From Oscillospiraceae bacterium (GTDB lineage Bacteria; Bacillota; Clostridia; Oscillospirales; CAG-272): a stretch of 54,072 nt of DNA. Positions 1-54,072 of the stretch are shown piece by piece. Within the stretch, counting starts at the first letter, position 1. Every line of letters begins with the position of its first letter. The stretch spans positions 1-54,072 of the forward strand of contig SVTO01000012.1 in NCBI GenBank assembly GCA_015063745.1, read 5' to 3'. The notes beneath the pieces were generated by a model that saw nothing but the letters and a program-made list of their open reading frames with translations, ran no database searches and was not told where the DNA came from. Both the position numbers and the translations under genes were made by a program.

Positions 1-886
1 CTGCCTGTGCACCTACCAGAGTAGCTGCTGCCATGGTGGGATCACGGTACATGGCGGTCTTCTGGGCCGTCTTCAGCATTTCCTGATCTTCTTCGGTCAG
101 TGTGGGCGGGTTGATCGCAACCTTAACGTCACCGATACCTCTTTCACCCCATTCGGCGGACAGTTCTTCGTTCAGGAATACTTCCAGTTCGGTTGTGTGG
201 GCGGGAATCTGGTTCGGACGCAGTTCCAGCTCGGACAGTCTTGCCAGCGCAGGACCGAGAGCGCTGATGAATTCCGTCTTCATGGTATCGCGCAGTTCTT
301 CCTTGGAGTAGGACTGTGCTACGTTGCCGGTTACATTGGTATACAGCTTGATGGGGTCGGTTACACGGAAGGTGTAGGTACCGTTGCACCGCAGGGATAC
401 GTCCACGTCAAAGTTGATGCGGGAGTCCACCACGCGGAAGGAAATCGGGTTTGCGGTTCCGAATTTGTTATCGAGGATTTCCTTTGTGTTGAAGTAGTAT
501 ACTCTCTGATCCTTGCCGGTATCGCCGCCATAGGTAAAGCGCTTGCCGATGGCCTTGAAGGTTGCGAGAATGGATTCACCGAGGGAGCCGGCAAAAATGG
601 AGGGTTCGCTGGAGTTGTCCCAGGTAAATTCACCGGGTTCTGCACAGAGCTCCACAACCTTGCCCTGTTCCACGATGATCATGCACTGGCCGTCCGCTAC
701 TGCAATGCCGGAGCCGTTGGAGATGATATTGTCATTTCCCTTGGTATTGGAGGAACGGGAAGAGGTTCTTTTCTGTCCTTTTACAACCAGAATATCGTTG
801 GCGATGGAATCACAATAGAAAAACTCTTTCCACTGATCCGCCAATACGCCGCCGGCTGCTCCCGCTATTGCTTTGATAAGTCCCAT
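1..886 (-). CDS. SPFH-domain protein, YdjI/virion-core-like (C-terminus cut by window edge)
   Basis: The reading frame is open from the ATG at 886 to the left edge, giving 295 residues without a stop. The N-terminus begins MGLIKAIAGAAGGVLADQW, followed by a stretch matching the SPFH/Band-7-like proteins often annotated as virion core protein or YdjI: an early FFYCDSI segment, a GNDNIISNGS turn, and a beta-rich core with alternating charged strands and RPNQIP. Family members are cytoplasmic or membrane-associated scaffold proteins, usually ending in a zinc ribbon that would lie outside this window. The AAGGA ribosome site sits just upstream of the start. It is followed upstream on the same strand by ackA but separated by a terminator, so it probably has its own transcript. 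The family call is by sequence impression; the molecular role is unknown. Confidence 0.75.
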   Translation of the reverse strand, partial: MGLIKAIAGAAGGVLADQWKEFFYCDSIANDILVVKGQKRTSSRSSNTKGNDNIISNGSGIAVADGQCMIIVEQGKVVELCAEPGEFTWDNSSEPSIFAGSLGESILATFKAIGKRFTYGGDTGKDQRVYYFNTKEILDNKFGTANPISFRVVDSRINFDVDVSLRCNGTYTFRVTDPIKLYTNVTGNVAQSYSKEELRDTMKTEFISALGPALARLSELELRPNQIPAHTTELEVFLNEELSAEWGERGIGDVKVAINPPTLTEEDQEMLKTAQKTAMYRDPTMAAATLVGAQA

Positions 887-933
887 TGTTTTAAGTCCTT
901 TCCGATAAAAATTCCGTTGGATCGGTAAAAAAT

Positions 934-964
934 GCCGGGGATGACAAAGACTGTTATCCCCGGC
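934..964 (-). terminator. Rho-independent terminator after ackA
   Basis: A perfect 9-bp stem (GCCGGGGAT with ATCCCCGGC) around a 13-nt loop lies 11 nt beyond the ackA stop. On the minus strand it is followed by a U-rich tract (catttttt). It separates ackA from the SPFH gene. Confidence 0.85.
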
Positions 965-974
965 GAAAAATATA

Positions 975-2189
975 TTACTTGTTGAGGTTGTTTACGATGG
1001 CTTCGGTATCGGAAGCGATCATGAGTTCTTCGTTGGTGGGGAGAACGTATACCTTAACCTTGGAGTCTGCGGTGGAGAGTTCCACGGTGTTGGGCTGGTG
1101 GTGGGTCTTAGCGTTCAGTTCGTTGTCGATCTTTACGCCGAAGTATTCCAGACCAGCACAAGCTCTTTCACGCAGTTCGGGGTTGTTTTCGCCCATACCG
1201 GCAGTCCAAACGATAGCGTCCAGACCGTTCATGGCAGCAGCGTAGGAACCGATGTACTTCTTGATCTGGTAAGCCAGAGTGGAAGCAGCCAGGTAAGCTC
1301 TCTTGTCGCCCTTCAGAATAGCAGCTTCGATGTCACGGCTGTCGGAAGAGATACCGGACATACCTAAGAAACCGCACTTCTTGTTCATGTAGTCTTCCAT
1401 CATAGCGGGGGTGTAGCCTTCTCTTTCCATGATGAAGGTAACAACAGCAGGGTCCATAGAACCGCAGCGGGTACCCATCAGAACGCCTTCCAGAGGAGTC
1501 AGACCCATGGAGGTGTCCACGCACTTGCCGCCCTTTACAGCGGAGATGGAGGAACCGTTACCGATGTGGCAGGTGATGATCTTGGTTTCTTCAACGGGCT
1601 TGTTCAGCAGCTTGGCCATTTCGCGGGATACATAACGGTGGGAAGTACCGTGTGCACCGTAACGGCGGATGTTGTACTTTTCAGCCATTTCATAGGAGAT
1701 ACCGTATGTATAAGCCTGTTCGGGCATGGTCTGGTGGAATGCGGTGTCGAATACCAGAACCTGGGGCTTGTTGGGCATAACAGCCTGGCAGCCCTTGATA
1801 CCCATGATGTGAGCGCCGGTGTGCAGAGGAGCAAAGTCACGGCAGAGTTCCAGCTTGGCCAGAACTTCGTCGGTCAGCAGAACGGATTCAAAGAAGTAAG
1901 GACCGCCGTGCACTACGCGGTGACCGATGGCTTCGATTTCGTTCATATCGGAGATAACACCGGTTTCAGCGTCGGTCAGATACTTGATAACGATTTCGGT
2001 TGCCACTGCATGGTCGGGCATGGGGATTTCAACCTTCAGCTTTTCGCCGTCTTCACCCTTTCTGTGTTCGATGCGGCCGTCGATACCGATGCGTTCACAG
2101 ATACCCTTTGCCAGAACGGATTCGCTGGCGGTGTCAAACAGCTGATACTTCAGGGAAGAGGAGCCTGCGTTAACAACAAGAACTTTCAT
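975..2189 (-). CDS. ackA: Acetate kinase
   Basis: 404 residues, the usual length. It interconverts acetyl phosphate + ADP and acetate + ATP in the cytoplasm, the ATP-yielding last step of acetate fermentation. The N-terminus MKVLVVNAGSSSLKYQLF is the ASKHA phosphate-1 loop with the family signature. GHRVVHGGPYF carries the conserved arginine/histidine region, HIGNGSS is the phosphate-2 loop and GMGENNPELR the adenosine-binding end. The start at 2189 is set by a GGAGG ribosome site; the frame is open 173 codons further upstream, but that segment has no homology and overlaps tmcAL. No pta gene is adjacent in the window. A promoter at 2256-2284 abuts the promoter of the divergent tmcAL. Confidence 0.98.
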   Translation of the reverse strand: MKVLVVNAGSSSLKYQLFDTASESVLAKGICERIGIDGRIEHRKGEDGEKLKVEIPMPDHAVATEIVIKYLTDAETGVISDMNEIEAIGHRVVHGGPYFFESVLLTDEVLAKLELCRDFAPLHTGAHIMGIKGCQAVMPNKPQVLVFDTAFHQTMPEQAYTYGISYEMAEKYNIRRYGAHGTSHRYVSREMAKLLNKPVEETKIITCHIGNGSSISAVKGGKCVDTSMGLTPLEGVLMGTRCGSMDPAVVTFIMEREGYTPAMMEDYMNKKCGFLGMSGISSDSRDIEAAILKGDKRAYLAASTLAYQIKKYIGSYAAAMNGLDAIVWTAGMGENNPELRERACAGLEYFGVKIDNELNAKTHHQPNTVELSTADSKVKVYVLPTNEELMIASDTEAIVNNLNK

Positions 2190-2226
2190 GGATAGATTTC
2201 CTCCAAAATAGTATGTAAAAATAAAT

Positions 2227-2255
2227 TTGACAAATGATATACTATCATATATAAT
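2227..2255 (+). promoter_or_regulatory. tmcAL promoter (TTGACA-17-TATAAT)
   Basis: Perfect consensus -35 TTGACA (2227-2232), 17-bp spacer, perfect -10 TATAAT (2250-2255). Transcription should begin near 2262, about 57 nt before the tmcAL start. The -10 directly abuts the -10 of the opposing ackA promoter. Confidence 0.85.
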
Positions 2256-2284
2256 ATTATATAAGATTTTGCCGCAATTTACAA
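2256..2284 (-). promoter_or_regulatory. ackA promoter (TTGTAA-17-TATAAT)
   Basis: On the minus strand, TTGTAA (2284-2279), 17-bp spacer, TATAAT (2261-2256), followed by an untranslated leader of about 60 nt and the GGAGG site of ackA. It faces the tmcAL promoter, so the two polymerase footprints overlap completely. Confidence 0.8.
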
Positions 2285-2318
2285 GAAGTTTTTGATAATT
2301 CAGAGGAAGAAACAAAAA

Positions 2319-3446
2319 ATGTATAAAAATACCGCCGTCATTTGTGAAACGAACCCATTCCATAACGGGCACGCCTGTGTATTTCGCAAAGCAAAAGAGA
2401 ATTCGGAGATCGTTACAGCCGTAATGAGCGGGAATTTTGTACAGAGAGGACTGCCGGCTGTGCTGGACAAGTATACCAGAGCCGCCATTCTTCTGAAAAA
2501 CGGTGCGGATATTGTGGTGGAGCTGCCCTATCCCTGGTGTGCGGGCGGGGTGGAAGCCTTTTCTCTGGGCGGCGTTTCCGTGGCGGCGGAGATGGGCTGT
2601 GACAGACTGCTTTTCGGCAGCGAATCCGGGGATGGGGCAATGCTGAAAAAAGCCGCCGACTGGATGAAAGAAGCGGAAAATACCATCCGTGACTATGCCG
2701 CAGAGCATCCCGAAACCGGTGCCGGGGTATTGTATGACAAACTTGCCGCAGAAGGCGGTTTTTCCCTTTCTGCCAACGATAAACTGGGTGTATGGTATCT
2801 TCGCCGTATGGCGGATATGGGCTGTCAGGCGGCTTCTGAGGCGGTAAAACGACTGCCTGCCGGAGAAAATGTGACCAGCGCAACCGCACTCCGTGAATAT
2901 CTCGCCGCAGGGAAGGACTGTTCAGCCTTTGTCCCCGCATCCGCGGCCGAAGTGCTGGCCCGGAATCCCATCACCTCTCCGGACAGATTCTTTGATATTG
3001 CCCATCTGTACTTCCGACTGTTTGCCGGGAAAACTCCCTGTGCGGAAGGGGAAGGCGGACTGTGGGAACGTCTGTGCAAAACCGCCCATACAGCGGAAAA
3101 CGGAAAGACATTCTTTGCCGCCGCCGCAACAAAAAAATATACGGACGCCAGAATCCGCCGTGCCGCTCTGTTCGGAATGACAGAGGTACAGCAGCCGATC
3201 CTGAAATCGCGTCCGCTTTATACAGTATTGCTTGCCGCCGGTGAGAAGGGCAGGGAATGGCTGAAGCATCATATGCCGTCCGAAGACTTCACCATCCTGA
3301 CAAAACCGGCAGATTACGATAAATTGAGTCCCGCCGCCGCAGAACAGTACAGCTATCTTCTGAAGGCCGACAGCCTGTATGCCGCGTGTATGGCCATTCC
3401 GTCCGGCGGGGACTGTTTCGTGAAAAAACATCCCGTGATCGGTTAA
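2319..3446 (+). CDS. tmcAL: tRNA(Met) cytidine acetate ligase
   Basis: About 375 residues. TmcAL (YlbM) activates acetate with ATP and acetylates C34 of elongator tRNA-Met, making ac4C and securing AUG decoding. The nucleotidyltransferase fold is shown by an N-terminal strand and the HxGH motif in NPFHNGH (about residues 12-18), followed by SGNFVQRG and VELPYPW, typical of the family. I place the start at the second ATG (2319) because AGAGGAAG lies correctly upstream; an alternative start at 2292 would add nine lysine-rich residues. Its substrates, acetate and ATP, are exactly the products of the divergent acetate kinase. The stop overlaps that of the convergent gene by 4 nt. Confidence 0.93.
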   Translation: MYKNTAVICETNPFHNGHACVFRKAKENSEIVTAVMSGNFVQRGLPAVLDKYTRAAILLKNGADIVVELPYPWCAGGVEAFSLGGVSVAAEMGCDRLLFGSESGDGAMLKKAADWMKEAENTIRDYAAEHPETGAGVLYDKLAAEGGFSLSANDKLGVWYLRRMADMGCQAASEAVKRLPAGENVTSATALREYLAAGKDCSAFVPASAAEVLARNPITSPDRFFDIAHLYFRLFAGKTPCAEGEGGLWERLCKTAHTAENGKTFFAAAATKKYTDARIRRAALFGMTEVQQPILKSRPLYTVLLAAGEKGREWLKHHMPSEDFTILTKPADYDKLSPAAAEQYSYLLKADSLYAACMAIPSGGDCFVKKHPVIG

Positions 3447-4006
3447 GAACAAATGGGAAGGGCGTCAGAATGGCTGAGTAGCTCCCCGACACGCCCTGTA
3501 AACAGAAATTCCGCCGCATCCAGAGCCGTATAGTCCATGGGATGCATCAGCGAAGAGGGCTTGGGCAGCTCAACCGCCCCGCAGGAATCCAGCACATCGG
3601 CCACGAACTGGGAACAGAAGAAGTGATGCTGCCGTTTCAGGGAAATTCCCCAATAGCACAGGATCACGCCGAGAAGATTGTATCGGTATGTTTCCGCCCG
3701 GTCCGCCATTTCCCGCAGCTTCCGGCAGATCCGTCCATGAGCCTCGTCGGAAACGGGCAGGGCGATTAAGGTACAGCGTGTATCCGGATGCGCGCCGAAA
3801 TAACCTGTGTACAGCTTTTCCTCCACAAATCCCGCAGGCAGGGGCAGACGCACGATTTTCCGGCCGAAGCTGTAGAATGCGCCGAAATGCCCGTTTTCAT
3901 AGGTTGTGGCAAGGGAAATGTGGGTGTAGGGCGCGTTGGTCAGATGATGGATCACGCCCGAGAGAAAGGTGCCGGATCTGGTCAGCAGCAGATAAATGGT
4001 TTTCAT
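3443..4006 (-). CDS. YiiX/YebB-like permuted papain-fold hydrolase
   Basis: 187 residues from the ATG at 4006, which has ACGGAG at good spacing. The order of catalytic elements is that of circularly permuted NlpC/P60 (papain-fold) enzymes: a histidine in APYTHISLA near the N-terminus and the cysteine in FFCSQFVADVL near residue 140. Relatives are amidases or acyl-hydrolases acting on lipids, peptides or cell wall, but the substrate of this branch is not known. There is no signal peptide, so it is probably cytoplasmic. It is monocistronic, and its stop codon overlaps that of convergent tmcAL. Confidence 0.75.
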   Translation of the reverse strand: MKTIYLLLTRSGTFLSGVIHHLTNAPYTHISLATTYENGHFGAFYSFGRKIVRLPLPAGFVEEKLYTGYFGAHPDTRCTLIALPVSDEAHGRICRKLREMADRAETYRYNLLGVILCYWGISLKRQHHFFCSQFVADVLDSCGAVELPKPSSLMHPMDYTALDAAEFLFTGRVGELLSHSDALPICS

Positions 4007-4082
4007 GATATACTCCGTTTTTGTTGTTGACAAAAGTATACCATGAAAATTTAAACTGCCTGTAATGGTTCATTTTTGAATG

Positions 4083-4101
4083 CCTTAAGTATTGTTTAAG
4101 G
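4083..4101. terminator. Weak hairpin between the papain-like and CARF genes
   Basis: CCTTAA/TTAAGG stem with a 7-nt loop, followed on the plus strand by an AT-rich tract (tatttttaattttt). It lies just downstream of the CARF gene on the minus strand, where the following U-tract is poor. A terminator function is only possible. Confidence 0.4.
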
Positions 4102-4106
4102 TATTT

Positions 4107-5363
4107 TTAATTTTTCGGCACAGCACATTCCTTAAGGGCATGGAAGAATTCCCTGTCGGACATCCGGTGGACCTTGTTTATCAGCGTAATATGCATATCC
4201 TTTGCACGTTCGCTGAGATACTTTGTGGCAAGATCTCCGTCATAACTGCGGTCTTCCCGGTCGAAATAAATAGTGGACACCAGAATCCGTCTGGCATACC
4301 GGTTCCCGAACCGTCCCGCAACCGTGTGCAGCTTGTACAGCTCGTCGGACTTGACATCCCCGTTTTTACAGGAAATAAAGTAGGGAAGCACACCCTGCAT
4401 CAGCATAACATCGATTTCGTTTTTCGTATCCGAGCCGTTCCATTCGATCACGACACCCGCACCTCCATCGGTGTAGGGTGTTTTTTCATTCTCCGCCCGG
4501 TAATGGAAGGCGGTCATGTAGGTTTTGTATTCCAGCAATGTCCCGGATTTGGTGAGACAGTCCTTGATATAGGGGTTTTTGAAGGTGCAGTACTGCCTGC
4601 CGCCGAGGTTTTCGAAGCGGAGCATATCCATGTCTTCAAGCTTTGCCATAAAAGCTTCGTCCATCCCCCGTTCGGTGTAGGTGTACACATTTCTGTTCTC
4701 TTCCGTGGCACGTACAGCACCGCCCAGCCGTCCGGTCTGCTGATTCCAGAACCCGCAGTCGGGTACACACATCTTCCACAGCCGGTTGATATCGCTGTAT
4801 ACTCCATCGGTAAAGGGATGACCGTCGGCAGTGTTGCCGGCAACCATTTCCTCTCTGATCCGTCCGCTGTGCAGAAGAATACCCTCCGCATTGGACAGCT
4901 CCACCTTGTGCTCTTCCGTCGTGCCGTCAATGGGAATCGGACGGATATCCCCCGTGCCGTTCAGTGGGATACGGTAGAGCATACCCTGTCGGGTATCGGC
5001 GCTGATCTGGAAAATATGTGCCTGATGATCGGTCAGACGGAACACCATGCCCACAGCCACCAGAGCCGCATCCTCACCGCCGGTGAAGTCGAAGACATAC
5101 TCGTCCTCCCCGAATACCCTGCTGCCGTATTCGATGATATCCTTCAGAATGTGCAGAATGCCGGAAAGATCATAGGTATCCATTACCCGAAGACTCAGGG
5201 ACGTCTTCATTCCTCTTGCCCGTAGAATTTTCTGTATTTCCGGCAGTGCGGCGGATATTTTATTCCGTTCGGTGCCGATAAAAACGACCCGTCTCGGTTT
5301 CAGTGCCAGGGCGGCCAGAATATTGGAAATCGGTGTTTTGTCGAAAAATTCAATCAGCGTCAT
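4107..5363 (-). CDS. CARF-domain nuclease, Card1/Can2-like (DUF1887)
   Basis: 418 residues, the usual length for this architecture. Residues 1-150 form a CARF-like Rossmann domain (PISNILAALALKP near the start; DFTGGEDAALVAVG at 92-105 corresponds to the CARF loop that binds cyclic oligoadenylate). A linker/winged-helix region follows, then from about 270 a PD-(D/E)xK nuclease-like domain: E278 in LLEYKTY, E316-x-D318 in NEIDVM, and S331-C-K333 in FISCKNG. In type III CRISPR immunity, Card1/Can2 degrade DNA and RNA when cA4 or cA6 binds. No Cas10, cas gene or repeat array is in the window, so here it is an orphan. The acidic residue normally two before the lysine is a serine, which may be a subfamily trait. 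Confidence 0.8.
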   Translation of the reverse strand: MTLIEFFDKTPISNILAALALKPRRVVFIGTERNKISAALPEIQKILRARGMKTSLSLRVMDTYDLSGILHILKDIIEYGSRVFGEDEYVFDFTGGEDAALVAVGMVFRLTDHQAHIFQISADTRQGMLYRIPLNGTGDIRPIPIDGTTEEHKVELSNAEGILLHSGRIREEMVAGNTADGHPFTDGVYSDINRLWKMCVPDCGFWNQQTGRLGGAVRATEENRNVYTYTERGMDEAFMAKLEDMDMLRFENLGGRQYCTFKNPYIKDCLTKSGTLLEYKTYMTAFHYRAENEKTPYTDGGAGVVIEWNGSDTKNEIDVMLMQGVLPYFISCKNGDVKSDELYKLHTVAGRFGNRYARRILVSTIYFDREDRSYDGDLATKYLSERAKDMHITLINKVHRMSDREFFHALKECAVPKN

Positions 5364-5413
5364 AAACGTACTCCATTGGATGGGATTCGGTATAGTATAG
5401 CCTTATAGTATAG

Positions 5414-5442
5414 ATTATAGCAAATTCCGGAGCGATTTGCAA
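5414..5442 (-). promoter_or_regulatory. Promoter of the CARF-nuclease gene
   Basis: Minus strand TTGCAA (5442-5437), 17-bp spacer, TATAAT (5419-5414), about 50 nt upstream of the start at 5363. Confidence 0.75.
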
Positions 5443-5443
5443 C

Positions 5444-5475
5444 AAAAAACTCCTCCGAAGACCGGAAGAGTTTTT
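5444..5475 (-). terminator. Terminator of the histidine phosphatase operon
   Basis: AAAAACTC...GAGTTTTT stem extended by CCG/CGG with one mismatch and an AAGA loop, 4 nt after the stop of the last phosphatase gene. The flanking A/T runs make it potentially bidirectional. Confidence 0.75.
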
Positions 5476-5479
5476 ATAT

Positions 5480-6205
5480 TCAGAATTCGATGGTATTCTG
5501 GTATCTCGTAGGCAGACCTTCCGCATACAGATGGCTGTCATTGGAGAGTGTCAGCATCATGGGGACGGTATAGCCGGAAGGATGATCGGCAAAATGGATT
5601 ACCGTCAGGTCGGAGTGGGAAATGTCAAAAGCAGTCCAGGTGATAGGCATGGGAATATCCAGAAGAACGCCCAGCCAGGACAGTCCCAGTCCCTGATGAC
5701 AGAATACCGCAACTCTGTCTTCATTGTGACGGACGATTTTATAGCGGGAAGAGGCAGGATCGTGCTCATAGCCGAGGGATGCCAGAAAAGCGTCACTTTC
5801 CGCACGAAGATATTTGTACCCTTCTTCGGCTTTTACACCTTTATTGCGGAAATATTCGGCTTTGTACCATTCCTTACCCAGCTTTTCGATCTCCGGAGAA
5901 CGCAGTTCCACACAACTGTTTTCTGTACGGAAGCACCAGGTAGTGGCCCCCTGTCCATCATTACAGGTGAAATATTTCCAGGCGGTTTCTTCACTTACCC
6001 AAGGCAGAATTTCTGCATCCCTGTTCAGCAGATCACAGGTGGGTTTGGCAGTCTGACGGGCACGGTTCATGGGAGAGGTGTAGATTTTGTCCACTCCATA
6101 ACGTGCCAGACGCTTGGCCACAGCCGCAACCTGCAGTTTTCCCCGTTCTGTCAGAGATTCCGGTGCGAATATGGGATCACCGTGACGTATTATGTAGAGC
6201 AGCAT
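5480..6205 (-). CDS. Histidine phosphatase family protein, tandem copy 3
   Basis: 241 residues. The catalytic RHGD motif (residues 8-11) with the phospho-accepting histidine, the second arginine region in TSPMNRARQTAKP, and the late histidine in VAVFCHQG identify the phosphoglycerate mutase-like superfamily. Substrates of such enzymes range from sugar phosphates to nucleotides and cannot be read here. It is the most promoter-distal of three homologous genes on the minus strand, 17 nt after the middle one, with ACGGAAA as ribosome site. A substituted stretch around residues 60-100 distinguishes it from its sisters. Confidence 0.9.
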   Translation of the reverse strand: MLLYIIRHGDPIFAPESLTERGKLQVAAVAKRLARYGVDKIYTSPMNRARQTAKPTCDLLNRDAEILPWVSEETAWKYFTCNDGQGATTWCFRTENSCVELRSPEIEKLGKEWYKAEYFRNKGVKAEEGYKYLRAESDAFLASLGYEHDPASSRYKIVRHNEDRVAVFCHQGLGLSWLGVLLDIPMPITWTAFDISHSDLTVIHFADHPSGYTVPMMLTLSNDSHLYAEGLPTRYQNTIEF

Positions 6206-6222
6206 ACTTTTTTCCGTTCAAA

Positions 6223-6951
6223 TTATAAATAGATTTTATTCTGGTACAGCGTGGGCAGACCTTCCGCATACAGATGGCTGTCGTTGGAGAGGGTCAGCAG
6301 CATAGGATAACTGTAACCGGAGTGATTGTCGGGGAATTCGATTACCGTCAGGTCGGAGTGGGAAATATCCAGAGAGGTCCATGCGATCGGATGAGGAATA
6401 TCCAGAATCGCACCCAGCCAGGTCAGACCGAAGCCGTGATGGCAGAATACCGCAACCCGTTCATGGGTGTGATTGAGGATTTTGTACCGTCCGTTGTCGG
6501 GATCGTGTTCATAGCCGAGGGAGGTAAAGAATGTATCGCTGGCTGCATGGAGACGCTGGCAGGCGGGGAGGGGATCAATACCGATGCGCTTGAAATAATC
6601 GGCCTTGTACCATTCCTTACCCAGCTTTTCTACTTCGGGAGAACGCAGCTCCACCATACCTTCCTGGGTACGGAAGCACCATTCCGCTTCACCGGGTTCG
6701 TATTCGTAAGCCAGTTCGTCCCAGTACAGGTCTTCATTGGCCCATTCCAGAATTTCCAGCTTTTTGTTCAGCAGTTCACAGGTGGGTTTTGCGGTAACTT
6801 GTGCGCGGTTCAGGGGAGAGGAGTAAATACGATCCACACCGTACCGTGCCAGACGCTTGGCGAGAGCTGCGGACTGCAGGGTACCTCTGGGGGTCAGTTC
6901 ATCATGTTCATTATAAGTAGGATCACCGTGTCGGATAACGTAAAGTAACAT
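6223..6951 (-). CDS. Histidine phosphatase family protein, tandem copy 2
   Basis: 242 residues. It carries RHGDPTYNEHDELTPRG at the N-terminus, SSPLNRAQVTAKPT for the second phosphate-binding arginine, an acidic residue in the MVELRSPEVEKLGKEWY helix shared by all three copies, and VAVFCHHG with the late catalytic histidine. AAGGAG precedes the start and the gap to copy 1 is only 12 nt, so the three genes form one operon. Function beyond phosphatase or mutase chemistry is unknown. Confidence 0.9.
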   Translation of the reverse strand: MLLYVIRHGDPTYNEHDELTPRGTLQSAALAKRLARYGVDRIYSSPLNRAQVTAKPTCELLNKKLEILEWANEDLYWDELAYEYEPGEAEWCFRTQEGMVELRSPEVEKLGKEWYKADYFKRIGIDPLPACQRLHAASDTFFTSLGYEHDPDNGRYKILNHTHERVAVFCHHGFGLTWLGAILDIPHPIAWTSLDISHSDLTVIEFPDNHSGYSYPMLLTLSNDSHLYAEGLPTLYQNKIYL

Positions 6952-6963
6952 TTCTTACTCCTT

Positions 6964-7692
6964 TCAGAAATTCAGGTAATTGCAGTATTGCGTGGGCAGA
7001 CCTTCGCCGTAGATGTGCGCATCGTTGGAGTGGGTCAGCAGGGTGGGAACCGTGTAACCGAAGCGGTTGTCGGCGAAACGGATCACACTGACATTGGAGT
7101 GGGATGTCACAAAGGTAGTCCATGCGAGAGGATGGGGCATATCCAGAAGCGTACCGAGCCAGGTTAGGCAGAAACCGAAATGGCAGAACACAGCCACACG
7201 CATTTCGTTGTGCTGCAGGATCTTATAGCGGGAGCCTTCCTTCTCGTGCTGATAGCCGAGGGATTCGAGAAACGCATCGCTCTTTTCGCGGAGATTTCTG
7301 CAGCATTCTTCGGGATGCACGCCGATGCGGTTGAAATAATCGGCCTTGTACCATTCCTTGCCGAGTTTTGCTATTTCCGCAGAACGGAGTTCCTGTCTTC
7401 CTTCGGGTGAGCAGAAGCACCATTCGCCGACGCCGGGCTTCATTTCATACGCAAAAGCATTCCAGTAAATATCTTCATTGGCAAAGTCCAGAATTTCCAC
7501 ATCTTTGTTGAGAAGGTCGCAGAGGGGCTTGGCGGTGGAGATAGCGCGGGGACGGGGAGAAGAATATATTTTATCCATACCGTAGCGGGCCAGTCTCTTG
7601 CCGAGCGCCGCAGCCTGCAGAGTTCCCTTGGGTGTCAGATCGTCGTTTTCGTTGTAGGTGGGATCACCGTGACGAATGATATACAGTAACAT
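6964..7692 (-). CDS. Histidine phosphatase family protein, tandem copy 1
   Basis: 242 residues and first in the operon. Motifs are RHGDPTYNENDDLTPKG, SSPRPRAISTAKPL and VAVFCHFG. The residues after the late histidine (FGFCLTWLG) are conserved with copy 2 (HGFGLTWLG), showing recent common ancestry, yet many surface positions differ, consistent with substrate divergence. The promoter at 7725-7753 and the AAGGAA ribosome site drive the set. No sugar or cobalamin pathway neighbour hints at the substrate. Confidence 0.9.
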   Translation of the reverse strand: MLLYIIRHGDPTYNENDDLTPKGTLQAAALGKRLARYGMDKIYSSPRPRAISTAKPLCDLLNKDVEILDFANEDIYWNAFAYEMKPGVGEWCFCSPEGRQELRSAEIAKLGKEWYKADYFNRIGVHPEECCRNLREKSDAFLESLGYQHEKEGSRYKILQHNEMRVAVFCHFGFCLTWLGTLLDMPHPLAWTTFVTSHSNVSVIRFADNRFGYTVPTLLTHSNDAHIYGEGLPTQYCNYLNF

Positions 7693-7724
7693 GGCAGTAT
7701 TCCTTTCGATGAGTTGTCAGATTT

Positions 7725-7753
7725 ATTATAACAGAATTCAGCGGGGTTTGCAA
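7725..7753 (-). promoter_or_regulatory. Promoter of the histidine phosphatase operon
   Basis: Minus strand TTGCAA (7753-7748), 17-bp spacer, TATAAT (7730-7725). It is the same -35 variant as the CARF-nuclease promoter. Confidence 0.75.
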
Positions 7754-7786
7754 TATACTGATGAAAATAATGAGATTATTCCCATG

Positions 7787-7818
7787 AAAAAACGTCTCCG
7801 GAAAGCCGAAGACGTTTT
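7787..7818. terminator. Bidirectional terminator after the NSS symporter gene
   Basis: AAAACGTCT-CGG stem closed by an AAAG loop and flanked by A and T runs. It lies 10 nt downstream of the symporter stop on the minus strand. Confidence 0.85.
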
Positions 7819-7827
7819 GTGAAAAAC

Positions 7828-9183
7828 TCAGATACTGATGATTTCCAGACCGTTCAGAACGGAGGAAATCAGGATCAGCAGAATGCACACAGGCGCGATA
7901 TACTTGATTACGACTGTAAACAGACGCTTGCTCTTAAAGGGACCGGAAATCTCTACTTCGTCGATCAGGGACTGGGGCTTGATCACGTAACCTACGAAAA
8001 TACAGGTCAGGAAGGCCACAATGGGCATGAGTACGCTGTTGCTTGCGAAATCGAAGAAGGTCAGGAAATCCACACCGAAGATGGTAATATCCGCCCAGAT
8101 ACCATTACCCAGAGAGGAAGAAATACCAAGCAGAATGGAGAAAATGAATACGATCAGGCAGGAAACCTTACGTCCCAGCTTGAACTTGTCCATGAGAACG
8201 GAAACGATGGTTTCCATCAGGGAAATGGAGGATGTCAGCGCAGCAAAGAGTACCAGCAGGAAGAATACAAATCCGATGATACTGCCGCCGGGAATGTAGT
8301 CGAATACCTTGGGCAGGGTGACAAACATCAGTCCAGGTCCCTGACCGAGAGCGGATTCATCACCGCCGGAGAATGCGAACACAGCGGGAATGATCATAAG
8401 CCCTGCCAGAAAAGCGATTCCCGTGTCGAACAGCTCGATGTGTCGAACGGATTTTTCCAGATTGTCTTCCTTTTTCATGTAGGAACCGTAGGTAATCATG
8501 ATACCCATCGCCAGGGACATGGAGTAGAACAGCTGACCCATGGCGGCCAGAACCGTGGTTACAGAGAATTTGCTGAAATCGGGGGTGATGTAGTACAGAA
8601 CACCCTCCATGGCGCCGGGAATAAACATGGTATAAACGGCGATGAACAGGGTCAGAACCACCAGAATAGGCATCATTATTTTGCTGACCTTTTCCACACC
8701 CTTTTCCACGCCGAACATAACCACAACGGTAGTGACGGCGATGTAGATGAAGAACCAGATCAGAGGTTCAACGGGCTTGCCGATGAAAGCGGAGAAGAAT
8801 CCGTCAGCCGCTGCCGCAGATCCTCCGCCTGTGAGAAATACGGTGAGATACTTGGTTACCCAGCCGCCGATTACGGAATAGTAGGGCAAGATGATCGCCG
8901 GAATGACAGCTCCCAGAATGCCTATAAAACCGAAACGCTTGTTCAGCTTGGAATAAGCGCCGATGGTGCTCATTCCCGTTTTTCTGCCCAGAGCAATTTC
9001 CGCGATCATAAGCGCAAAACCGAAGGTAACGGCGAGAATCAGATACACCAGCAGGAAAATTCCGCCGCCGTATTTGGCTGCCAGGTAGGGAAAGCGCCAG
9101 ATATTGCCAAGTCCTACCGCCGAGCCGGCTGCCGCAAGCACAAAACCGATCCGTCCGGTAAAACTGCTTCTTTTTTCATTCAT
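7828..9183 (-). CDS. Sodium-dependent transporter, neurotransmitter:sodium symporter family
   Basis: 451 residues from the ATG at 9183 (AAGGAG site upstream); the frame extends further but without homology. TM1 contains the unwound sodium/substrate-binding motif AGSAVGLGNIWRFPY (residues about 18-32) diagnostic of the NSS/SLC6 family, and about eleven hydrophobic segments follow. Family members import amino acids or related amines with sodium across the cytoplasmic membrane. The exact substrate cannot be inferred. It is transcribed alone from the promoter at 9232-9260 and ends at a strong terminator. Confidence 0.95.
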   Translation of the reverse strand: MNEKRSSFTGRIGFVLAAAGSAVGLGNIWRFPYLAAKYGGGIFLLVYLILAVTFGFALMIAEIALGRKTGMSTIGAYSKLNKRFGFIGILGAVIPAIILPYYSVIGGWVTKYLTVFLTGGGSAAAADGFFSAFIGKPVEPLIWFFIYIAVTTVVVMFGVEKGVEKVSKIMMPILVVLTLFIAVYTMFIPGAMEGVLYYITPDFSKFSVTTVLAAMGQLFYSMSLAMGIMITYGSYMKKEDNLEKSVRHIELFDTGIAFLAGLMIIPAVFAFSGGDESALGQGPGLMFVTLPKVFDYIPGGSIIGFVFFLLVLFAALTSSISLMETIVSVLMDKFKLGRKVSCLIVFIFSILLGISSSLGNGIWADITIFGVDFLTFFDFASNSVLMPIVAFLTCIFVGYVIKPQSLIDEVEISGPFKSKRLFTVVIKYIAPVCILLILISSVLNGLEIISI

Positions 9184-9231
9184 GATATAACTCCTTTGCA
9201 TAGAAGCCCGGTTGGGACACATTTGCTTTTT

Positions 9232-9260
9232 ATTATAGCATAATCGTTGGGGGATTACAA
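9232..9260 (-). promoter_or_regulatory. Promoter of the NSS symporter gene
   Basis: Minus strand TTGTAA (9260-9255), 17-bp spacer, TATAAT (9237-9232), about 50 nt before the start codon. Confidence 0.75.
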
Positions 9261-9304
9261 TGGTCATTTCCAAAATATTCCCGGAAAATGACGAAACTCC
9301 CCCC

Positions 9305-9826
9305 CTATAATGCTTCAAGCTCCGGCAGAGTCTCCGGCAGATAAGCGGAACAGACATACAGACTGTACCCGTTTTCAAAAAGAATTTTCCGCAGGGGAAC
9401 CGGCGGCGCAAATACGGAAAAACCAGTCAGACTGCGCGTGATCCCTTCGCCTGTGAACTTCACATAACTCTCCTTCGCACACCAGATGTCATAGAAAACC
9501 GCACCTGTTTCGCCGTTTTTCTGCCAGTATGCTGCCTCATCCGGATGAAAATACCGTTTGACCAGAGAAGCATTGCAAGGACCTTTGTGCGCCTGCAGAT
9601 CCAGGCCCAACGGATGGCTGTCCATGGCAATGACCCAGTACATACCGCTGTGGGAGAGGGAAAAATGCACTTCCGAGCCATGGGGAACGGTGGGAATGGC
9701 ATATGGTTTGCCGAGGGGCTCTGTGCCGATTTTCCAGTCGGAAATGCCGGTGTATTTCCGCAATGCCCTGTGCAGAAGGGTACGGGATTCCCGCCGATCG
9801 TTCATTTCGGTGATGTACAGCTTCAT
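9305..9826 (-). CDS. 4'-phosphopantetheinyl transferase (Sfp-type, short)
   Basis: 173 residues, shorter than Sfp (about 225). It would transfer phosphopantetheine from CoA to a carrier-protein serine. Visible motifs: FSLSHSG around residue 55-61, LGLDLQ with the magnesium-binding D76 (the usual DxE reads D-L-Q), and WCAKESYVKFTGEG at 115-128 holding the W-KE-K signature. It is last in a three-gene operon, overlapping the phosphoesterase gene by 4 nt. No carrier protein, NRPS or PKS gene is present in the window; the target could be a fatty-acid or other carrier encoded elsewhere. Confidence 0.85.
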   Translation of the reverse strand: MKLYITEMNDRRESRTLLHRALRKYTGISDWKIGTEPLGKPYAIPTVPHGSEVHFSLSHSGMYWVIAMDSHPLGLDLQAHKGPCNASLVKRYFHPDEAAYWQKNGETGAVFYDIWCAKESYVKFTGEGITRSLTGFSVFAPPVPLRKILFENGYSLYVCSAYLPETLPELEAL

Positions 9827-10554
9827 ACAGACTCCCTGCGCAGGTGAATGAACACCGCTTCCGTGGGATTACCCAGTCTGGGAATGGGGGATACGGTGTT
9901 GGAAAGGCCCCTGCCCACCACCAGCCGGTCATCGTGGATACCGGAGGCATATTTCGGGAAAAGTCCCTGACCCGGTGCGTAAATATCCAACCCGAAGACC
10001 CGCCACTGTCCGCCGTGTGCATGACCGGAAAGGGTCAGTTCCACAGAGGTATCACGGATATGGGCCGGATAATGCTCGGGATGATGGCAGAGCAGCAGAT
10101 GAAAACCGTCTTCCGCCGCAAAACGTGCCAGAAAATCCAGATCCGGCGGCGGCGTTTTTTCGGCGTGATGCTTGGCATAAGTAAGAGGGGATGTCAATCC
10201 GCCGATGCACATTCCGTGGGCGTGTACAAAGCTGTTGTCCAGAAGCGTGATGCCGGTTTCTGCAAGCAATGCCCGGTTTTCCTCGGACATACCGCCTTCG
10301 TGATTGCCGATGGAATAGTAAACCGGCGCGATCTCCGTCATGGCGGACAGGCAGGCAAACCCCGGTTTGTTGTAAGTCTGATCCGCCGGATGACCTACGG
10401 CATTTTCCATCATATCTCCGGGGACGGCAATGATGTCCGGCTTTTCTTCCCGCAGTGCCGCCAGAACCTCCTCGCAGGGATGATTGTGCAGGTCGGAAAC
10501 AAGAGCGATCTGCAGATCAAGGGGGGCTTTTATTGTATAGTGCGTACGTTTCAT
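9823..10554 (-). CDS. Metallophosphoesterase, YkuE/YaeI-like
   Basis: 243 residues. The calcineurin-like dimetal site is complete: SDLHNH (residues 20-25), GDMMEN, GNHEGG, CHHPEHY and GHAHGGQW. There is no signal peptide or membrane anchor, unlike many YkuE relatives. It may cleave phosphodiesters of lipid or nucleotide type, but the substrate is unknown. The start overlaps the HAD gene stop by 4 nt and its own stop overlaps the transferase start, so translation is coupled. Confidence 0.9.
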   Translation of the reverse strand: MKRTHYTIKAPLDLQIALVSDLHNHPCEEVLAALREEKPDIIAVPGDMMENAVGHPADQTYNKPGFACLSAMTEIAPVYYSIGNHEGGMSEENRALLAETGITLLDNSFVHAHGMCIGGLTSPLTYAKHHAEKTPPPDLDFLARFAAEDGFHLLLCHHPEHYPAHIRDTSVELTLSGHAHGGQWRVFGLDIYAPGQGLFPKYASGIHDDRLVVGRGLSNTVSPIPRLGNPTEAVFIHLRRESV

Positions 10555-11222
10555 GCCCGATCCTTTCCGTGCCCGATGGCGGCAAGCAGTTCATCCATGG
10601 TGTCCGCAAACACTGACGCACCGCTTTCCAGCAGAACATCCTTTTCTCTGAATCCCCATGTAACGGAAATACAGTCGATCCCGGCGTTTTTCGCCGTGAG
10701 TACATCCACTTCGGAATCCCCCACATAAACACATTCTTCCGCCGGCACACCGATTTCCCGCATCATGGCAAATACCGTATCGGGCGCGGGCTTTTTGCGG
10801 ATGCCGCAGGATTCTCTTTCCCCGGCGGCGTGAGGAATCTGCGGAAAATAGGACTTTACCAGATCCACCACCGCATCGTGGAATTTGTTGGAAACCACCG
10901 CCAGATGATAGCCTTTTGCGGCAAGGGTGTCCAGCAGTGCGGGAATTCCGTCGTAGGGCTTTGTCTTGTTCCGGGAGATTTTCGCATACTCGGTACGGAA
11001 GGTATCGAGACAGGCTTCAAACAGTTCGTTGTCCTTGCCGTCCGGTACCATCTTTTCCATCAGCCGCACCACACCGTTTCCCACGGCAAGGCGCACTTCT
11101 TCGATGGTCTTCGGCGGCATATGATAAGCGGCAAGGGCGATATTCACGCCGTCCGCCAGATCCGCAAGGGTATCCAGCAGCGTACCGTCCAGATCAAAGA
11201 TTACAGTTGTATAAGCAGTCAT
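10551..11222 (-). CDS. HAD-family hydrolase, phosphoglycolate phosphatase-like
   Basis: 223 residues. Motif I FDLDGTLLD (D10, D12) at the N-terminus, motif II in VVSNK, motif III lysine in RKKPAPDT and motif IV in YVGDSEVDV are all present, with a C1 helical cap between residues 18 and 85, the layout of Gph-type phosphatases. It likely dephosphorylates 2-phosphoglycolate or another small phosphate ester. It is the first gene of the operon and has a consensus promoter. Confidence 0.9.
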   Translation of the reverse strand: MTAYTTVIFDLDGTLLDTLADLADGVNIALAAYHMPPKTIEEVRLAVGNGVVRLMEKMVPDGKDNELFEACLDTFRTEYAKISRNKTKPYDGIPALLDTLAAKGYHLAVVSNKFHDAVVDLVKSYFPQIPHAAGERESCGIRKKPAPDTVFAMMREIGVPAEECVYVGDSEVDVLTAKNAGIDCISVTWGFREKDVLLESGASVFADTMDELLAAIGHGKDRA

Positions 11223-11248
11223 AATAAACCTCGGTTTCGTTTTTTATT

Positions 11249-11277
11249 ATTATACCCCATCCGGATACAGATGTCAA
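11249..11277 (-). promoter_or_regulatory. Promoter of the HAD/phosphoesterase/PPTase operon
   Basis: Minus strand TTGACA (11277-11272), 17-bp spacer, TATAAT (11254-11249): full consensus, a short distance before the start at 11222. Confidence 0.85.
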
Positions 11278-11358
11278 ATGGCAGAAGGAAAAACCGGCGG
11301 AAAGGGTGAGAAATACTGTCATAACCCATCTTTCCCGAAAAAATGCCCGGACGGTGTA

Positions 11359-11387
11359 TTGCACAGGAAAACGTTCTGTGTTATAAT
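11359..11387 (+). promoter_or_regulatory. Promoter of the FAD-dependent oxidoreductase gene
   Basis: TTGCAC, 17-bp spacer, TATAAT, followed by AAGGAG and the ATG at 11425. It is divergent from the HAD operon promoter about 80 bp away. Confidence 0.8.
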
Positions 11388-11424
11388 GATATCAGAGAAC
11401 GTCAGATAAGGAGAATTCCGATCT

Positions 11425-13209
11425 ATGGGATTTACAACAATAGAACATAATGTGGATTTCTGCGTGGTAGGCGGCGGACTGGCGGGAATGTGTGCCGCTA
11501 TTGCCGCAGCCAGAGGCGGATCGAAGGTTGCCCTGATGCAGGACCGTCCCGTACTCGGCGGCAATGCCTCTTCCGAAATCCGGATGTGGGTCTGCGGATG
11601 CGGTGACGGTGACTGTAAGGAAACCGGTATCATCGAAGAGATCACTCTGGCATCCTTCTACCGCAATCCCGACAAGATCTACGCCATCTGGGACGGACTG
11701 CTGTTTGAAAAGGTGAAGATGGAGCCGAATATCACACTGCTTCTGAACTGCTCTGCCTGTCAGTGCGAAATGGACGGCAGCCGCATTGTCAGCGTGACCG
11801 GATGGCAGACCACGACCCAGCGCTGGCAGAAGGTCAATGCATCCCGTTTTGCCGACTGCTCCGGGGACAGCGTACTGGCGCCTCTGACCGGTGCATCCTT
11901 CCGGGTGGGCAGAGAAGCGCGGGACGAATTCGGCGAAAAAACCTCCCAGGAAACTGCCGATCGTCAGACCATGGGCATGAGCTGCCTGATCCAGATGCGC
12001 AAAAGTGAACGGATCACCAAGTTTATCCCGCCGGAATGGGCTGTGAAAATGACGCCCGAGGTGATAAAATACAGAAAGCCCAATATGGCCGAGAGCACGG
12101 AGAACTTCTGGTATCTGGAGCTGGGCGGCAACCGGGATTCCATCGGGGATACGGAAGAAGTACGGGACGAACTGCTGGCATTGGCCTACGGTATGGTGGA
12201 CTACATCAAAAACAGCGGCGAGGTAGACGACGGGGATCACTGGTGCCTGGATTTCCTCGGATTCCTGCCGGGCAAGAGAGAATCCCGCCGTATGATGGGA
12301 CCGTATATCATGACCCAGGGAGATGTGCTGAGCGGCGGAAAGTTTGCGGATGTGGTGGCATATGGCGGCTGGCCTCTGGACGACCATCATCCCGACGGAT
12401 TCTACCATCTGGGCAATCCGAACGTATGGGGTGACACACCGAAGCCATACGGTATTCCTTACCGCTGTCTGTATTCGGCGAACATTGACAACCTGTTCTT
12501 CGCAGGCCGGAATATTTCCATGACCCATGCGGCCATGAGCAGCAGCAGAGTGATGGCCACCTGCGCCCTTCTCGGGGAAGCTGTCGGATGTGCGGCCAAT
12601 ATCGCCAGAGAGTACAACCTCACTCCCCAGGGTGTCCATGACGAACAGATCCGTCTTCTGCAGGAAAGACTGATGGAAAACGGATGCTTCCTGCCGGGGA
12701 TGAGCAGAACGGTGTCCGATACCGCAAAGACCGCCTCCCTGACAGCCGAGGGCGGCGAAAATATCGAAAATCTCCGCAATGGCCGTGACCGCAACAACCA
12801 TACCTATGGAGATACGGAAAACGGCGCGGATCTGGTACCCGGTAAGGCAGCGGAATATACCTTCGCCAAGCCTACGGAATTGACGAATATCCACCTTGCC
12901 TTCGACTCCGACCTGCACCGAAAGACCCTGCCCGGTGACTGGTGCGAAAGAGGACATACCATGCGCGCGAATGTGGTCCCCGAAAGCCCGACCATGCACG
13001 TGCCGAAGACACTGGTGAAATCATACCGTATCGAAGCCGTGACCGAACAGGGCGAAAACATATGCATCGCGGAAGAAAATCTGAACCTGCTCCAATGCGT
13101 AAACCATTCCGTATCCGGGAAATTCTGTTCCGTGCAGTTCATTCCCCTCACCACATGGAACGACGAACCTACGGAAAAAATACATATTTTCTCTTTTGAT
13201 GTACGATAA
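11425..13209 (+). CDS. FAD-dependent oxidoreductase (FAD_oxidored family)
   Basis: 594 residues. The dinucleotide-binding motif GGGLAGMCAAIAAARGG starts near residue 16 and is followed by LGGNASSEIRMW, the second FAD contact typical of the FAD_oxidored/GidA-like group that often occurs in carbohydrate loci. A late FAD segment is LFFAGRNISMTHAAM (about residue 357-371), where ribose and flavin are held. Roughly residues 470-594 form an extra beta-rich C-terminal region of unknown function. There is no signal peptide. Substrate is unknown; relatives are annotated as dehydrogenases or hydroxylases of sugars. It is a single-gene unit with its own promoter and terminator. Confidence 0.85.
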   Translation: MGFTTIEHNVDFCVVGGGLAGMCAAIAAARGGSKVALMQDRPVLGGNASSEIRMWVCGCGDGDCKETGIIEEITLASFYRNPDKIYAIWDGLLFEKVKMEPNITLLLNCSACQCEMDGSRIVSVTGWQTTTQRWQKVNASRFADCSGDSVLAPLTGASFRVGREARDEFGEKTSQETADRQTMGMSCLIQMRKSERITKFIPPEWAVKMTPEVIKYRKPNMAESTENFWYLELGGNRDSIGDTEEVRDELLALAYGMVDYIKNSGEVDDGDHWCLDFLGFLPGKRESRRMMGPYIMTQGDVLSGGKFADVVAYGGWPLDDHHPDGFYHLGNPNVWGDTPKPYGIPYRCLYSANIDNLFFAGRNISMTHAAMSSSRVMATCALLGEAVGCAANIAREYNLTPQGVHDEQIRLLQERLMENGCFLPGMSRTVSDTAKTASLTAEGGENIENLRNGRDRNNHTYGDTENGADLVPGKAAEYTFAKPTELTNIHLAFDSDLHRKTLPGDWCERGHTMRANVVPESPTMHVPKTLVKSYRIEAVTEQGENICIAEENLNLLQCVNHSVSGKFCSVQFIPLTTWNDEPTEKIHIFSFDVR

Positions 13210-13216
13210 ACAACAG

Positions 13217-13256
13217 AAAAAGACCGGTGCGGCCGATTGGGCTTTGCCGGTCTTTT
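13217..13256. terminator. Terminator between the FAD oxidoreductase and MATE genes
   Basis: AAAAGACCGG and CCGGTCTTTT make a perfect 10-bp stem with a 20-nt loop, flanked by A/T runs. It can serve both the plus-strand oxidoreductase and the minus-strand MATE genes that converge here. Confidence 0.85.
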
Positions 13257-13269
13257 GTATTTATGCGGT

Positions 13270-14646
13270 TTATTCGGCGAGGGAGACGGCGTACTGGCGC
13301 TCGATTTTTTTGTGATGCCGCATATAGAACAGGAAATGAACCGCTGCGGTGACGGACCAGGTGACGGGATAGCACAAAAACAGCATGAAAAGGGAAGGCG
13401 CTGCCGCAAATACGGTGTAGATCCAGAGAATACGCAGACCACAGGCACCCACCAGCGTGACGATCGCAGGTATAACGGAGGAACCCATACCGCGCTGACT
13501 GCTTGCCAGAATACTCATGATACCGTTCAGCGCATAGGTTGTGACAACAATCTGCATACGTTCAATACCGTAAGAAACGGCTTCGGGATTGTCGTCGATG
13601 AAAATACCCAGCAGGGGACGGGCAAAGAGCATACAGAGGGAACCGAGAACCAGAGTGGCTGCAATGGTCAGCAGGATGCAGTTTATGACAACTTTGTGGA
13701 TGTTCTTTATTTTTTTCGCACCGTAATTCTGGGCGGTAAAGGTCATGGCAGCACGGGAAAGATTGGTGGCAACCAGATGCACAAAAGCATCGATCTGACC
13801 GGCGGCACTGTTTCCTGCCATAAGGGCGGAATTGTCAAAGGAGTTGACGGCACCCTGCAGGAATACATTGGAAAGGGAGAATACGGAAGACTGAATACCG
13901 GAGGGAATACCTACATGCAGAATTTTCAGGAATTTGTCCTTGTGGATCTTCAGCTTCTTCAGCTCCAGACGGCAGCAGTCCTTGAGATGAGTCAGATATA
14001 CAAGAACCATAACCATAGAAATATACTGGGAAATGATGGTCGCCAGCGCAACACCGGCCACACCCATTTCGAAAACCAATACAAAAATCAGATTCAGCAG
14101 AACATTGACAATCCCCGAAACGGTCAGGAAGAACATGGGCTTTTGGGTATCTCCCACCGCACGCAGTATGGAGGCACAGAAATTGTATACCATGGAAGCG
14201 GGCGCACCGAGGAAATAAATTTTCATATATATAAGTGCCAGAGGAAATACATCTGCCGGAGGATCCATGAGACGGAGAAGGGGTTCGGCAAGGAAAAATC
14301 CGAGCATTCCCACAAGCAGACCGCCGAGCATACTGACAAACACGGAAGTATGTACGCTCTGCCGAATACTCTCCTCATCCTTTGCGCCGTAACTGTGTGC
14401 AACCAGAACATTGGCGCCGATGGACAGACCCATGACGAGGTTCAGGATCAGATGGATCAGCGATGTGTTGGAACCGACCGCGGCAAGGGCCACATGGCCG
14501 TTGTACCGTCCGACGATAATGTTGTCCGCCGTGTGGTACAGCTTCTGCACAACCGCAGAGGCGATCAGCGGCAGGGTGTAACGGATGATATTCGGGATCA
14601 TGGGGCCGTTCACGATGTCGATTTTCTTTTTGGCACGGGTTTGCAT
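13270..14646 (-). CDS. MATE family efflux transporter, tandem copy 2
   Basis: 458 residues from ATG 14646, chosen because GAGGAG sits in front; 19 upstream codons in frame lack homology. Twelve hydrophobic helices arranged as two six-helix halves, the N-terminal NGPMIPNIIRYTLP segment, and the repeated QxYGA feature (AHSYGAKDE) mark the NorM/DinF-type MATE fold. Such pumps expel drugs or metabolites in exchange for sodium or protons. It is 63 nt downstream of a paralogue of identical length and probably co-transcribed. Confidence 0.95.
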   Translation of the reverse strand: MQTRAKKKIDIVNGPMIPNIIRYTLPLIASAVVQKLYHTADNIIVGRYNGHVALAAVGSNTSLIHLILNLVMGLSIGANVLVAHSYGAKDEESIRQSVHTSVFVSMLGGLLVGMLGFFLAEPLLRLMDPPADVFPLALIYMKIYFLGAPASMVYNFCASILRAVGDTQKPMFFLTVSGIVNVLLNLIFVLVFEMGVAGVALATIISQYISMVMVLVYLTHLKDCCRLELKKLKIHKDKFLKILHVGIPSGIQSSVFSLSNVFLQGAVNSFDNSALMAGNSAAGQIDAFVHLVATNLSRAAMTFTAQNYGAKKIKNIHKVVINCILLTIAATLVLGSLCMLFARPLLGIFIDDNPEAVSYGIERMQIVVTTYALNGIMSILASSQRGMGSSVIPAIVTLVGACGLRILWIYTVFAAAPSLFMLFLCYPVTWSVTAAVHFLFYMRHHKKIERQYAVSLAE

Positions 14647-14709
14647 TATCAAAACTCCTCGAAAATCCAGGTTTACCTTCTCAATAAACGAAAAGAACGG
14701 CAACGGGAA

Positions 14710-16086
14710 TCACTCGGCGACAGCATTCTGCGGATTGTACAGTACGGACATTTTTCTGTGTCTGCGGAAATAGAAGAACAGATGGGCGGCAGAGGTGATG
14801 AACCAGCTGACCGGGTAGGAGAGATACAGCATGGTCAGAGATGGGGATGCGGCGAAAACGGTGGCAATCCACAGAATCCGCAGCCCGCAGGCGCCCAGCA
14901 TGGAAACAACCATGGGCGTTACAGAAGCCCCCATGCCGCGCTGACAGCCGACTAAAACTTCCATCAGACCGCACAGGAAATAGGTTGGAGAAACGATCCG
15001 CATTCTCTCAATGCCGTAGATGATGGCAGAGGGTTCGTCCGTAATGAAAATACCCAGTAAAGGTTCGGCAAGCAGAATTGAGATCTGTCCGATGGTTATA
15101 CCGATTACGGTAACGATTCCAACACAATAAGCCATTACTTTGTGTACTTTGCGGATTTGACCGGCGCCGATATTTTGTCCGGTGAAGGTCAGGGCGGCTT
15201 GATATACGCTGTTCATGGCGATGTAGATGAAGTTTTCGATTTGAGAAGCGGCGGTACTGCCAGCCATGATAATGGAACTGTCAAAGGAGTTAAGGGCAGT
15301 TTGAACAACCACATTGGACAGGGAGAATACAGTACCCTGAATGCCAGCCGGCAGACCCACACGAATGATGCTGATCAGCTTGTTGCGGTAGATCTTCAGC
15401 TTGTTCAGCTCCAAGCGGCAGCAGTCCTTGAGACGGACCATATACACCACGATCATCACCATGGAAACATACTGGGAAATGATGGTCGCCAGCGCAACAC
15501 CGGCCACACTCATGTGGAAGACCAGAACAAAAATCAGATTGAATACCACATTGACAAATCCGGAAATGATCAAAAAGATCATAGGACGCTTGGTATCTCC
15601 TGCAGCACGGAGTATGGAGGCGCAGAAGTTATACACCAGGGAAGCGGGCGTGCCGAGAAAATAGATTTGCAGATATAATTTGGACAGGGGCAGAACATCG
15701 GCAGGAGTACCCATCCAGATCAAAAACTGTTTGGAGAAGAGAATGCCCACCATGCCGACAACCAGACCGCCGATGATGCTGACCAGTACCGCAGTATGCA
15801 CTACTTTGTGCACACCACGTTCGTCACGGGCACCGTATGCCTGCGCGACCGCTACACTGGCACCTGTGGATAAACCGAAGCAGATGTTCAAAAGCAGATT
15901 GATCAGCGCACCGGTAGCACCGACAGCGGCCAGCGCCACAGGTCCGTCAAAGCGCCCGACCACAATATTGTCCGCGGCATTGTACAGTAGCTGCAGGAAC
16001 CCGGAAGCGATCACGGGGATGATATATCGTATAATATTGGGAATCATAGGACCGTTTACAATGTCCATTCTTTTTTCGGTACGCAT
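14710..16086 (-). CDS. MATE family efflux transporter, tandem copy 1
   Basis: 458 residues from ATG 16086 (TACGGAGG upstream). It is a close paralogue of the next gene: both begin with a short basic stretch, then MDIVNGPMIPNIIRY or nearly so, and share the AQAYGARDE-type loop and the long RLKDCCRLELNKLKIYRNK cytoplasmic linker. The substrate cannot be inferred. A promoter and an untranslated leader of about 95 nt precede it. Confidence 0.95.
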   Translation of the reverse strand: MRTEKRMDIVNGPMIPNIIRYIIPVIASGFLQLLYNAADNIVVGRFDGPVALAAVGATGALINLLLNICFGLSTGASVAVAQAYGARDERGVHKVVHTAVLVSIIGGLVVGMVGILFSKQFLIWMGTPADVLPLSKLYLQIYFLGTPASLVYNFCASILRAAGDTKRPMIFLIISGFVNVVFNLIFVLVFHMSVAGVALATIISQYVSMVMIVVYMVRLKDCCRLELNKLKIYRNKLISIIRVGLPAGIQGTVFSLSNVVVQTALNSFDSSIIMAGSTAASQIENFIYIAMNSVYQAALTFTGQNIGAGQIRKVHKVMAYCVGIVTVIGITIGQISILLAEPLLGIFITDEPSAIIYGIERMRIVSPTYFLCGLMEVLVGCQRGMGASVTPMVVSMLGACGLRILWIATVFAASPSLTMLYLSYPVSWFITSAAHLFFYFRRHRKMSVLYNPQNAVAE

Positions 16087-16185
16087 CAGAATCCTCCGTA
16101 AACAATACACATAGTTGTTAAAACGATACGATTTCGGGAAACCGGGTGGCATAGCTAAACTACCCGAATTTTACACACTCTTATA

Positions 16186-16214
16186 ATTATAACATCCCGG
16201 TCTGGAAATTACAA
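16186..16214 (-). promoter_or_regulatory. Promoter of the MATE pair
   Basis: Minus strand TTGTAA (16214-16209), 17-bp spacer, TATAAT (16191-16186). The leader between 16180 and 16087 contains a small CGGGT/ACCCG hairpin but no riboswitch I can recognise. Confidence 0.75.
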
Positions 16215-16302
16215 TATCACAGTTATATGAAAACCGGAATATGCTTATGTGCGAAAATTAGATAAAATTTTGCGGAAATGGAATAAAGTGTGAACAAAGA
16301 AC

Positions 16303-16339
16303 AAAACCGCATCTGTCGAAAAAATGAAATGCGGTTTTT
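16303..16339. terminator. Hairpin with AAAACCGCAT/ATGCGGTTTT stem
   Basis: Ten perfectly paired bases around a 16-nt loop, followed by T5 on the plus strand and by a T-rich tract on the minus strand. It bounds the left side of an otherwise unexplained segment (16340-16445). Confidence 0.65.
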
Positions 16340-16457
16340 ATAAGCTGTGTGAGAATTTACTGTGCGGCAGCCGCCTGTTCGGATTTGGCAAAGTATGTTG
16401 TACATGGTATATTGCCTCCGTACCGACCGTTCCCAGGGAACAGTTACCGAAAAAGAT
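16340..16457 (-). other. Unexplained element between two terminator hairpins
   Basis: About 120 bp without a recognisable gene. On the minus strand it holds a good ribosome site (GTACGGAGG) 10 nt before an ATG at 16405, opening a 60-codon frame (MYNILCQIRTGGCRTVNSHT at its start) that runs through the hairpin at 16303-16339. In another frame the same bases read a short tail ending AKSEQAAAAQ. A 13-bp perfect palindrome GTTCCCAGGGAAC lies at 16429-16441. It could be a small RNA, a leader peptide or an interspersed repeat; I cannot decide. Confidence 0.4.
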
Positions 16458-16491
16458 AAACCGTATCCGGTCCGGAGACAGAATACGGTTT
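16458..16491 (-). terminator. Terminator of the esterase operon
   Basis: AAACCGTAT/ATACGGTTT stem, 18 nt after the stop of the last esterase gene. On the minus strand it is followed by TTTATCTTTTT. Confidence 0.8.
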
Positions 16492-16509
16492 GTAGGATAC
16501 AGAGGAAAT

Positions 16510-17319
16510 TTACGCAAGCCAGCTCATGCTGACAAACCAGTTCTTCAACAGATTCGTCCACTGTGCAACATGGGCATTGTAGGGGGAAACCCCCAGCCCA
16601 TGATCGCCATAAGGGAAAATGTGCATTTCACAGGGAACATTGTGTTTGCGGAGTGCGGTGGCGTACATATAGCTGTTGGTTACATTCACACAGGTATCGT
16701 CTGAGGTATGCCAGATGAAGGTGGGCGGAGTAGTATCTTTTACCAGTAAATCCGGGCTCAGGGAGGGAAGAATATCCATTTTCCCTTCACCGGCCAGTTT
16801 ACTGAAACAGTCGTAATATATGGTATTCTCATCCATTTCGGGGAACAGGAAGAAATCCGGATAATGCATGGCAGGATAACACAGGATCGTTGCATTGGGC
16901 ATACAATCCATTCTGTCGGTTTCATCCAGGTTTTCAAAATCAATGGGGGCGGTATAGGTGGAAATCAATGCCGCCAGATGACCGCCTGCGGAAGAACCCA
17001 TAACGGCAACCTTCTCTGGATGGATACCGAATTTTTCCGCATTGGCTCTTACATAACGGACGGCACGGCGTGCATCCACCAGAGGAAGAGGGAAGGCATG
17101 GGGATGTACACGGTACTGACACACAAAGGCATCCATACCGATGGAGTTCAGAAAGTCAGCATATCCGCCGCCTTCATGCCAGCAGCGACAGGTGTATCCG
17201 CCACCCGGAAAGATAACCACAGCAGCATCCGTTTTCTTTTCCGCTGCCGGATAATATTCCAGCACAGGAGTTTCTTCACATTTGCCGGGAACACTTTCCC
17301 ACATCATAAATGTTTCCAT
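16510..17319 (-). CDS. Alpha/beta hydrolase esterase, tandem copy 4
   Basis: 269 residues from ATG 17319, preceded by AAAGGAAT. The oxyanion-hole motif GGGYTCR (about residue 40), nucleophile elbow GSSAGGHLA, catalytic aspartate in HTSDDTCVNV and histidine in YGDHGLGVS show a complete triad of the acetyl-esterase/BD-FAE type, which removes acetyl or feruloyl groups from plant polysaccharides or small molecules. No signal peptide, so it acts in the cytoplasm on imported substrate. It is the most similar in sequence to copy 3. Confidence 0.9.
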   Translation of the reverse strand: METFMMWESVPGKCEETPVLEYYPAAEKKTDAAVVIFPGGGYTCRCWHEGGGYADFLNSIGMDAFVCQYRVHPHAFPLPLVDARRAVRYVRANAEKFGIHPEKVAVMGSSAGGHLAALISTYTAPIDFENLDETDRMDCMPNATILCYPAMHYPDFFLFPEMDENTIYYDCFSKLAGEGKMDILPSLSPDLLVKDTTPPTFIWHTSDDTCVNVTNSYMYATALRKHNVPCEMHIFPYGDHGLGVSPYNAHVAQWTNLLKNWFVSMSWLA

Positions 17320-17361
17320 AACGATAATTCCTTTCAAAACAAGTAATATAGCTGTTGAAAA

Positions 17362-18132
17362 TTACTGCAGCCAATTCATATTGATGAACCAGTTTTTCAA
17401 CAGATTCGTCCACTGGGCAACGTGGGCATTGTAGGGTGAAACAGCCAACCCGTGATTGCCATCGGGGAAGATGTGCATTTCACAAGGGATATTGTGTTTG
17501 CGAAGCGCGGTTGCGTAGTCATAGCTGATGGTTACATTTACCAAGGAATCATCGGCGGTATGCCAGAGGAAGGTGGGAGGGGTTATATCCTTCACAAGCA
17601 GCGCCGGACAGAGGGAAACCAGAATATCCACATTGTTTTCTTCTACCAGGTTGCTGAAGCATGCATCATATTTGGCAAGGAGGGCAGGATAACACAGGAT
17701 ACTTGCATTGGGCAAACAGCTTATATTGTCGATTTCGTCCAGATTTTCGAAATCAATAGGGGCGGTATAGGTAGAAAGCAGACCTGCCAGATGACCGCCG
17801 GCAGAGGAACCCATAACGGCAACCTTATCGGGATTGATACCGAAATTTTCCGCATTGGCTCTTACATAACGAACGGCACGGCGTGCATCCACCAGAGGAA
17901 GAGGGAACGTGTGGGGATATACACGGTACTGACATACAAATGCATCCATACCGATGGAGTTCAGAAATTCGGCATAACCTCCGCCTTCATGCCAGCAGCG
18001 ACAGGAGTATCCTCCGCCCGGAAAAATAACCACAGTTGCATCCGTTTTCTTTTCCGCCGCCGGATAATATTCCAGAACAGGAGTCTCTTCACATTTGCCG
18101 GGAGTACTTTCCCACATCATAAATGTTTCCAT
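17362..18132 (-). CDS. Alpha/beta hydrolase esterase, tandem copy 3
   Basis: 256 residues from ATG 18132. The N-terminal METFMMWESTPGKCEETP is nearly identical to copy 4. The triad is intact (GSSAGGHLAG, HTADDSLVNV, DGNHGLAVS). Compared with copy 4 about 13 residues are missing from the cap region after ILCYPA, which normally shapes the substrate pocket, and the usual SLSPDLL reads SLCPALL. The gap to copy 4 is 42 nt, so it is co-transcribed. Confidence 0.9.
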   Translation of the reverse strand: METFMMWESTPGKCEETPVLEYYPAAEKKTDATVVIFPGGGYSCRCWHEGGGYAEFLNSIGMDAFVCQYRVYPHTFPLPLVDARRAVRYVRANAENFGINPDKVAVMGSSAGGHLAGLLSTYTAPIDFENLDEIDNISCLPNASILCYPALLAKYDACFSNLVEENNVDILVSLCPALLVKDITPPTFLWHTADDSLVNVTISYDYATALRKHNIPCEMHIFPDGNHGLAVSPYNAHVAQWTNLLKNWFINMNWLQ

Positions 18133-18171
18133 GACAGTAATTCCTTTCAAAAACGATATAGCTGATGAAAA

Positions 18172-18960
18172 TTATTGCAGCCAATCCATATTGATAAGCC
18201 AGTTTTTCATCAGGTTTACCCACTGTGCGGTGTGGGGAATATGAGACGCCAAACCAATACCGTGATCGCCGTAGGGGAAAATGTGCATTTCGCAGGGAAC
18301 GTTATGCTTTCTGAGCGCCGCAGCGTAGATGTAGCTGTTGATGACATCCACACAGGTATCATCGGCAGCGTGCCAGATAAATGTCGGGGAGGTGGTATCC
18401 TTGACCAGCAGATCGGGACTGAGGGACGGTGCCAGATCCTGCAGCTTTTCTCCCAGCAGATTCTGATAACTGCCTATATGGGGAATAGCTGTGCCGTCCG
18501 GATGATGGATTACGGGATAGCAAAGGATCGTAGCGCAGGGCAGATAATCCGCTTTGTCGATCTCGTCCGTGTTTTCGAAATCAATGGGTGCGGTATAGGT
18601 GGAAACCAGAGCCGCCAGATGACCGCCGGCAGAAGAACCCATAACACCGATCTTGTCCGGATTGATGCCGAATTTTTCTGCATTGGCTCTTACATACCGG
18701 ATCGCACGGCGTGCATCCAGCAGGGGCAGGGGGAAGAGATGGGGGAATACACGGTAGGGGCAGACAAAGGCATCCATACCGATGGTGTTGAAGTATTCCG
18801 CAAATCCTCTGCCTTCGTGATCGGCATGGAACTCATAGCCGCCGCCGGGGAAGATCACGATCGTTGCATCCGTAGTTTTGTTTTCTGCGGGATAGTAATC
18901 CAGACAGGGCTTCTGTCCGTAAGTACCGGGCGCATCGTCCCACATATACAGTCTTTCCAT
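18172..18960 (-). CDS. Alpha/beta hydrolase esterase, tandem copy 2
   Basis: 262 residues. Motifs are GGGYEFHADHEGRGFA, GSSAGGHLAALVSTYT, HAADDTCVDV and YGDHGIGLA. The N-terminus MERLYMWDDAPGTYGQKP and the cap segment HPDGTAIPHIGSYQNLLGEK match copy 1 rather than copies 3 and 4. Start is at the ATG with an upstream GGAGG-type site; 39 nt separate it from copy 3. Confidence 0.9.
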   Translation of the reverse strand: MERLYMWDDAPGTYGQKPCLDYYPAENKTTDATIVIFPGGGYEFHADHEGRGFAEYFNTIGMDAFVCPYRVFPHLFPLPLLDARRAIRYVRANAEKFGINPDKIGVMGSSAGGHLAALVSTYTAPIDFENTDEIDKADYLPCATILCYPVIHHPDGTAIPHIGSYQNLLGEKLQDLAPSLSPDLLVKDTTSPTFIWHAADDTCVDVINSYIYAAALRKHNVPCEMHIFPYGDHGIGLASHIPHTAQWVNLMKNWLINMDWLQ

Positions 18961-19005
18961 AATAAAACCTCCGATAAATTCAAAAAAATTGTCAGCCGGA
19001 CAGAA

Positions 19006-19794
19006 TTACCGCATCCAGCCCATGTTGTCGATCCAGTTTTTCAGAAGTCCCGCCCACTGCGCCGTATGAGGTACGGAGGGAGCAAGACCGAGTCCGTGTC
19101 GCCCATTGGGGAAAATGTGCATTTCACAGGGGATACCGTGCTTTCTGAGTGCCGTGGCATAGAGATAGCTGTTGATGACATTTACGCTGTTGTCCTCCGC
19201 GGTATGCCACAGGAATGCGGGCGGGGTTGTATCCTTCACCAGCAGATCGGGACTGAGGGACGGTGCCATGTCCTGCCTGTCCTCGCCCAGCAGAAACAAA
19301 TAACTGCCGATGTGGGCAATACCGGTATCGTCCGGGTGATGGATCACGGGGTAGCACAGAATTGTGGCATCGGGCCGATAATCCGCCTTGTCGGTTTCGT
19401 CCGAATTTTCAAAATCAATGGGGGCGGTGTAGGTGGAAACCAGAGCCGCCAGATGACCGCCGGCAGAGGAACCCATCACGGCAATTCTTTCCGGATTGAT
19501 GCCGAATTTTTTCGCATTGACCCGTACATACCGGACTGCACGGCGTGCATCCAGCAGAGGCAGGGGGAAGAGATGGGGGAATACACGATACGGGCAGACG
19601 AAGGCATCCATGCCGATGGAATTGAGGTATTCCGCATATCCCTGACCTTCGTGATTTGCCAGATGCGTATATCCGCCGCCGGGAAAGATCACAACCGTTC
19701 CGTCGGATGTTTTATTCTCGGCAGGGTAATAGTGAAGTACGGGTTCATCCGTGTAAGTACCGGGCGCATTGTCCCAGAGATGCAGTATTTCCAT
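19006..19794 (-). CDS. Alpha/beta hydrolase esterase, tandem copy 1
   Basis: 262 residues, first gene of the four-gene esterase operon. The oxyanion-hole GGGYTHL, nucleophile GSSAGGHLAA, aspartate in HTAEDNSVNV and histidine in NGRHGLGLA form a full triad; the residue before the histidine is arginine rather than the aspartate seen in two of the other copies. The ribosome site AAAGGAGG is strong. Likely a small-substrate or sugar-ester deacylase (family inference). Confidence 0.9.
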   Translation of the reverse strand: MEILHLWDNAPGTYTDEPVLHYYPAENKTSDGTVVIFPGGGYTHLANHEGQGYAEYLNSIGMDAFVCPYRVFPHLFPLPLLDARRAVRYVRVNAKKFGINPERIAVMGSSAGGHLAALVSTYTAPIDFENSDETDKADYRPDATILCYPVIHHPDDTGIAHIGSYLFLLGEDRQDMAPSLSPDLLVKDTTPPAFLWHTAEDNSVNVINSYLYATALRKHGIPCEMHIFPNGRHGLGLAPSVPHTAQWAGLLKNWIDNMGWMR

Positions 19795-19844
19795 AAACAG
19801 CCTCCTTTGTCGGTACCGGAGAAATTTCGTTTGATTCTACCTTA

Positions 19845-19873
19845 ATTATACAAATAACCCATCAGAATGTCAA
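19845..19873 (-). promoter_or_regulatory. Promoter of the esterase operon
   Basis: Minus strand TTGACA (19873-19868), 17-bp spacer, TATAAT (19850-19845): full consensus. Confidence 0.85.
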
Positions 19874-19929
19874 TAGGGACATTTGTTTTTTATGAATGTA
19901 GAAAAAAGTGTGAATTTTTCTGTACATCC

Positions 19930-19958
19930 TTTACTTTACTGTCGATATATGTTATAAT
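19930..19958 (+). promoter_or_regulatory. Promoter of the MBOAT/DHHW operon
   Basis: Weak -35 TTTACT, 17-bp spacer, perfect TATAAT (19953-19958), 30 nt before the start of the MBOAT gene. Confidence 0.65.
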
Positions 19959-19987
19959 AAATCGACTACAGGGAAAGGTATTTATCT

Positions 19988-21436
19988 ATGGTATTTTCAC
20001 ATCTTTTGTTTTTATATATTTTCATGTTTTTCCTATTGATCGCATATTTTGCGATACCGAATAATTTTTGGCGGCGGGGTGTACTTACAGTATTTTCCCT
20101 GTTATTTTATGCCTTCGGGGAACCAAAGTATGTGTTCCTGATGATCGGTCTGGTGCTGACGGACTACATCTTCGGCCGGCTGATCGCCTGTAAAACATCA
20201 TCGGCCTGGCGGAAAACCTGGCTGGTGCTGGCGGTGATCACGAATCTGGGTGTGCTGGGACTGTTCAAATACCTCGGTTTCTTCACGGAAACGGTCAACA
20301 ACATCTTCGGTGCCGATATTCCCGTACTGTCGCTGACCATGCCCATCGGTATCAGCTTCTTCACCTTCCAGACCATGTCCTATGTCATTGACGTATACAG
20401 AGAAGACGTACCGGTACAGAAATCCTTCCCGAAGCTGCTTCTGTACGTATCCTTCTTCCCCCAGCTGATCGCGGGGCCCATCGTCCGCTACAAGGATATC
20501 GAGGCCCAGCTGGACAACCGCAGTGCGGATATATATGAAATTCAGGAAGGTTTGTACCGATTCTCCATCGGTCTTGCGAAAAAGGTGCTGATCGCCGACA
20601 ACTGCGGTGCGGCATCCGGTATGTTCTACAGCCTGAAGGAAGCAACGGTGTCCGGTCAGTGGCTGGGAGCTGTGTTCTTCACGCTGCAGCTGTATTTCGA
20701 CTTTTCCGGTTATTCCGATATGGCCATCGGCCTGGGCCGTATCTTCGGCTTCCGGTTCCGTGAAAACTTCAATTATCCTCTGATTTCCGGCAGTGCCACG
20801 GAATTCTGGAGAAGATGGCATATGTCCCTCGGCACATTCTTCAGAGACTATGTGTACATCCCCCTGGGCGGCAACCGGCACAATCAGATCCGCAATATCT
20901 TCGTCGTCTGGTTCCTTACCGGTATGTGGCACGGTGCATCCTGGAACTTCATGCTGTGGGGTGTGTACTACGGCATCCTGCTGTTGATCGAAAAGAAGGG
21001 TTTGCTGGCGTTCCTGTCCTCCGTACCCGATGCGGAAAACCATCCCGCCCGTGCCCGTTTCGTCAGAGTGTGCAAGCAGATTCTGTCCCATGCTTACTGT
21101 ATCTTCATCACGGTATTCGGCTTCGCCATCTTCTATTTTGAGAAGGGCCTGCCCGCCGGTATCGGCAGACTGTTCGGTGTCGGTGTCAGCGGCTTTACGG
21201 ATCTGTTCACCATGTCCGTGCTGATGGAACATATCTGGCTTCTGATCGCGGCCTGCGTACTGGCCTGCCCCGTGATTCCCGCCATCGGCGAAAAGCTGAA
21301 AGGGAAACTTGGGGAAGATCGGTACTATGTGCCCATGCGTCTGTATAAAACCGCCTGTGTGATCCTGCTGACTGCGGCCGCAACTGTACAGCTGGTCGGC
21401 AATTCCTACAGCCCGTTTCTGTACTTCCGCTTCTGA
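19988..21436 (+). CDS. MBOAT family O-acyltransferase (AlgI-like)
   Basis: 482 residues with about ten membrane helices. AlgI/PatA-type enzymes pass acetyl (or other acyl) groups across the cytoplasmic membrane for O-acetylation of exopolysaccharide, peptidoglycan or teichoic acid. Recognised segments: FFPQLIAGPIVRYKD, YFDFSGYSDMAIGLGRIFGF, ATEFWRRWHMSLGTFFRDYV, YIPLGGNR, and TGMWHGASWNF, whose histidine is the invariant MBOAT residue. AAAGG precedes the start. The following DHHW gene is the usual extracytoplasmic partner. Confidence 0.95.
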   Translation: MVFSHLLFLYIFMFFLLIAYFAIPNNFWRRGVLTVFSLLFYAFGEPKYVFLMIGLVLTDYIFGRLIACKTSSAWRKTWLVLAVITNLGVLGLFKYLGFFTETVNNIFGADIPVLSLTMPIGISFFTFQTMSYVIDVYREDVPVQKSFPKLLLYVSFFPQLIAGPIVRYKDIEAQLDNRSADIYEIQEGLYRFSIGLAKKVLIADNCGAASGMFYSLKEATVSGQWLGAVFFTLQLYFDFSGYSDMAIGLGRIFGFRFRENFNYPLISGSATEFWRRWHMSLGTFFRDYVYIPLGGNRHNQIRNIFVVWFLTGMWHGASWNFMLWGVYYGILLLIEKKGLLAFLSSVPDAENHPARARFVRVCKQILSHAYCIFITVFGFAIFYFEKGLPAGIGRLFGVGVSGFTDLFTMSVLMEHIWLLIAACVLACPVIPAIGEKLKGKLGEDRYYVPMRLYKTACVILLTAAATVQLVGNSYSPFLYFRF

Positions 21437-21460
21437 TAAAACCGAAAAGGAGAACCACTG

Positions 21461-23179
21461 TTGAAAAAAATAGATATCATCACTTTAATACTGACAGCCA
21501 CTCTCTTCGGCGGTGCGGCGTGTGCCAATCTGTTCCAGACGGACAGACCTACGGAATCCGTGGAGGAAAAGAGAGAATTGCAGACCCTGCCCGAATTTTC
21601 ATGGAAGAATCTGGCGGACGGCACCTATTTCTCGGAATGGGCGCTGTACGTGTCCGATACCTTCATCGGCAGAGAAACGCTTGTGTCTTTAGCCAAGAAA
21701 ATGGATACACTGATGGGAACCGAGCTTTCCATCGGCGGCGACGATAAATTTGTTCTTCTCCAGACAGGCAGCAATAAGGATGACGGTGCGGAAACGGATA
21801 ACCGTCTGGAAAACGCCTTTGCCCAGCTGGAATCGAACAAAGCGGAAACCGAAGCACCGGAAACCGAACCTGTTCCCGATGAGACCGATACACCCGAAAC
21901 CGATGCACCGGAGACGGAAGCATCCACCGAAACCACCGAATCCGAAACGGATGCAGCCGAAACGGATGAGAATACGGAAACCGAACCGGAAACCGATCCG
22001 ACACCGATATATCAGCTGGTGCTGAGCAGAGAAAGCATACAGCTTACCGTCGGCAGCGGTGCGGTGATCTACGCCTCACTGGTTTCCGACAGCAATATCA
22101 GCATGCCCATCACATGGTCCATTTCGGATAAGAATATCGCTACCATCGCCAGAAACCCCAAGGGCGGCATTGACGTCAAGGGCTTGACGGAAGGCAGCTG
22201 TACTCTGAACTGCAGCACAGAAGACGGAATCACCGCCTCCTGCGTAGTTACCGTAAAGACCGTGACCGCCGGTAATGCCAACGAAAACGAAACGCCGGAC
22301 TTCAAGGAAAACGGCCTGTTCATCTTCGGAGACGCGGTATACACAGGCGGCTACTATTCCGATGCCAATGCGAAGTACTACGCCCAGACAGCGGCATATT
22401 ACAAGAGCCTGTTCGGCGAAAATACCCGTATGAATCTGGTTGTGGCGCCCGTATCCGCTGTAACCATCGACAATCCCGAGGTCAAGAAGAAGATCACCAA
22501 TCAGGAAAGCGCTCTGCAGAAAATGGAAGCACACTGCAGTGATTCGGTGAACTTTGTCAACACCTACAACAGTATCTACAGCCACCGTGACGAATACCTG
22601 TATTTCCGCAGTGACCACCACTGGACCGCAAGAGGCGCTTATTATGCCTACACGGCCTTTGCCGAATCCGTGGGCCTGACGCCTACACCGCTGGATCAGT
22701 TCGATTACAGCATCATCAACGACAACTACCATGGCTCCATGTATGCCTATACCAAGGATGAGCGTGTGCTGGCGTTCAAGGATATGGTGGAGGTATTCAT
22801 GCCCCGTAAGGAAATGACCATGACCGTCACCATGCCCAACGGCAGTACCGTTATCTATGATTCCTGTATCCGTACCGCCAGCGCCAATTACGTTTCGTTC
22901 TTGGCCGGCGATAACCCCTATACGGTGATCAATGTTCCCGAAAACCCGCAGGATTTCAATGTACTGGTTCTGAAGGATTCCTTCGGTAATGCCTTTGTAC
23001 CCTTCCTCTGCGAGCATTACGGCAATATCATCGTTGTGGATACCCGTTATACGGATATGAACGTATATGAGCATCTGAAGGATTACGGACTCTCGGATAT
23101 TATATTCGTGAACAATATTGAAGCAGCCAATTCCACCGCATGGTCCAATATGTACCTGAAAGCCGTAGGAGTCGAATAA
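21461..23179 (+). CDS. DHHW-family (AlgX/AlgJ-like) acyltransfer protein with inserted Big_2 domain
   Basis: 572 residues starting at a TTG codon fixed by AAAAGGAG. Residues 5-24 are a membrane anchor or uncleaved signal. After a short conserved N-terminal part, residues 129-182 are a Glu/Thr/Asp/Pro-rich linker, 184-268 form a bacterial Ig-like (Big_2) domain, and the SGNH-like catalytic portion resumes with the signature SDHHWTARG (D385-H386-H387) and KDSFGNAF (S507), the presumed nucleophile. It would receive acyl groups from the MBOAT partner and place them on a surface polymer outside the cell. The spliced-in Ig domain is unusual. Confidence 0.85.
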   Translation: MKKIDIITLILTATLFGGAACANLFQTDRPTESVEEKRELQTLPEFSWKNLADGTYFSEWALYVSDTFIGRETLVSLAKKMDTLMGTELSIGGDDKFVLLQTGSNKDDGAETDNRLENAFAQLESNKAETEAPETEPVPDETDTPETDAPETEASTETTESETDAAETDENTETEPETDPTPIYQLVLSRESIQLTVGSGAVIYASLVSDSNISMPITWSISDKNIATIARNPKGGIDVKGLTEGSCTLNCSTEDGITASCVVTVKTVTAGNANENETPDFKENGLFIFGDAVYTGGYYSDANAKYYAQTAAYYKSLFGENTRMNLVVAPVSAVTIDNPEVKKKITNQESALQKMEAHCSDSVNFVNTYNSIYSHRDEYLYFRSDHHWTARGAYYAYTAFAESVGLTPTPLDQFDYSIINDNYHGSMYAYTKDERVLAFKDMVEVFMPRKEMTMTVTMPNGSTVIYDSCIRTASANYVSFLAGDNPYTVINVPENPQDFNVLVLKDSFGNAFVPFLCEHYGNIIVVDTRYTDMNVYEHLKDYGLSDIIFVNNIEAANSTAWSNMYLKAVGVE

Positions 23180-23183
23180 AATC

Positions 23184-23831
23184 ATGCCACAGAATCCCCC
23201 TCCCCATGTCCATCACCGATGCAGAATGCGGAAACGATACGCAAAGGACGGTATACACAGCTTTGCCGAGCATGAGGCATTGGAGGTATACCTGTTCCGC
23301 TGTCTGCGTCGTGGAAATACCAATCCCATTGCCCACGCGCTTCTCCAACGATTCGGTTCCCTGAGCCGGGTCTTTACGCCGCAGAACGGAAAAGCTTACC
23401 GTGAAATCCGTGATGTTGGTGAAAAGACAGCACTTGCTCTGATGGAATGTGGGGAAACTATGAACAAAAGTGTTCTATCCGTTCTGCAGGATCCGCCCGG
23501 GTATAACGAAAACAAAACCATGGTGTTCGCCCGATATATGCTCCGCCGGATTCCGGAAGAAGATGTCCTGATCCTGCGTTACAATGAAGAAGGACAGTTC
23601 AGAGCGTGTACAGTCATCCCCGGACCGGAAGCGGATACGGCGGAATGGAGCCTGAAATGCCTTGCCGCCACAAAAACCGGTGAGGAACTGCATTTCCGCA
23701 TCCGCGATGATGCCAATCTCCCCGCCGAGGCGATTCTTCGGCTGAGCACGGAGATGTACCGTTACGGCCGCCGGGTAAAAAGCATTATGAAAATCACCGA
23801 TGCCGGTGAAACACAGATCCTGTATAAATAA
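23184..23831 (+). CDS. RadC-like protein lacking the JAMM metal motif
   Basis: 215 residues, beginning 4 nt after the DHHW stop. The first 100 residues match the RadC/UPF0758 N-terminus (RKRYAKDGIHSFAEHEALE, RRGNTNPIAHALLQRFGSL and an HhH-like DVGEKTALALMECGE). The second half should be a JAB/MPN domain with HxHPSG metal ligands, but no HxH-type motif is present; only its hydrophobic pattern remains. It is thus either a degenerate RadC or a specialised subfamily. RadC's biochemical role is itself unsettled. Confidence 0.75.
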   Translation: MPQNPPPHVHHRCRMRKRYAKDGIHSFAEHEALEVYLFRCLRRGNTNPIAHALLQRFGSLSRVFTPQNGKAYREIRDVGEKTALALMECGETMNKSVLSVLQDPPGYNENKTMVFARYMLRRIPEEDVLILRYNEEGQFRACTVIPGPEADTAEWSLKCLAATKTGEELHFRIRDDANLPAEAILRLSTEMYRYGRRVKSIMKITDAGETQILYK

Positions 23832-23838
23832 CAAAAAA

Positions 23839-23871
23839 GTGACTGCAGATCCAATGAAAATCTGCAGTCAC
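23839..23871. terminator. Strong bidirectional terminator
   Basis: A perfect 12-bp stem (GTGACTGCAGAT with ATCTGCAGTCAC), 9-nt loop, A-run before and T-run after. It separates the RadC-like gene from the converging ABC operon. Confidence 0.9.
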
Positions 23872-23897
23872 ATTTTTTATGTCGTTTGTCTGATGGG

Positions 23898-26156
23898 TTA
23901 TGCTTCGGCCTTCTGAGCCTTCTTCTTCTTGAAGCCGGAGCCTTGTCTCTGTGCCATAACCAGACGCCAGTAAACACCCTTCAGTGCCAGCAGTTCCTGA
24001 TGTGTACCGAATTCCACGAGACGACCCTTGTCCAGAACGATCAGCTTGTCTGCGTTGCGCAGAGTGGACAGACGGTGGGCAATGGCGAAGGTGGTACGAT
24101 CCTTGGTCAGCTTGTTGATGGCATCCTGGATCAGTTTTTCGGTTTCTGTATCCAGCGCAGCGGTTGCTTCGTCCAGAATCAGGATTCTCGGGTTGTGGAT
24201 CAGCGCACGGGCAATGGCCACACGCTGACGTTCACCGCCGGAGAGGGAATAACCCTTTTCACCGATGATGGTGTTGTAGCCTTCGGGCAGGTTTACGATA
24301 AAGTCGTGCGCATTGGCCAGCTTGGCGGCTGCGATTACTTCTTCATCGGTTGCATAAGGCTTTGCGTACTTGATGTTGTCACGGATGGAACCGCCGAACA
24401 GGAAAGTTTCCTGCAGAACGATACCGATCTGAGAACGGAGTGCGTTCTGGGAGATGTCCTTGATGTTAACATCGTCAATGAGGATTTCACCTTCCGTTAC
24501 ATCGTACAGACGCATGATCAGGTTGATCAGCGTAGACTTACCGGAACCGGAGTGACCTACGATACCGATCATTTCACCCTTCTTGATATCCACGGAAATG
24601 TTTTCCAGAACAGGGTTGTATGTATCATAACCGAAGGTTACGTTACGGATGGAGATATCGCCTTCGATGGCAATATCGATAGGCAGGTCGATATCGTCGA
24701 CTTCCGGGGGTTCTTCCAGAATTTCCAGCACCTTACCGAGAGAGGTGGCAAGGTTGGCCAGAACGTTGGGCAGGGTAGTAAAGTAAGCCAGAGGGTTGTA
24801 CAGAATAGTGGAGTAAGCGTTGAACTGGTGGAGTTCACCGTAGTCCATCAGGCCCTCGAACAGCAGGTAGTTACCGTAGAACATGATGAAGTAACGGCCG
24901 AGCCGCATAACTTCGGTCAGCAGAGCAAAGAATGTATTGCTCCATACACCGCGTGCTTCATCGTGTTTGGAAGCGAGATCGGTTGCATCCAGATAACTCT
25001 TGATTGCTTTATCTTCGTTACCGAATGCTTTAACGATACGCATACCGTCGAAAATATCCTGTGTAACCTGGTTAACACGGTTGTTGTACTTCCACACGGT
25101 TCTGGACAGCATGGTAAACTTACCGTTGATGCTCTTGAAAGCAACGATAACCAGCGGAATGGGGATAAATACGAACAGCGCCATCAGCGGGTTCAGGAAC
25201 AGCAGCAGAACGGATGCCAGCAGGAAGGAGAAGATCTGTGTGAACAGATTGGGCATTTCGTTTACTAAGAAGTGCTGTACCTGAATGGTGTCGTTCAGAA
25301 CACGGCCGATCAGGTCACCGGTAGCCCGGCGGGAGATCGAAGCAATGGACAGGGACTGGATTTTTTCATACACAACGGTACGCAGAAGCATCGTGGACCG
25401 GCTGCCGGTGATGGTGGCGATACGGCTGTGTACGATACCGATCGCTCTCTGGAACAGGTCAATGCAGATGATGCAGGCAAAGATGGCGATGAACCCGCGC
25501 ATATGGGGGTCGGTCAGAGAGGATACGGGACGGATGGACTCGTTGGCAATGTAATCGTTAACGGCAACCTTCTGAATGGAGGGCAGAACGAACTGAATTG
25601 CCAGAGAGATAACGGATACGAACAGAGGGAAGAGCAGCATAAGCCGCATACCCTTTGTCAGCCCCCAGAGCTTTCTGTACACTTCCTTCTGGTCACGGCA
25701 GAAGGGACAGATGGCGGTACCGGGGATGAACGGACGGTTACACTTGGGGCAGAAGCGTTCGCGTTCATCGTTGGTTACGGGTTCACCGGGGGCTTGGTGT
25801 TCCCGCAGTTTGAGAGCGAGACTTTCGCAGGCGTTGACCAGTACGGAATATCTCGGCAGGTTGCGGGCGGACTGGAAACGGCAGATCAGCGTGGTAATTC
25901 CGTCAATCACACCGTAGAATGCACAGTTACCGTATAATACTTCGGTGGAGAAGACGGTGCAGCGGGACAGATCCACTTCGGTAACAATCTCGCCGTCCAG
26001 GATACAGTAAATGTGTTTGTCGGTAACAACTGTGAACCCTTTGACAAAACGGTCTTCATACATATTGAAGGGGACACAGTACATCAGTTTCTCGTCGACA
26101 GCTCGGGCATCGTAAGCAGCCTGATCCGCCGCCGGGAGATCATAAAACAGTTTCAT
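23898..26156 (-). CDS. ABC exporter (fused permease-ATPase) with N-terminal zinc ribbon
   Basis: 752 residues. Residues 1-130 form a beta-rich domain, then a four-cysteine zinc ribbon (C136, C139, C150, C153) precedes six membrane helices (about 170-460) and a nucleotide-binding domain with Walker A GHSGSGKST, signature LSGGERQR, Walker B ILILDEATAALD and switch histidine AHRLST, all intact. It should pair with the second ABC gene of the operon as a heterodimeric exporter. The DUF1854 gene between them matches loci that some databases label cyanophycin-associated (recalled knowledge); no cyanophycin synthetase is visible here. AAGGAG precedes the ATG. Substrate unknown. Confidence 0.88.
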   Translation of the reverse strand: MKLFYDLPAADQAAYDARAVDEKLMYCVPFNMYEDRFVKGFTVVTDKHIYCILDGEIVTEVDLSRCTVFSTEVLYGNCAFYGVIDGITTLICRFQSARNLPRYSVLVNACESLALKLREHQAPGEPVTNDERERFCPKCNRPFIPGTAICPFCRDQKEVYRKLWGLTKGMRLMLLFPLFVSVISLAIQFVLPSIQKVAVNDYIANESIRPVSSLTDPHMRGFIAIFACIICIDLFQRAIGIVHSRIATITGSRSTMLLRTVVYEKIQSLSIASISRRATGDLIGRVLNDTIQVQHFLVNEMPNLFTQIFSFLLASVLLLFLNPLMALFVFIPIPLVIVAFKSINGKFTMLSRTVWKYNNRVNQVTQDIFDGMRIVKAFGNEDKAIKSYLDATDLASKHDEARGVWSNTFFALLTEVMRLGRYFIMFYGNYLLFEGLMDYGELHQFNAYSTILYNPLAYFTTLPNVLANLATSLGKVLEILEEPPEVDDIDLPIDIAIEGDISIRNVTFGYDTYNPVLENISVDIKKGEMIGIVGHSGSGKSTLINLIMRLYDVTEGEILIDDVNIKDISQNALRSQIGIVLQETFLFGGSIRDNIKYAKPYATDEEVIAAAKLANAHDFIVNLPEGYNTIIGEKGYSLSGGERQRVAIARALIHNPRILILDEATAALDTETEKLIQDAINKLTKDRTTFAIAHRLSTLRNADKLIVLDKGRLVEFGTHQELLALKGVYWRLVMAQRQGSGFKKKKAQKAEA

Positions 26157-26222
26157 GAGTTATCTCCTTACTTGCAAAGGTTTTCTGTGCAGGATTCTCT
26201 TACACAGACCCTGATACGGATG

Positions 26223-26912
26223 TCAGATATATACTTCGATGAATTTGAGGCTGTGACGGTCCAGCTTCTTGGGATCCGGGATAACAAAGCAGTTACCGTC
26301 CATATCGTTGATGATAATACGTCCGTCTTCCAGAGAACGGATGTTGTAGAAGGGGCTGTTCAGAACCATGGCAATACGGCCTGCGGAGGTTTCGGCCTCC
26401 ATGTAGGTATAACCGAACTTTTCCTTGGCAGAGTAAATGTGCGTGATTTCGGGGGTGAAATAACGTACTTCCAGTTCCGCATTCAGAAGATCCACGGTGT
26501 CCTTGTCGAAGATGCCCAGATCACGGATCATACCGATTTCGTGACCGCGGCCGTTCTTCTTGGTGTCCGGTTCTCTGACGGAGAGGAATTCGTTGGGTGC
26601 GGTGATGGGGAAGGAACGGCGGATGATTACTCTTTCGAAGAATTCTTCCACGCCTTCCGCATTGATGATCTTTGCGGAGATCAGCCCGCCGACGGATTTG
26701 CTGAACCAGGTGTTTTCCGGGGTCATGTTGATGGACTCGCGATGCTGGAAGAGCTTATCGGTATCCACCTCTTCCTCGTCGTCATCCTCTTCTTCATCTT
26801 CCAGAGCAGCGGCTGCCTTTTCCTTGGTTTCTTCCTTCTTGTTTTCCGCCTGCACCTGCTTCTTGGTATTTTCGTTCTTATTCATAGCTTCATTCTTTTC
26901 AGTGGTACTCAT
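26223..26912 (-). CDS. DUF1854 domain protein
   Basis: 229 residues from ATG 26912, chosen for its AGGAG site (an upstream in-frame start adds 16 residues). Residues 1-60 are Lys/Glu-rich and end in a run of acidic residues, likely disordered. The rest is the DUF1854 domain with FFERVIIRRSFPITAPNEFL and REPDTKKNGRGHEIGMI, followed by GIFDKDTVDLLNAELEVRYF. DUF1854 proteins co-occur with fused ABC exporters and are presumed soluble partners. Flanked on both sides by the two ABC exporter genes in one operon. Confidence 0.88.
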   Translation of the reverse strand: MSTTEKNEAMNKNENTKKQVQAENKKEETKEKAAAALEDEEEDDDEEEVDTDKLFQHRESINMTPENTWFSKSVGGLISAKIINAEGVEEFFERVIIRRSFPITAPNEFLSVREPDTKKNGRGHEIGMIRDLGIFDKDTVDLLNAELEVRYFTPEITHIYSAKEKFGYTYMEAETSAGRIAMVLNSPFYNIRSLEDGRIIINDMDGNCFVIPDPKKLDRHSLKFIEVYI

Positions 26913-26976
26913 ATCAATTTCTCCTATTTCACCTGATGGTGTTGGACTTATGTAAGACAACAGTCTGCCGGGCGGC

Positions 26977-29370
26977 TTACATGCCGGACAGAACTTTCTT
27001 CATGGCATCACTCTGGAGCATATACAGCTTGTAGTATACACCCTTCTTGGCAAGAAGTTCTTCCGGAGTGCCTTCTTCTGCGATTTCACCGTTTTCGATG
27101 GCGAACAGATAGTTGCAGTCTTTCAGGGTAGAGAGACGGTGGGCAATGGAAATACAGGTACGTCCCTTGATCAGCTCGGCAAGAGCGTCACCGATGAGAC
27201 GTTCGGTTTCCGTGTCCATAGCGGCTGTTGCTTCGTCAAGAATCAGAATGGAGGGAGACATCAACAGTGCGCGGGCAATGGAAACACGCTGTCTTTCACC
27301 GCCGGACATGGCACGGTTACCGCTGCCGACCTGTGTTTCGTAGCCTTCGGGCAGACGTATGATGAAGTCATGTGCATTGGCAGCCTTGGCGGCGGCGATA
27401 ACTTCTTCCATGGTAGCTTCGGGCTTGGCGTAACGGATGTTGTCGGCGATGGTACCGCGGAAAATGAATACTTCCTGGGATACAATGGCAATGTTCCGGC
27501 GGATATCATCCAGTTTGATGTCCTTCAGATCCACTCCGTCGATGAGAATGGAACCGGAAACAGGGTCATACATACGTGTGATCAGGTTGGCGATGGTACT
27601 CTTACCGCTGCCCGTGTGACCTACCAGACCGATATTGTCACCGGCCTTGATGTTGATGGAAACATTCTTCAGGATCGGGCGGTTGGGCAGATAATGGAAG
27701 TTAACCTTGTCGAAGGTGATGTCGCCGCGGAACTGCTTGATTTCAACAGGATTTTCGGCGTCGCGGATTTCGGGAACCATGTCGGTGATCTCGAAAATAC
27801 GCTGTGCACCGTTCAGGGTACTCAGGGTCAGGTTTACAAACTGGTTGAACGCCTGCAGAGGACCGAAGAGCATACCGACGTAACCGAAATAGGTGGACCA
27901 TTCACCGTATGTCATGGTCTCGCCCATAACGGACAGACCGCCGATACCCCAGATTGCCTGAGAGGACATACCGATGAGCAGGTTGATGACCGGGAAAATG
28001 GTCAGGGACATCATGTTAACCTTCAGGTTGGCATCGTAATGCACCTCGGAACGCTGGTGGAAACGGTTGGTTTCTTCTGCTTCCTTGGCGAAAGCCTTAA
28101 CTACGCGGACACCGACCAGAGAGTCAGCAAGGACCGTGTTCAGACCGGAACTTGCGCGATTGAGCTTGGTGTGCAGTACGTTCATCTTCGGCAGAACCAC
28201 ACGGTACATGAAGATGATGATCGGCACGGGAATAAATACGATCAGCGTCAGAACAAAATTCAGTCTGAACAGGAAGATAGCAACACCGAGCAGGGTTACG
28301 GCCTGAATGGCTACATAAGGGAGGTAGGCGAGGAAGTTGTAGATCAGCATTGCATCCCCGACAAGACGGTTGTTCAGCCAACCGGTGGACTTGGAGTTGA
28401 AGAAGCCTAGGGAGAGGGGAAGCATGGATTTGAAGATCTTCTGCTTAACGTCATATGTAATACGGGTAGTCAGACGGCTGCTCAAACGGTTGTTCCAGAT
28501 AGTAAAGAACTGGGCAACGAAACCGAGAAGGATGATTGCGGTGATCAGTCCGAACAGCATGGGCAGGGAGTGCCACTTACCGTTTGTGTTGAGGACATCG
28601 TCATACAGAATGGTACCGCTCAGAATAGGCGTTACCAGGGAAATTACCGTACACATTAACATGCAGAAGAGCAGCTGTACGACAAATAGCTTATAGGGGG
28701 TAACGAATCCGAAGATACGCTTCAGAATAGCCTTGGTGTCCAGCGCATCGCAGTCGGAGCAGAGTTTACGATACTGGTTTTCGTATATCTTACCGCACTT
28801 GGGACACTTGGCGTAGAACTGTTCAAAGATCGGGTCGTCGTCGTTAACGGTCTCGCCCTTGCGCAGACGTCCCACAATATCACGGAAGGCGAAGAGGTAC
28901 TGTCTCTTGGAGTTGGTGCAGAGGCCGAGAATTTCGTAGTCGGAATCTTCATCCCATTTTTCAAGAATCTTATCCTTTTCTTCATCGGACAGATCCGTGG
29001 TATCCGGCTTCTTTGTCGGATGCTTTCTCATGAGCAGCCGATTACTGGAAGCGAGGGTATCCACGACCATGTCGGAGAAGAACGACAGGTCAACGGTATC
29101 CAGAACGGACACAATCTTTGCATCTGGTTTCTTGTCGAAATCCTTGAAGTCCTTGCTTTTATTGGCTGCTTTGATCTTGGGAATGGAGTCGGTATCGGCA
29201 AGGAGTCGGATGAGGGTATCGGTTTTTGCGCTGTATACAAGCCAGCTTTCGCCGAATTCCCCGTCATAATCCAGATCCAACTTCAATGCGATCGACATGT
29301 CGTCTTGCGCCAGCCCGTATTCCTGTAAGGCTTTAACGGCGGCTTCTGATAAATTGTCTAACGGAAGCAT
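26977..29370 (-). CDS. ABC exporter (fused permease-ATPase) with long N-terminal domain and zinc ribbon
   Basis: 797 residues from ATG 29370, with GGAG at proper distance; the frame could start 10 codons earlier. About 180 residues of a predicted alpha/beta domain precede a zinc ribbon (CPKCGKIY...CSDCD; C189, C192, C204, C207), then six membrane helices and an intact ATPase with GHTGSGKST, MSGGERQR, ILILDEATAAMD and AHRLST. It is the first gene of the ABC/DUF1854/ABC operon; both ATP sites look competent. The N-terminal module has no counterpart in standard exporters and may be regulatory or a docking site for the DUF1854 protein (inference). Confidence 0.88.
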   Translation of the reverse strand: MLPLDNLSEAAVKALQEYGLAQDDMSIALKLDLDYDGEFGESWLVYSAKTDTLIRLLADTDSIPKIKAANKSKDFKDFDKKPDAKIVSVLDTVDLSFFSDMVVDTLASSNRLLMRKHPTKKPDTTDLSDEEKDKILEKWDEDSDYEILGLCTNSKRQYLFAFRDIVGRLRKGETVNDDDPIFEQFYAKCPKCGKIYENQYRKLCSDCDALDTKAILKRIFGFVTPYKLFVVQLLFCMLMCTVISLVTPILSGTILYDDVLNTNGKWHSLPMLFGLITAIILLGFVAQFFTIWNNRLSSRLTTRITYDVKQKIFKSMLPLSLGFFNSKSTGWLNNRLVGDAMLIYNFLAYLPYVAIQAVTLLGVAIFLFRLNFVLTLIVFIPVPIIIFMYRVVLPKMNVLHTKLNRASSGLNTVLADSLVGVRVVKAFAKEAEETNRFHQRSEVHYDANLKVNMMSLTIFPVINLLIGMSSQAIWGIGGLSVMGETMTYGEWSTYFGYVGMLFGPLQAFNQFVNLTLSTLNGAQRIFEITDMVPEIRDAENPVEIKQFRGDITFDKVNFHYLPNRPILKNVSINIKAGDNIGLVGHTGSGKSTIANLITRMYDPVSGSILIDGVDLKDIKLDDIRRNIAIVSQEVFIFRGTIADNIRYAKPEATMEEVIAAAKAANAHDFIIRLPEGYETQVGSGNRAMSGGERQRVSIARALLMSPSILILDEATAAMDTETERLIGDALAELIKGRTCISIAHRLSTLKDCNYLFAIENGEIAEEGTPEELLAKKGVYYKLYMLQSDAMKKVLSGM

Positions 29371-29460
29371 AATCTCATCTCCGCGCCCCGAATGGGACAT
29401 TTTCTGGTTGGATTTGCGTCATTTGTGAACATATTCATGGAAAAATTTTCACTTTATATA

Positions 29461-29489
29461 TTCACAGAAGGACACTTTTGTGCTATAAT
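29461..29489 (+). promoter_or_regulatory. Candidate promoter upstream of the 115-residue protein
   Basis: TTCACA, 17-bp spacer, TATAAT (29484-29489). The remaining region 29490-29659 is AT-rich with no clear gene or structure; it would be a leader of about 165 nt. Confidence 0.6.
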
Positions 29490-29659
29490 GCAGGTAATAA
29501 GGAAAAAATCTTCCGTGTTTGTACACCTAAAAAGACACATTTCATTATTTCTGCGTTTACCTAATAATAACAATAAATTTTCAAAAAAGCAAGTGTTTTT
29601 TTGATTTTTTGGAATTATGTTGTATTGCACAAAAAACGCATGGGAAACGGGGATAAAAT

Positions 29660-30007
29660 ATGTTTAAAAAGACAAAGCATTGGACGAAGAGTAAAAACGT
29701 AAACAGTAAGCGATATAAGCAGGATCTGGCAAATTACCTCCACGGCAAAGCTTTGAAATGCGTAACGGAAAAAGTGAACGGGATTGAAGAAGTCGTTGCC
29801 AAGAAAGGGTCCATTATCCGCAAGGACGATGAGCTTCTTGTATACGCCAGCCAGGATGTGGTGATGCGTGCGGATGTGCTGGAGCTGTCCGCGTGGGAAC
29901 TGCTTTCTCTGGAAGGTGTTGTCATCACCGCACCGGACAAGGAGCACGGCGGAGAAGAGAGAACCATTGTAGCCTACTACAGCTACTGGCGCGAACTGGA
30001 AGACTGA
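29660..30007 (+). CDS. Small hypothetical protein
   Basis: 115 residues, not recognised. It starts with a basic stretch (MFKKTKHWTKSKN), then a hydrophilic alpha/beta-type region and a C-terminal DKEHGGEERTIVAYYSYW segment. There is no signal peptide, membrane helix or cysteine cluster beyond a single cysteine. A plausible ribosome site (GGGGAT) precedes the ATG and the gene is 55 nt upstream of the pseudouridine synthase gene, so they may be co-transcribed. The fold looks like a small RNA- or protein-binding module, but that is a guess. Confidence 0.65.
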   Translation: MFKKTKHWTKSKNVNSKRYKQDLANYLHGKALKCVTEKVNGIEEVVAKKGSIIRKDDELLVYASQDVVMRADVLELSAWELLSLEGVVITAPDKEHGGEERTIVAYYSYWRELED

Positions 30008-30062
30008 AACATCTCCCGTGCGCATAGTATATAAAATTAAATGGAAGAGTAAAGTATAAGTC

Positions 30063-31052
30063 ATGGATATTCTGATAGACGGGCAGTATGCGGGAATGAC
30101 CATACGCACACTGCTGCAGCGGGAGCTGGGGTATTCCTCCAACCTGATCAAAAAACTGAAATTCAGCGAAAACGGCATCCTGGTAAACGGTGTTTTCAAA
30201 ACGGTCCGGTATGAGCTGGCGGAGGGGGATCTGCTTTCCCTTGCCGTAGAGGATACGGGTGCGGATGTCAGTCCTTACACGATTCCGGCAGAATTACCCA
30301 TCGGGATATTGTTCGAGGACGAATGGATCACAGTAGTGGACAAGCCAGCGAATATGCCGGCCCATCCCTCTCTCGGACACCAGCTGGATACGGTATCCAA
30401 CGCACTGGCCTGGCGGTACCGGGAGAAGCCGTATGTGTTCCGACCGGCAAACCGGCTGGACAGGGATACAAGCGGCTGTATGCTGACGGCGAATACAAGG
30501 GATGCCTCTTATAAAATGTACACTTCCATGACCACGGGCAAAATATATAAGACTTACCTTGCCGTACTGGACGGTGTTCCCGCAGAGGAAAAGGGGGAAC
30601 TGGTCAGTTATATGCACCGGAAAGAGGGAAGTATCATAGAGCGGGAAGAAACCGCCCCGGACACACCGGACGCCAAAAAGGCCGTAACGGAATATACTGT
30701 CATCGACCGCAGAGAGCATACTGCCGTAGTGATGGCTCATCCCATAACGGGACGAACGCACCAGCTGCGGGTACAGTTTACCGGCATCGGCTGTCCCATC
30801 GCGGGGGATGATCTGTATTGGAAGGCAAACGAAAACATCTCCCGTCATGCGCTTCACTGCATATCCACCTGTTTCCCGCATCCGCAGAACGGAGAAAAGG
30901 TATCCGTCCGTGCACCGATCCCGGAGGATATCCGCAGCCTTCTGACGGCGGAAGGGTACGATGCGGACGAAATCGAAAAACGGTGCAGTGCCTACTGCGA
31001 GGCCTATCACCTGAAAATGTACAACGGAAAGGATGCAGATCCGAATGTTTAA
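30063..31052 (+). CDS. RluA-family pseudouridine synthase
   Basis: 329 residues. Residues 1-65 resemble the S4 RNA-binding domain found in RluD-type enzymes, and the catalytic segment NRLDRDTSGCML (about 130-141) carries the active-site aspartate D133; the usual first histidine of HRLD is asparagine. GRTHQLRVQFTGIGCPIAGDDLY is the conserved second motif. It isomerises uridine in rRNA or tRNA; the precise target (RluA/C/D class) cannot be told. Its stop overlaps the next gene by 8 nt. Confidence 0.9.
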   Translation: MDILIDGQYAGMTIRTLLQRELGYSSNLIKKLKFSENGILVNGVFKTVRYELAEGDLLSLAVEDTGADVSPYTIPAELPIGILFEDEWITVVDKPANMPAHPSLGHQLDTVSNALAWRYREKPYVFRPANRLDRDTSGCMLTANTRDASYKMYTSMTTGKIYKTYLAVLDGVPAEEKGELVSYMHRKEGSIIEREETAPDTPDAKKAVTEYTVIDRREHTAVVMAHPITGRTHQLRVQFTGIGCPIAGDDLYWKANENISRHALHCISTCFPHPQNGEKVSVRAPIPEDIRSLLTAEGYDADEIEKRCSAYCEAYHLKMYNGKDADPNV

Positions 31053-32151
31053 GAAAATCACACGCTGGGTACCGACTGCTTCCCTGATCATATTCTTTAT
31101 CGGCATAGCGGCGGCTGTCTGTCACCTCGGCTTTCTCCTGTCTCCCGGTTTTGCGGACACCTTCAATCTGACCGCAGGCACATTTCTGCGCACGGTTACG
31201 GCCAAGCTGACCTGCTGGATCCCCATGTCTCTGGCAGAAACGATCATTCTGTCCCTGCCGGTGACGCTGCCGGTAATTTTCGCGGTCTGTCTGCGGAAAA
31301 GTGCGGGCGGAAAACGGCAGATGGTACGCTGCCTGCTGGCTCTGCTGTCCGTTGCGGTATTTCTGTATGCCCTGTTCGTATTCACCTTTGCTCCCGGCTA
31401 CCGTGCCCCCACGCTGGATACCAAACTGGGACTGGAATGGAAGGAGATCACCACCGACGAGCTGTACGATACCACCAAGGTGGTAACTGCCCGGCTGAAC
31501 GAACTGGCGGATCAGATTTACTATGCTGAGGAGATTGGTTCCGTACGTCCTTACAGCCATAAGGAGACGGTGGAAAAATGTCTGGCATCCTATGAAAAAC
31601 TGGCGGAGGAATACAGCTTCTTACCCGTACTCCGCGCGCCGGTAAAGCAGATCACCCTGTCCGAATGGATGACCTACACCCACATTTCCGGGATGTACAC
31701 CTATTTTACCGGAGAAGCGAATCTGAACACCAATTATCCGTATTTTGTAAACGTATACACCACAGCCCACGAAATGGCCCACCAGCGGGGTATCGCCAGA
31801 GAAAACGAAGCGAACTTCATTGCTTACCTTGTATGTATTCAGTCCGACGACCCGTACATGCAGTACTGCGGTTATCTGAATATGTACGAATACCTGACCA
31901 GTCCTTTGCACAAAAACGCGCCCCGGCTGTATACAGTAATCCAGGGTGCGCTGGATGAACGGGTACGCTACGATCTTGCGTGTTACAGTGCTTTCTTTGA
32001 AAAATACCGTGACAGCGTAGCTTCCGAAGTAAGCGACGCGGTGAACAACACCTACCTTGTTCTGCAGGGCCAGGAAGACGGCACCAGAAGCTACGGTATG
32101 GTTGTGGATCTGGCGGTGGCATATCATAAAAAGGCAGGAGATATCGGATGA
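31045..32151 (+). CDS. DUF3810 membrane metalloprotease-like protein
   Basis: 368 residues from ATG 31045, favoured over 31033 by the AAAGGA spacing. Three hydrophobic helices lie in the first 120 residues; the extracytoplasmic part contains the zinc-peptidase motif HEMAH (H242-E243-H246), followed by RGIARENEANF with the probable third ligand, as in DUF3810 gluzincin-like proteins. Predicted to act on the outer face of the membrane, on an unknown substrate. It overlaps the preceding pseudouridine synthase gene and the following secreted protein gene (ATGA). Confidence 0.85.
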   Translation: MFKKITRWVPTASLIIFFIGIAAAVCHLGFLLSPGFADTFNLTAGTFLRTVTAKLTCWIPMSLAETIILSLPVTLPVIFAVCLRKSAGGKRQMVRCLLALLSVAVFLYALFVFTFAPGYRAPTLDTKLGLEWKEITTDELYDTTKVVTARLNELADQIYYAEEIGSVRPYSHKETVEKCLASYEKLAEEYSFLPVLRAPVKQITLSEWMTYTHISGMYTYFTGEANLNTNYPYFVNVYTTAHEMAHQRGIARENEANFIAYLVCIQSDDPYMQYCGYLNMYEYLTSPLHKNAPRLYTVIQGALDERVRYDLACYSAFFEKYRDSVASEVSDAVNNTYLVLQGQEDGTRSYGMVVDLAVAYHKKAGDIG

Positions 32152-33209
32152 GACAGACCATACGGAACATTTTGCTGTTCTTGCTGGCGGCAGTCCTTCT
32201 GGTTATTCCCGTCAGCGGTTATGATACACCTGAGGGGTATGTATCCAGTCTGTACCATAATGATGAAGCATGGTACAAGGACAGCATGGCGCCGCTGCTT
32301 GTGAAGGACGGCGTATACCATATACCGGCGGACATTCTGGAAATGTTTCCCGGCATTACGGTGCAGGAATACGAAGAGAAAAAGAATCTGCTGATCCACA
32401 ATACGAACAGCGGCAGTTATGCTTCCATTGTTTACAGTACGGCATCCGCTGCGGTAAACGGAGAGATTGTGGGGGACGTGGATATATTCCGGCAGGAAGG
32501 GTACTATTATATCGGAGCGGAATGGATCGCCGGTATCTGCGGACTGGAATGTACGTTCCAGAAGGATCGTTCCGGCAATATGCTGCTTCGTCTGACCAAC
32601 GGGGAACAGAGACGTTCCTTTGACGAATTGGTGGACGACTATACCAGCACAGCCGAACAGGAAGAGACCAAATCCGAACCGATTGAAACGGTCATTCCGG
32701 AAGACGACCATGTGAAAAAGATTTATCTTGTCTGTACGGACACTCCCGGCACGGACAACACACCTGCGGCTTTACTGAAGAAAAACGGATTGGCTTACAC
32801 GGAATTTCTGGTAAAGGAATCGGGACCTGACCGGATTCTTGCCGATGCGGGCATTGTGACCGGCGGTGTCTTTGCCGAAGACGGTACGGTAATTGCTGCC
32901 GAGCAGGTGAATGACCGGGTACAGGCGCTGTTATGCCGCAGACTGCCCATGGCATTATTGCCGGACGACGGCGATACAGAAGCATTCAAGCAAGCCGGAT
33001 ACATTCCGATCATCCCGGATTTCACCGTAAACTATCAGACGGACCCGGACGTAGTTTTTGAAGATATGCTGAAGCATTTTCAGGATAACGACCACGCTGT
33101 TCTGCAGGTAGGTACCGACGGCTGTTCCCAGCGCATACTGGTATTGCTGAAAGAACTCCTCAGCTGGAACGAAAACTACAAAGCCGTCAGTCTGACCGAA
33201 TGGGAATAG
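32148..33209 (+). CDS. Secreted protein: copper-amine-oxidase-N-like domain plus degenerate NodB-like domain
   Basis: 353 residues with a signal peptide (hydrophobic LLFLLAAVLLVIPVSG). Residues about 25-150 resemble the copper-amine-oxidase-N-like domain found at the surface of Clostridia (VKDGVYHIPADILEMF). From about 185 the pattern KIYLVCTDTPGTDNTPAALL, then TEFLVKE, follows the start of polysaccharide deacetylases (IALTFDDGP...LL...ATFFLVG), but the catalytic Asp-Asp is missing (CTDTPG) and no HxxxH motif follows. It may be a binding protein rather than an enzyme. Co-translated with DUF3810. The domain assignment is by pattern only. Confidence 0.6.
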   Translation: MRQTIRNILLFLLAAVLLVIPVSGYDTPEGYVSSLYHNDEAWYKDSMAPLLVKDGVYHIPADILEMFPGITVQEYEEKKNLLIHNTNSGSYASIVYSTASAAVNGEIVGDVDIFRQEGYYYIGAEWIAGICGLECTFQKDRSGNMLLRLTNGEQRRSFDELVDDYTSTAEQEETKSEPIETVIPEDDHVKKIYLVCTDTPGTDNTPAALLKKNGLAYTEFLVKESGPDRILADAGIVTGGVFAEDGTVIAAEQVNDRVQALLCRRLPMALLPDDGDTEAFKQAGYIPIIPDFTVNYQTDPDVVFEDMLKHFQDNDHAVLQVGTDGCSQRILVLLKELLSWNENYKAVSLTEWE

Positions 33210-33212
33210 TGA

Positions 33213-33570
33213 GTGGGATATAGTTCATTTTGAACTGTAAGACAACCGTCCCACTCTCCGAGAATTTCTCAGGCGAGAAATTCTCCAAAGATGGTACCGT
33301 GGTTGGTGGGGATATAGTTCATTTTGAACTGTAAGTAAACCGTCCCACTCTCCGAGAATTTCTCAGGCGAGAAATTCTCCAAAGATGGTACCGTGGTTGG
33401 TGGGGATATAGTTCATTTTGAACTGTAAGACAACCGTCCCACTCTCCGAGAATTTCTCAGGCGAGAAATTCTCCAAAGTTGGTACCGGAATTTGGTGAGG
33501 ATGGCTTGAATGGATATAGTTTATTTTGAACTGTAAGTAAACCATCCCACCTCCCGAAAAATCCCCGGAC
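33213..33570. repeat. 94-bp tandem repeat array with nested hairpins
   Basis: Three contiguous near-identical units begin at 33216, 33310 and 33404 (period 94), then a shortened, diverged fourth unit begins at 33512 after a 14-nt longer third copy. Every full unit has a 4-bp hairpin GTTC/GAAC within GGATATAGTTCATTTTGAAC, an 11-bp perfect stem GAGAATTTCTC/GAGAAATTCTC with an AGGC loop, and a GGTACC palindrome flanked by CCAA/TTGG. A weak outer GTGGGA/TCCCAC pairing can enclose the first hairpin. The array begins 4 nt after the stop at 33209. The unit is not a multiple of three, so it is non-coding. No terminator-like T run is present. Its function is unknown. Confidence 0.85.
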
Positions 33571-33612
33571 AAAAGCGTTGGCAAAAATGTATTGACAGAA
33601 CGGAGAAACAGA

Positions 33613-34323
33613 ATGGATAGCGTAAAAAAGAAAATCCTCGTAGTGGAGGACGAAAAAAAGATTGCCCAGATGCTGGCGTACAATATTAAAAAAGAAGGGT
33701 ACGACTGCACTACGGTGTTCGACGGTGAGTCGGGCCTGACGGAAGCATTGGGCGGCGGTTACGACCTGATCTTACTGGATATCATGCTGCCGCGTATGAA
33801 CGGTTATGAGGTATGCGAAAAAGTGCGTCTGGTCAGTCAGGTGCCGATCATTTTTCTGACCGCTAAGGAGGAAGAAAAGGATAAGATTCTCGGTCTGGAT
33901 ACCGGTGCCGACGATTATGTGACCAAGCCCTTCTCCTTTGCGGAGCTGATGTCCCGAATCCGTGCCAATATCCGCCGCAGTTCCGGTGAAGTGGTGGCGG
34001 AAAAGAAGAGTGCTCAGGATGTGATCTGTATCGGGGAACTGAAGGTGGACAGCAGCCACTACCTGGTGACCAAAAACGACGAACCCATCGAACTGTCCAA
34101 GAAAGACTACGATTTCATCGCTTTCCTGGCCGCCAATGTAGGAAAGGCCTACTCCAGAGAAGTTCTGCTGGAAGAAATCTGGGGTTATGACGACTACTAC
34201 GGCGATATCCGTACTGTGGACGTAACCGTATGCCGGATCCGCAACAAGATTGAGGACGACCCGGCAAAACCGGAATACCTGATGACCAAGCGCGGTGTTG
34301 GCTATTATCTTGCCAGACATTGA
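33613..34323 (+). CDS. OmpR/PhoB-family response regulator (WalR-like)
   Basis: 236 residues from ATG 33613 (GGAG upstream); an in-frame TTG lies 7 codons earlier. The receiver domain has the acidic pocket EDE near residue 12, phosphoacceptor D56 in LLDIMLP, T83 and K105, then a winged-helix DNA-binding domain ending RNKIEDDPAKPEYLMTKRGVGYYL. It regulates transcription, likely in response to cell-envelope state given that it precedes a histidine kinase, two YycH/YycI-like proteins and then murA. The resemblance to WalR is suggestive, not decisive. Confidence 0.93.
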   Translation: MDSVKKKILVVEDEKKIAQMLAYNIKKEGYDCTTVFDGESGLTEALGGGYDLILLDIMLPRMNGYEVCEKVRLVSQVPIIFLTAKEEEKDKILGLDTGADDYVTKPFSFAELMSRIRANIRRSSGEVVAEKKSAQDVICIGELKVDSSHYLVTKNDEPIELSKKDYDFIAFLAANVGKAYSREVLLEEIWGYDDYYGDIRTVDVTVCRIRNKIEDDPAKPEYLMTKRGVGYYLARH

Positions 34324-34352
34324 CGCGGGAATACTGTGACCGGAGATAAGGA

Positions 34353-36182
34353 ATGTTTAAAAGTCTGTATTTTAAGATCGTGCTGATCCTGCTGATATTC
34401 ATTGCGGCAGTCATGTGTGCGGTAGCGGCGATTCTGATGAACGGCGTTACCACGTACTATGTCGATGCATTCGCGGATCAGATGGAAGAGTGCTTCGGGG
34501 ACGACACCATGCTGCGGCAGGAACTGACAGCGGCGGCGGACCGTAAGGAGTATTCTGCGGATATGAAGTCCATTCTCACTTCCTACGGCGGTATTCTGGG
34601 GATTGACCGGTACAGAAACTACTATATCCTCAATCTGGATGCCGAAATGCTGGCCGGATCGGATGCGGAGCTGGGTGCTTCTCTGGAAGTGACGCCGAAC
34701 CTGCTGTCTGCCATCGGCGGTGAGAACAAAAACCGTATCATCAGCGGCACCGAATATGCCGACTGGGCGGTACGGATCGACAACGGCGACAACCATTGCA
34801 TTATTTACGTAAAAGATACGCTGGAAGAAATGAGGGAACTGAACCAGGTGGTATTTTCCATCATTCTGCAGGCCATGGTCATCGGTATTCTGATCGCCAT
34901 CCTTCTTTCCTTCTTCCTTGCCAAAGCCATTACCTCCCCCATCCAGAACCTGACCTACGGTACCCAGCTTGTGGCATCGGGGCGGTTCGATCATGCCATC
35001 GAAGTCAATTCCAGCGACGAGTTGGGTATCCTGACGGAAAACTTCAACCACATGAAGGAACGGCTGAAGGGAACACTGGACGAAGTCTACAGCGAACGGG
35101 AGAAACTGGAAACCATCCTTGCCTGTATGCGTGATGCGGTCATGACCTTCTCCACCGACGGACGGCTTCTGCTGCGGAACAACAGTGCGGCGGAATTGTT
35201 CGGCGATGATCTGAAGCAGGGCAGAATGACGCTGGAGCAGTGCTTTGAAAAACTGGATATTCCTCTGCAGAAGGACGGCAACAGTATCCGTCTGACCTCT
35301 GCGGATGCGGCTGTGGAAAGAACCCGCGACGGTTTTGTTTTCCGCGACCGTATTTTCGGCGACCGCGTATACGACGTCAGCTTCGGGATTATCCGGTATG
35401 CGGAAAAGGGCAGAATGGTGCCCGGCTGCATACTGATCTCCCACGATGTAACCGGCCGTTACGAGCTGGACGAAAGCCGTCGTGAATTTGTGGCCAATGT
35501 ATCCCATGAGCTGCGTACGCCCCTTACCTCCATCAAGGGTGCGGCGGAAACGATTCTCAGCGATAACGAAATGGATGCGGAAACCAGAGAATACTTCCTC
35601 GACAGCTTTATTCTGGCGGAATGTGACCGTATGACCCGTATCGTATCCGACCTGCTGACCCTGTCCCGTCTGGACAACAACCGTACCCAGTGGAACATCG
35701 AGCAGTTCGATATGCATATGCTGCTTCAGCGTCTGGCGGATGTCATGCAGAAGGAATCCAAAGAACATAACCACATCCTGACCCTGCAGGCGGCGGACGT
35801 AACGCCGATCACAGGGGACAAACAGCGTCTGGAACAGGTATTTGTGAATATTCTGTCCAATGCCATCAAGTATACACCCGACGGCGGTAAGATCGATATA
35901 TCCGTCACCGAAGGGAAGAACCGGGTGATCACAACCATCACGGACAACGGTGTGGGTATTCCGGAAAAGGATATCGCCCACCTGTTCGAGAGATTCTACC
36001 GCGTGGAAAAATCCCGTACATCCGATGCGGGCGGCACGGGCCTTGGTCTTGCCATTGCCAAGGAAATCGTGGAAGCCCACGGCGGACGGATATCCGTGCA
36101 GAGCAAGACGGGCGAAGGAACCTCCGTTGTGGTGGAACTGCCCTATGAATGCAGACTGAAATCTACGCATAAAGCGGAATAA
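34353..36182 (+). CDS. Sensor histidine kinase, HAMP-PAS-HisKA (WalK-like)
   Basis: 609 residues. Two membrane helices (about 9-29 and 166-190) enclose an extracytoplasmic sensor; then HAMP (190-245), PAS-like (250-365), HisKA with phospho-acceptor H385 in NVSHELRTPL, and HATPase_c with N503 (LSNAIKY), DNGVGIP at 531 and GTGLGLAI at 561. The architecture matches WalK/VicK. It phosphorylates the upstream regulator. The gene starts 29 nt after it, with AAGGA before the start. Confidence 0.93.
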   Translation: MFKSLYFKIVLILLIFIAAVMCAVAAILMNGVTTYYVDAFADQMEECFGDDTMLRQELTAAADRKEYSADMKSILTSYGGILGIDRYRNYYILNLDAEMLAGSDAELGASLEVTPNLLSAIGGENKNRIISGTEYADWAVRIDNGDNHCIIYVKDTLEEMRELNQVVFSIILQAMVIGILIAILLSFFLAKAITSPIQNLTYGTQLVASGRFDHAIEVNSSDELGILTENFNHMKERLKGTLDEVYSEREKLETILACMRDAVMTFSTDGRLLLRNNSAAELFGDDLKQGRMTLEQCFEKLDIPLQKDGNSIRLTSADAAVERTRDGFVFRDRIFGDRVYDVSFGIIRYAEKGRMVPGCILISHDVTGRYELDESRREFVANVSHELRTPLTSIKGAAETILSDNEMDAETREYFLDSFILAECDRMTRIVSDLLTLSRLDNNRTQWNIEQFDMHMLLQRLADVMQKESKEHNHILTLQAADVTPITGDKQRLEQVFVNILSNAIKYTPDGGKIDISVTEGKNRVITTITDNGVGIPEKDIAHLFERFYRVEKSRTSDAGGTGLGLAIAKEIVEAHGGRISVQSKTGEGTSVVVELPYECRLKSTHKAE

Positions 36183-36188
36183 CAGATT

Positions 36189-37577
36189 ATGGAACATAAG
36201 ATCAAAAAAGAAAAAGGCACCACAGCTCTGGCCATTGCCGTGGCACTGTGCACACTGCTTCTGCTGACGCTGATGACGGTAACGGTCATCCTGACCAGTG
36301 CGATCAGCGGAAGCCTGAACAGCCGTGCCCCTCTTGATCCTTCCGTACTGCTTTCGGAAGAAGAGGGCAGTGCGGTTTCCATCCGGAACAGTATTATCCC
36401 GGCCTTTATCGGTATCGGGACGGAAGACAGCCGCAAAGGCATTTCCGTCGGGGACAATGTGGTCAATGAACTGTACGGTCAGCTTTTGCCCTGTCTGGTA
36501 CACGGTCTGCGGACACAGCCTGCGGAGATGACGGAGGCCGACTGGGAAAAGGCCATGAGTACCTATCCCTATGTGTTCGTGCAGTACCACGGGCCCATGC
36601 CCATTGAGTTTCTGCAGGCATCCGGTGCTGCGGAAGGCGAGGAAATGCCGGTGGGCGATACGACTCTGCTGACAGAATCCCTGTTCTTCCTGCCGGACAG
36701 AATCGGCGGCATGAAGCTGCTGGTGAAAACCACGGACGGTACGGTACTGCAGTATACCTGTGACCCGGCGGAGAGGGAAAAGTATCCTTCTCTGGAAACC
36801 CTTACGGAATGGGTGCAGAATTTCCCCGGCAACTTCTACCGTTTCTCTCTGCAGAACAGCGGTGAACGGACGGAACCGGTTTTCTTGGAGCGTATCCGCG
36901 TGCAGAATATCTCCATGGCGGAGGGCAATCTGGATATTACGGATACCGGCAACCCCCATATGGTCCGTTTCCTGCGCTTCCTGGATTTCAATCCGGACAA
37001 ACTGGCGGGACACACGGAAGCGGACGGCACCAAAGTATTTGTGGAAACCCACGGCGTTCTCCAGTATCGCGGCAACCTGTGCCGGTATACGGCCTCTGCG
37101 GACGGCGGTGTATCTCTGAACAGCGTGATCGGTTACAGGGAATACGAATCGGCGTGCGACATTGTCCGTGCCGCATGGACCATTGCCCAGCGTCTGCGCA
37201 GTGCAACCCAGTATTATCAGGGCGGGGAAGCCGATATGCTTCTGACAGCCTGCACTACCGATGCGGAATCGACAACCCTGATATTTTCCTATATGTATGA
37301 CAATCTGCTGTTCAGTAACTGTGAACCGGCTCTGGTGATAACGGTTTCGGCAGACCACCGTATTCTTTCCCTGCAGTTTTCCGCTGTTGCCGCAATGGGT
37401 TGGGGGGAATACAGAACGGTTTATACGGAATCCGGTGTACAGGATCAGAAGCATGAAGCGGAGGACAGTATGATTCTGACCTATCCGGCAGATTCATATG
37501 ATGAAGCCGTTTTCCCTCTGTGGACGGAATATACCCGGAAGGGAACCTATACCAATATTGGAGATTTCAAACGGTAA
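36189..37577 (+). CDS. YycH-like membrane-anchored regulatory protein
   Basis: 462 residues, 6 nt after the kinase stop. A short cytoplasmic tail (MEHKIKKEKG) precedes one strong membrane helix (about 13-35) and a large extracytoplasmic region of mixed alpha/beta character with no enzymatic motif. Position and architecture match YycH, which with YycI tunes WalK activity in Bacillus. Sequence similarity is weak and I call it by context. It could alternatively be an unrelated extracytoplasmic protein. Confidence 0.6.
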   Translation: MEHKIKKEKGTTALAIAVALCTLLLLTLMTVTVILTSAISGSLNSRAPLDPSVLLSEEEGSAVSIRNSIIPAFIGIGTEDSRKGISVGDNVVNELYGQLLPCLVHGLRTQPAEMTEADWEKAMSTYPYVFVQYHGPMPIEFLQASGAAEGEEMPVGDTTLLTESLFFLPDRIGGMKLLVKTTDGTVLQYTCDPAEREKYPSLETLTEWVQNFPGNFYRFSLQNSGERTEPVFLERIRVQNISMAEGNLDITDTGNPHMVRFLRFLDFNPDKLAGHTEADGTKVFVETHGVLQYRGNLCRYTASADGGVSLNSVIGYREYESACDIVRAAWTIAQRLRSATQYYQGGEADMLLTACTTDAESTTLIFSYMYDNLLFSNCEPALVITVSADHRILSLQFSAVAAMGWGEYRTVYTESGVQDQKHEAEDSMILTYPADSYDEAVFPLWTEYTRKGTYTNIGDFKR

Positions 37578-37634
37578 GTATATCTGCATCAGTATACAAA
37601 AAGTTTTGCCGTGCTGTACGGCGTAGGAGGTTAT

Positions 37635-38573
37635 ATGCGGCAGAGAAGGGTAATGATCGTGCTGATCTGTATTCTGGCGGCAGCCATTTGTATTGTTGCC
37701 GTGAATCTGATCGTTCTGCACCATAAAGTGAATACCATACCCGAGCAGGCAGTGACCGACCTCTGTGCGGCATTGGCGGAGGACGGCATTGCTTTGGATC
37801 CGGAACTTGTATCCCGTAAGAAAACGGACGGGATTATCTACATGGGTTCGGGCGATTCCTACGGGGAGAATGTGGCTGTTCTGCTGTGCGGAAGCCCGAT
37901 CCGTTCGTCCTATGTGATCCCCGATGGTATTCTGTTTGAACACCGGAACGGCAGGGTCACGGAATTCATGTCGGACTTCTCCTTCCGTTACCGTGCGGTC
38001 GGCGTCAACTGGACCCTGACGGAAGATTTCGTCTACGACACCTTTACCGCCGGTATGCGCGGACTGGATACCGATGGGGAATACGCCAAAATCGCAGCGA
38101 AATTCCTGGAAAGAGGGGACAGTGCTTTTGAAGGCGGTCCCACAGCCCCTCAGGCAGGTATCCGGGTGGAAGCGGTCAGACAGGCGGAGGACGGCATCGT
38201 ATACGTACGGTGTGTACGCCTGATGGACGGCATGGAAATCAACGGAAACGAAGTGATCTGTGTGATCCGGGGGGAGACGGTGACGGAAGCGGCCGGAGAA
38301 TGGTGTTTCCTGACCTTCGGTGAAGCCTGGCAGGCACAACTTTCGGATATTACGAATATCCTGTTTACGATGAAACGTGATATCCGGGATATTACGGGAG
38401 ATGCACAGGAGATACGGATCCGTGATGTCAGCCGCTGTTATTCCCTGTATTTTCTCAGCGGAGACGACGGATTCTGCCTGATTCCCTGCGTAAAAATATC
38501 CGCTGAACCCTATGGAATACTGGTGTATAACGCATTGAATGGTACATTGTACACAACAATCAGTGAGAAATAA
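37635..38573 (+). CDS. YycI-like membrane-anchored regulatory protein
   Basis: 312 residues from ATG 37635 (TAGGAGG). One N-terminal membrane helix (about 6-26) is followed by LHHKVNTIPEQAVTDLCAAL and an extracytoplasmic region without catalytic motifs. As the fourth gene after a WalR/WalK-like pair and the YycH-like gene, it occupies the yycI position of walRK-yycHI operons. The match is contextual; the sequence alone would not suffice. Confidence 0.6.
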   Translation: MRQRRVMIVLICILAAAICIVAVNLIVLHHKVNTIPEQAVTDLCAALAEDGIALDPELVSRKKTDGIIYMGSGDSYGENVAVLLCGSPIRSSYVIPDGILFEHRNGRVTEFMSDFSFRYRAVGVNWTLTEDFVYDTFTAGMRGLDTDGEYAKIAAKFLERGDSAFEGGPTAPQAGIRVEAVRQAEDGIVYVRCVRLMDGMEINGNEVICVIRGETVTEAAGEWCFLTFGEAWQAQLSDITNILFTMKRDIRDITGDAQEIRIRDVSRCYSLYFLSGDDGFCLIPCVKISAEPYGILVYNALNGTLYTTISEK

Positions 38574-38811
38574 GCGGAAATAATCGGTAAAAATATCAAT
38601 TTGTATGAAATATGTGAAAATCCTTAAAAAAACTCTTCCAATTTTTGAAATAAACTGTTATAATATTAAGAGGTTAATCTGGTGCATTGTCTGAACAGAT
38701 CGTGTGCCGGGTACAAAAATACAGTATTATACGATTCCCGCGGTTTTCAAGTGAGCCGGTCGGTGGATGCACATAATCATAGATACTCCAAAGAAAGGCA
38801 CGGTACTGTGA
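38574..38811 (+). promoter_or_regulatory. Intergenic leader with murA promoter (38636-38664)
   Basis: TATAAT at 38659-38664 with a weak -35 TTCCAA 17 bp upstream. The implied leader of about 140 nt is unusually long for this window and contains only small hairpins (TCTGAACAGA) and no riboswitch I recognise. Confidence 0.55.
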
Positions 38812-40101
38812 ATGGAGAAAATCCTGGTGCGTGGAGGCGTGCCGCTAATGGGAAGCGTTGAGGTCAGCGGCTTCAAGAATGCGGCTCTTCCGATCATCTA
38901 CGCGTGTGCCCTGGTTCCGGGCAAGTGCGTACTCGAAAACATACCGAATATCAGAGACATTCAGTGCTCTTTTGAAATACTGAAAGGCATGGGCGCCAGT
39001 GTACGTATGCTGGACCGTACTACCTACGAGGTGGACTGTACCGATCTGAGACCCGGTACCGCCAAGTATGAACTGGTCCGCAAACTGCGCGGTTCCTATT
39101 ATCTGCTGGGCGCGGAATTCGGCCGTTTCGGTAAGGCTAAGGTCGGTTTCCCCGGCGGATGCGATTTTGGTGTTCGTCCCATCGACCAGCATATCAAGGG
39201 CTTTGAAGCACTGGGCGGTGTTGTGAATACCGAAGGCGGTTATATCGAAATCGATTCCGAAAACGGTGTAAACGGCACAACCATCTATTTTGACGTATCC
39301 AGCGTAGGCGCGACCATCAATATCATGATTGCCGCCGCAACCGGAAAGGGCATCACCCTCATTGACAACGCAGCAAAAGAACCCCACGTGGTGGACTGTG
39401 CCAACTTCCTGAATACCTGCGGTGCAAACATCAGCGGTGCCGGTTCCGATATGATCCGTATCAAGGGCGTACCTGAGCTCCACGGCTGTTCCTACGCCAT
39501 CATTCCCGATATGATCGAAGCGGGGTCCTTCATGGTAGCCACAGCGGCAACCGGCGGTTCCGTTCGTATCAATAACGTAATCCCCAAGCATCTGGAATCC
39601 ATCACCGCAAAGCTCTTGGAAGTGGGTGCGGAAGTGGAAGAATTTGACGATGCCGTTCATGTAACCGCACCGGATAAGCTTCGTAAGACGAGTGTCAAAA
39701 CACTGCCTTACCCCGGTTTTCCCACGGATATGCATCCCCAGATGTGTGCCATGCTGTGCAAAGCGGAAGGCGTCAGCTCCATCAACGAAAGCATTTACGA
39801 AAACCGTTTCCGTTATGTGGAAGAGCTGAAGCGTATGGGCGCAAAGATCAAGGTGGACGGACGGATTGTGTCCATCGAAGGCGGTCAGCCTCTGTCTGCG
39901 GCTCCTGTAGTGGCAACGGACCTGCGCGGCGGTATTGCCGTGATGATTGCGGCACTGATGTGTGAAGGCCAGACCGAGATCGGCGAGTGCCGGCTGATTG
40001 AAAGAGGATACGACGATATCTGCGGTAAGCTGAGAGGCCTCGGCGCGGATATCCGCAAGGTGGACTGTCCCGAACCGGTGGTCACCAAGAAAGCCAACTG
40101 A
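38812..40101 (+). CDS. murA: UDP-N-acetylglucosamine 1-carboxyvinyltransferase
   Basis: 429 residues. MurA transfers enolpyruvate from PEP to UDP-GlcNAc, the first committed step of peptidoglycan synthesis. The conserved GFKNAALPI (K22, N23) and the active-site loop FPGGCDFGVRPID (C117, the fosfomycin-alkylated cysteine) are intact, and the length is normal. The start is set by ATG 38812 with AAAGG upstream. It follows the WalRK-like operon but has its own promoter, placing cell-wall precursor synthesis next to envelope sensing. Confidence 0.96.
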   Translation: MEKILVRGGVPLMGSVEVSGFKNAALPIIYACALVPGKCVLENIPNIRDIQCSFEILKGMGASVRMLDRTTYEVDCTDLRPGTAKYELVRKLRGSYYLLGAEFGRFGKAKVGFPGGCDFGVRPIDQHIKGFEALGGVVNTEGGYIEIDSENGVNGTTIYFDVSSVGATINIMIAAATGKGITLIDNAAKEPHVVDCANFLNTCGANISGAGSDMIRIKGVPELHGCSYAIIPDMIEAGSFMVATAATGGSVRINNVIPKHLESITAKLLEVGAEVEEFDDAVHVTAPDKLRKTSVKTLPYPGFPTDMHPQMCAMLCKAEGVSSINESIYENRFRYVEELKRMGAKIKVDGRIVSIEGGQPLSAAPVVATDLRGGIAVMIAALMCEGQTEIGECRLIERGYDDICGKLRGLGADIRKVDCPEPVVTKKAN

Positions 40102-40173
40102 CGTATTATGTATAAAATAAACCGGATCGCGGGAGAATACTAAAAGCCCTGTCCGGCTGCGGAGGAATAAAAA

Positions 40174-40377
40174 ATGAAAGTTACCAAAGAAACCATTATC
40201 GGTGATATCATCGATTTCGACGAAGACTGCAGTGAGATCTTCCTGGAAGCGGGTATGCACTGCCTGGATTGCCCTGTATCCCGCAGCGAATGCATCGAGG
40301 ATGCCTGCGATGTTCACGGTATCGATGCCGATGAACTGATCGCAAAGCTGAATGCATATTTCGAATCCAAGAAATAA
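40174..40377 (+). CDS. DUF1858 small redox protein
   Basis: 67 residues. The N-terminal IGDIIDFD segment and the HCLDCPVSRSECIEDAC cysteine-rich middle (with a CxxC) match DUF1858, a small domain seen alone or fused to hybrid-cluster and other anaerobic redox proteins. It probably forms a redox-active disulfide; the partner is unknown. GGAGGAAT lies just upstream. Monocistronic or co-transcribed with murA. Confidence 0.88.
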   Translation: MKVTKETIIGDIIDFDEDCSEIFLEAGMHCLDCPVSRSECIEDACDVHGIDADELIAKLNAYFESKK

Positions 40378-40386
40378 ACCAAAAAC

Positions 40387-40423
40387 AAAATGTGGCGATC
40401 CGTAATGCGGTTCGTCATTTTTT
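40387..40423. terminator. Probable terminator after the DUF1858 gene
   Basis: AAAATG...CCG / CGG...CATTTTTT stem with two internal mismatches and a T6 tail, just before trmK. The imperfect stem makes partial read-through plausible. Confidence 0.5.
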
Positions 40424-40444
40424 GTGTACGGACAGAGGGACAAT

Positions 40445-41164
40445 ATGATGACGGAAACAGAAAAAACAAGCAGATGCCCGGTACTGGATGACAGACTATC
40501 CACGGCGGCTGCTTACGTGAGACAGGGCGGGGTCGTATGCGACATCGGAACGGACCACGCGTATATTCCCATATATCTTTTGTGCCGCGGCATCTGCAGT
40601 CATGCGGTTGCATCGGACGTAAATGAAGGCCCGTTGGCAAGAGCCAGACAGCATGCCGGCGAATACGGCACAGCGGAAAAGATCGCATTCTACCTCTCCG
40701 ACGGACTGGATACCGTGGAACCGGAAAAGAACGGCGTAACGGATATCTGCATCTGCGGAATGGGCGGAGAACTGACGGCTTCCATTCTGGAAAGAGGTGA
40801 GTATACCCGCCGGGAGAACATTCAGCTGATCCTGCAGCCCATGTCCAGCGCCTACGAACTGAGGACATACTGCACAGCCGCAGGATACAGCATCAGGGAC
40901 GAAAAACTGTGCGAAGCCAACGGGAAAATCTACAGCTGTATGTCCGTGTACTACACCGGGCAGAAGGAAGAATATACCGAAGCGGAACTGCTGCTCGGGA
41001 AACGGAATATCGAGAAAAGAGAACCGTTGTTTGCGGAATATGTCAAGCGGCATCTGGCTTCGCTGGAGAAGAAAATCCGCGGAAGAACGGCGGGCGGACT
41101 GGATATTTCCTACGAAACCGCCCTGCATAGAGAATTGACGGAAATCATCGGTAAGGAAGGATAA
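40445..41164 (+). CDS. trmK: tRNA (adenine(22)-N1)-methyltransferase
   Basis: About 239 residues from ATG 40445 (GAGGG upstream). The SAM-binding motif VVCDIGTDHAYIPIYL and the TrmK-specific ICGMGGELTASIL and LQPMSSAYELRTYC segments are clear. It methylates N1 of A22 in tRNA. It sits 4 nt before the Nif3-like gene, the common trmK-yqfO arrangement in Firmicutes. Confidence 0.95.
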   Translation: MMTETEKTSRCPVLDDRLSTAAAYVRQGGVVCDIGTDHAYIPIYLLCRGICSHAVASDVNEGPLARARQHAGEYGTAEKIAFYLSDGLDTVEPEKNGVTDICICGMGGELTASILERGEYTRRENIQLILQPMSSAYELRTYCTAAGYSIRDEKLCEANGKIYSCMSVYYTGQKEEYTEAELLLGKRNIEKREPLFAEYVKRHLASLEKKIRGRTAGGLDISYETALHRELTEIIGKEG

Positions 41165-41168
41165 AAAT

Positions 41169-41945
41169 ATGAAAATTGCGGAACTGTATGCATTTCTGGA
41201 AGAAAAATATCCGAGAGAACTGTCCTGTTCCTGGGACAACGACGGTATGATGCTCTGCCCGGACCCGGAAGCGGAAACCGGACGGATCCTGATCTGCCTG
41301 GACGCCACGGAATATACACTGAATTACGCAGTTGCCAAGGGCTACAAGACCGTTGTGACCCACCATCCAATGCTGTTCAGAGGACCGAAGTCCATCACAC
41401 CCGGCAATGCGGGCGGCAGACGGATTTTGAAATCCCTGTCCGCCGGAATTACGGTCCTGTCCTACCACACCCGACTGGATGCGGCGGAAGGCGGCGTGAA
41501 CGATACGCTGTGCAGACGGCTGGGCTATACGGCATCGGCATCCTTCGGTGATGCGGAAGCCCCCACGCTGGGACGGATTTTCGAGCTGCCCTTTGCCATT
41601 CCCGCATCCATGATGGCATCCCAGATCTGTGAAAAGCTGGGCTGTCCCTCCGTGCGTCTGAACGGTGACGGCGGAAAAATGGTACAGAGGATCGCAGTAT
41701 GCGGCGGTGACGGAAAGGATTTCATTTTCCCCGCAACGGCGGCAGGAGCGGATCTGTTCCTCACAGGGGATGCCGGATACAATATGGCGCTGGATGCCGC
41801 AGAAGAAGGTCTTGTAACCGTGGAAGCGGGCCATTACCATACGGAAGCACCCGTATGCCATGAACTGGCGGAAGTGATCCGCAGCTTCACAGGCGAGAGA
41901 TGTGCAGTGCTGGAATATGAACCGTACACATCCGTGATCGGATAA
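41169..41945 (+). CDS. Nif3-like dinuclear metal centre protein (YqfO family, short form)
   Basis: 258 residues. The metal ligands are visible in HHPMLFRG (near residue 60) and HTRLDAAEGGVND, plus GHYHTEA near the C-terminus. This is the short form without the PII-like insert of Bacillus YqfO. A hexameric metal-binding protein of unclear biochemical role (GTP cyclohydrolase I-type annotations are unsupported). Co-transcribed with trmK. Confidence 0.93.
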   Translation: MKIAELYAFLEEKYPRELSCSWDNDGMMLCPDPEAETGRILICLDATEYTLNYAVAKGYKTVVTHHPMLFRGPKSITPGNAGGRRILKSLSAGITVLSYHTRLDAAEGGVNDTLCRRLGYTASASFGDAEAPTLGRIFELPFAIPASMMASQICEKLGCPSVRLNGDGGKMVQRIAVCGGDGKDFIFPATAAGADLFLTGDAGYNMALDAAEEGLVTVEAGHYHTEAPVCHELAEVIRSFTGERCAVLEYEPYTSVIG

Positions 41946-41963
41946 ACAGAAAAATGAAAAAAG

Positions 41964-42010
41964 AAACCATCCTGCGTACAGTGCTTTAAAAGCTGTACAA
42001 AGGATGGTTT
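41964..42010. terminator. Bidirectional terminator between Nif3-like and FkbM genes
   Basis: AAACCATCCT/AGGATGGTTT with an inner GTACAG/CTGTAC stem. On the minus strand it runs into a T-rich tract (cttttttcattttt), serving the FkbM gene well. Confidence 0.85.
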
Positions 42011-42013
42011 TCC

Positions 42014-43081
42014 TTATCCGTTATTTACCATGTACAGGGACAGATCCCAGAACGGCACGCAGTCCGGACGGCGCAGGTGCAGACTGTGACCCGGCAGCCA
42101 GTCGTGGAGCAGAAGCGGCAGCTCCCACAGATCCTCCGTGCGGTGGTACAGAGATACCATCATGGCCGGAGCCTTGGTGCAAATCGTCTCTCTGCCGCCG
42201 TATAAAGCCTTCTTCTCGGCCCCTTCCACGTCCAGCTTGATCAGATCCACAGGTGCATCTCCGGGGAAAAGACCGTCGATGGTGCGAGCCTGTACAACGG
42301 TTTCCTTAGCCCGGCGGTTTCTGCCGCTTTCCCCTGATCCACGGCTGGCGGATGAGGTATACTGCAGCAGTTCTTCCGTGTTCCACAGGGCACAGTTTAC
42401 CGGACGGATACTGCATCTCGTTTCGGCGGCCGCATAGGCTTCCAGATGCCGGAAGGTGCGGCTGTCGGCTTCGGCGGCGTAAATGATCTCCGCATCGGGA
42501 AGAGCCGTGCAGAAATCCGCGGCACTGTCCCCACGGAATGCACCGCCGTCCAGAATTACCCGGATACCGCTTGTCCCGAGCATTTCCCGTATGGCATCCG
42601 TATTCCCACAGGTACGGCGCAGATATTCCTGTTTCCCCGTCAGCCGGAACTGCAGGGCATCATCGAATATTTTTCTGGATTCTTCATCGCCGAGCAGTCC
42701 GCGAACCGTCTCGATTTCTGTCCGATGCCTGTCGTAACAGTCTTCACCGAACACTTCGCCGCCGTACAGAGGCACCTCGGGAATATATAAGGTGTGCTTT
42801 TCGTCCAGCATATCCATAAACGCACGAACCTCGGGCAGCGTGGTACCGAAAGCCAGCAGGATGACAATATCCTCCCCGTAAGCCGAAACCACATCGCTGT
42901 ACGCCTGAACCGGCATATCCCGGAAGGTGCGGCTGCGTACAAATCCGTCGGAAGCGAATACACCCGTCAGCTGTACCCCGGCGGCATGACAGGCATCAAT
43001 GATCTTGTCCCCGCCGTTGCCCGTACCGTACAGAAAGATCGGCCGTGTTTCCGCCGCCAGTGTCTTCCATAAATCCATCAT
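42014..43081 (-). CDS. FkbM-family methyltransferase with N-terminal Rossmann-like domain
   Basis: 355 residues. The first 100 residues hold a nucleotide-binding-like fold (FLYGTGNGGDKIIDAC) resembling the PglD-type N-terminus. The FkbM methyltransferase core covers about 165-320 with ILDGGAFRGDSAADF (SAM site) and DLIKLDVEGAEKKAL, the family hallmark. It likely O-methylates a sugar or lipid. The ATG overlaps the amidohydrolase stop by 1 nt (TGATG), so they are coupled. Confidence 0.88.
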   Translation of the reverse strand: MMDLWKTLAAETRPIFLYGTGNGGDKIIDACHAAGVQLTGVFASDGFVRSRTFRDMPVQAYSDVVSAYGEDIVILLAFGTTLPEVRAFMDMLDEKHTLYIPEVPLYGGEVFGEDCYDRHRTEIETVRGLLGDEESRKIFDDALQFRLTGKQEYLRRTCGNTDAIREMLGTSGIRVILDGGAFRGDSAADFCTALPDAEIIYAAEADSRTFRHLEAYAAAETRCSIRPVNCALWNTEELLQYTSSASRGSGESGRNRRAKETVVQARTIDGLFPGDAPVDLIKLDVEGAEKKALYGGRETICTKAPAMMVSLYHRTEDLWELPLLLHDWLPGHSLHLRRPDCVPFWDLSLYMVNNG

Positions 43082-43914
43082 CAGTACCCCAAAGCCTTCG
43101 CTTCCTCTTCCAGATGCAGAAAACGAATGGCATTGTTCCAGAAAATATCTTCTCTTTGATCATCTGTCAGATCAATACGCAAGAATCTTTCCACTTCTTC
43201 GGCGGTGTTCATGACGGGATAGTCCGTGCCGAACATGATGTTTTCCGCACCCAGTTTTCCGATGAGCATACCCGCATATTCGGGCGTCATAGCCCATACC
43301 GCACTGGATGTGTCATACCATACCCGTTCTCTGCCGGCCAGATAGGTCAGTGCATCGTCCCAGGCCTTGTAGCCGCCGAGGTGTGCCGCAACCACTTCCA
43401 GCTTCGGGAAATTTTCCAGAATCCGTACGATCTTTTTCGCTTCGGAAAAACGGTATTCGGGACGGTTGTCGCCTACATGCAGGTATAAGGGCATTTTGCC
43501 TTCCATCAGTTCATAAAGCGGGAAGAGTCTGGCGTCGTCCGCATCCACACCCTGGATGTCCGGATGCAGCTTCACGCCGCGGAGTCCGATGTCCCATGCC
43601 CGGTTCAGTTCTCCTTCAAAATCCTCGAAATCCTGATGCATCCCGGCAAATCCCACGGTCAGAAAGCCTTTGGAACGGGAATATTCCGCCAGAGAGGCAA
43701 TGGAGTCGTTGACCTTGGAAACCTGATGGGCATTGGTGGCTACGGAGAACAGAAGATAACCGTGTACACCGTTTGCTTCCGCCTGACTTTCCAGATGGGC
43801 GTAGGTTCCCTTGCCTTCCACACGGAAATTATAGAAATTTCCCAGATTGACGGTAGCCTTGTCCGCAATCTTTTCGGGATAGGTGTGTGTGTGAATATCG
43901 AATATCTTGTACAT
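43081..43914 (-). CDS. Amidohydrolase, metal-dependent TIM-barrel (amidohydrolase_2 type)
   Basis: 277 residues. DIHTHTYP near residue 6 gives the first metal histidines; LHPDIQGVD, LHVGDN, AAHLGG and FGTDYPVM supply the other barrel motifs typical of ACMS decarboxylase-like hydrolases. These enzymes hydrolyse or decarboxylate small aromatic or sugar-derived acids; the substrate here is unknown. Co-translated with the FkbM methyltransferase gene. AAGGA lies upstream of the ATG. Confidence 0.9.
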   Translation of the reverse strand: MYKIFDIHTHTYPEKIADKATVNLGNFYNFRVEGKGTYAHLESQAEANGVHGYLLFSVATNAHQVSKVNDSIASLAEYSRSKGFLTVGFAGMHQDFEDFEGELNRAWDIGLRGVKLHPDIQGVDADDARLFPLYELMEGKMPLYLHVGDNRPEYRFSEAKKIVRILENFPKLEVVAAHLGGYKAWDDALTYLAGRERVWYDTSSAVWAMTPEYAGMLIGKLGAENIMFGTDYPVMNTAEEVERFLRIDLTDDQREDIFWNNAIRFLHLEEEAKALGY

Positions 43915-43924
43915 AATTCAGTCC

Positions 43925-43953
43925 TTGATTTTTCAGTATGGATGTGGTAAAAT
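43925..43953 (+). promoter_or_regulatory. Promoter of the HIT gene
   Basis: TTGATT, 17-bp spacer, TAAAAT, followed by GGAGG and the ATG at 44005. It overlaps the upstream region of the divergent amidohydrolase gene. Confidence 0.65.
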
Positions 43954-44004
43954 GGTATAAATCAATTCCATCGGAATACCGATGCACTTCTGGAGGATAC
44001 AAAT

Positions 44005-44346
44005 ATGACAGACTGCCTGTTCTGCAAAATTATCGCAGGGGATATCCCCTCCAAAAAAGTTTACGAAGACGACGACATGCTGGCTTTCCACGACATCAAC
44101 CCGGAAGCACCCGTGCACGTGCTGGTGATTCCCAAAATGCACATTCCGTCCATGGATGGCGTAACGGCGGAAAACAGCGCGGCGGTAGCAAAGATCTTTG
44201 AAAAGATCCCGGAAATCGCAAAGGCCGCGGGCGTTACCAACGGCTACAGAGTGATCTCCAACTGCGGTGAGGATGCCGGACAGACCGTGCATCACCTGCA
44301 TTTCCATATCGTAGGCGGAACCAAGCTGCCCGTTCACATCGTATAA
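44005..44346 (+). CDS. HIT family protein (Hint/PKCI-like)
   Basis: 113 residues. The N-terminal CLFCKIIAGDIPS and the C-terminal histidine triad HHLHFHIVGG are diagnostic of HinT-type nucleotide phosphoramidases, which hydrolyse AMP-lysine and similar conjugates. Small and intact, with its own promoter. It is monocistronic, ending in a hairpin shared with the aspartate kinase gene. Confidence 0.95.
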   Translation: MTDCLFCKIIAGDIPSKKVYEDDDMLAFHDINPEAPVHVLVIPKMHIPSMDGVTAENSAAVAKIFEKIPEIAKAAGVTNGYRVISNCGEDAGQTVHHLHFHIVGGTKLPVHIV

Positions 44347-44353
44347 AAAGCAA

Positions 44354-44392
44354 AAAGCAGGAGGGTTGTCGGAAACGACGCTCTCCTGCTTT
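44354..44392. terminator. Bidirectional terminator between HIT and aspartate kinase genes
   Basis: AAAGCAGGAG/CTCCTGCTTT stem enclosing TTGTCG-GAAA-CGAC, a GAAA tetraloop. It separates two convergent genes. Confidence 0.85.
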
Positions 44393-44396
44393 CGGA

Positions 44397-45749
44397 TTAT
44401 TTAACAAATTCGTGGTAGATAGCGCCGAGAGCTTTTTCGAAGTCCTCTTCCATGATACCGATGATGATGTTGAATTCGGAGGAACCCTGGTCGATCATAC
44501 GGATGTTGACATCGGCGGCAGCGCAGGCCTTGAATACGCGGAGTGCAGTACCCTTTGCCTTGACCATGCTGCGTCCTACTACGGCAATCAGTGCCAGACC
44601 TTCTTCCACGGTTACGGAATCGGGTTCAACGAGGCTGCAGATGCGGTTTACGATGCGTTCCTTGCAGTGTTCGATTTCATGGGAGTTGAGGACAACACTC
44701 ATGGTATCGATACCGGAGGGCATATGCTCGAAGGAAATGCCTTCGTTTTCGATGGCTTCCAGAACCTTTCTGCCGAATCCCTTTTCGGAGTTCATCATAG
44801 CCTTCTCAATGTTGATAACGGAGAAGCCCTTCTTGCCGGTTACGCCGGTGATGATGTTCTTGGTGTCATACTTGTCGGTATGGGGAACGATCATGGTGCC
44901 GTTGTCGGTGGGATTGTTGGTGTTGCGGATGTTTACCGGAATACCGGCGGAGCGGACGGGGAAGATAGCATCCTCGTGCAGTACGCTGGCACCCATGTAG
45001 GACAGCTCACGCAGTTCCTTGTAGGTGATCAGATCGATACCCTTGGGATTGTCCACGATGCGGGGATCCGCCATCAGGAAACCGTTTACATCGGTCCAGT
45101 TTTCGTAAATGTCTGCCAGAACCGCTCTTGCCACGATGGAACCGGTGATATCGGAACCGCCTCTGGAGAAGGTACGGATGGTACCGTTGGGCATGGAACC
45201 GTAGAAACCGGGAATTACACCGTTTTCATGCTTAGCCATTTCCGCGGAAAGGAGCGTATTGGTCTTTTCTGCATCGAAAACGCCGTTGTCGGCAAAATGA
45301 ATGAAGTGGGCGGGGTCAATGAAATCATAGTTCAGATACGCAGCCAGAATGATACCGTTGAGATATTCACCGCGGCTTGCGGCATAGTCACGGCCTGCAT
45401 GATGGGTGATGGCCCACTGAATGTGTTCGTATTCTTCCGTCAGATCCAGATCGAGACCCAGTCCTTCGATGATGAGGTTGTATCTTTCCTGGATTTTTCC
45501 GAAAATTTCGGAGATATCCTTACCTTCGGCGGAAGTGTTGTAGCATTCGTACAGCATATCCGTAACCTTGGTGTCGTTCCCGAAACGCTTACCGGGCGCG
45601 GAAGGGATTACAAAACGACGGGAAGGATCGGCAAAAACGATCTCCTTCACCTTGGCAAAATGTTCGGCATCCGCAAGGGAACTGCCGCCGAATTTCAAAA
45701 CCTTTACTTGTACCGGCTGACCGCCGATTTCTTTCATTTGTCTGTCCAC
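44397..45749 (-). CDS. Aspartate kinase
   Basis: 450 residues. It phosphorylates aspartate, opening the lysine/threonine/methionine pathway. KFGGSSLADAEHF near residue 19 is the amino-acid-kinase N-terminus; FSRGGSDITGS forms the aspartate and ATP site, and two ACT domains (from about 310) give allosteric control by end products. A GTG start at 45749 is preferred because GAGGA lies in front; the next in-frame ATG is four codons further in. Which isozyme (lysine- or threonine-sensitive) cannot be told. Confidence 0.95.
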   Translation of the reverse strand: MDRQMKEIGGQPVQVKVLKFGGSSLADAEHFAKVKEIVFADPSRRFVIPSAPGKRFGNDTKVTDMLYECYNTSAEGKDISEIFGKIQERYNLIIEGLGLDLDLTEEYEHIQWAITHHAGRDYAASRGEYLNGIILAAYLNYDFIDPAHFIHFADNGVFDAEKTNTLLSAEMAKHENGVIPGFYGSMPNGTIRTFSRGGSDITGSIVARAVLADIYENWTDVNGFLMADPRIVDNPKGIDLITYKELRELSYMGASVLHEDAIFPVRSAGIPVNIRNTNNPTDNGTMIVPHTDKYDTKNIITGVTGKKGFSVINIEKAMMNSEKGFGRKVLEAIENEGISFEHMPSGIDTMSVVLNSHEIEHCKERIVNRICSLVEPDSVTVEEGLALIAVVGRSMVKAKGTALRVFKACAAADVNIRMIDQGSSEFNIIIGIMEEDFEKALGAIYHEFVK

Positions 45750-45784
45750 AGCTCTATCCTCGATTTTATCATTTAGTACATTAT

Positions 45785-45813
45785 ATTATATGAAAAATTT
45801 GCGGTGTTGTCAA
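45785..45813 (-). promoter_or_regulatory. Promoter of the aspartate kinase gene
   Basis: Minus strand TTGACA (45813-45808), 17-bp spacer, TATAAT (45790-45785). Confidence 0.85.
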
Positions 45814-45885
45814 TGGGATATTTATACAGAATCATCCGAATAAGAATTCAAAAATAAGGCAGTTTTACAATTTACGTCCTTCCTG

Positions 45886-45911
45886 CCCCCATTAGGAAAG
45901 GAAAATGGGGG
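45886..45911. other. Hairpin between aspartate kinase and murC promoters
   Basis: CCCCCATT/AATGGGGG perfect 8-bp stem with a 10-nt loop, lying upstream of both divergent promoters and therefore not expected in either mRNA. No T run follows on either strand. It may be an operator or a relic. Confidence 0.45.
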
Positions 45912-45940
45912 AAGTAAGGGGTTTCGGTATGCAAATCCGC

Positions 45941-45969
45941 TTGCATAGAAAAGGGGAATGTGGTATAAT
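45941..45969 (+). promoter_or_regulatory. Promoter of the murC-birA operon
   Basis: TTGCAT, 17-bp spacer, TATAAT (45964-45969), about 50 nt before the murC start. Confidence 0.8.
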
Positions 45970-46017
45970 ATAGAAAAGATATCCCACACCGGAAGGACAC
46001 AGGAAAGGATAACGAAT

Positions 46018-47448
46018 ATGGCATTGCCGAACACGCACCTCGGTGCTACCTATATACAGAAGCTGCTGGACGGAGATACCCCGAAGAAACTGTTTTTCGA
46101 CGGTATCGGCGGTATCAGTATGAACGCCCTGGCCCATATCAGCCATCTCCGCGGACATATTGTCTCCGGCTACGACAGAACCCCGTCTCCGCTGACCAAG
46201 AAGCTGGAGGACATGGGCGTGAAGATCTACTATACCTCCGAATCTGCCCACGCCGCGGACATTGATGCCCTGATCTATACCGTGGCTCTGGGAGATGACA
46301 ACCCTGAATACTGCTTTGCGGGAGAACACCATATTCCCAGGATTTCCCGTGCGGATTATCTGGGCTACCTGATGAGCGGTTACGAAAAGCGCATCGGTAT
46401 CTCCGGTACCCACGGAAAGAGCACCACTACCGGTATGGTCAGCCAGATCCTGACCACCGCAGCCGTACAGCCAACCGTATTCAACGGTGCGGAAATGAAG
46501 CAGTGCGGCAGCGTGGATATCATCGGCAAGGATGAATACTTCGTGTTTGAAGCCTGTGAATATATGGACTCCTTCCTGGATTTCTGCCCTACAACCGCTG
46601 TTGTGCTGAATATCGAGCTGGACCACGTGGACTATTTCTCCTCTCTGGCGCAGATCCGTGAATCCTTCGGGAAATTCATGGCCATTACGGGCAGGGGAGG
46701 TTATGCGGTGATCAACGGTGACGATCCGGATTGCCTGAGTGCGGCGGAAGCTTACGAGGGTCATAAAGTAACCTTCGGTGTGGAAAATCCCTCCTGCGAT
46801 TTCTACGCTGCCGATATCCGTTCCGAACACGGCAGAAACCGTTTCCATATCTGCCATAAAGGCGAAATTTTGTGTGAAGTGGCCCTGCAGATTCCCGGTC
46901 GCCATACGGTCAGCGATGCTGTTGCGGCATTCTGTGCCTGTTATGTTAACGGTATCGCCCCGGATGTGATCGCCAAGGGTCTGGAAGAGTATCGCGGAAT
47001 CAGCAGACGTATGGATTTCATGGGCCAATCGGCATCCGGTGCGGATGTATACAGCGACTACGCTCACCATCCCACGGAACTGACCGGTACACTTGCCGGT
47101 GCGGGCGAAATGGAATACAACAAAATGCTTGTGGTTTTCCAGCCCCATACTTTCTCCAGAACCCATGAACTGTTCGATGATTTTGTGAAAGCCTTATCGG
47201 GTTCCCCTCTTGATGAACTGGTGCTGTGCCCGATCTATCCCGCCAGAGAAACGAATATCTACGGCATCTCCTCGGAAAAGCTCAGCGAAGCCATCACAGC
47301 CTCCGGTAAACCCTGTCATGTGATCGATACCTTCGCAGAAGCCGCGGCATACTGCAATACCTGCACCGGAAAAGGGGATATGATCCTGGTCATGGGCGCA
47401 GGGGATATTATCCACACCGCCGAGATCCTGACGGAGGAAAATACATGA
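46018..47448 (+). CDS. murC: UDP-N-acetylmuramate-L-alanine ligase
   Basis: 476 residues from ATG 46018, preceded by AGGAAAGGA; a frame extension of 20 codons upstream overlaps the promoter leader. It adds L-Ala to UDP-MurNAc. FDGIGGISMNALAHI is the UDP-binding N-terminus, SGTHGKSTTT the ATP P-loop and YSDYAHHPTELTGTL the C-terminal signature, all as in MurC. Typical length. The stop overlaps birA by 4 nt. Confidence 0.96.
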   Translation: MALPNTHLGATYIQKLLDGDTPKKLFFDGIGGISMNALAHISHLRGHIVSGYDRTPSPLTKKLEDMGVKIYYTSESAHAADIDALIYTVALGDDNPEYCFAGEHHIPRISRADYLGYLMSGYEKRIGISGTHGKSTTTGMVSQILTTAAVQPTVFNGAEMKQCGSVDIIGKDEYFVFEACEYMDSFLDFCPTTAVVLNIELDHVDYFSSLAQIRESFGKFMAITGRGGYAVINGDDPDCLSAAEAYEGHKVTFGVENPSCDFYAADIRSEHGRNRFHICHKGEILCEVALQIPGRHTVSDAVAAFCACYVNGIAPDVIAKGLEEYRGISRRMDFMGQSASGADVYSDYAHHPTELTGTLAGAGEMEYNKMLVVFQPHTFSRTHELFDDFVKALSGSPLDELVLCPIYPARETNIYGISSEKLSEAITASGKPCHVIDTFAEAAAYCNTCTGKGDMILVMGAGDIIHTAEILTEENT

Positions 47449-48254
47449 ATAAGGGCCTGACCGCCGCGGCAGTAAAGCAATACCTCGCCGACCGGGAACT
47501 GCACGTTGCCGTTCGCCCGGAGGTGTATCCTGTACTGGATTCCACCAATACCTTTGCCAAGCGTGCAGGAGATAAAGGGGAAGCCGAGGGTCTGCTTGTC
47601 ATTGCGGAACACCAGACAGGCGGCAGAGGCCGGCGCGGCAGAACCTTTCACTCACCGGACGGAACGGGATTGTATATGAGCCTGCTGCTGCGTCCCGACT
47701 GTGCTCCGGAAGCGGCATTGGACATCACCACCTGTGCAGCTGCGGCAACTGCGGAAGCCATTGAAGCACTTTCCGGTCAGAAAACGGGTATCAAGTGGGT
47801 GAACGACATTTACATGAACGGCCGTAAGGTCTGCGGTATACTGACGGAAGCCGCACTGTCTGCGGAAAAGGGAAGACTGGCTTATGCGGTTCTGGGTATC
47901 GGTGTCAACATATTTGTACCGGTGGAAGATTTTCCGGAGGAGATACGGCAGATCGCCGGTGCAGTGTTTTCCGAAAAGCCTGACGGGGACATCCGTGCCT
48001 CCCTGGCCGCAGAGATCGTTTCCCGTTTTCTCGGGTATTACGAACATCTGGAGAGAAAGGATTACATGCAGGCTTACAGAGACCGTATGATCCTGTTCGG
48101 GAAAACGGTAAGCGTCCATTCCGCTGTCGGAGAAGTGCTGGGAGAGGGCGAATGTCTGGATCTGGACGATGAACTGCGTCTGATCGTACGTATGACGGAC
48201 GGGGAAATCCGTGCTTTATCCACCGGAGAGGTCAGTATCCGCGGTGATTTTTGA
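47445..48254 (+). CDS. birA: Biotin--[acetyl-CoA-carboxylase] ligase, catalytic form
   Basis: 269 residues. The biotin-ligase core has LDSTNTFAKR, the biotinyl-AMP loop TGGRGRRGRTF and KWVNDIYMNGRKVCGIL, plus a small C-terminal SH3-like domain. There is no N-terminal HTH, so it is a monofunctional ligase and cannot repress biotin genes itself. Translationally coupled to murC (ATGA overlap). Confidence 0.95.
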   Translation: MNKGLTAAAVKQYLADRELHVAVRPEVYPVLDSTNTFAKRAGDKGEAEGLLVIAEHQTGGRGRRGRTFHSPDGTGLYMSLLLRPDCAPEAALDITTCAAAATAEAIEALSGQKTGIKWVNDIYMNGRKVCGILTEAALSAEKGRLAYAVLGIGVNIFVPVEDFPEEIRQIAGAVFSEKPDGDIRASLAAEIVSRFLGYYEHLERKDYMQAYRDRMILFGKTVSVHSAVGEVLGEGECLDLDDELRLIVRMTDGEIRALSTGEVSIRGDF

Positions 48255-48314
48255 AGAAAAACGGAACGGAAGAAGACAATTGAAAAAATTTTTTGATTTT
48301 TTCGCAGAAAAGTA

Positions 48315-48343
48315 TTGCTTTTTCAGAATGGATATGGTATAAT
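48315..48343 (+). promoter_or_regulatory. Promoter of the tRNA-Trp gene
   Basis: TTGCTT, 17-bp spacer, TATAAT (48338-48343), 17 nt before the tRNA. Confidence 0.75.
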
Positions 48344-48360
48344 ATCACCGTTCTGAATAA

Positions 48361-48436
48361 AGGGGTATAGCTCAGCTGGTAGAGCAGTGGTCTCCAAAAC
48401 CACGTGTCCTGGGTTCGATTCCTAGTGCCCCTGCCA
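48361..48436 (+). tRNA. tRNA-Trp (anticodon CCA)
   Basis: 76 nt, all arms paired: acceptor AGGGGTA/TGCCCCT with one G-U, D arm GCTC/GAGC, anticodon stem GTGGT/ACCAC with loop CTCCAAA giving CCA (48394-48396), T arm with GTTCGATTC. The discriminator is G73 and CCA is encoded. A single gene with its own promoter and terminator. Confidence 0.97.
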
Positions 48437-48440
48437 GGAA

Positions 48441-48475
48441 AACACCTGAAATCGCAAGATTTCGGGTGTTTTTTA
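48441..48475 (+). terminator. Terminator of the tRNA-Trp gene
   Basis: AACACCTGAAAT/ATTTCGGGTGTT stem with CGCAAG loop and T6. Confidence 0.85.
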
Positions 48476-48496
48476 TGTTTTATGATACCCAAAAGA

Positions 48497-48535
48497 GGGG
48501 ATGGAGAAAGTCCTTGTCGGATTTTCCCCATCCCC
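48497..48535. terminator. Terminator of the Gfo/Idh gene
   Basis: GGGGATGG/CCATCCCC outer stem with an inner GAAA/TTTT pairing, 26 nt after the oxidoreductase stop; the minus-strand side is followed by TCTTTTGG, the plus side by ATTTTC. Confidence 0.65.
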
Positions 48536-48560
48536 ATTTTCAATATTAACTTTCTGTTTC

Positions 48561-49634
48561 TCAGTCAGCAATGGGTGTAATGTCCACGCTCTTGCCGGTT
48601 CTTGCGGATTCATAGATGGCATCCAGAATCTTCATCAGCCATACACCGTCTTCAGCGGTTGCACGGCAGGGGCAGAGTCCCTGGGAAGCATCGATGAATT
48701 CCTTGACTTCCTGCTGGAATTCGTTTTCGAAGCCGAAACCTCTGTAACCGTATGTACCAACCTTGACATATTTGCCGGCCATGGTGGTGTACATTTCGCC
48801 GTTGTTTACATTCACGCCGGCCTTGGTGCCGAAGATTTCCACATTTCCGCGGTCGCCGTCAATGTTCAGATTGAAGCTGGTCTCTACGCTGATGGTAAAA
48901 CCGTTATCAAAGCGGATCAGCGCGGAAGCGAAGTCTTCAACGGTGTACTGATAACCGGTCTTCTTGTCGGGGCCGGCCCATGCAACCTGACCGCCGGACG
49001 CGCGCTTGCAGCCCAGATTGTCGAAGGTAACACCGTACGCGGATACCGGCTTGGGAGAACCTGCAATATAGCGGGCCATGTCGATTACGTGCACACCCAG
49101 GTCGATCAGAGGACCGCCACCGGAATATGCCTTGTCACCAAACCAGCCGCCGGGGCATCCGTCCTTACGCAGGTAGGAAACCTTGGAATAATAAATATCG
49201 CCCAGCAGACCCTCGTCGCGAAGCTGACACATACGCGCCGCATCCGCACCGAAACGGCGTACAAAACCGATCTGCAGAATTTTGCCGGCTTCCTTGGCAG
49301 CTGCTCTCATTTCTTCGGCTTCTGCGGCATTCATAGCCATGGGCTTTTCGCAGAGCACATTGGCACCGCCGCGGAGTGCTGCGATGGTCGCACCTTTATG
49401 GGCACTGTTCCATGTAGTAACACTGACACAGTCCAGTTTTTCCTTCGCCATCATTTCATTATAGTCGGTGTATACTCTCGGAACATTGTATTTTTCGGCA
49501 TACCGCTTGGCTTTGGCACCGTCAATGTCACATACAGCCACAACCTCTGCGCGGTCGGTCAGTTGCTTGTAACCGTCCATATGAGAGTTGCTGATACCAC
49601 CGGTACCAATAATGGCAACATTCAGTTTTTTCAT
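48561..49634 (-). CDS. Gfo/Idh/MocA-family oxidoreductase
   Basis: 357 residues. GTGGISNSHMDGYKQL is the NAD(P) Rossmann turn, CEKPMAMNAAE the EKP catalytic segment, and SGGGPLIDLGVHVIDMAR the substrate-facing histidine motif with D and H. These enzymes oxidise or epimerise sugars and inositols. GGAGG precedes the ATG. It is transcribed divergently from the hydrolase pair and is likely part of the same sugar-utilisation neighbourhood. The true substrate is unknown. Confidence 0.92.
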   Translation of the reverse strand: MKKLNVAIIGTGGISNSHMDGYKQLTDRAEVVAVCDIDGAKAKRYAEKYNVPRVYTDYNEMMAKEKLDCVSVTTWNSAHKGATIAALRGGANVLCEKPMAMNAAEAEEMRAAAKEAGKILQIGFVRRFGADAARMCQLRDEGLLGDIYYSKVSYLRKDGCPGGWFGDKAYSGGGPLIDLGVHVIDMARYIAGSPKPVSAYGVTFDNLGCKRASGGQVAWAGPDKKTGYQYTVEDFASALIRFDNGFTISVETSFNLNIDGDRGNVEIFGTKAGVNVNNGEMYTTMAGKYVKVGTYGYRGFGFENEFQQEVKEFIDASQGLCPCRATAEDGVWLMKILDAIYESARTGKSVDITPIAD

Positions 49635-49674
49635 TTTTTATACCTCCGTTTCCAGTAAATATACTGTTTGCTTT

Positions 49675-49703
49675 ATATTATCACAGGCTACCGGGAATGT
49701 CAA
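49675..49703 (-). promoter_or_regulatory. Candidate promoter of the Gfo/Idh gene
   Basis: Minus strand TTGACA (49703-49698), 17-bp spacer, weak TAATAT (49680-49675). Confidence 0.55.
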
Positions 49704-49782
49704 GTTGTATGGTGAAATTTTCGGGAGAAGTTTTTTCTGTCATAAGAGGGGACCCTGCCGTCACAATCTCCACATTTCCATC

Positions 49783-49811
49783 TTGTAAAACCAACCCAAA
49801 TATGGTATAAT
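49783..49811 (+). promoter_or_regulatory. Promoter of the alpha/beta hydrolase pair
   Basis: TTGTAA, 17-bp spacer, TATAAT (49806-49811). Confidence 0.75.
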
Positions 49812-49861
49812 CTTATTAAATTCTCCACCATGTGGAAATCCAATCACGAAAGGCGTACATT

Positions 49862-50584
49862 ATGGAAAAAATCATCACAATGGAGAATCTCCACAATTTT
49901 GCTTACTGCAACCACAAAATCTGCAAAAAGCCCATCAAAGGTCTCGTCGTTTCCTTCTTCGGCTTCGGTACCTGCGATATGTATGACGACAGCTACCGCG
50001 ACGGTCAGCGTTACGGCGAGCAGGGAATCCTTTTTCTCGTCCCCTACCAGAACCCCTGGGCGTGGATGAACAGACAGAATGTGGAGTTCACCGAGGAACT
50101 GTTTGATTTGCTGTTCCGGGAACTGGACCTGCCCGCAGATCTGCCGATCGTTTCTTCCGGCTGCAGTATGGGTGGTATGTCCGCGCTGGTGTACATGATT
50201 GAAGCCAAGCGGAAACCCATTGCCTGCCTTGCCAACTGTCCTGTGTGTGATCTCACGGTTATTTACAACGAACTCCCCGAAACACGCCGTGCTATCTACA
50301 GTGCTGTTTTCCATTACGACTGTACGCTGGAAGAAGCCATTCTTTCTCTTTCCCCCATACACCTGATTGACAAACTGCCGAAAGATGCCGCCTATTGTAT
50401 TTATCAGTGCGAGCAGGACAGAACTGTACTCAAAAATAAACACAGCGACCGTCTGATAGAGAAGATGGGGGACGATTTCAAGATGGATTATGTTGTGGTT
50501 CCCGACCGGGATCACTGCGATATGGCACTTGAAACATGGGATGAGTATCACGAATGGGCTATCCGTGCCGTGCTTGAGGCATAA
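49862..50584 (+). CDS. Alpha/beta hydrolase (prolyl-oligopeptidase-like esterase), tandem copy 1
   Basis: 240 residues from ATG 49862 (GAAAGG upstream). The nucleophile elbow GCSMGGMSALVY (about residue 100-111), late histidine in DRDHCDM and a plausible aspartate in QCEQDRTV support a serine hydrolase. The unusual N-terminus MEKIITMENLHNFAYCNHK is nearly identical to copy 2. There is no signal peptide. The substrate is likely an acylated sugar or peptide given the neighbours, but this is inference. Confidence 0.85.
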   Translation: MEKIITMENLHNFAYCNHKICKKPIKGLVVSFFGFGTCDMYDDSYRDGQRYGEQGILFLVPYQNPWAWMNRQNVEFTEELFDLLFRELDLPADLPIVSSGCSMGGMSALVYMIEAKRKPIACLANCPVCDLTVIYNELPETRRAIYSAVFHYDCTLEEAILSLSPIHLIDKLPKDAAYCIYQCEQDRTVLKNKHSDRLIEKMGDDFKMDYVVVPDRDHCDMALETWDEYHEWAIRAVLEA

Positions 50585-50704
50585 CGTATTTCCAATGACG
50601 GAGATAATTGCAATATTATAAAACCAATCCCAGATATATATTCGATTATGGATCATTGCCCTTTTAATAAGGGAAGAAAAATACAATCAAGAAAGGTATA
50701 TGAT

Positions 50705-51427
50705 ATGGAAAAAATTATCACAATGGAGAATCTCCACAATTTTGCTTACTGTAACCATAGAATCTGCAAAAAGCCCATCAAAGGTCTTGTTGTTTCCTTC
50801 TTTGGCCTGTATGGCTGTGATATGTACGACACAGACACTCCCGAAGGAGAACGTTATGCCGGGGAGGGGATTCTCTATCTTGTACCCTACCAGAATCCTT
50901 GGGCGTGGATGAACAAACAGTGTGTAGCATTTACCGACGAGCTGATGGATGTACTGTTCAAAGCCTATGATCTGCCTGAAGACCTGCCCGTGATTTCTAC
51001 AGGCTGCAGTATGGGTGGTTTATCTGCGCTTGTGTATATGGCATATAGCAAACGCATTCCCGCGGCCTGTGTAGCCAACTGTCCCGTGTGCGATATGCCT
51101 TTCCATTTCACGGAACGTGCTGACTTACCCCGTACCATTTACAGTGCGGTTTACAATTACGACTGTACATTGGACGAAGCACTGCGTAGTCTGTCTCCTC
51201 TGCATCTGACTGATAAACTGCCCAACAAAGCCAGATACTACATCTTCCACTGTGAAAAAGACGGAGCTGTAAATAAGGAAAAGCATAGTGACCGTTTGGT
51301 GGAAAAAATGAAGAATAGCCATACAATAGAATATTTTACGGTTCCCGATAGAGGACATTGCGACTTGACACCCGAAATGTGGGAAAAGTACCACGAATGT
51401 GCTATCTGCGCTGTACTTGAGGCATAA
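50705..51427 (+). CDS. Alpha/beta hydrolase (prolyl-oligopeptidase-like esterase), tandem copy 2
   Basis: 240 residues from ATG 50705 (AAAGG upstream), closely similar to copy 1 throughout. Nucleophile GCSMGGLSALVYM and late histidine DRGHCDL are kept. Both copies and their 3' flanks (TATTTCCAA after each stop) match, showing the duplicated unit extended past the coding region. Spacing to the fusion gene downstream is 35 nt, so it is probably co-transcribed. Confidence 0.85.
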   Translation: MEKIITMENLHNFAYCNHRICKKPIKGLVVSFFGLYGCDMYDTDTPEGERYAGEGILYLVPYQNPWAWMNKQCVAFTDELMDVLFKAYDLPEDLPVISTGCSMGGLSALVYMAYSKRIPAACVANCPVCDMPFHFTERADLPRTIYSAVYNYDCTLDEALRSLSPLHLTDKLPNKARYYIFHCEKDGAVNKEKHSDRLVEKMKNSHTIEYFTVPDRGHCDLTPEMWEKYHECAICAVLEA

Positions 51428-51462
51428 TGTATTTCCAAAGACAGAGGCAAAGGAGATAACAG

Positions 51463-53064
51463 ATGAAATACGGTTGTACAGTCAATCTTGGTATTTTTTC
51501 GGAAAACAGAACCGGTGATGCGCTGGAACTTTACAATGCCTTCGGTAGTCTCGAAAATCTGTTTGACTGGCTCGGAATCAATGTAGATTCCGTGGAACTG
51601 CATACTGTACGTGTCGATACGGATCTGGCTGAGCTGGAAAAAGCCGTGCTGACCTGCCGGGAATACGGCCTTGCCTGTACCTATCACGGTTCACTGAAAA
51701 AGTACACGACGCCGGAAAAATTCTTTGCTCCCTATGTATATCTGCTGGACAAAGGTCTGGAAAATGATTTTACCGTAACCCTGCATCCACAGGATCAGTA
51801 CGAACGGATCGCTGAAGTTTTGCAGGAGGTGTGTGACTATGCCGATGAGCGGAATTTCCCGGTTCTGTTCTGTCTGGAAAACCAGCGTGTCGTAAACGAC
51901 AGAATGACCGAAGGCATCTGTACCGATGTGCTGGAGATCGTAAGTCGGGTGCATACGGACAGACTGAAAATATGCTTTGACTTCGGCCACCGCAAATCCA
52001 ATGCGCAAAAGTACAGCAAGGAAGCAGATGTTGTGTCGGATGCATTTTTCGACTGTGTGGCTCATACCCATATCCACAGCTGGTATGAGGGAACGACCCA
52101 TTTCCCCCTTCACACAGGTAAGGTGGAGTTGGAGAAGAATCTGCTGAATCTGTTCCGCCGGGACTACGACGGTGTTCTGAATCTGGAACTGTGTCCTGCC
52201 CGTTTCTGCGGCTTGTTTGATGGCAGAGAAGGCTTTGTCCGTTCCGTAAGTATCCTGAAAACCGCTGCAGCACAGGCAAGAGCCATGCTTGCCGCCGGTG
52301 AAAAACTCAGTCGGTACCGTGAATATGCCGAACCGGTTTTTGAAAAACTGGAAACACAAGACTGCATGATCGGCGCAATCGCCCCCGCAGCCTATGTCCT
52401 GAGATTCGGAAACATAAAAATTGCTGTGGATCCCAGTATGTGGGAAACTCCGCCGATCGAGGAAAACCGTGCATGGCTGATTCGCAAACTGGCGGATTTC
52501 GATGGGGTGTTTGTCACCCACAGCCATGGAGACCATTATGATCCCGCATTGCTTGAGGAGCTTGGAAAACACGTAAAATGCTGGGTTCCGGATTTTATGG
52601 AGTGTGCGAATACAATTCCCTATACCGACGGGGAAGAGATACAGCTTGGCGAACTGTGCGTTAGGGCGTTTTCCAGCTGCCATACCGAACCGGGCAGAAA
52701 CTTTTTCCCCGAATACGGACTGACACTCACATACCGCGGCAAAACCCTTGTCATGCCCGTGGATGTCCGTGATTACCGTGCCGACTGTTTCCGTGGCCGC
52801 AAGGCGGATATACTGATCGCCCATCTGTGGCTCGGCAGAAATGCGCTGAATCTGTACGATAACCGGTATATCGGTGAATTCTGCGATTTCGTCCGCGGTT
52901 TCGGGGCTTCCCGTGTTCTGATCGGACACATGGACGATGCACGCCGGAAGATCGACGGCATCTGGACAGAGGTGCATCTGCGTGCGGTACAGACGGAAAT
53001 GCCGGAGGCGGAAGCATTGAGGTTCGGCGAATACAGAGTGCTTGATATGCCTCTGTCGGAATAA
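51463..53064 (+). CDS. Fusion: xylose-isomerase-like TIM barrel + UlaG-like metallo-beta-lactamase
   Basis: 533 residues. Residues 1-270 form an AP-endonuclease-2/xylose-isomerase-like barrel with metal-site candidates E139 (CLEN), D173 and H176 (DFGH), H201/H203 (HTHIH) and E242 (NLEL). From about 300 a metallo-beta-lactamase fold follows: THSHGDHYD (H353, H355, D357, H358), H407, D434 (VDVRDYR) and H489 (IGHMDD), best like the UlaG-type lactonase branch. Joining a sugar isomerase-like enzyme with a lactonase-like one in a single chain is unusual. It suggests consecutive steps on an acidic sugar (inference). AGGAG before the ATG. Confidence 0.85.
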   Translation: MKYGCTVNLGIFSENRTGDALELYNAFGSLENLFDWLGINVDSVELHTVRVDTDLAELEKAVLTCREYGLACTYHGSLKKYTTPEKFFAPYVYLLDKGLENDFTVTLHPQDQYERIAEVLQEVCDYADERNFPVLFCLENQRVVNDRMTEGICTDVLEIVSRVHTDRLKICFDFGHRKSNAQKYSKEADVVSDAFFDCVAHTHIHSWYEGTTHFPLHTGKVELEKNLLNLFRRDYDGVLNLELCPARFCGLFDGREGFVRSVSILKTAAAQARAMLAAGEKLSRYREYAEPVFEKLETQDCMIGAIAPAAYVLRFGNIKIAVDPSMWETPPIEENRAWLIRKLADFDGVFVTHSHGDHYDPALLEELGKHVKCWVPDFMECANTIPYTDGEEIQLGELCVRAFSSCHTEPGRNFFPEYGLTLTYRGKTLVMPVDVRDYRADCFRGRKADILIAHLWLGRNALNLYDNRYIGEFCDFVRGFGASRVLIGHMDDARRKIDGIWTEVHLRAVQTEMPEAEALRFGEYRVLDMPLSE

Positions 53065-53092
53065 CAAAATAAACCGGATTATCGGAAATATC

Positions 53093-53121
53093 TTGACAAT
53101 TATTTCCGCCGGTTGTATAAT
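53093..53121 (+). promoter_or_regulatory. Consensus promoter of the sugar-phosphate isomerase gene
   Basis: TTGACA, 17-bp spacer, TATAAT: perfect consensus, within 55 bp of the start at 53173, so the gene is not solely dependent on the operon. Confidence 0.9.
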
Positions 53122-53172
53122 AACAGAAGAGTCCATGAACGATTCAAACCAATTTCTGAAAGGATAATGATC

Positions 53173-53904
53173 ATGAAAAACGAATACGGTCTTCAGCTTT
53201 ACAGCGTACGTGACGCTATGGGTGAAAATATGGAAAATGCAATCGCAAAGGTTGCTGAAATGGGTTACAAGTATGTGGAATTTGCAGGCTTTTACGGCCG
53301 CTCTGCCGCAGAAGTAAAGAAGATGCTGGACGACAACGGTCTGATCTGCTCCGGTACCCACTCCGACATCAGCGGTCTGCTTCCCACCAATATCATGGAA
53401 ACCATTGAATACCACAAGACCATCGGCAACTCCAACTACATCATGCCCAGCGCTGACGTAGGAACTCTGGAAAAGATCAAGAGATTCTGTGACATCGTAA
53501 ATTATGCCAAGCCCATCATGGCTGCGGAAGGCATCAATGTAGGCTTCCATAACCACTCCGGCGAATTCCAGATCATGCCCTGGGGTTCCACCATGCACAG
53601 CGAAATGGAAAAGGGCTGCGGTGTAGACTTCGAAATCGACACCTTCTGGGCATTCAATGCGGGTCTGGATCCGATTCAGGTTCTGGAAAGACTGAAGAAC
53701 AGAATCCATGTTATCCACGTTAAGGACGGTTTCATGGGCGGCAAGGGCACTGCTCTCGGCAAGGGTGAAGCACCTGTTAAGGCAGTTGTGGAATACGCTT
53801 CCAAGAACAACATCAGAATGGTTGTGGAAAGCGAAAGCCTGAATCCCAGCGGGTTGGAAGAAGCCAAGGTATGTATCGAATACCTGAAGTCTCTGGAAGC
53901 ATAA
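53173..53904 (+). CDS. Sugar phosphate isomerase/epimerase
   Basis: 243 residues from ATG 53173 (AAAGGA at good distance; an ATG 6 nt earlier is too close). AP-endonuclease-2-like TIM barrel with GLQLYSVRDAMG at the start, GFHNHSGEF for the central metal ligands, FEIDTFWAFNAG and IHVIHVKDGFMGGKGTALG. These enzymes interconvert keto- and aldo-sugar (phosphate) isomers. It has the strongest promoter of the window and a strong terminator, pointing to high expression. Confidence 0.92.
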   Translation: MKNEYGLQLYSVRDAMGENMENAIAKVAEMGYKYVEFAGFYGRSAAEVKKMLDDNGLICSGTHSDISGLLPTNIMETIEYHKTIGNSNYIMPSADVGTLEKIKRFCDIVNYAKPIMAAEGINVGFHNHSGEFQIMPWGSTMHSEMEKGCGVDFEIDTFWAFNAGLDPIQVLERLKNRIHVIHVKDGFMGGKGTALGKGEAPVKAVVEYASKNNIRMVVESESLNPSGLEEAKVCIEYLKSLEA

Positions 53905-53919
53905 GCATAATCTGAATAG

Positions 53920-53960
53920 AAAAATCGTCTGTACGGTATTTGTACGGACGATTTTTGTTT
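53920..53960 (+). terminator. Terminator of the isomerase gene
   Basis: ATCGTCTGTAC/GTACGGACGAT 11-bp stem with one G-U pair, A5 before and T5 after. Confidence 0.9.
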
Positions 53961-53963
53961 TAA

Positions 53964-54072
53964 TGCCTTTAGGCAGTTGAGCACGAAGTGCGAAACAGAC
54001 AACCACCCGCTATGCGGGTGGGCAACAAAAGGTTATACCAAAAAAACTCCTAAGGTGGTACAATAGGAAAGA
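53964..54072 (+). mobile_element. Possible left end of an IS200/IS605-type element, cut by window edge
   Basis: Three consecutive small hairpins: TGCC/GGCA (53964-53975), GCAC/GTGC (53981-53991) and the perfect CCACCCGC/GCGGGTGG with a 3-nt loop (54003-54021). Then GGTTATACC, an A-rich stretch and AGGAAAGA at the very end, which could be the ribosome site of a transposase beginning outside the window. Subterminal hairpins are typical of IS200/IS605 elements. No coding sequence is visible to confirm it. Confidence 0.5.

Follow-up and report, generated by a model that had tools for sequence, protein, structure and literature searches.

Directly after the stop codon of one gene and ahead of a two-component regulator, a 54,072-nucleotide stretch of DNA from an Oscillospiraceae bacterium (here called the window) carries a short array of hairpin-bearing repeats, and the question this locus raises is what such an array is and how it came to lie there. 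The array spans 33211–33551 and consists of three 94-bp units and a fourth unit that contains only the first of two hairpins (H1), between a gene that we refer to as gene X and a response regulator/histidine kinase pair that resembles WalR/WalK (Table 1). Tandem Repeats Finder reports a period of 94 with 2.9 copies and 97% matches at 33215–33487, the only other row in the window having a period of 21; the copies start at 33215, 33309, 33403, and 33511, and pairwise identities among the three full units are 97.9, 92.6, and 90.4%. The three units and diverged fourth of the original prediction are thus real, the fourth being a partial unit, and the perfect 11-bp stem that it described (GAGAATTTCTC/GAGAAATTCTC) is that of the second hairpin (H2). 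Other details needed adjustment. The array does adjoin a stop codon, but its start had to be corrected: the first H1 begins one base past the stop codon of gene X. The GTTC/GAAC hairpin is present, but only as the inner part of a larger hairpin, and it is the outer stem, not the GTTC/GAAC sequence, that the family keeps. A GGTACC palindrome is likewise present but sits in the linker, which varies between arrays.

Table 1 Features of the array and its neighbours in the window.
Feature	Position	Strand	Description
Gene X	32148–33209	+	353 aa, no Pfam family; stop TAG at 33207–33209; C-terminus ...SLTEWE
In-frame TGA after the gene X TAG	33210–33212	+	Seen in the sequence; GA forms the first two bases of the H1 stem
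Unit 1, H1	33211–33256	+	Outer stem GAGTGGG/CCCACTC, inner stem AGTTCA/TGAACT
Unit 1, H2	33260–33285	+	GAGAATTTCTC-AGGC-GAGAAATTCTC
Linker after unit 1 H2	33286–33304	+	CAAAG..., contains GGTACC; array-specific
Unit 2	33305–33379	+	H1 left arm altered; H2 at 33354–33379
Unit 3	33399–33473	+	H1, then H2 at 33448–33473
Unit 4, partial	33494–33551	+	H1 only, without H2; possible stem GGTGaGGATGG/CCATCCCACC by eye; weak model match, E 0.014
WalR-like response regulator	33613–34323	+	Response_reg and Trans_reg_C; ATG at 33613
Histidine kinase	34353–36182		Downstream of the response regulator

Both strands of evidence on folding point to strong structure, with z scores relative to shuffles of −4.3 for 33213–33308 folded as RNA and −6.9 for 33211–33285 folded as DNA. 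As predicted, the unit is no terminator: a consensus scan for a GC-rich hairpin followed by a T-run found no intrinsic terminator on the plus strand of 33150–33660, and a consensus scan found no promoter between the array and walR. Nor is the array a CRISPR, since its units stand head-to-tail with linkers that are repeated within the array and no unique spacers. Rfam, run over the whole window at the gathering threshold, identified one tRNA only and nothing on the array; matches obtained at loose thresholds (eight loci with E up to 5 and two loci with E up to 1) included none on an element.

The unit measures ~75 bp and is built from two hairpins of different kinds, always in the same order and orientation: first H1, whose 8-bp stem encloses ~31 nt of loop, then H2, with a stem of 10–11 bp. 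Between genomes the sequence of the H1 stem is wholly changed (GAGTGGGG, GAGCGGG, GAGTGAG, GCACTTGC, GAGCAAGG, GCAGTTGG, GCGCGAAG, and GAGCCGGG) and pairing is retained, the complement lying ~31 nt away each time. When 30 diverse units were aligned with MAFFT without structural information, 92.3% of cells were paired, as against 54% or less in slid controls, and double changes occurred in 12 of 19 stem pairs. Compensatory changes in the stems, a matter that the original prediction had raised, are abundant (89 doubly changed cells versus 26.4 ± 4.4 in shuffles). G-U pairs account for 33 of 2928 stem cells (23 of 1258 in H1 from 147 units and 10 of 1670 in H2 from 152 units) and for 37 of 451 in 21 tRNAs of the studied loci, a comparison that is suggestive, since the copies counted are related and non-independent and the ARAGORN tRNA brackets omit mismatches. 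The scarcity of G-U pairs in stems whose pairing is kept suggests that selection has acted on a DNA hairpin rather than on an RNA such as the RNA-processing module that had been proposed. A-C mismatches outnumber G-U pairs in both hairpins, with 35 in H1 and 120 in H2, so that the wobble strand test for H2 favours the minus strand; a reading of this bias as antisense RNA was set aside and the bias taken as DNA-level, 85 of the 120 mismatches falling at a single stem position. We note that in three genomes (G022, G023, and G222) H2 also takes a longer form, namely a three-way junction that contains two nested hairpins, one a conserved hairpin around AAAATGG...CCATTTT or a variant of it and the other variable (L076:6003–6121, L077:2583–2692, L054, L123, and L096).

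Searches of the genome and its relatives recovered copies elsewhere, so the array is not confined to this locus. By blast, contigs C67 and C17 of the source genome carry at their ends another set of units, 93 bp in length (the C17 copy starts at a stop codon), and matches occur in three other genomes of the genus among 147 relatives. A strict H2 pattern found 46 stretches in a genome collection that may exclude the source genome, all of them from four MAGs that bear the label Oscillospiraceae or Clostridia (SIG677, RGIG2226 from goat colon, and RGIG4529 and RGIG4573 from roe deer rectum), and gave no match in viral contigs; phage, plasmid, and viral collections likewise contained no match to the element. 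A covariance model, applied with E up to 0.01 and at most 150 candidates scored per genome, recognised the unit in 12 of the 25 genomes examined from the genus, the source genome being one of them. The number of matches, some of them partial or opposite-strand echoes, varies by species within the genus, from 0 up to 126 in G023, with 64 in G024, 41 in G016, and 11 in the source genome. Under the stricter filters used for the family, 12 of 196 genomes in 7 of 71 genera were positive, the source genome included; four of the 12 lie within the genus, and the matches of another four reach only 4e-5 to 6e-5. So far, then, the repeats have been found in one family of Clostridia, the family within which the model was run and with which the MAG labels Oscillospiraceae and Clostridia go together. 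Titles and abstracts returned by literature searches contain no description of an H1-H2 repeat family, which is apparently undescribed. Arrays are often at contig ends (L005, L006, L027, L028, L033, and L129), from which it appears that the repeats may have broken these MAG assemblies and hidden the true array lengths.

Gene context was assessed with a small codon-usage gene caller and, separately, with a test for a sense ORF of at least 50 codons ending at H1. Such an ORF ends at H1 in 41 of 53 arrays from five genomes (2/4 in G000, 1/2 in G008, 11/12 in G016, 20/26 in G023, and 7/9 in G222), compared with 7.7% of positions drawn at random from the same loci (1761 of 22976). Arrays of other genomes are at a stop in 8 of 18 cases, and those of a G024 subfamily in 1 of 23. 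The gene caller placed a gene on the 5′ side of 50 of 61 arrays, co-directional in 44. How the stop is supplied varies among the 49 stop-adjacent arrays outside G024: 24 use a TGA formed by the first H1 bases, nine carry a full stop codon that lies one base ahead of the stem, eight read on to a TAA in GAGTGGGAATAA or variants of it, giving C-termini such as EWE, and eight have other offsets. The PurH encoded upstream of one copy aligns through its last residue with known PurH, which indicates that the TGA is the natural end of PurH, and the TatD upstream of another ends within 2–8 residues of known TatD ends; a cyclophilin compared in this way gave no clear answer. Because the element follows many genes that are mutually unrelated, a function specific to walRK, as the original prediction had also entertained, is unlikely. 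The family is thus high in copy number, extragenic, and near ORF 3′ ends, as REPs and REPINs are, except for the G024 subfamily.

Some copies lie upstream of genes (for example L029/L064, L069, and L079) or far from any stop. One array that is not at a stop (L029:4470–4516) starts, by eye, a few bases past a promoter-like TTGCAT-17-TATAAT, near the would-be transcription start. The G024 subfamily (L141–L159) takes the form of single ~77-bp H1-H2 units embedded in a dispersed repeat that is longer, at several hundred bp. Outside the window, the source genome also contains a repeat of ~730 bp, which extends over at least 700 bp at 14 sites, is partial at ~5 others, and in part occurs also in G008; in the example at L121:1985–2899 (contig C24) it includes a perfect inverted repeat of 38 bp as well as flanking units, each ~62 bp, no gene is called over it in L121 or L122, and two of its copies (C24 and C2) have an adjoining H1-H2 unit.

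Relatives show what the walR locus looks like when it is empty. Gene X has a match in 23 of 25 genus genomes, the source genome included. In eight relatives the spacing from gene X to the response regulator is −8 to 46 nt, versus 403 nt in the window; nine other gene X loci have a different downstream gene and five are unreadable, and the covariance model detected no element in any of the 22 relatives' loci. After guaA, an element is present in 1 of 30 loci (G007, by eye), two of which have less than 90 nt of flank. Copies downstream of guaA in two genera (L128/L160; one in G222) are 74% identical over gene and element, and a copy between the same two genes in G226 and G255 is 85% identical. 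From the empty walR sites and the distribution at guaA it follows that copies differ between species and that some persist. In the two arrays of the source genome, units are 90–100% identical within an array and 56–60% between arrays, as local amplification would have it. The last unit of many arrays is incomplete and varies in length, and several arrays end with part of the H1 start. As the right ends vary, a target-site duplication is not established; we saw neither an excision nor a fresh insertion, and we noticed no inverted repeat joining the unit ends.

Dispersed copies, tandem arrays, kept pairing, position at stop codons, and relatives with an empty site are direct observations, and we consider it probable that they reflect a family of short, non-coding, REP-like, non-autonomous mobile DNA repeats that land at gene 3′ ends and amplify locally. 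A host-useful 3′-UTR or intercistronic RNA element seems to us unlikely. Its H1 and H2 would form in the mRNA directly behind the terminating ribosome, protecting the upstream message from 3′ exonucleases and lowering downstream expression, here that of walRK. The flush position after stop codons and the strong RNA folding favour it, as do hairpins with a T-run seen by eye after several copies (L102, L027/L042, L037/L058, and L038/L081), and the long-kept copies at guaA and at the G226/G255 gene pair would also fit a host function; against it stand stems with few G-U pairs, upstream genes that are unrelated, copy numbers that swing so widely between species of the genus, a walR site that is empty in eight relatives, and copies upstream of genes or far from stops. 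Simple local tandem duplication, a satellite without wider meaning, accords with the higher unit identity within than between the source-genome arrays and may still describe how arrays grow, but as a full explanation it is refuted by the dispersal of conserved two-hairpin units across many loci, genomes, and genera, and we give it almost no credence.

That the units are genuine REPs or REPINs, mobilised by a RAYT (REP-associated tyrosine transposase), is, in our judgement, improbable. Known REPs are concentrated at ORF 3′ ends, provide stop codons, and occur in tandem (PMC3733652, PMC3116915); the first of these sources describes GTAG/CGTC REPs near ORF 3′ ends that can supply the stop and repeat together with flanking DNA. 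Pfam Y1_Tnp over its cut-off is absent from the copy-rich G023, G016, and G024 and has some matches in G222 and G008; the conclusion from Pfam that copy-rich genomes have no RAYT proved wrong for G023, as Pfam misses divergent RAYTs. A looser search found such genes, in G000 and G023 among others, four of which match NCBIfam REP_Tyr_transpos at 60–70 bits (cut-off 80). Within the genus, 7 of the 12 genomes with elements have RAYT-like matches (the source genome and G023 among them, with fragments only in G008 and G016), as do 3 of the 13 without; in other genera the figures are 5 of 8 with elements and 10 of 19 without (G025–G043). One RAYT is common to G023 and G222, with 77% identity, and on contig C16 of G222 RAYT fragments lie ~600 bp from an array (L123). 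Five genomes (G024, G005, G009, G017, and G018) nonetheless have elements and no RAYT match, so the presence of the one has no clear link to that of the other. RAYT loci carry GTAG hairpins of their own (in 37 of 39 loci, several overlapping, versus 18 such hairpins in 100 other loci that total 629 kb) and contain no H1-H2 unit detected by the model beyond an 18-nt partial match with E 0.78. The REP tag, an unpaired GTAG/CGTC at the palindrome foot, is not conserved outside G024: among 130 units, GTAG occurs at 1 left foot, 0 times between the hairpins, and at 12 right feet, and CGTC at 1, 0, and 1, with GACG at 5 left feet. In G024, GACG precedes H1 in 21 of 23 units and CGTC follows H2 in 19, and this subfamily may carry a CGTC-type tag, yet its units are not at stops and its genome has no RAYT match. 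Separately, RAYT-like genes hold inverted GTAG hairpins within their own reading frame, for example GTAGGGGGCGACGTCCCCGACGCCCC (L276:2044–2613, L277:6243–6818, and L288–L317). A reverse transcriptase (PF00078) was rejected as mobiliser: of 25 genus genomes 12 have one, 5 of the 12 that bear elements and 7 of the 13 that do not, which shows no link; it is absent from the source genome, G023, G005, and G009. More remote than a RAYT is the idea that the units are satellites or decoy sites of a tyrosine integrase targeting the end of guaA (...GAGTGGGAATRA), which the H1 start matches. The 125 bp after guaA in G000 (L225) and G001 (L213) match with 100% identity the sequence flanking an array in G023 (L239:538–664, contig C80), joined at attgagtgggaat, and arrays that end with part of the H1 start add to this; but all three loci are contig ends, membership of the flank in an integrative element is presumed, a 13-nt chance match is not very rare, and other genomes use unrelated H1 stems (GCACTTGC, GCGCGAAG, and GCAGTTGG). 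The identity of the flanks looks as if a mobile element that targets guaA had used an array unit as a site.

If the units are REP-like mobile repeats, as we prefer, the moving form would be a folded single DNA strand carrying H1 and H2, on which an enzyme would act in trans. Recognition would be mainly by shape, since stem sequences drift freely while Watson-Crick pairing is kept. In most genomes insertion would take place at gene 3′ ends, in one orientation and with the foot of H1 at the stop codon, the original stop often being replaced by a TGA or TAA carried at the start of H1. Some copies would then multiply in place, giving tandem units that include a stretch of linker, and in the window one such event would have separated gene X from walRK. 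The repeat would end up in the mRNA, where an effect is plausible and control of walRK possible, any such effect presumably being secondary. Only tentatively do we suggest a new class of non-autonomous mobile DNA, recognised by shape and inserted by an enzyme other than a RAYT preferentially at translation stop codons, which termination or mRNA 3′-end processing possibly exposes. A REP-like design with near-base precision at stop codons would make it testable whether palindromic repeats come to lie at gene ends by insertion preference or by selection, and the array may serve as a natural insertion that separates a regulator operon from the gene upstream of it.

Integron attC sites occupy the 3′ ends of genes; their stems differ freely in sequence, and it is the folded single strand of DNA that is recognised. 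By this general description the H1-H2 unit is like them in position and stem variation, and would be in recognition, but its copies follow ordinary chromosomal genes and have no cassette structure. Ends of the IS200/IS605 type and the MITEs derived from them also bear subterminal secondary structures (PMC6006769), whereas no transposase gene lies between H1 and H2 and G023, G016, and G024 are without Pfam Y1_Tnp over the cut-off. Compared by description, the BOX, RUP, and SPRITE repeats of Streptococcus pneumoniae are likewise small, structured, and interspersed in a Gram-positive host, BOX containing tandem boxB and SPRITE being enriched near CDS 3′ ends (PMC3049150); RUP and BOX have terminal inverted repeats, of which we noticed none in the H1-H2 unit, and target-site duplications, which are not established for it, and SPRITE is terminator-like with a T-rich tract. 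Of the three options in the original prediction, a BIME/REP-like mobile repeat fares best: like REPs, BIMEs, and REPINs (PMC3733652, PMC3116915), the units are non-coding, dispersed, hairpin-forming, and mostly between co-directional or convergent genes. They differ in being ~75 bp long with two unlike hairpins whose order and orientation are fixed, in occurring in Clostridia, and in having stem sequences free to vary, without a conserved GTAG/CGTC outside G024 and with no H1-H2 unit at intact RAYT genes. Because the tag and RAYT tests failed in this way, we file the family as REP-like and not as REP. If this reading is correct, REP-like repeats would gain a new, clostridial design, one with two unlike hairpins, mostly no tag, and no link to a RAYT.
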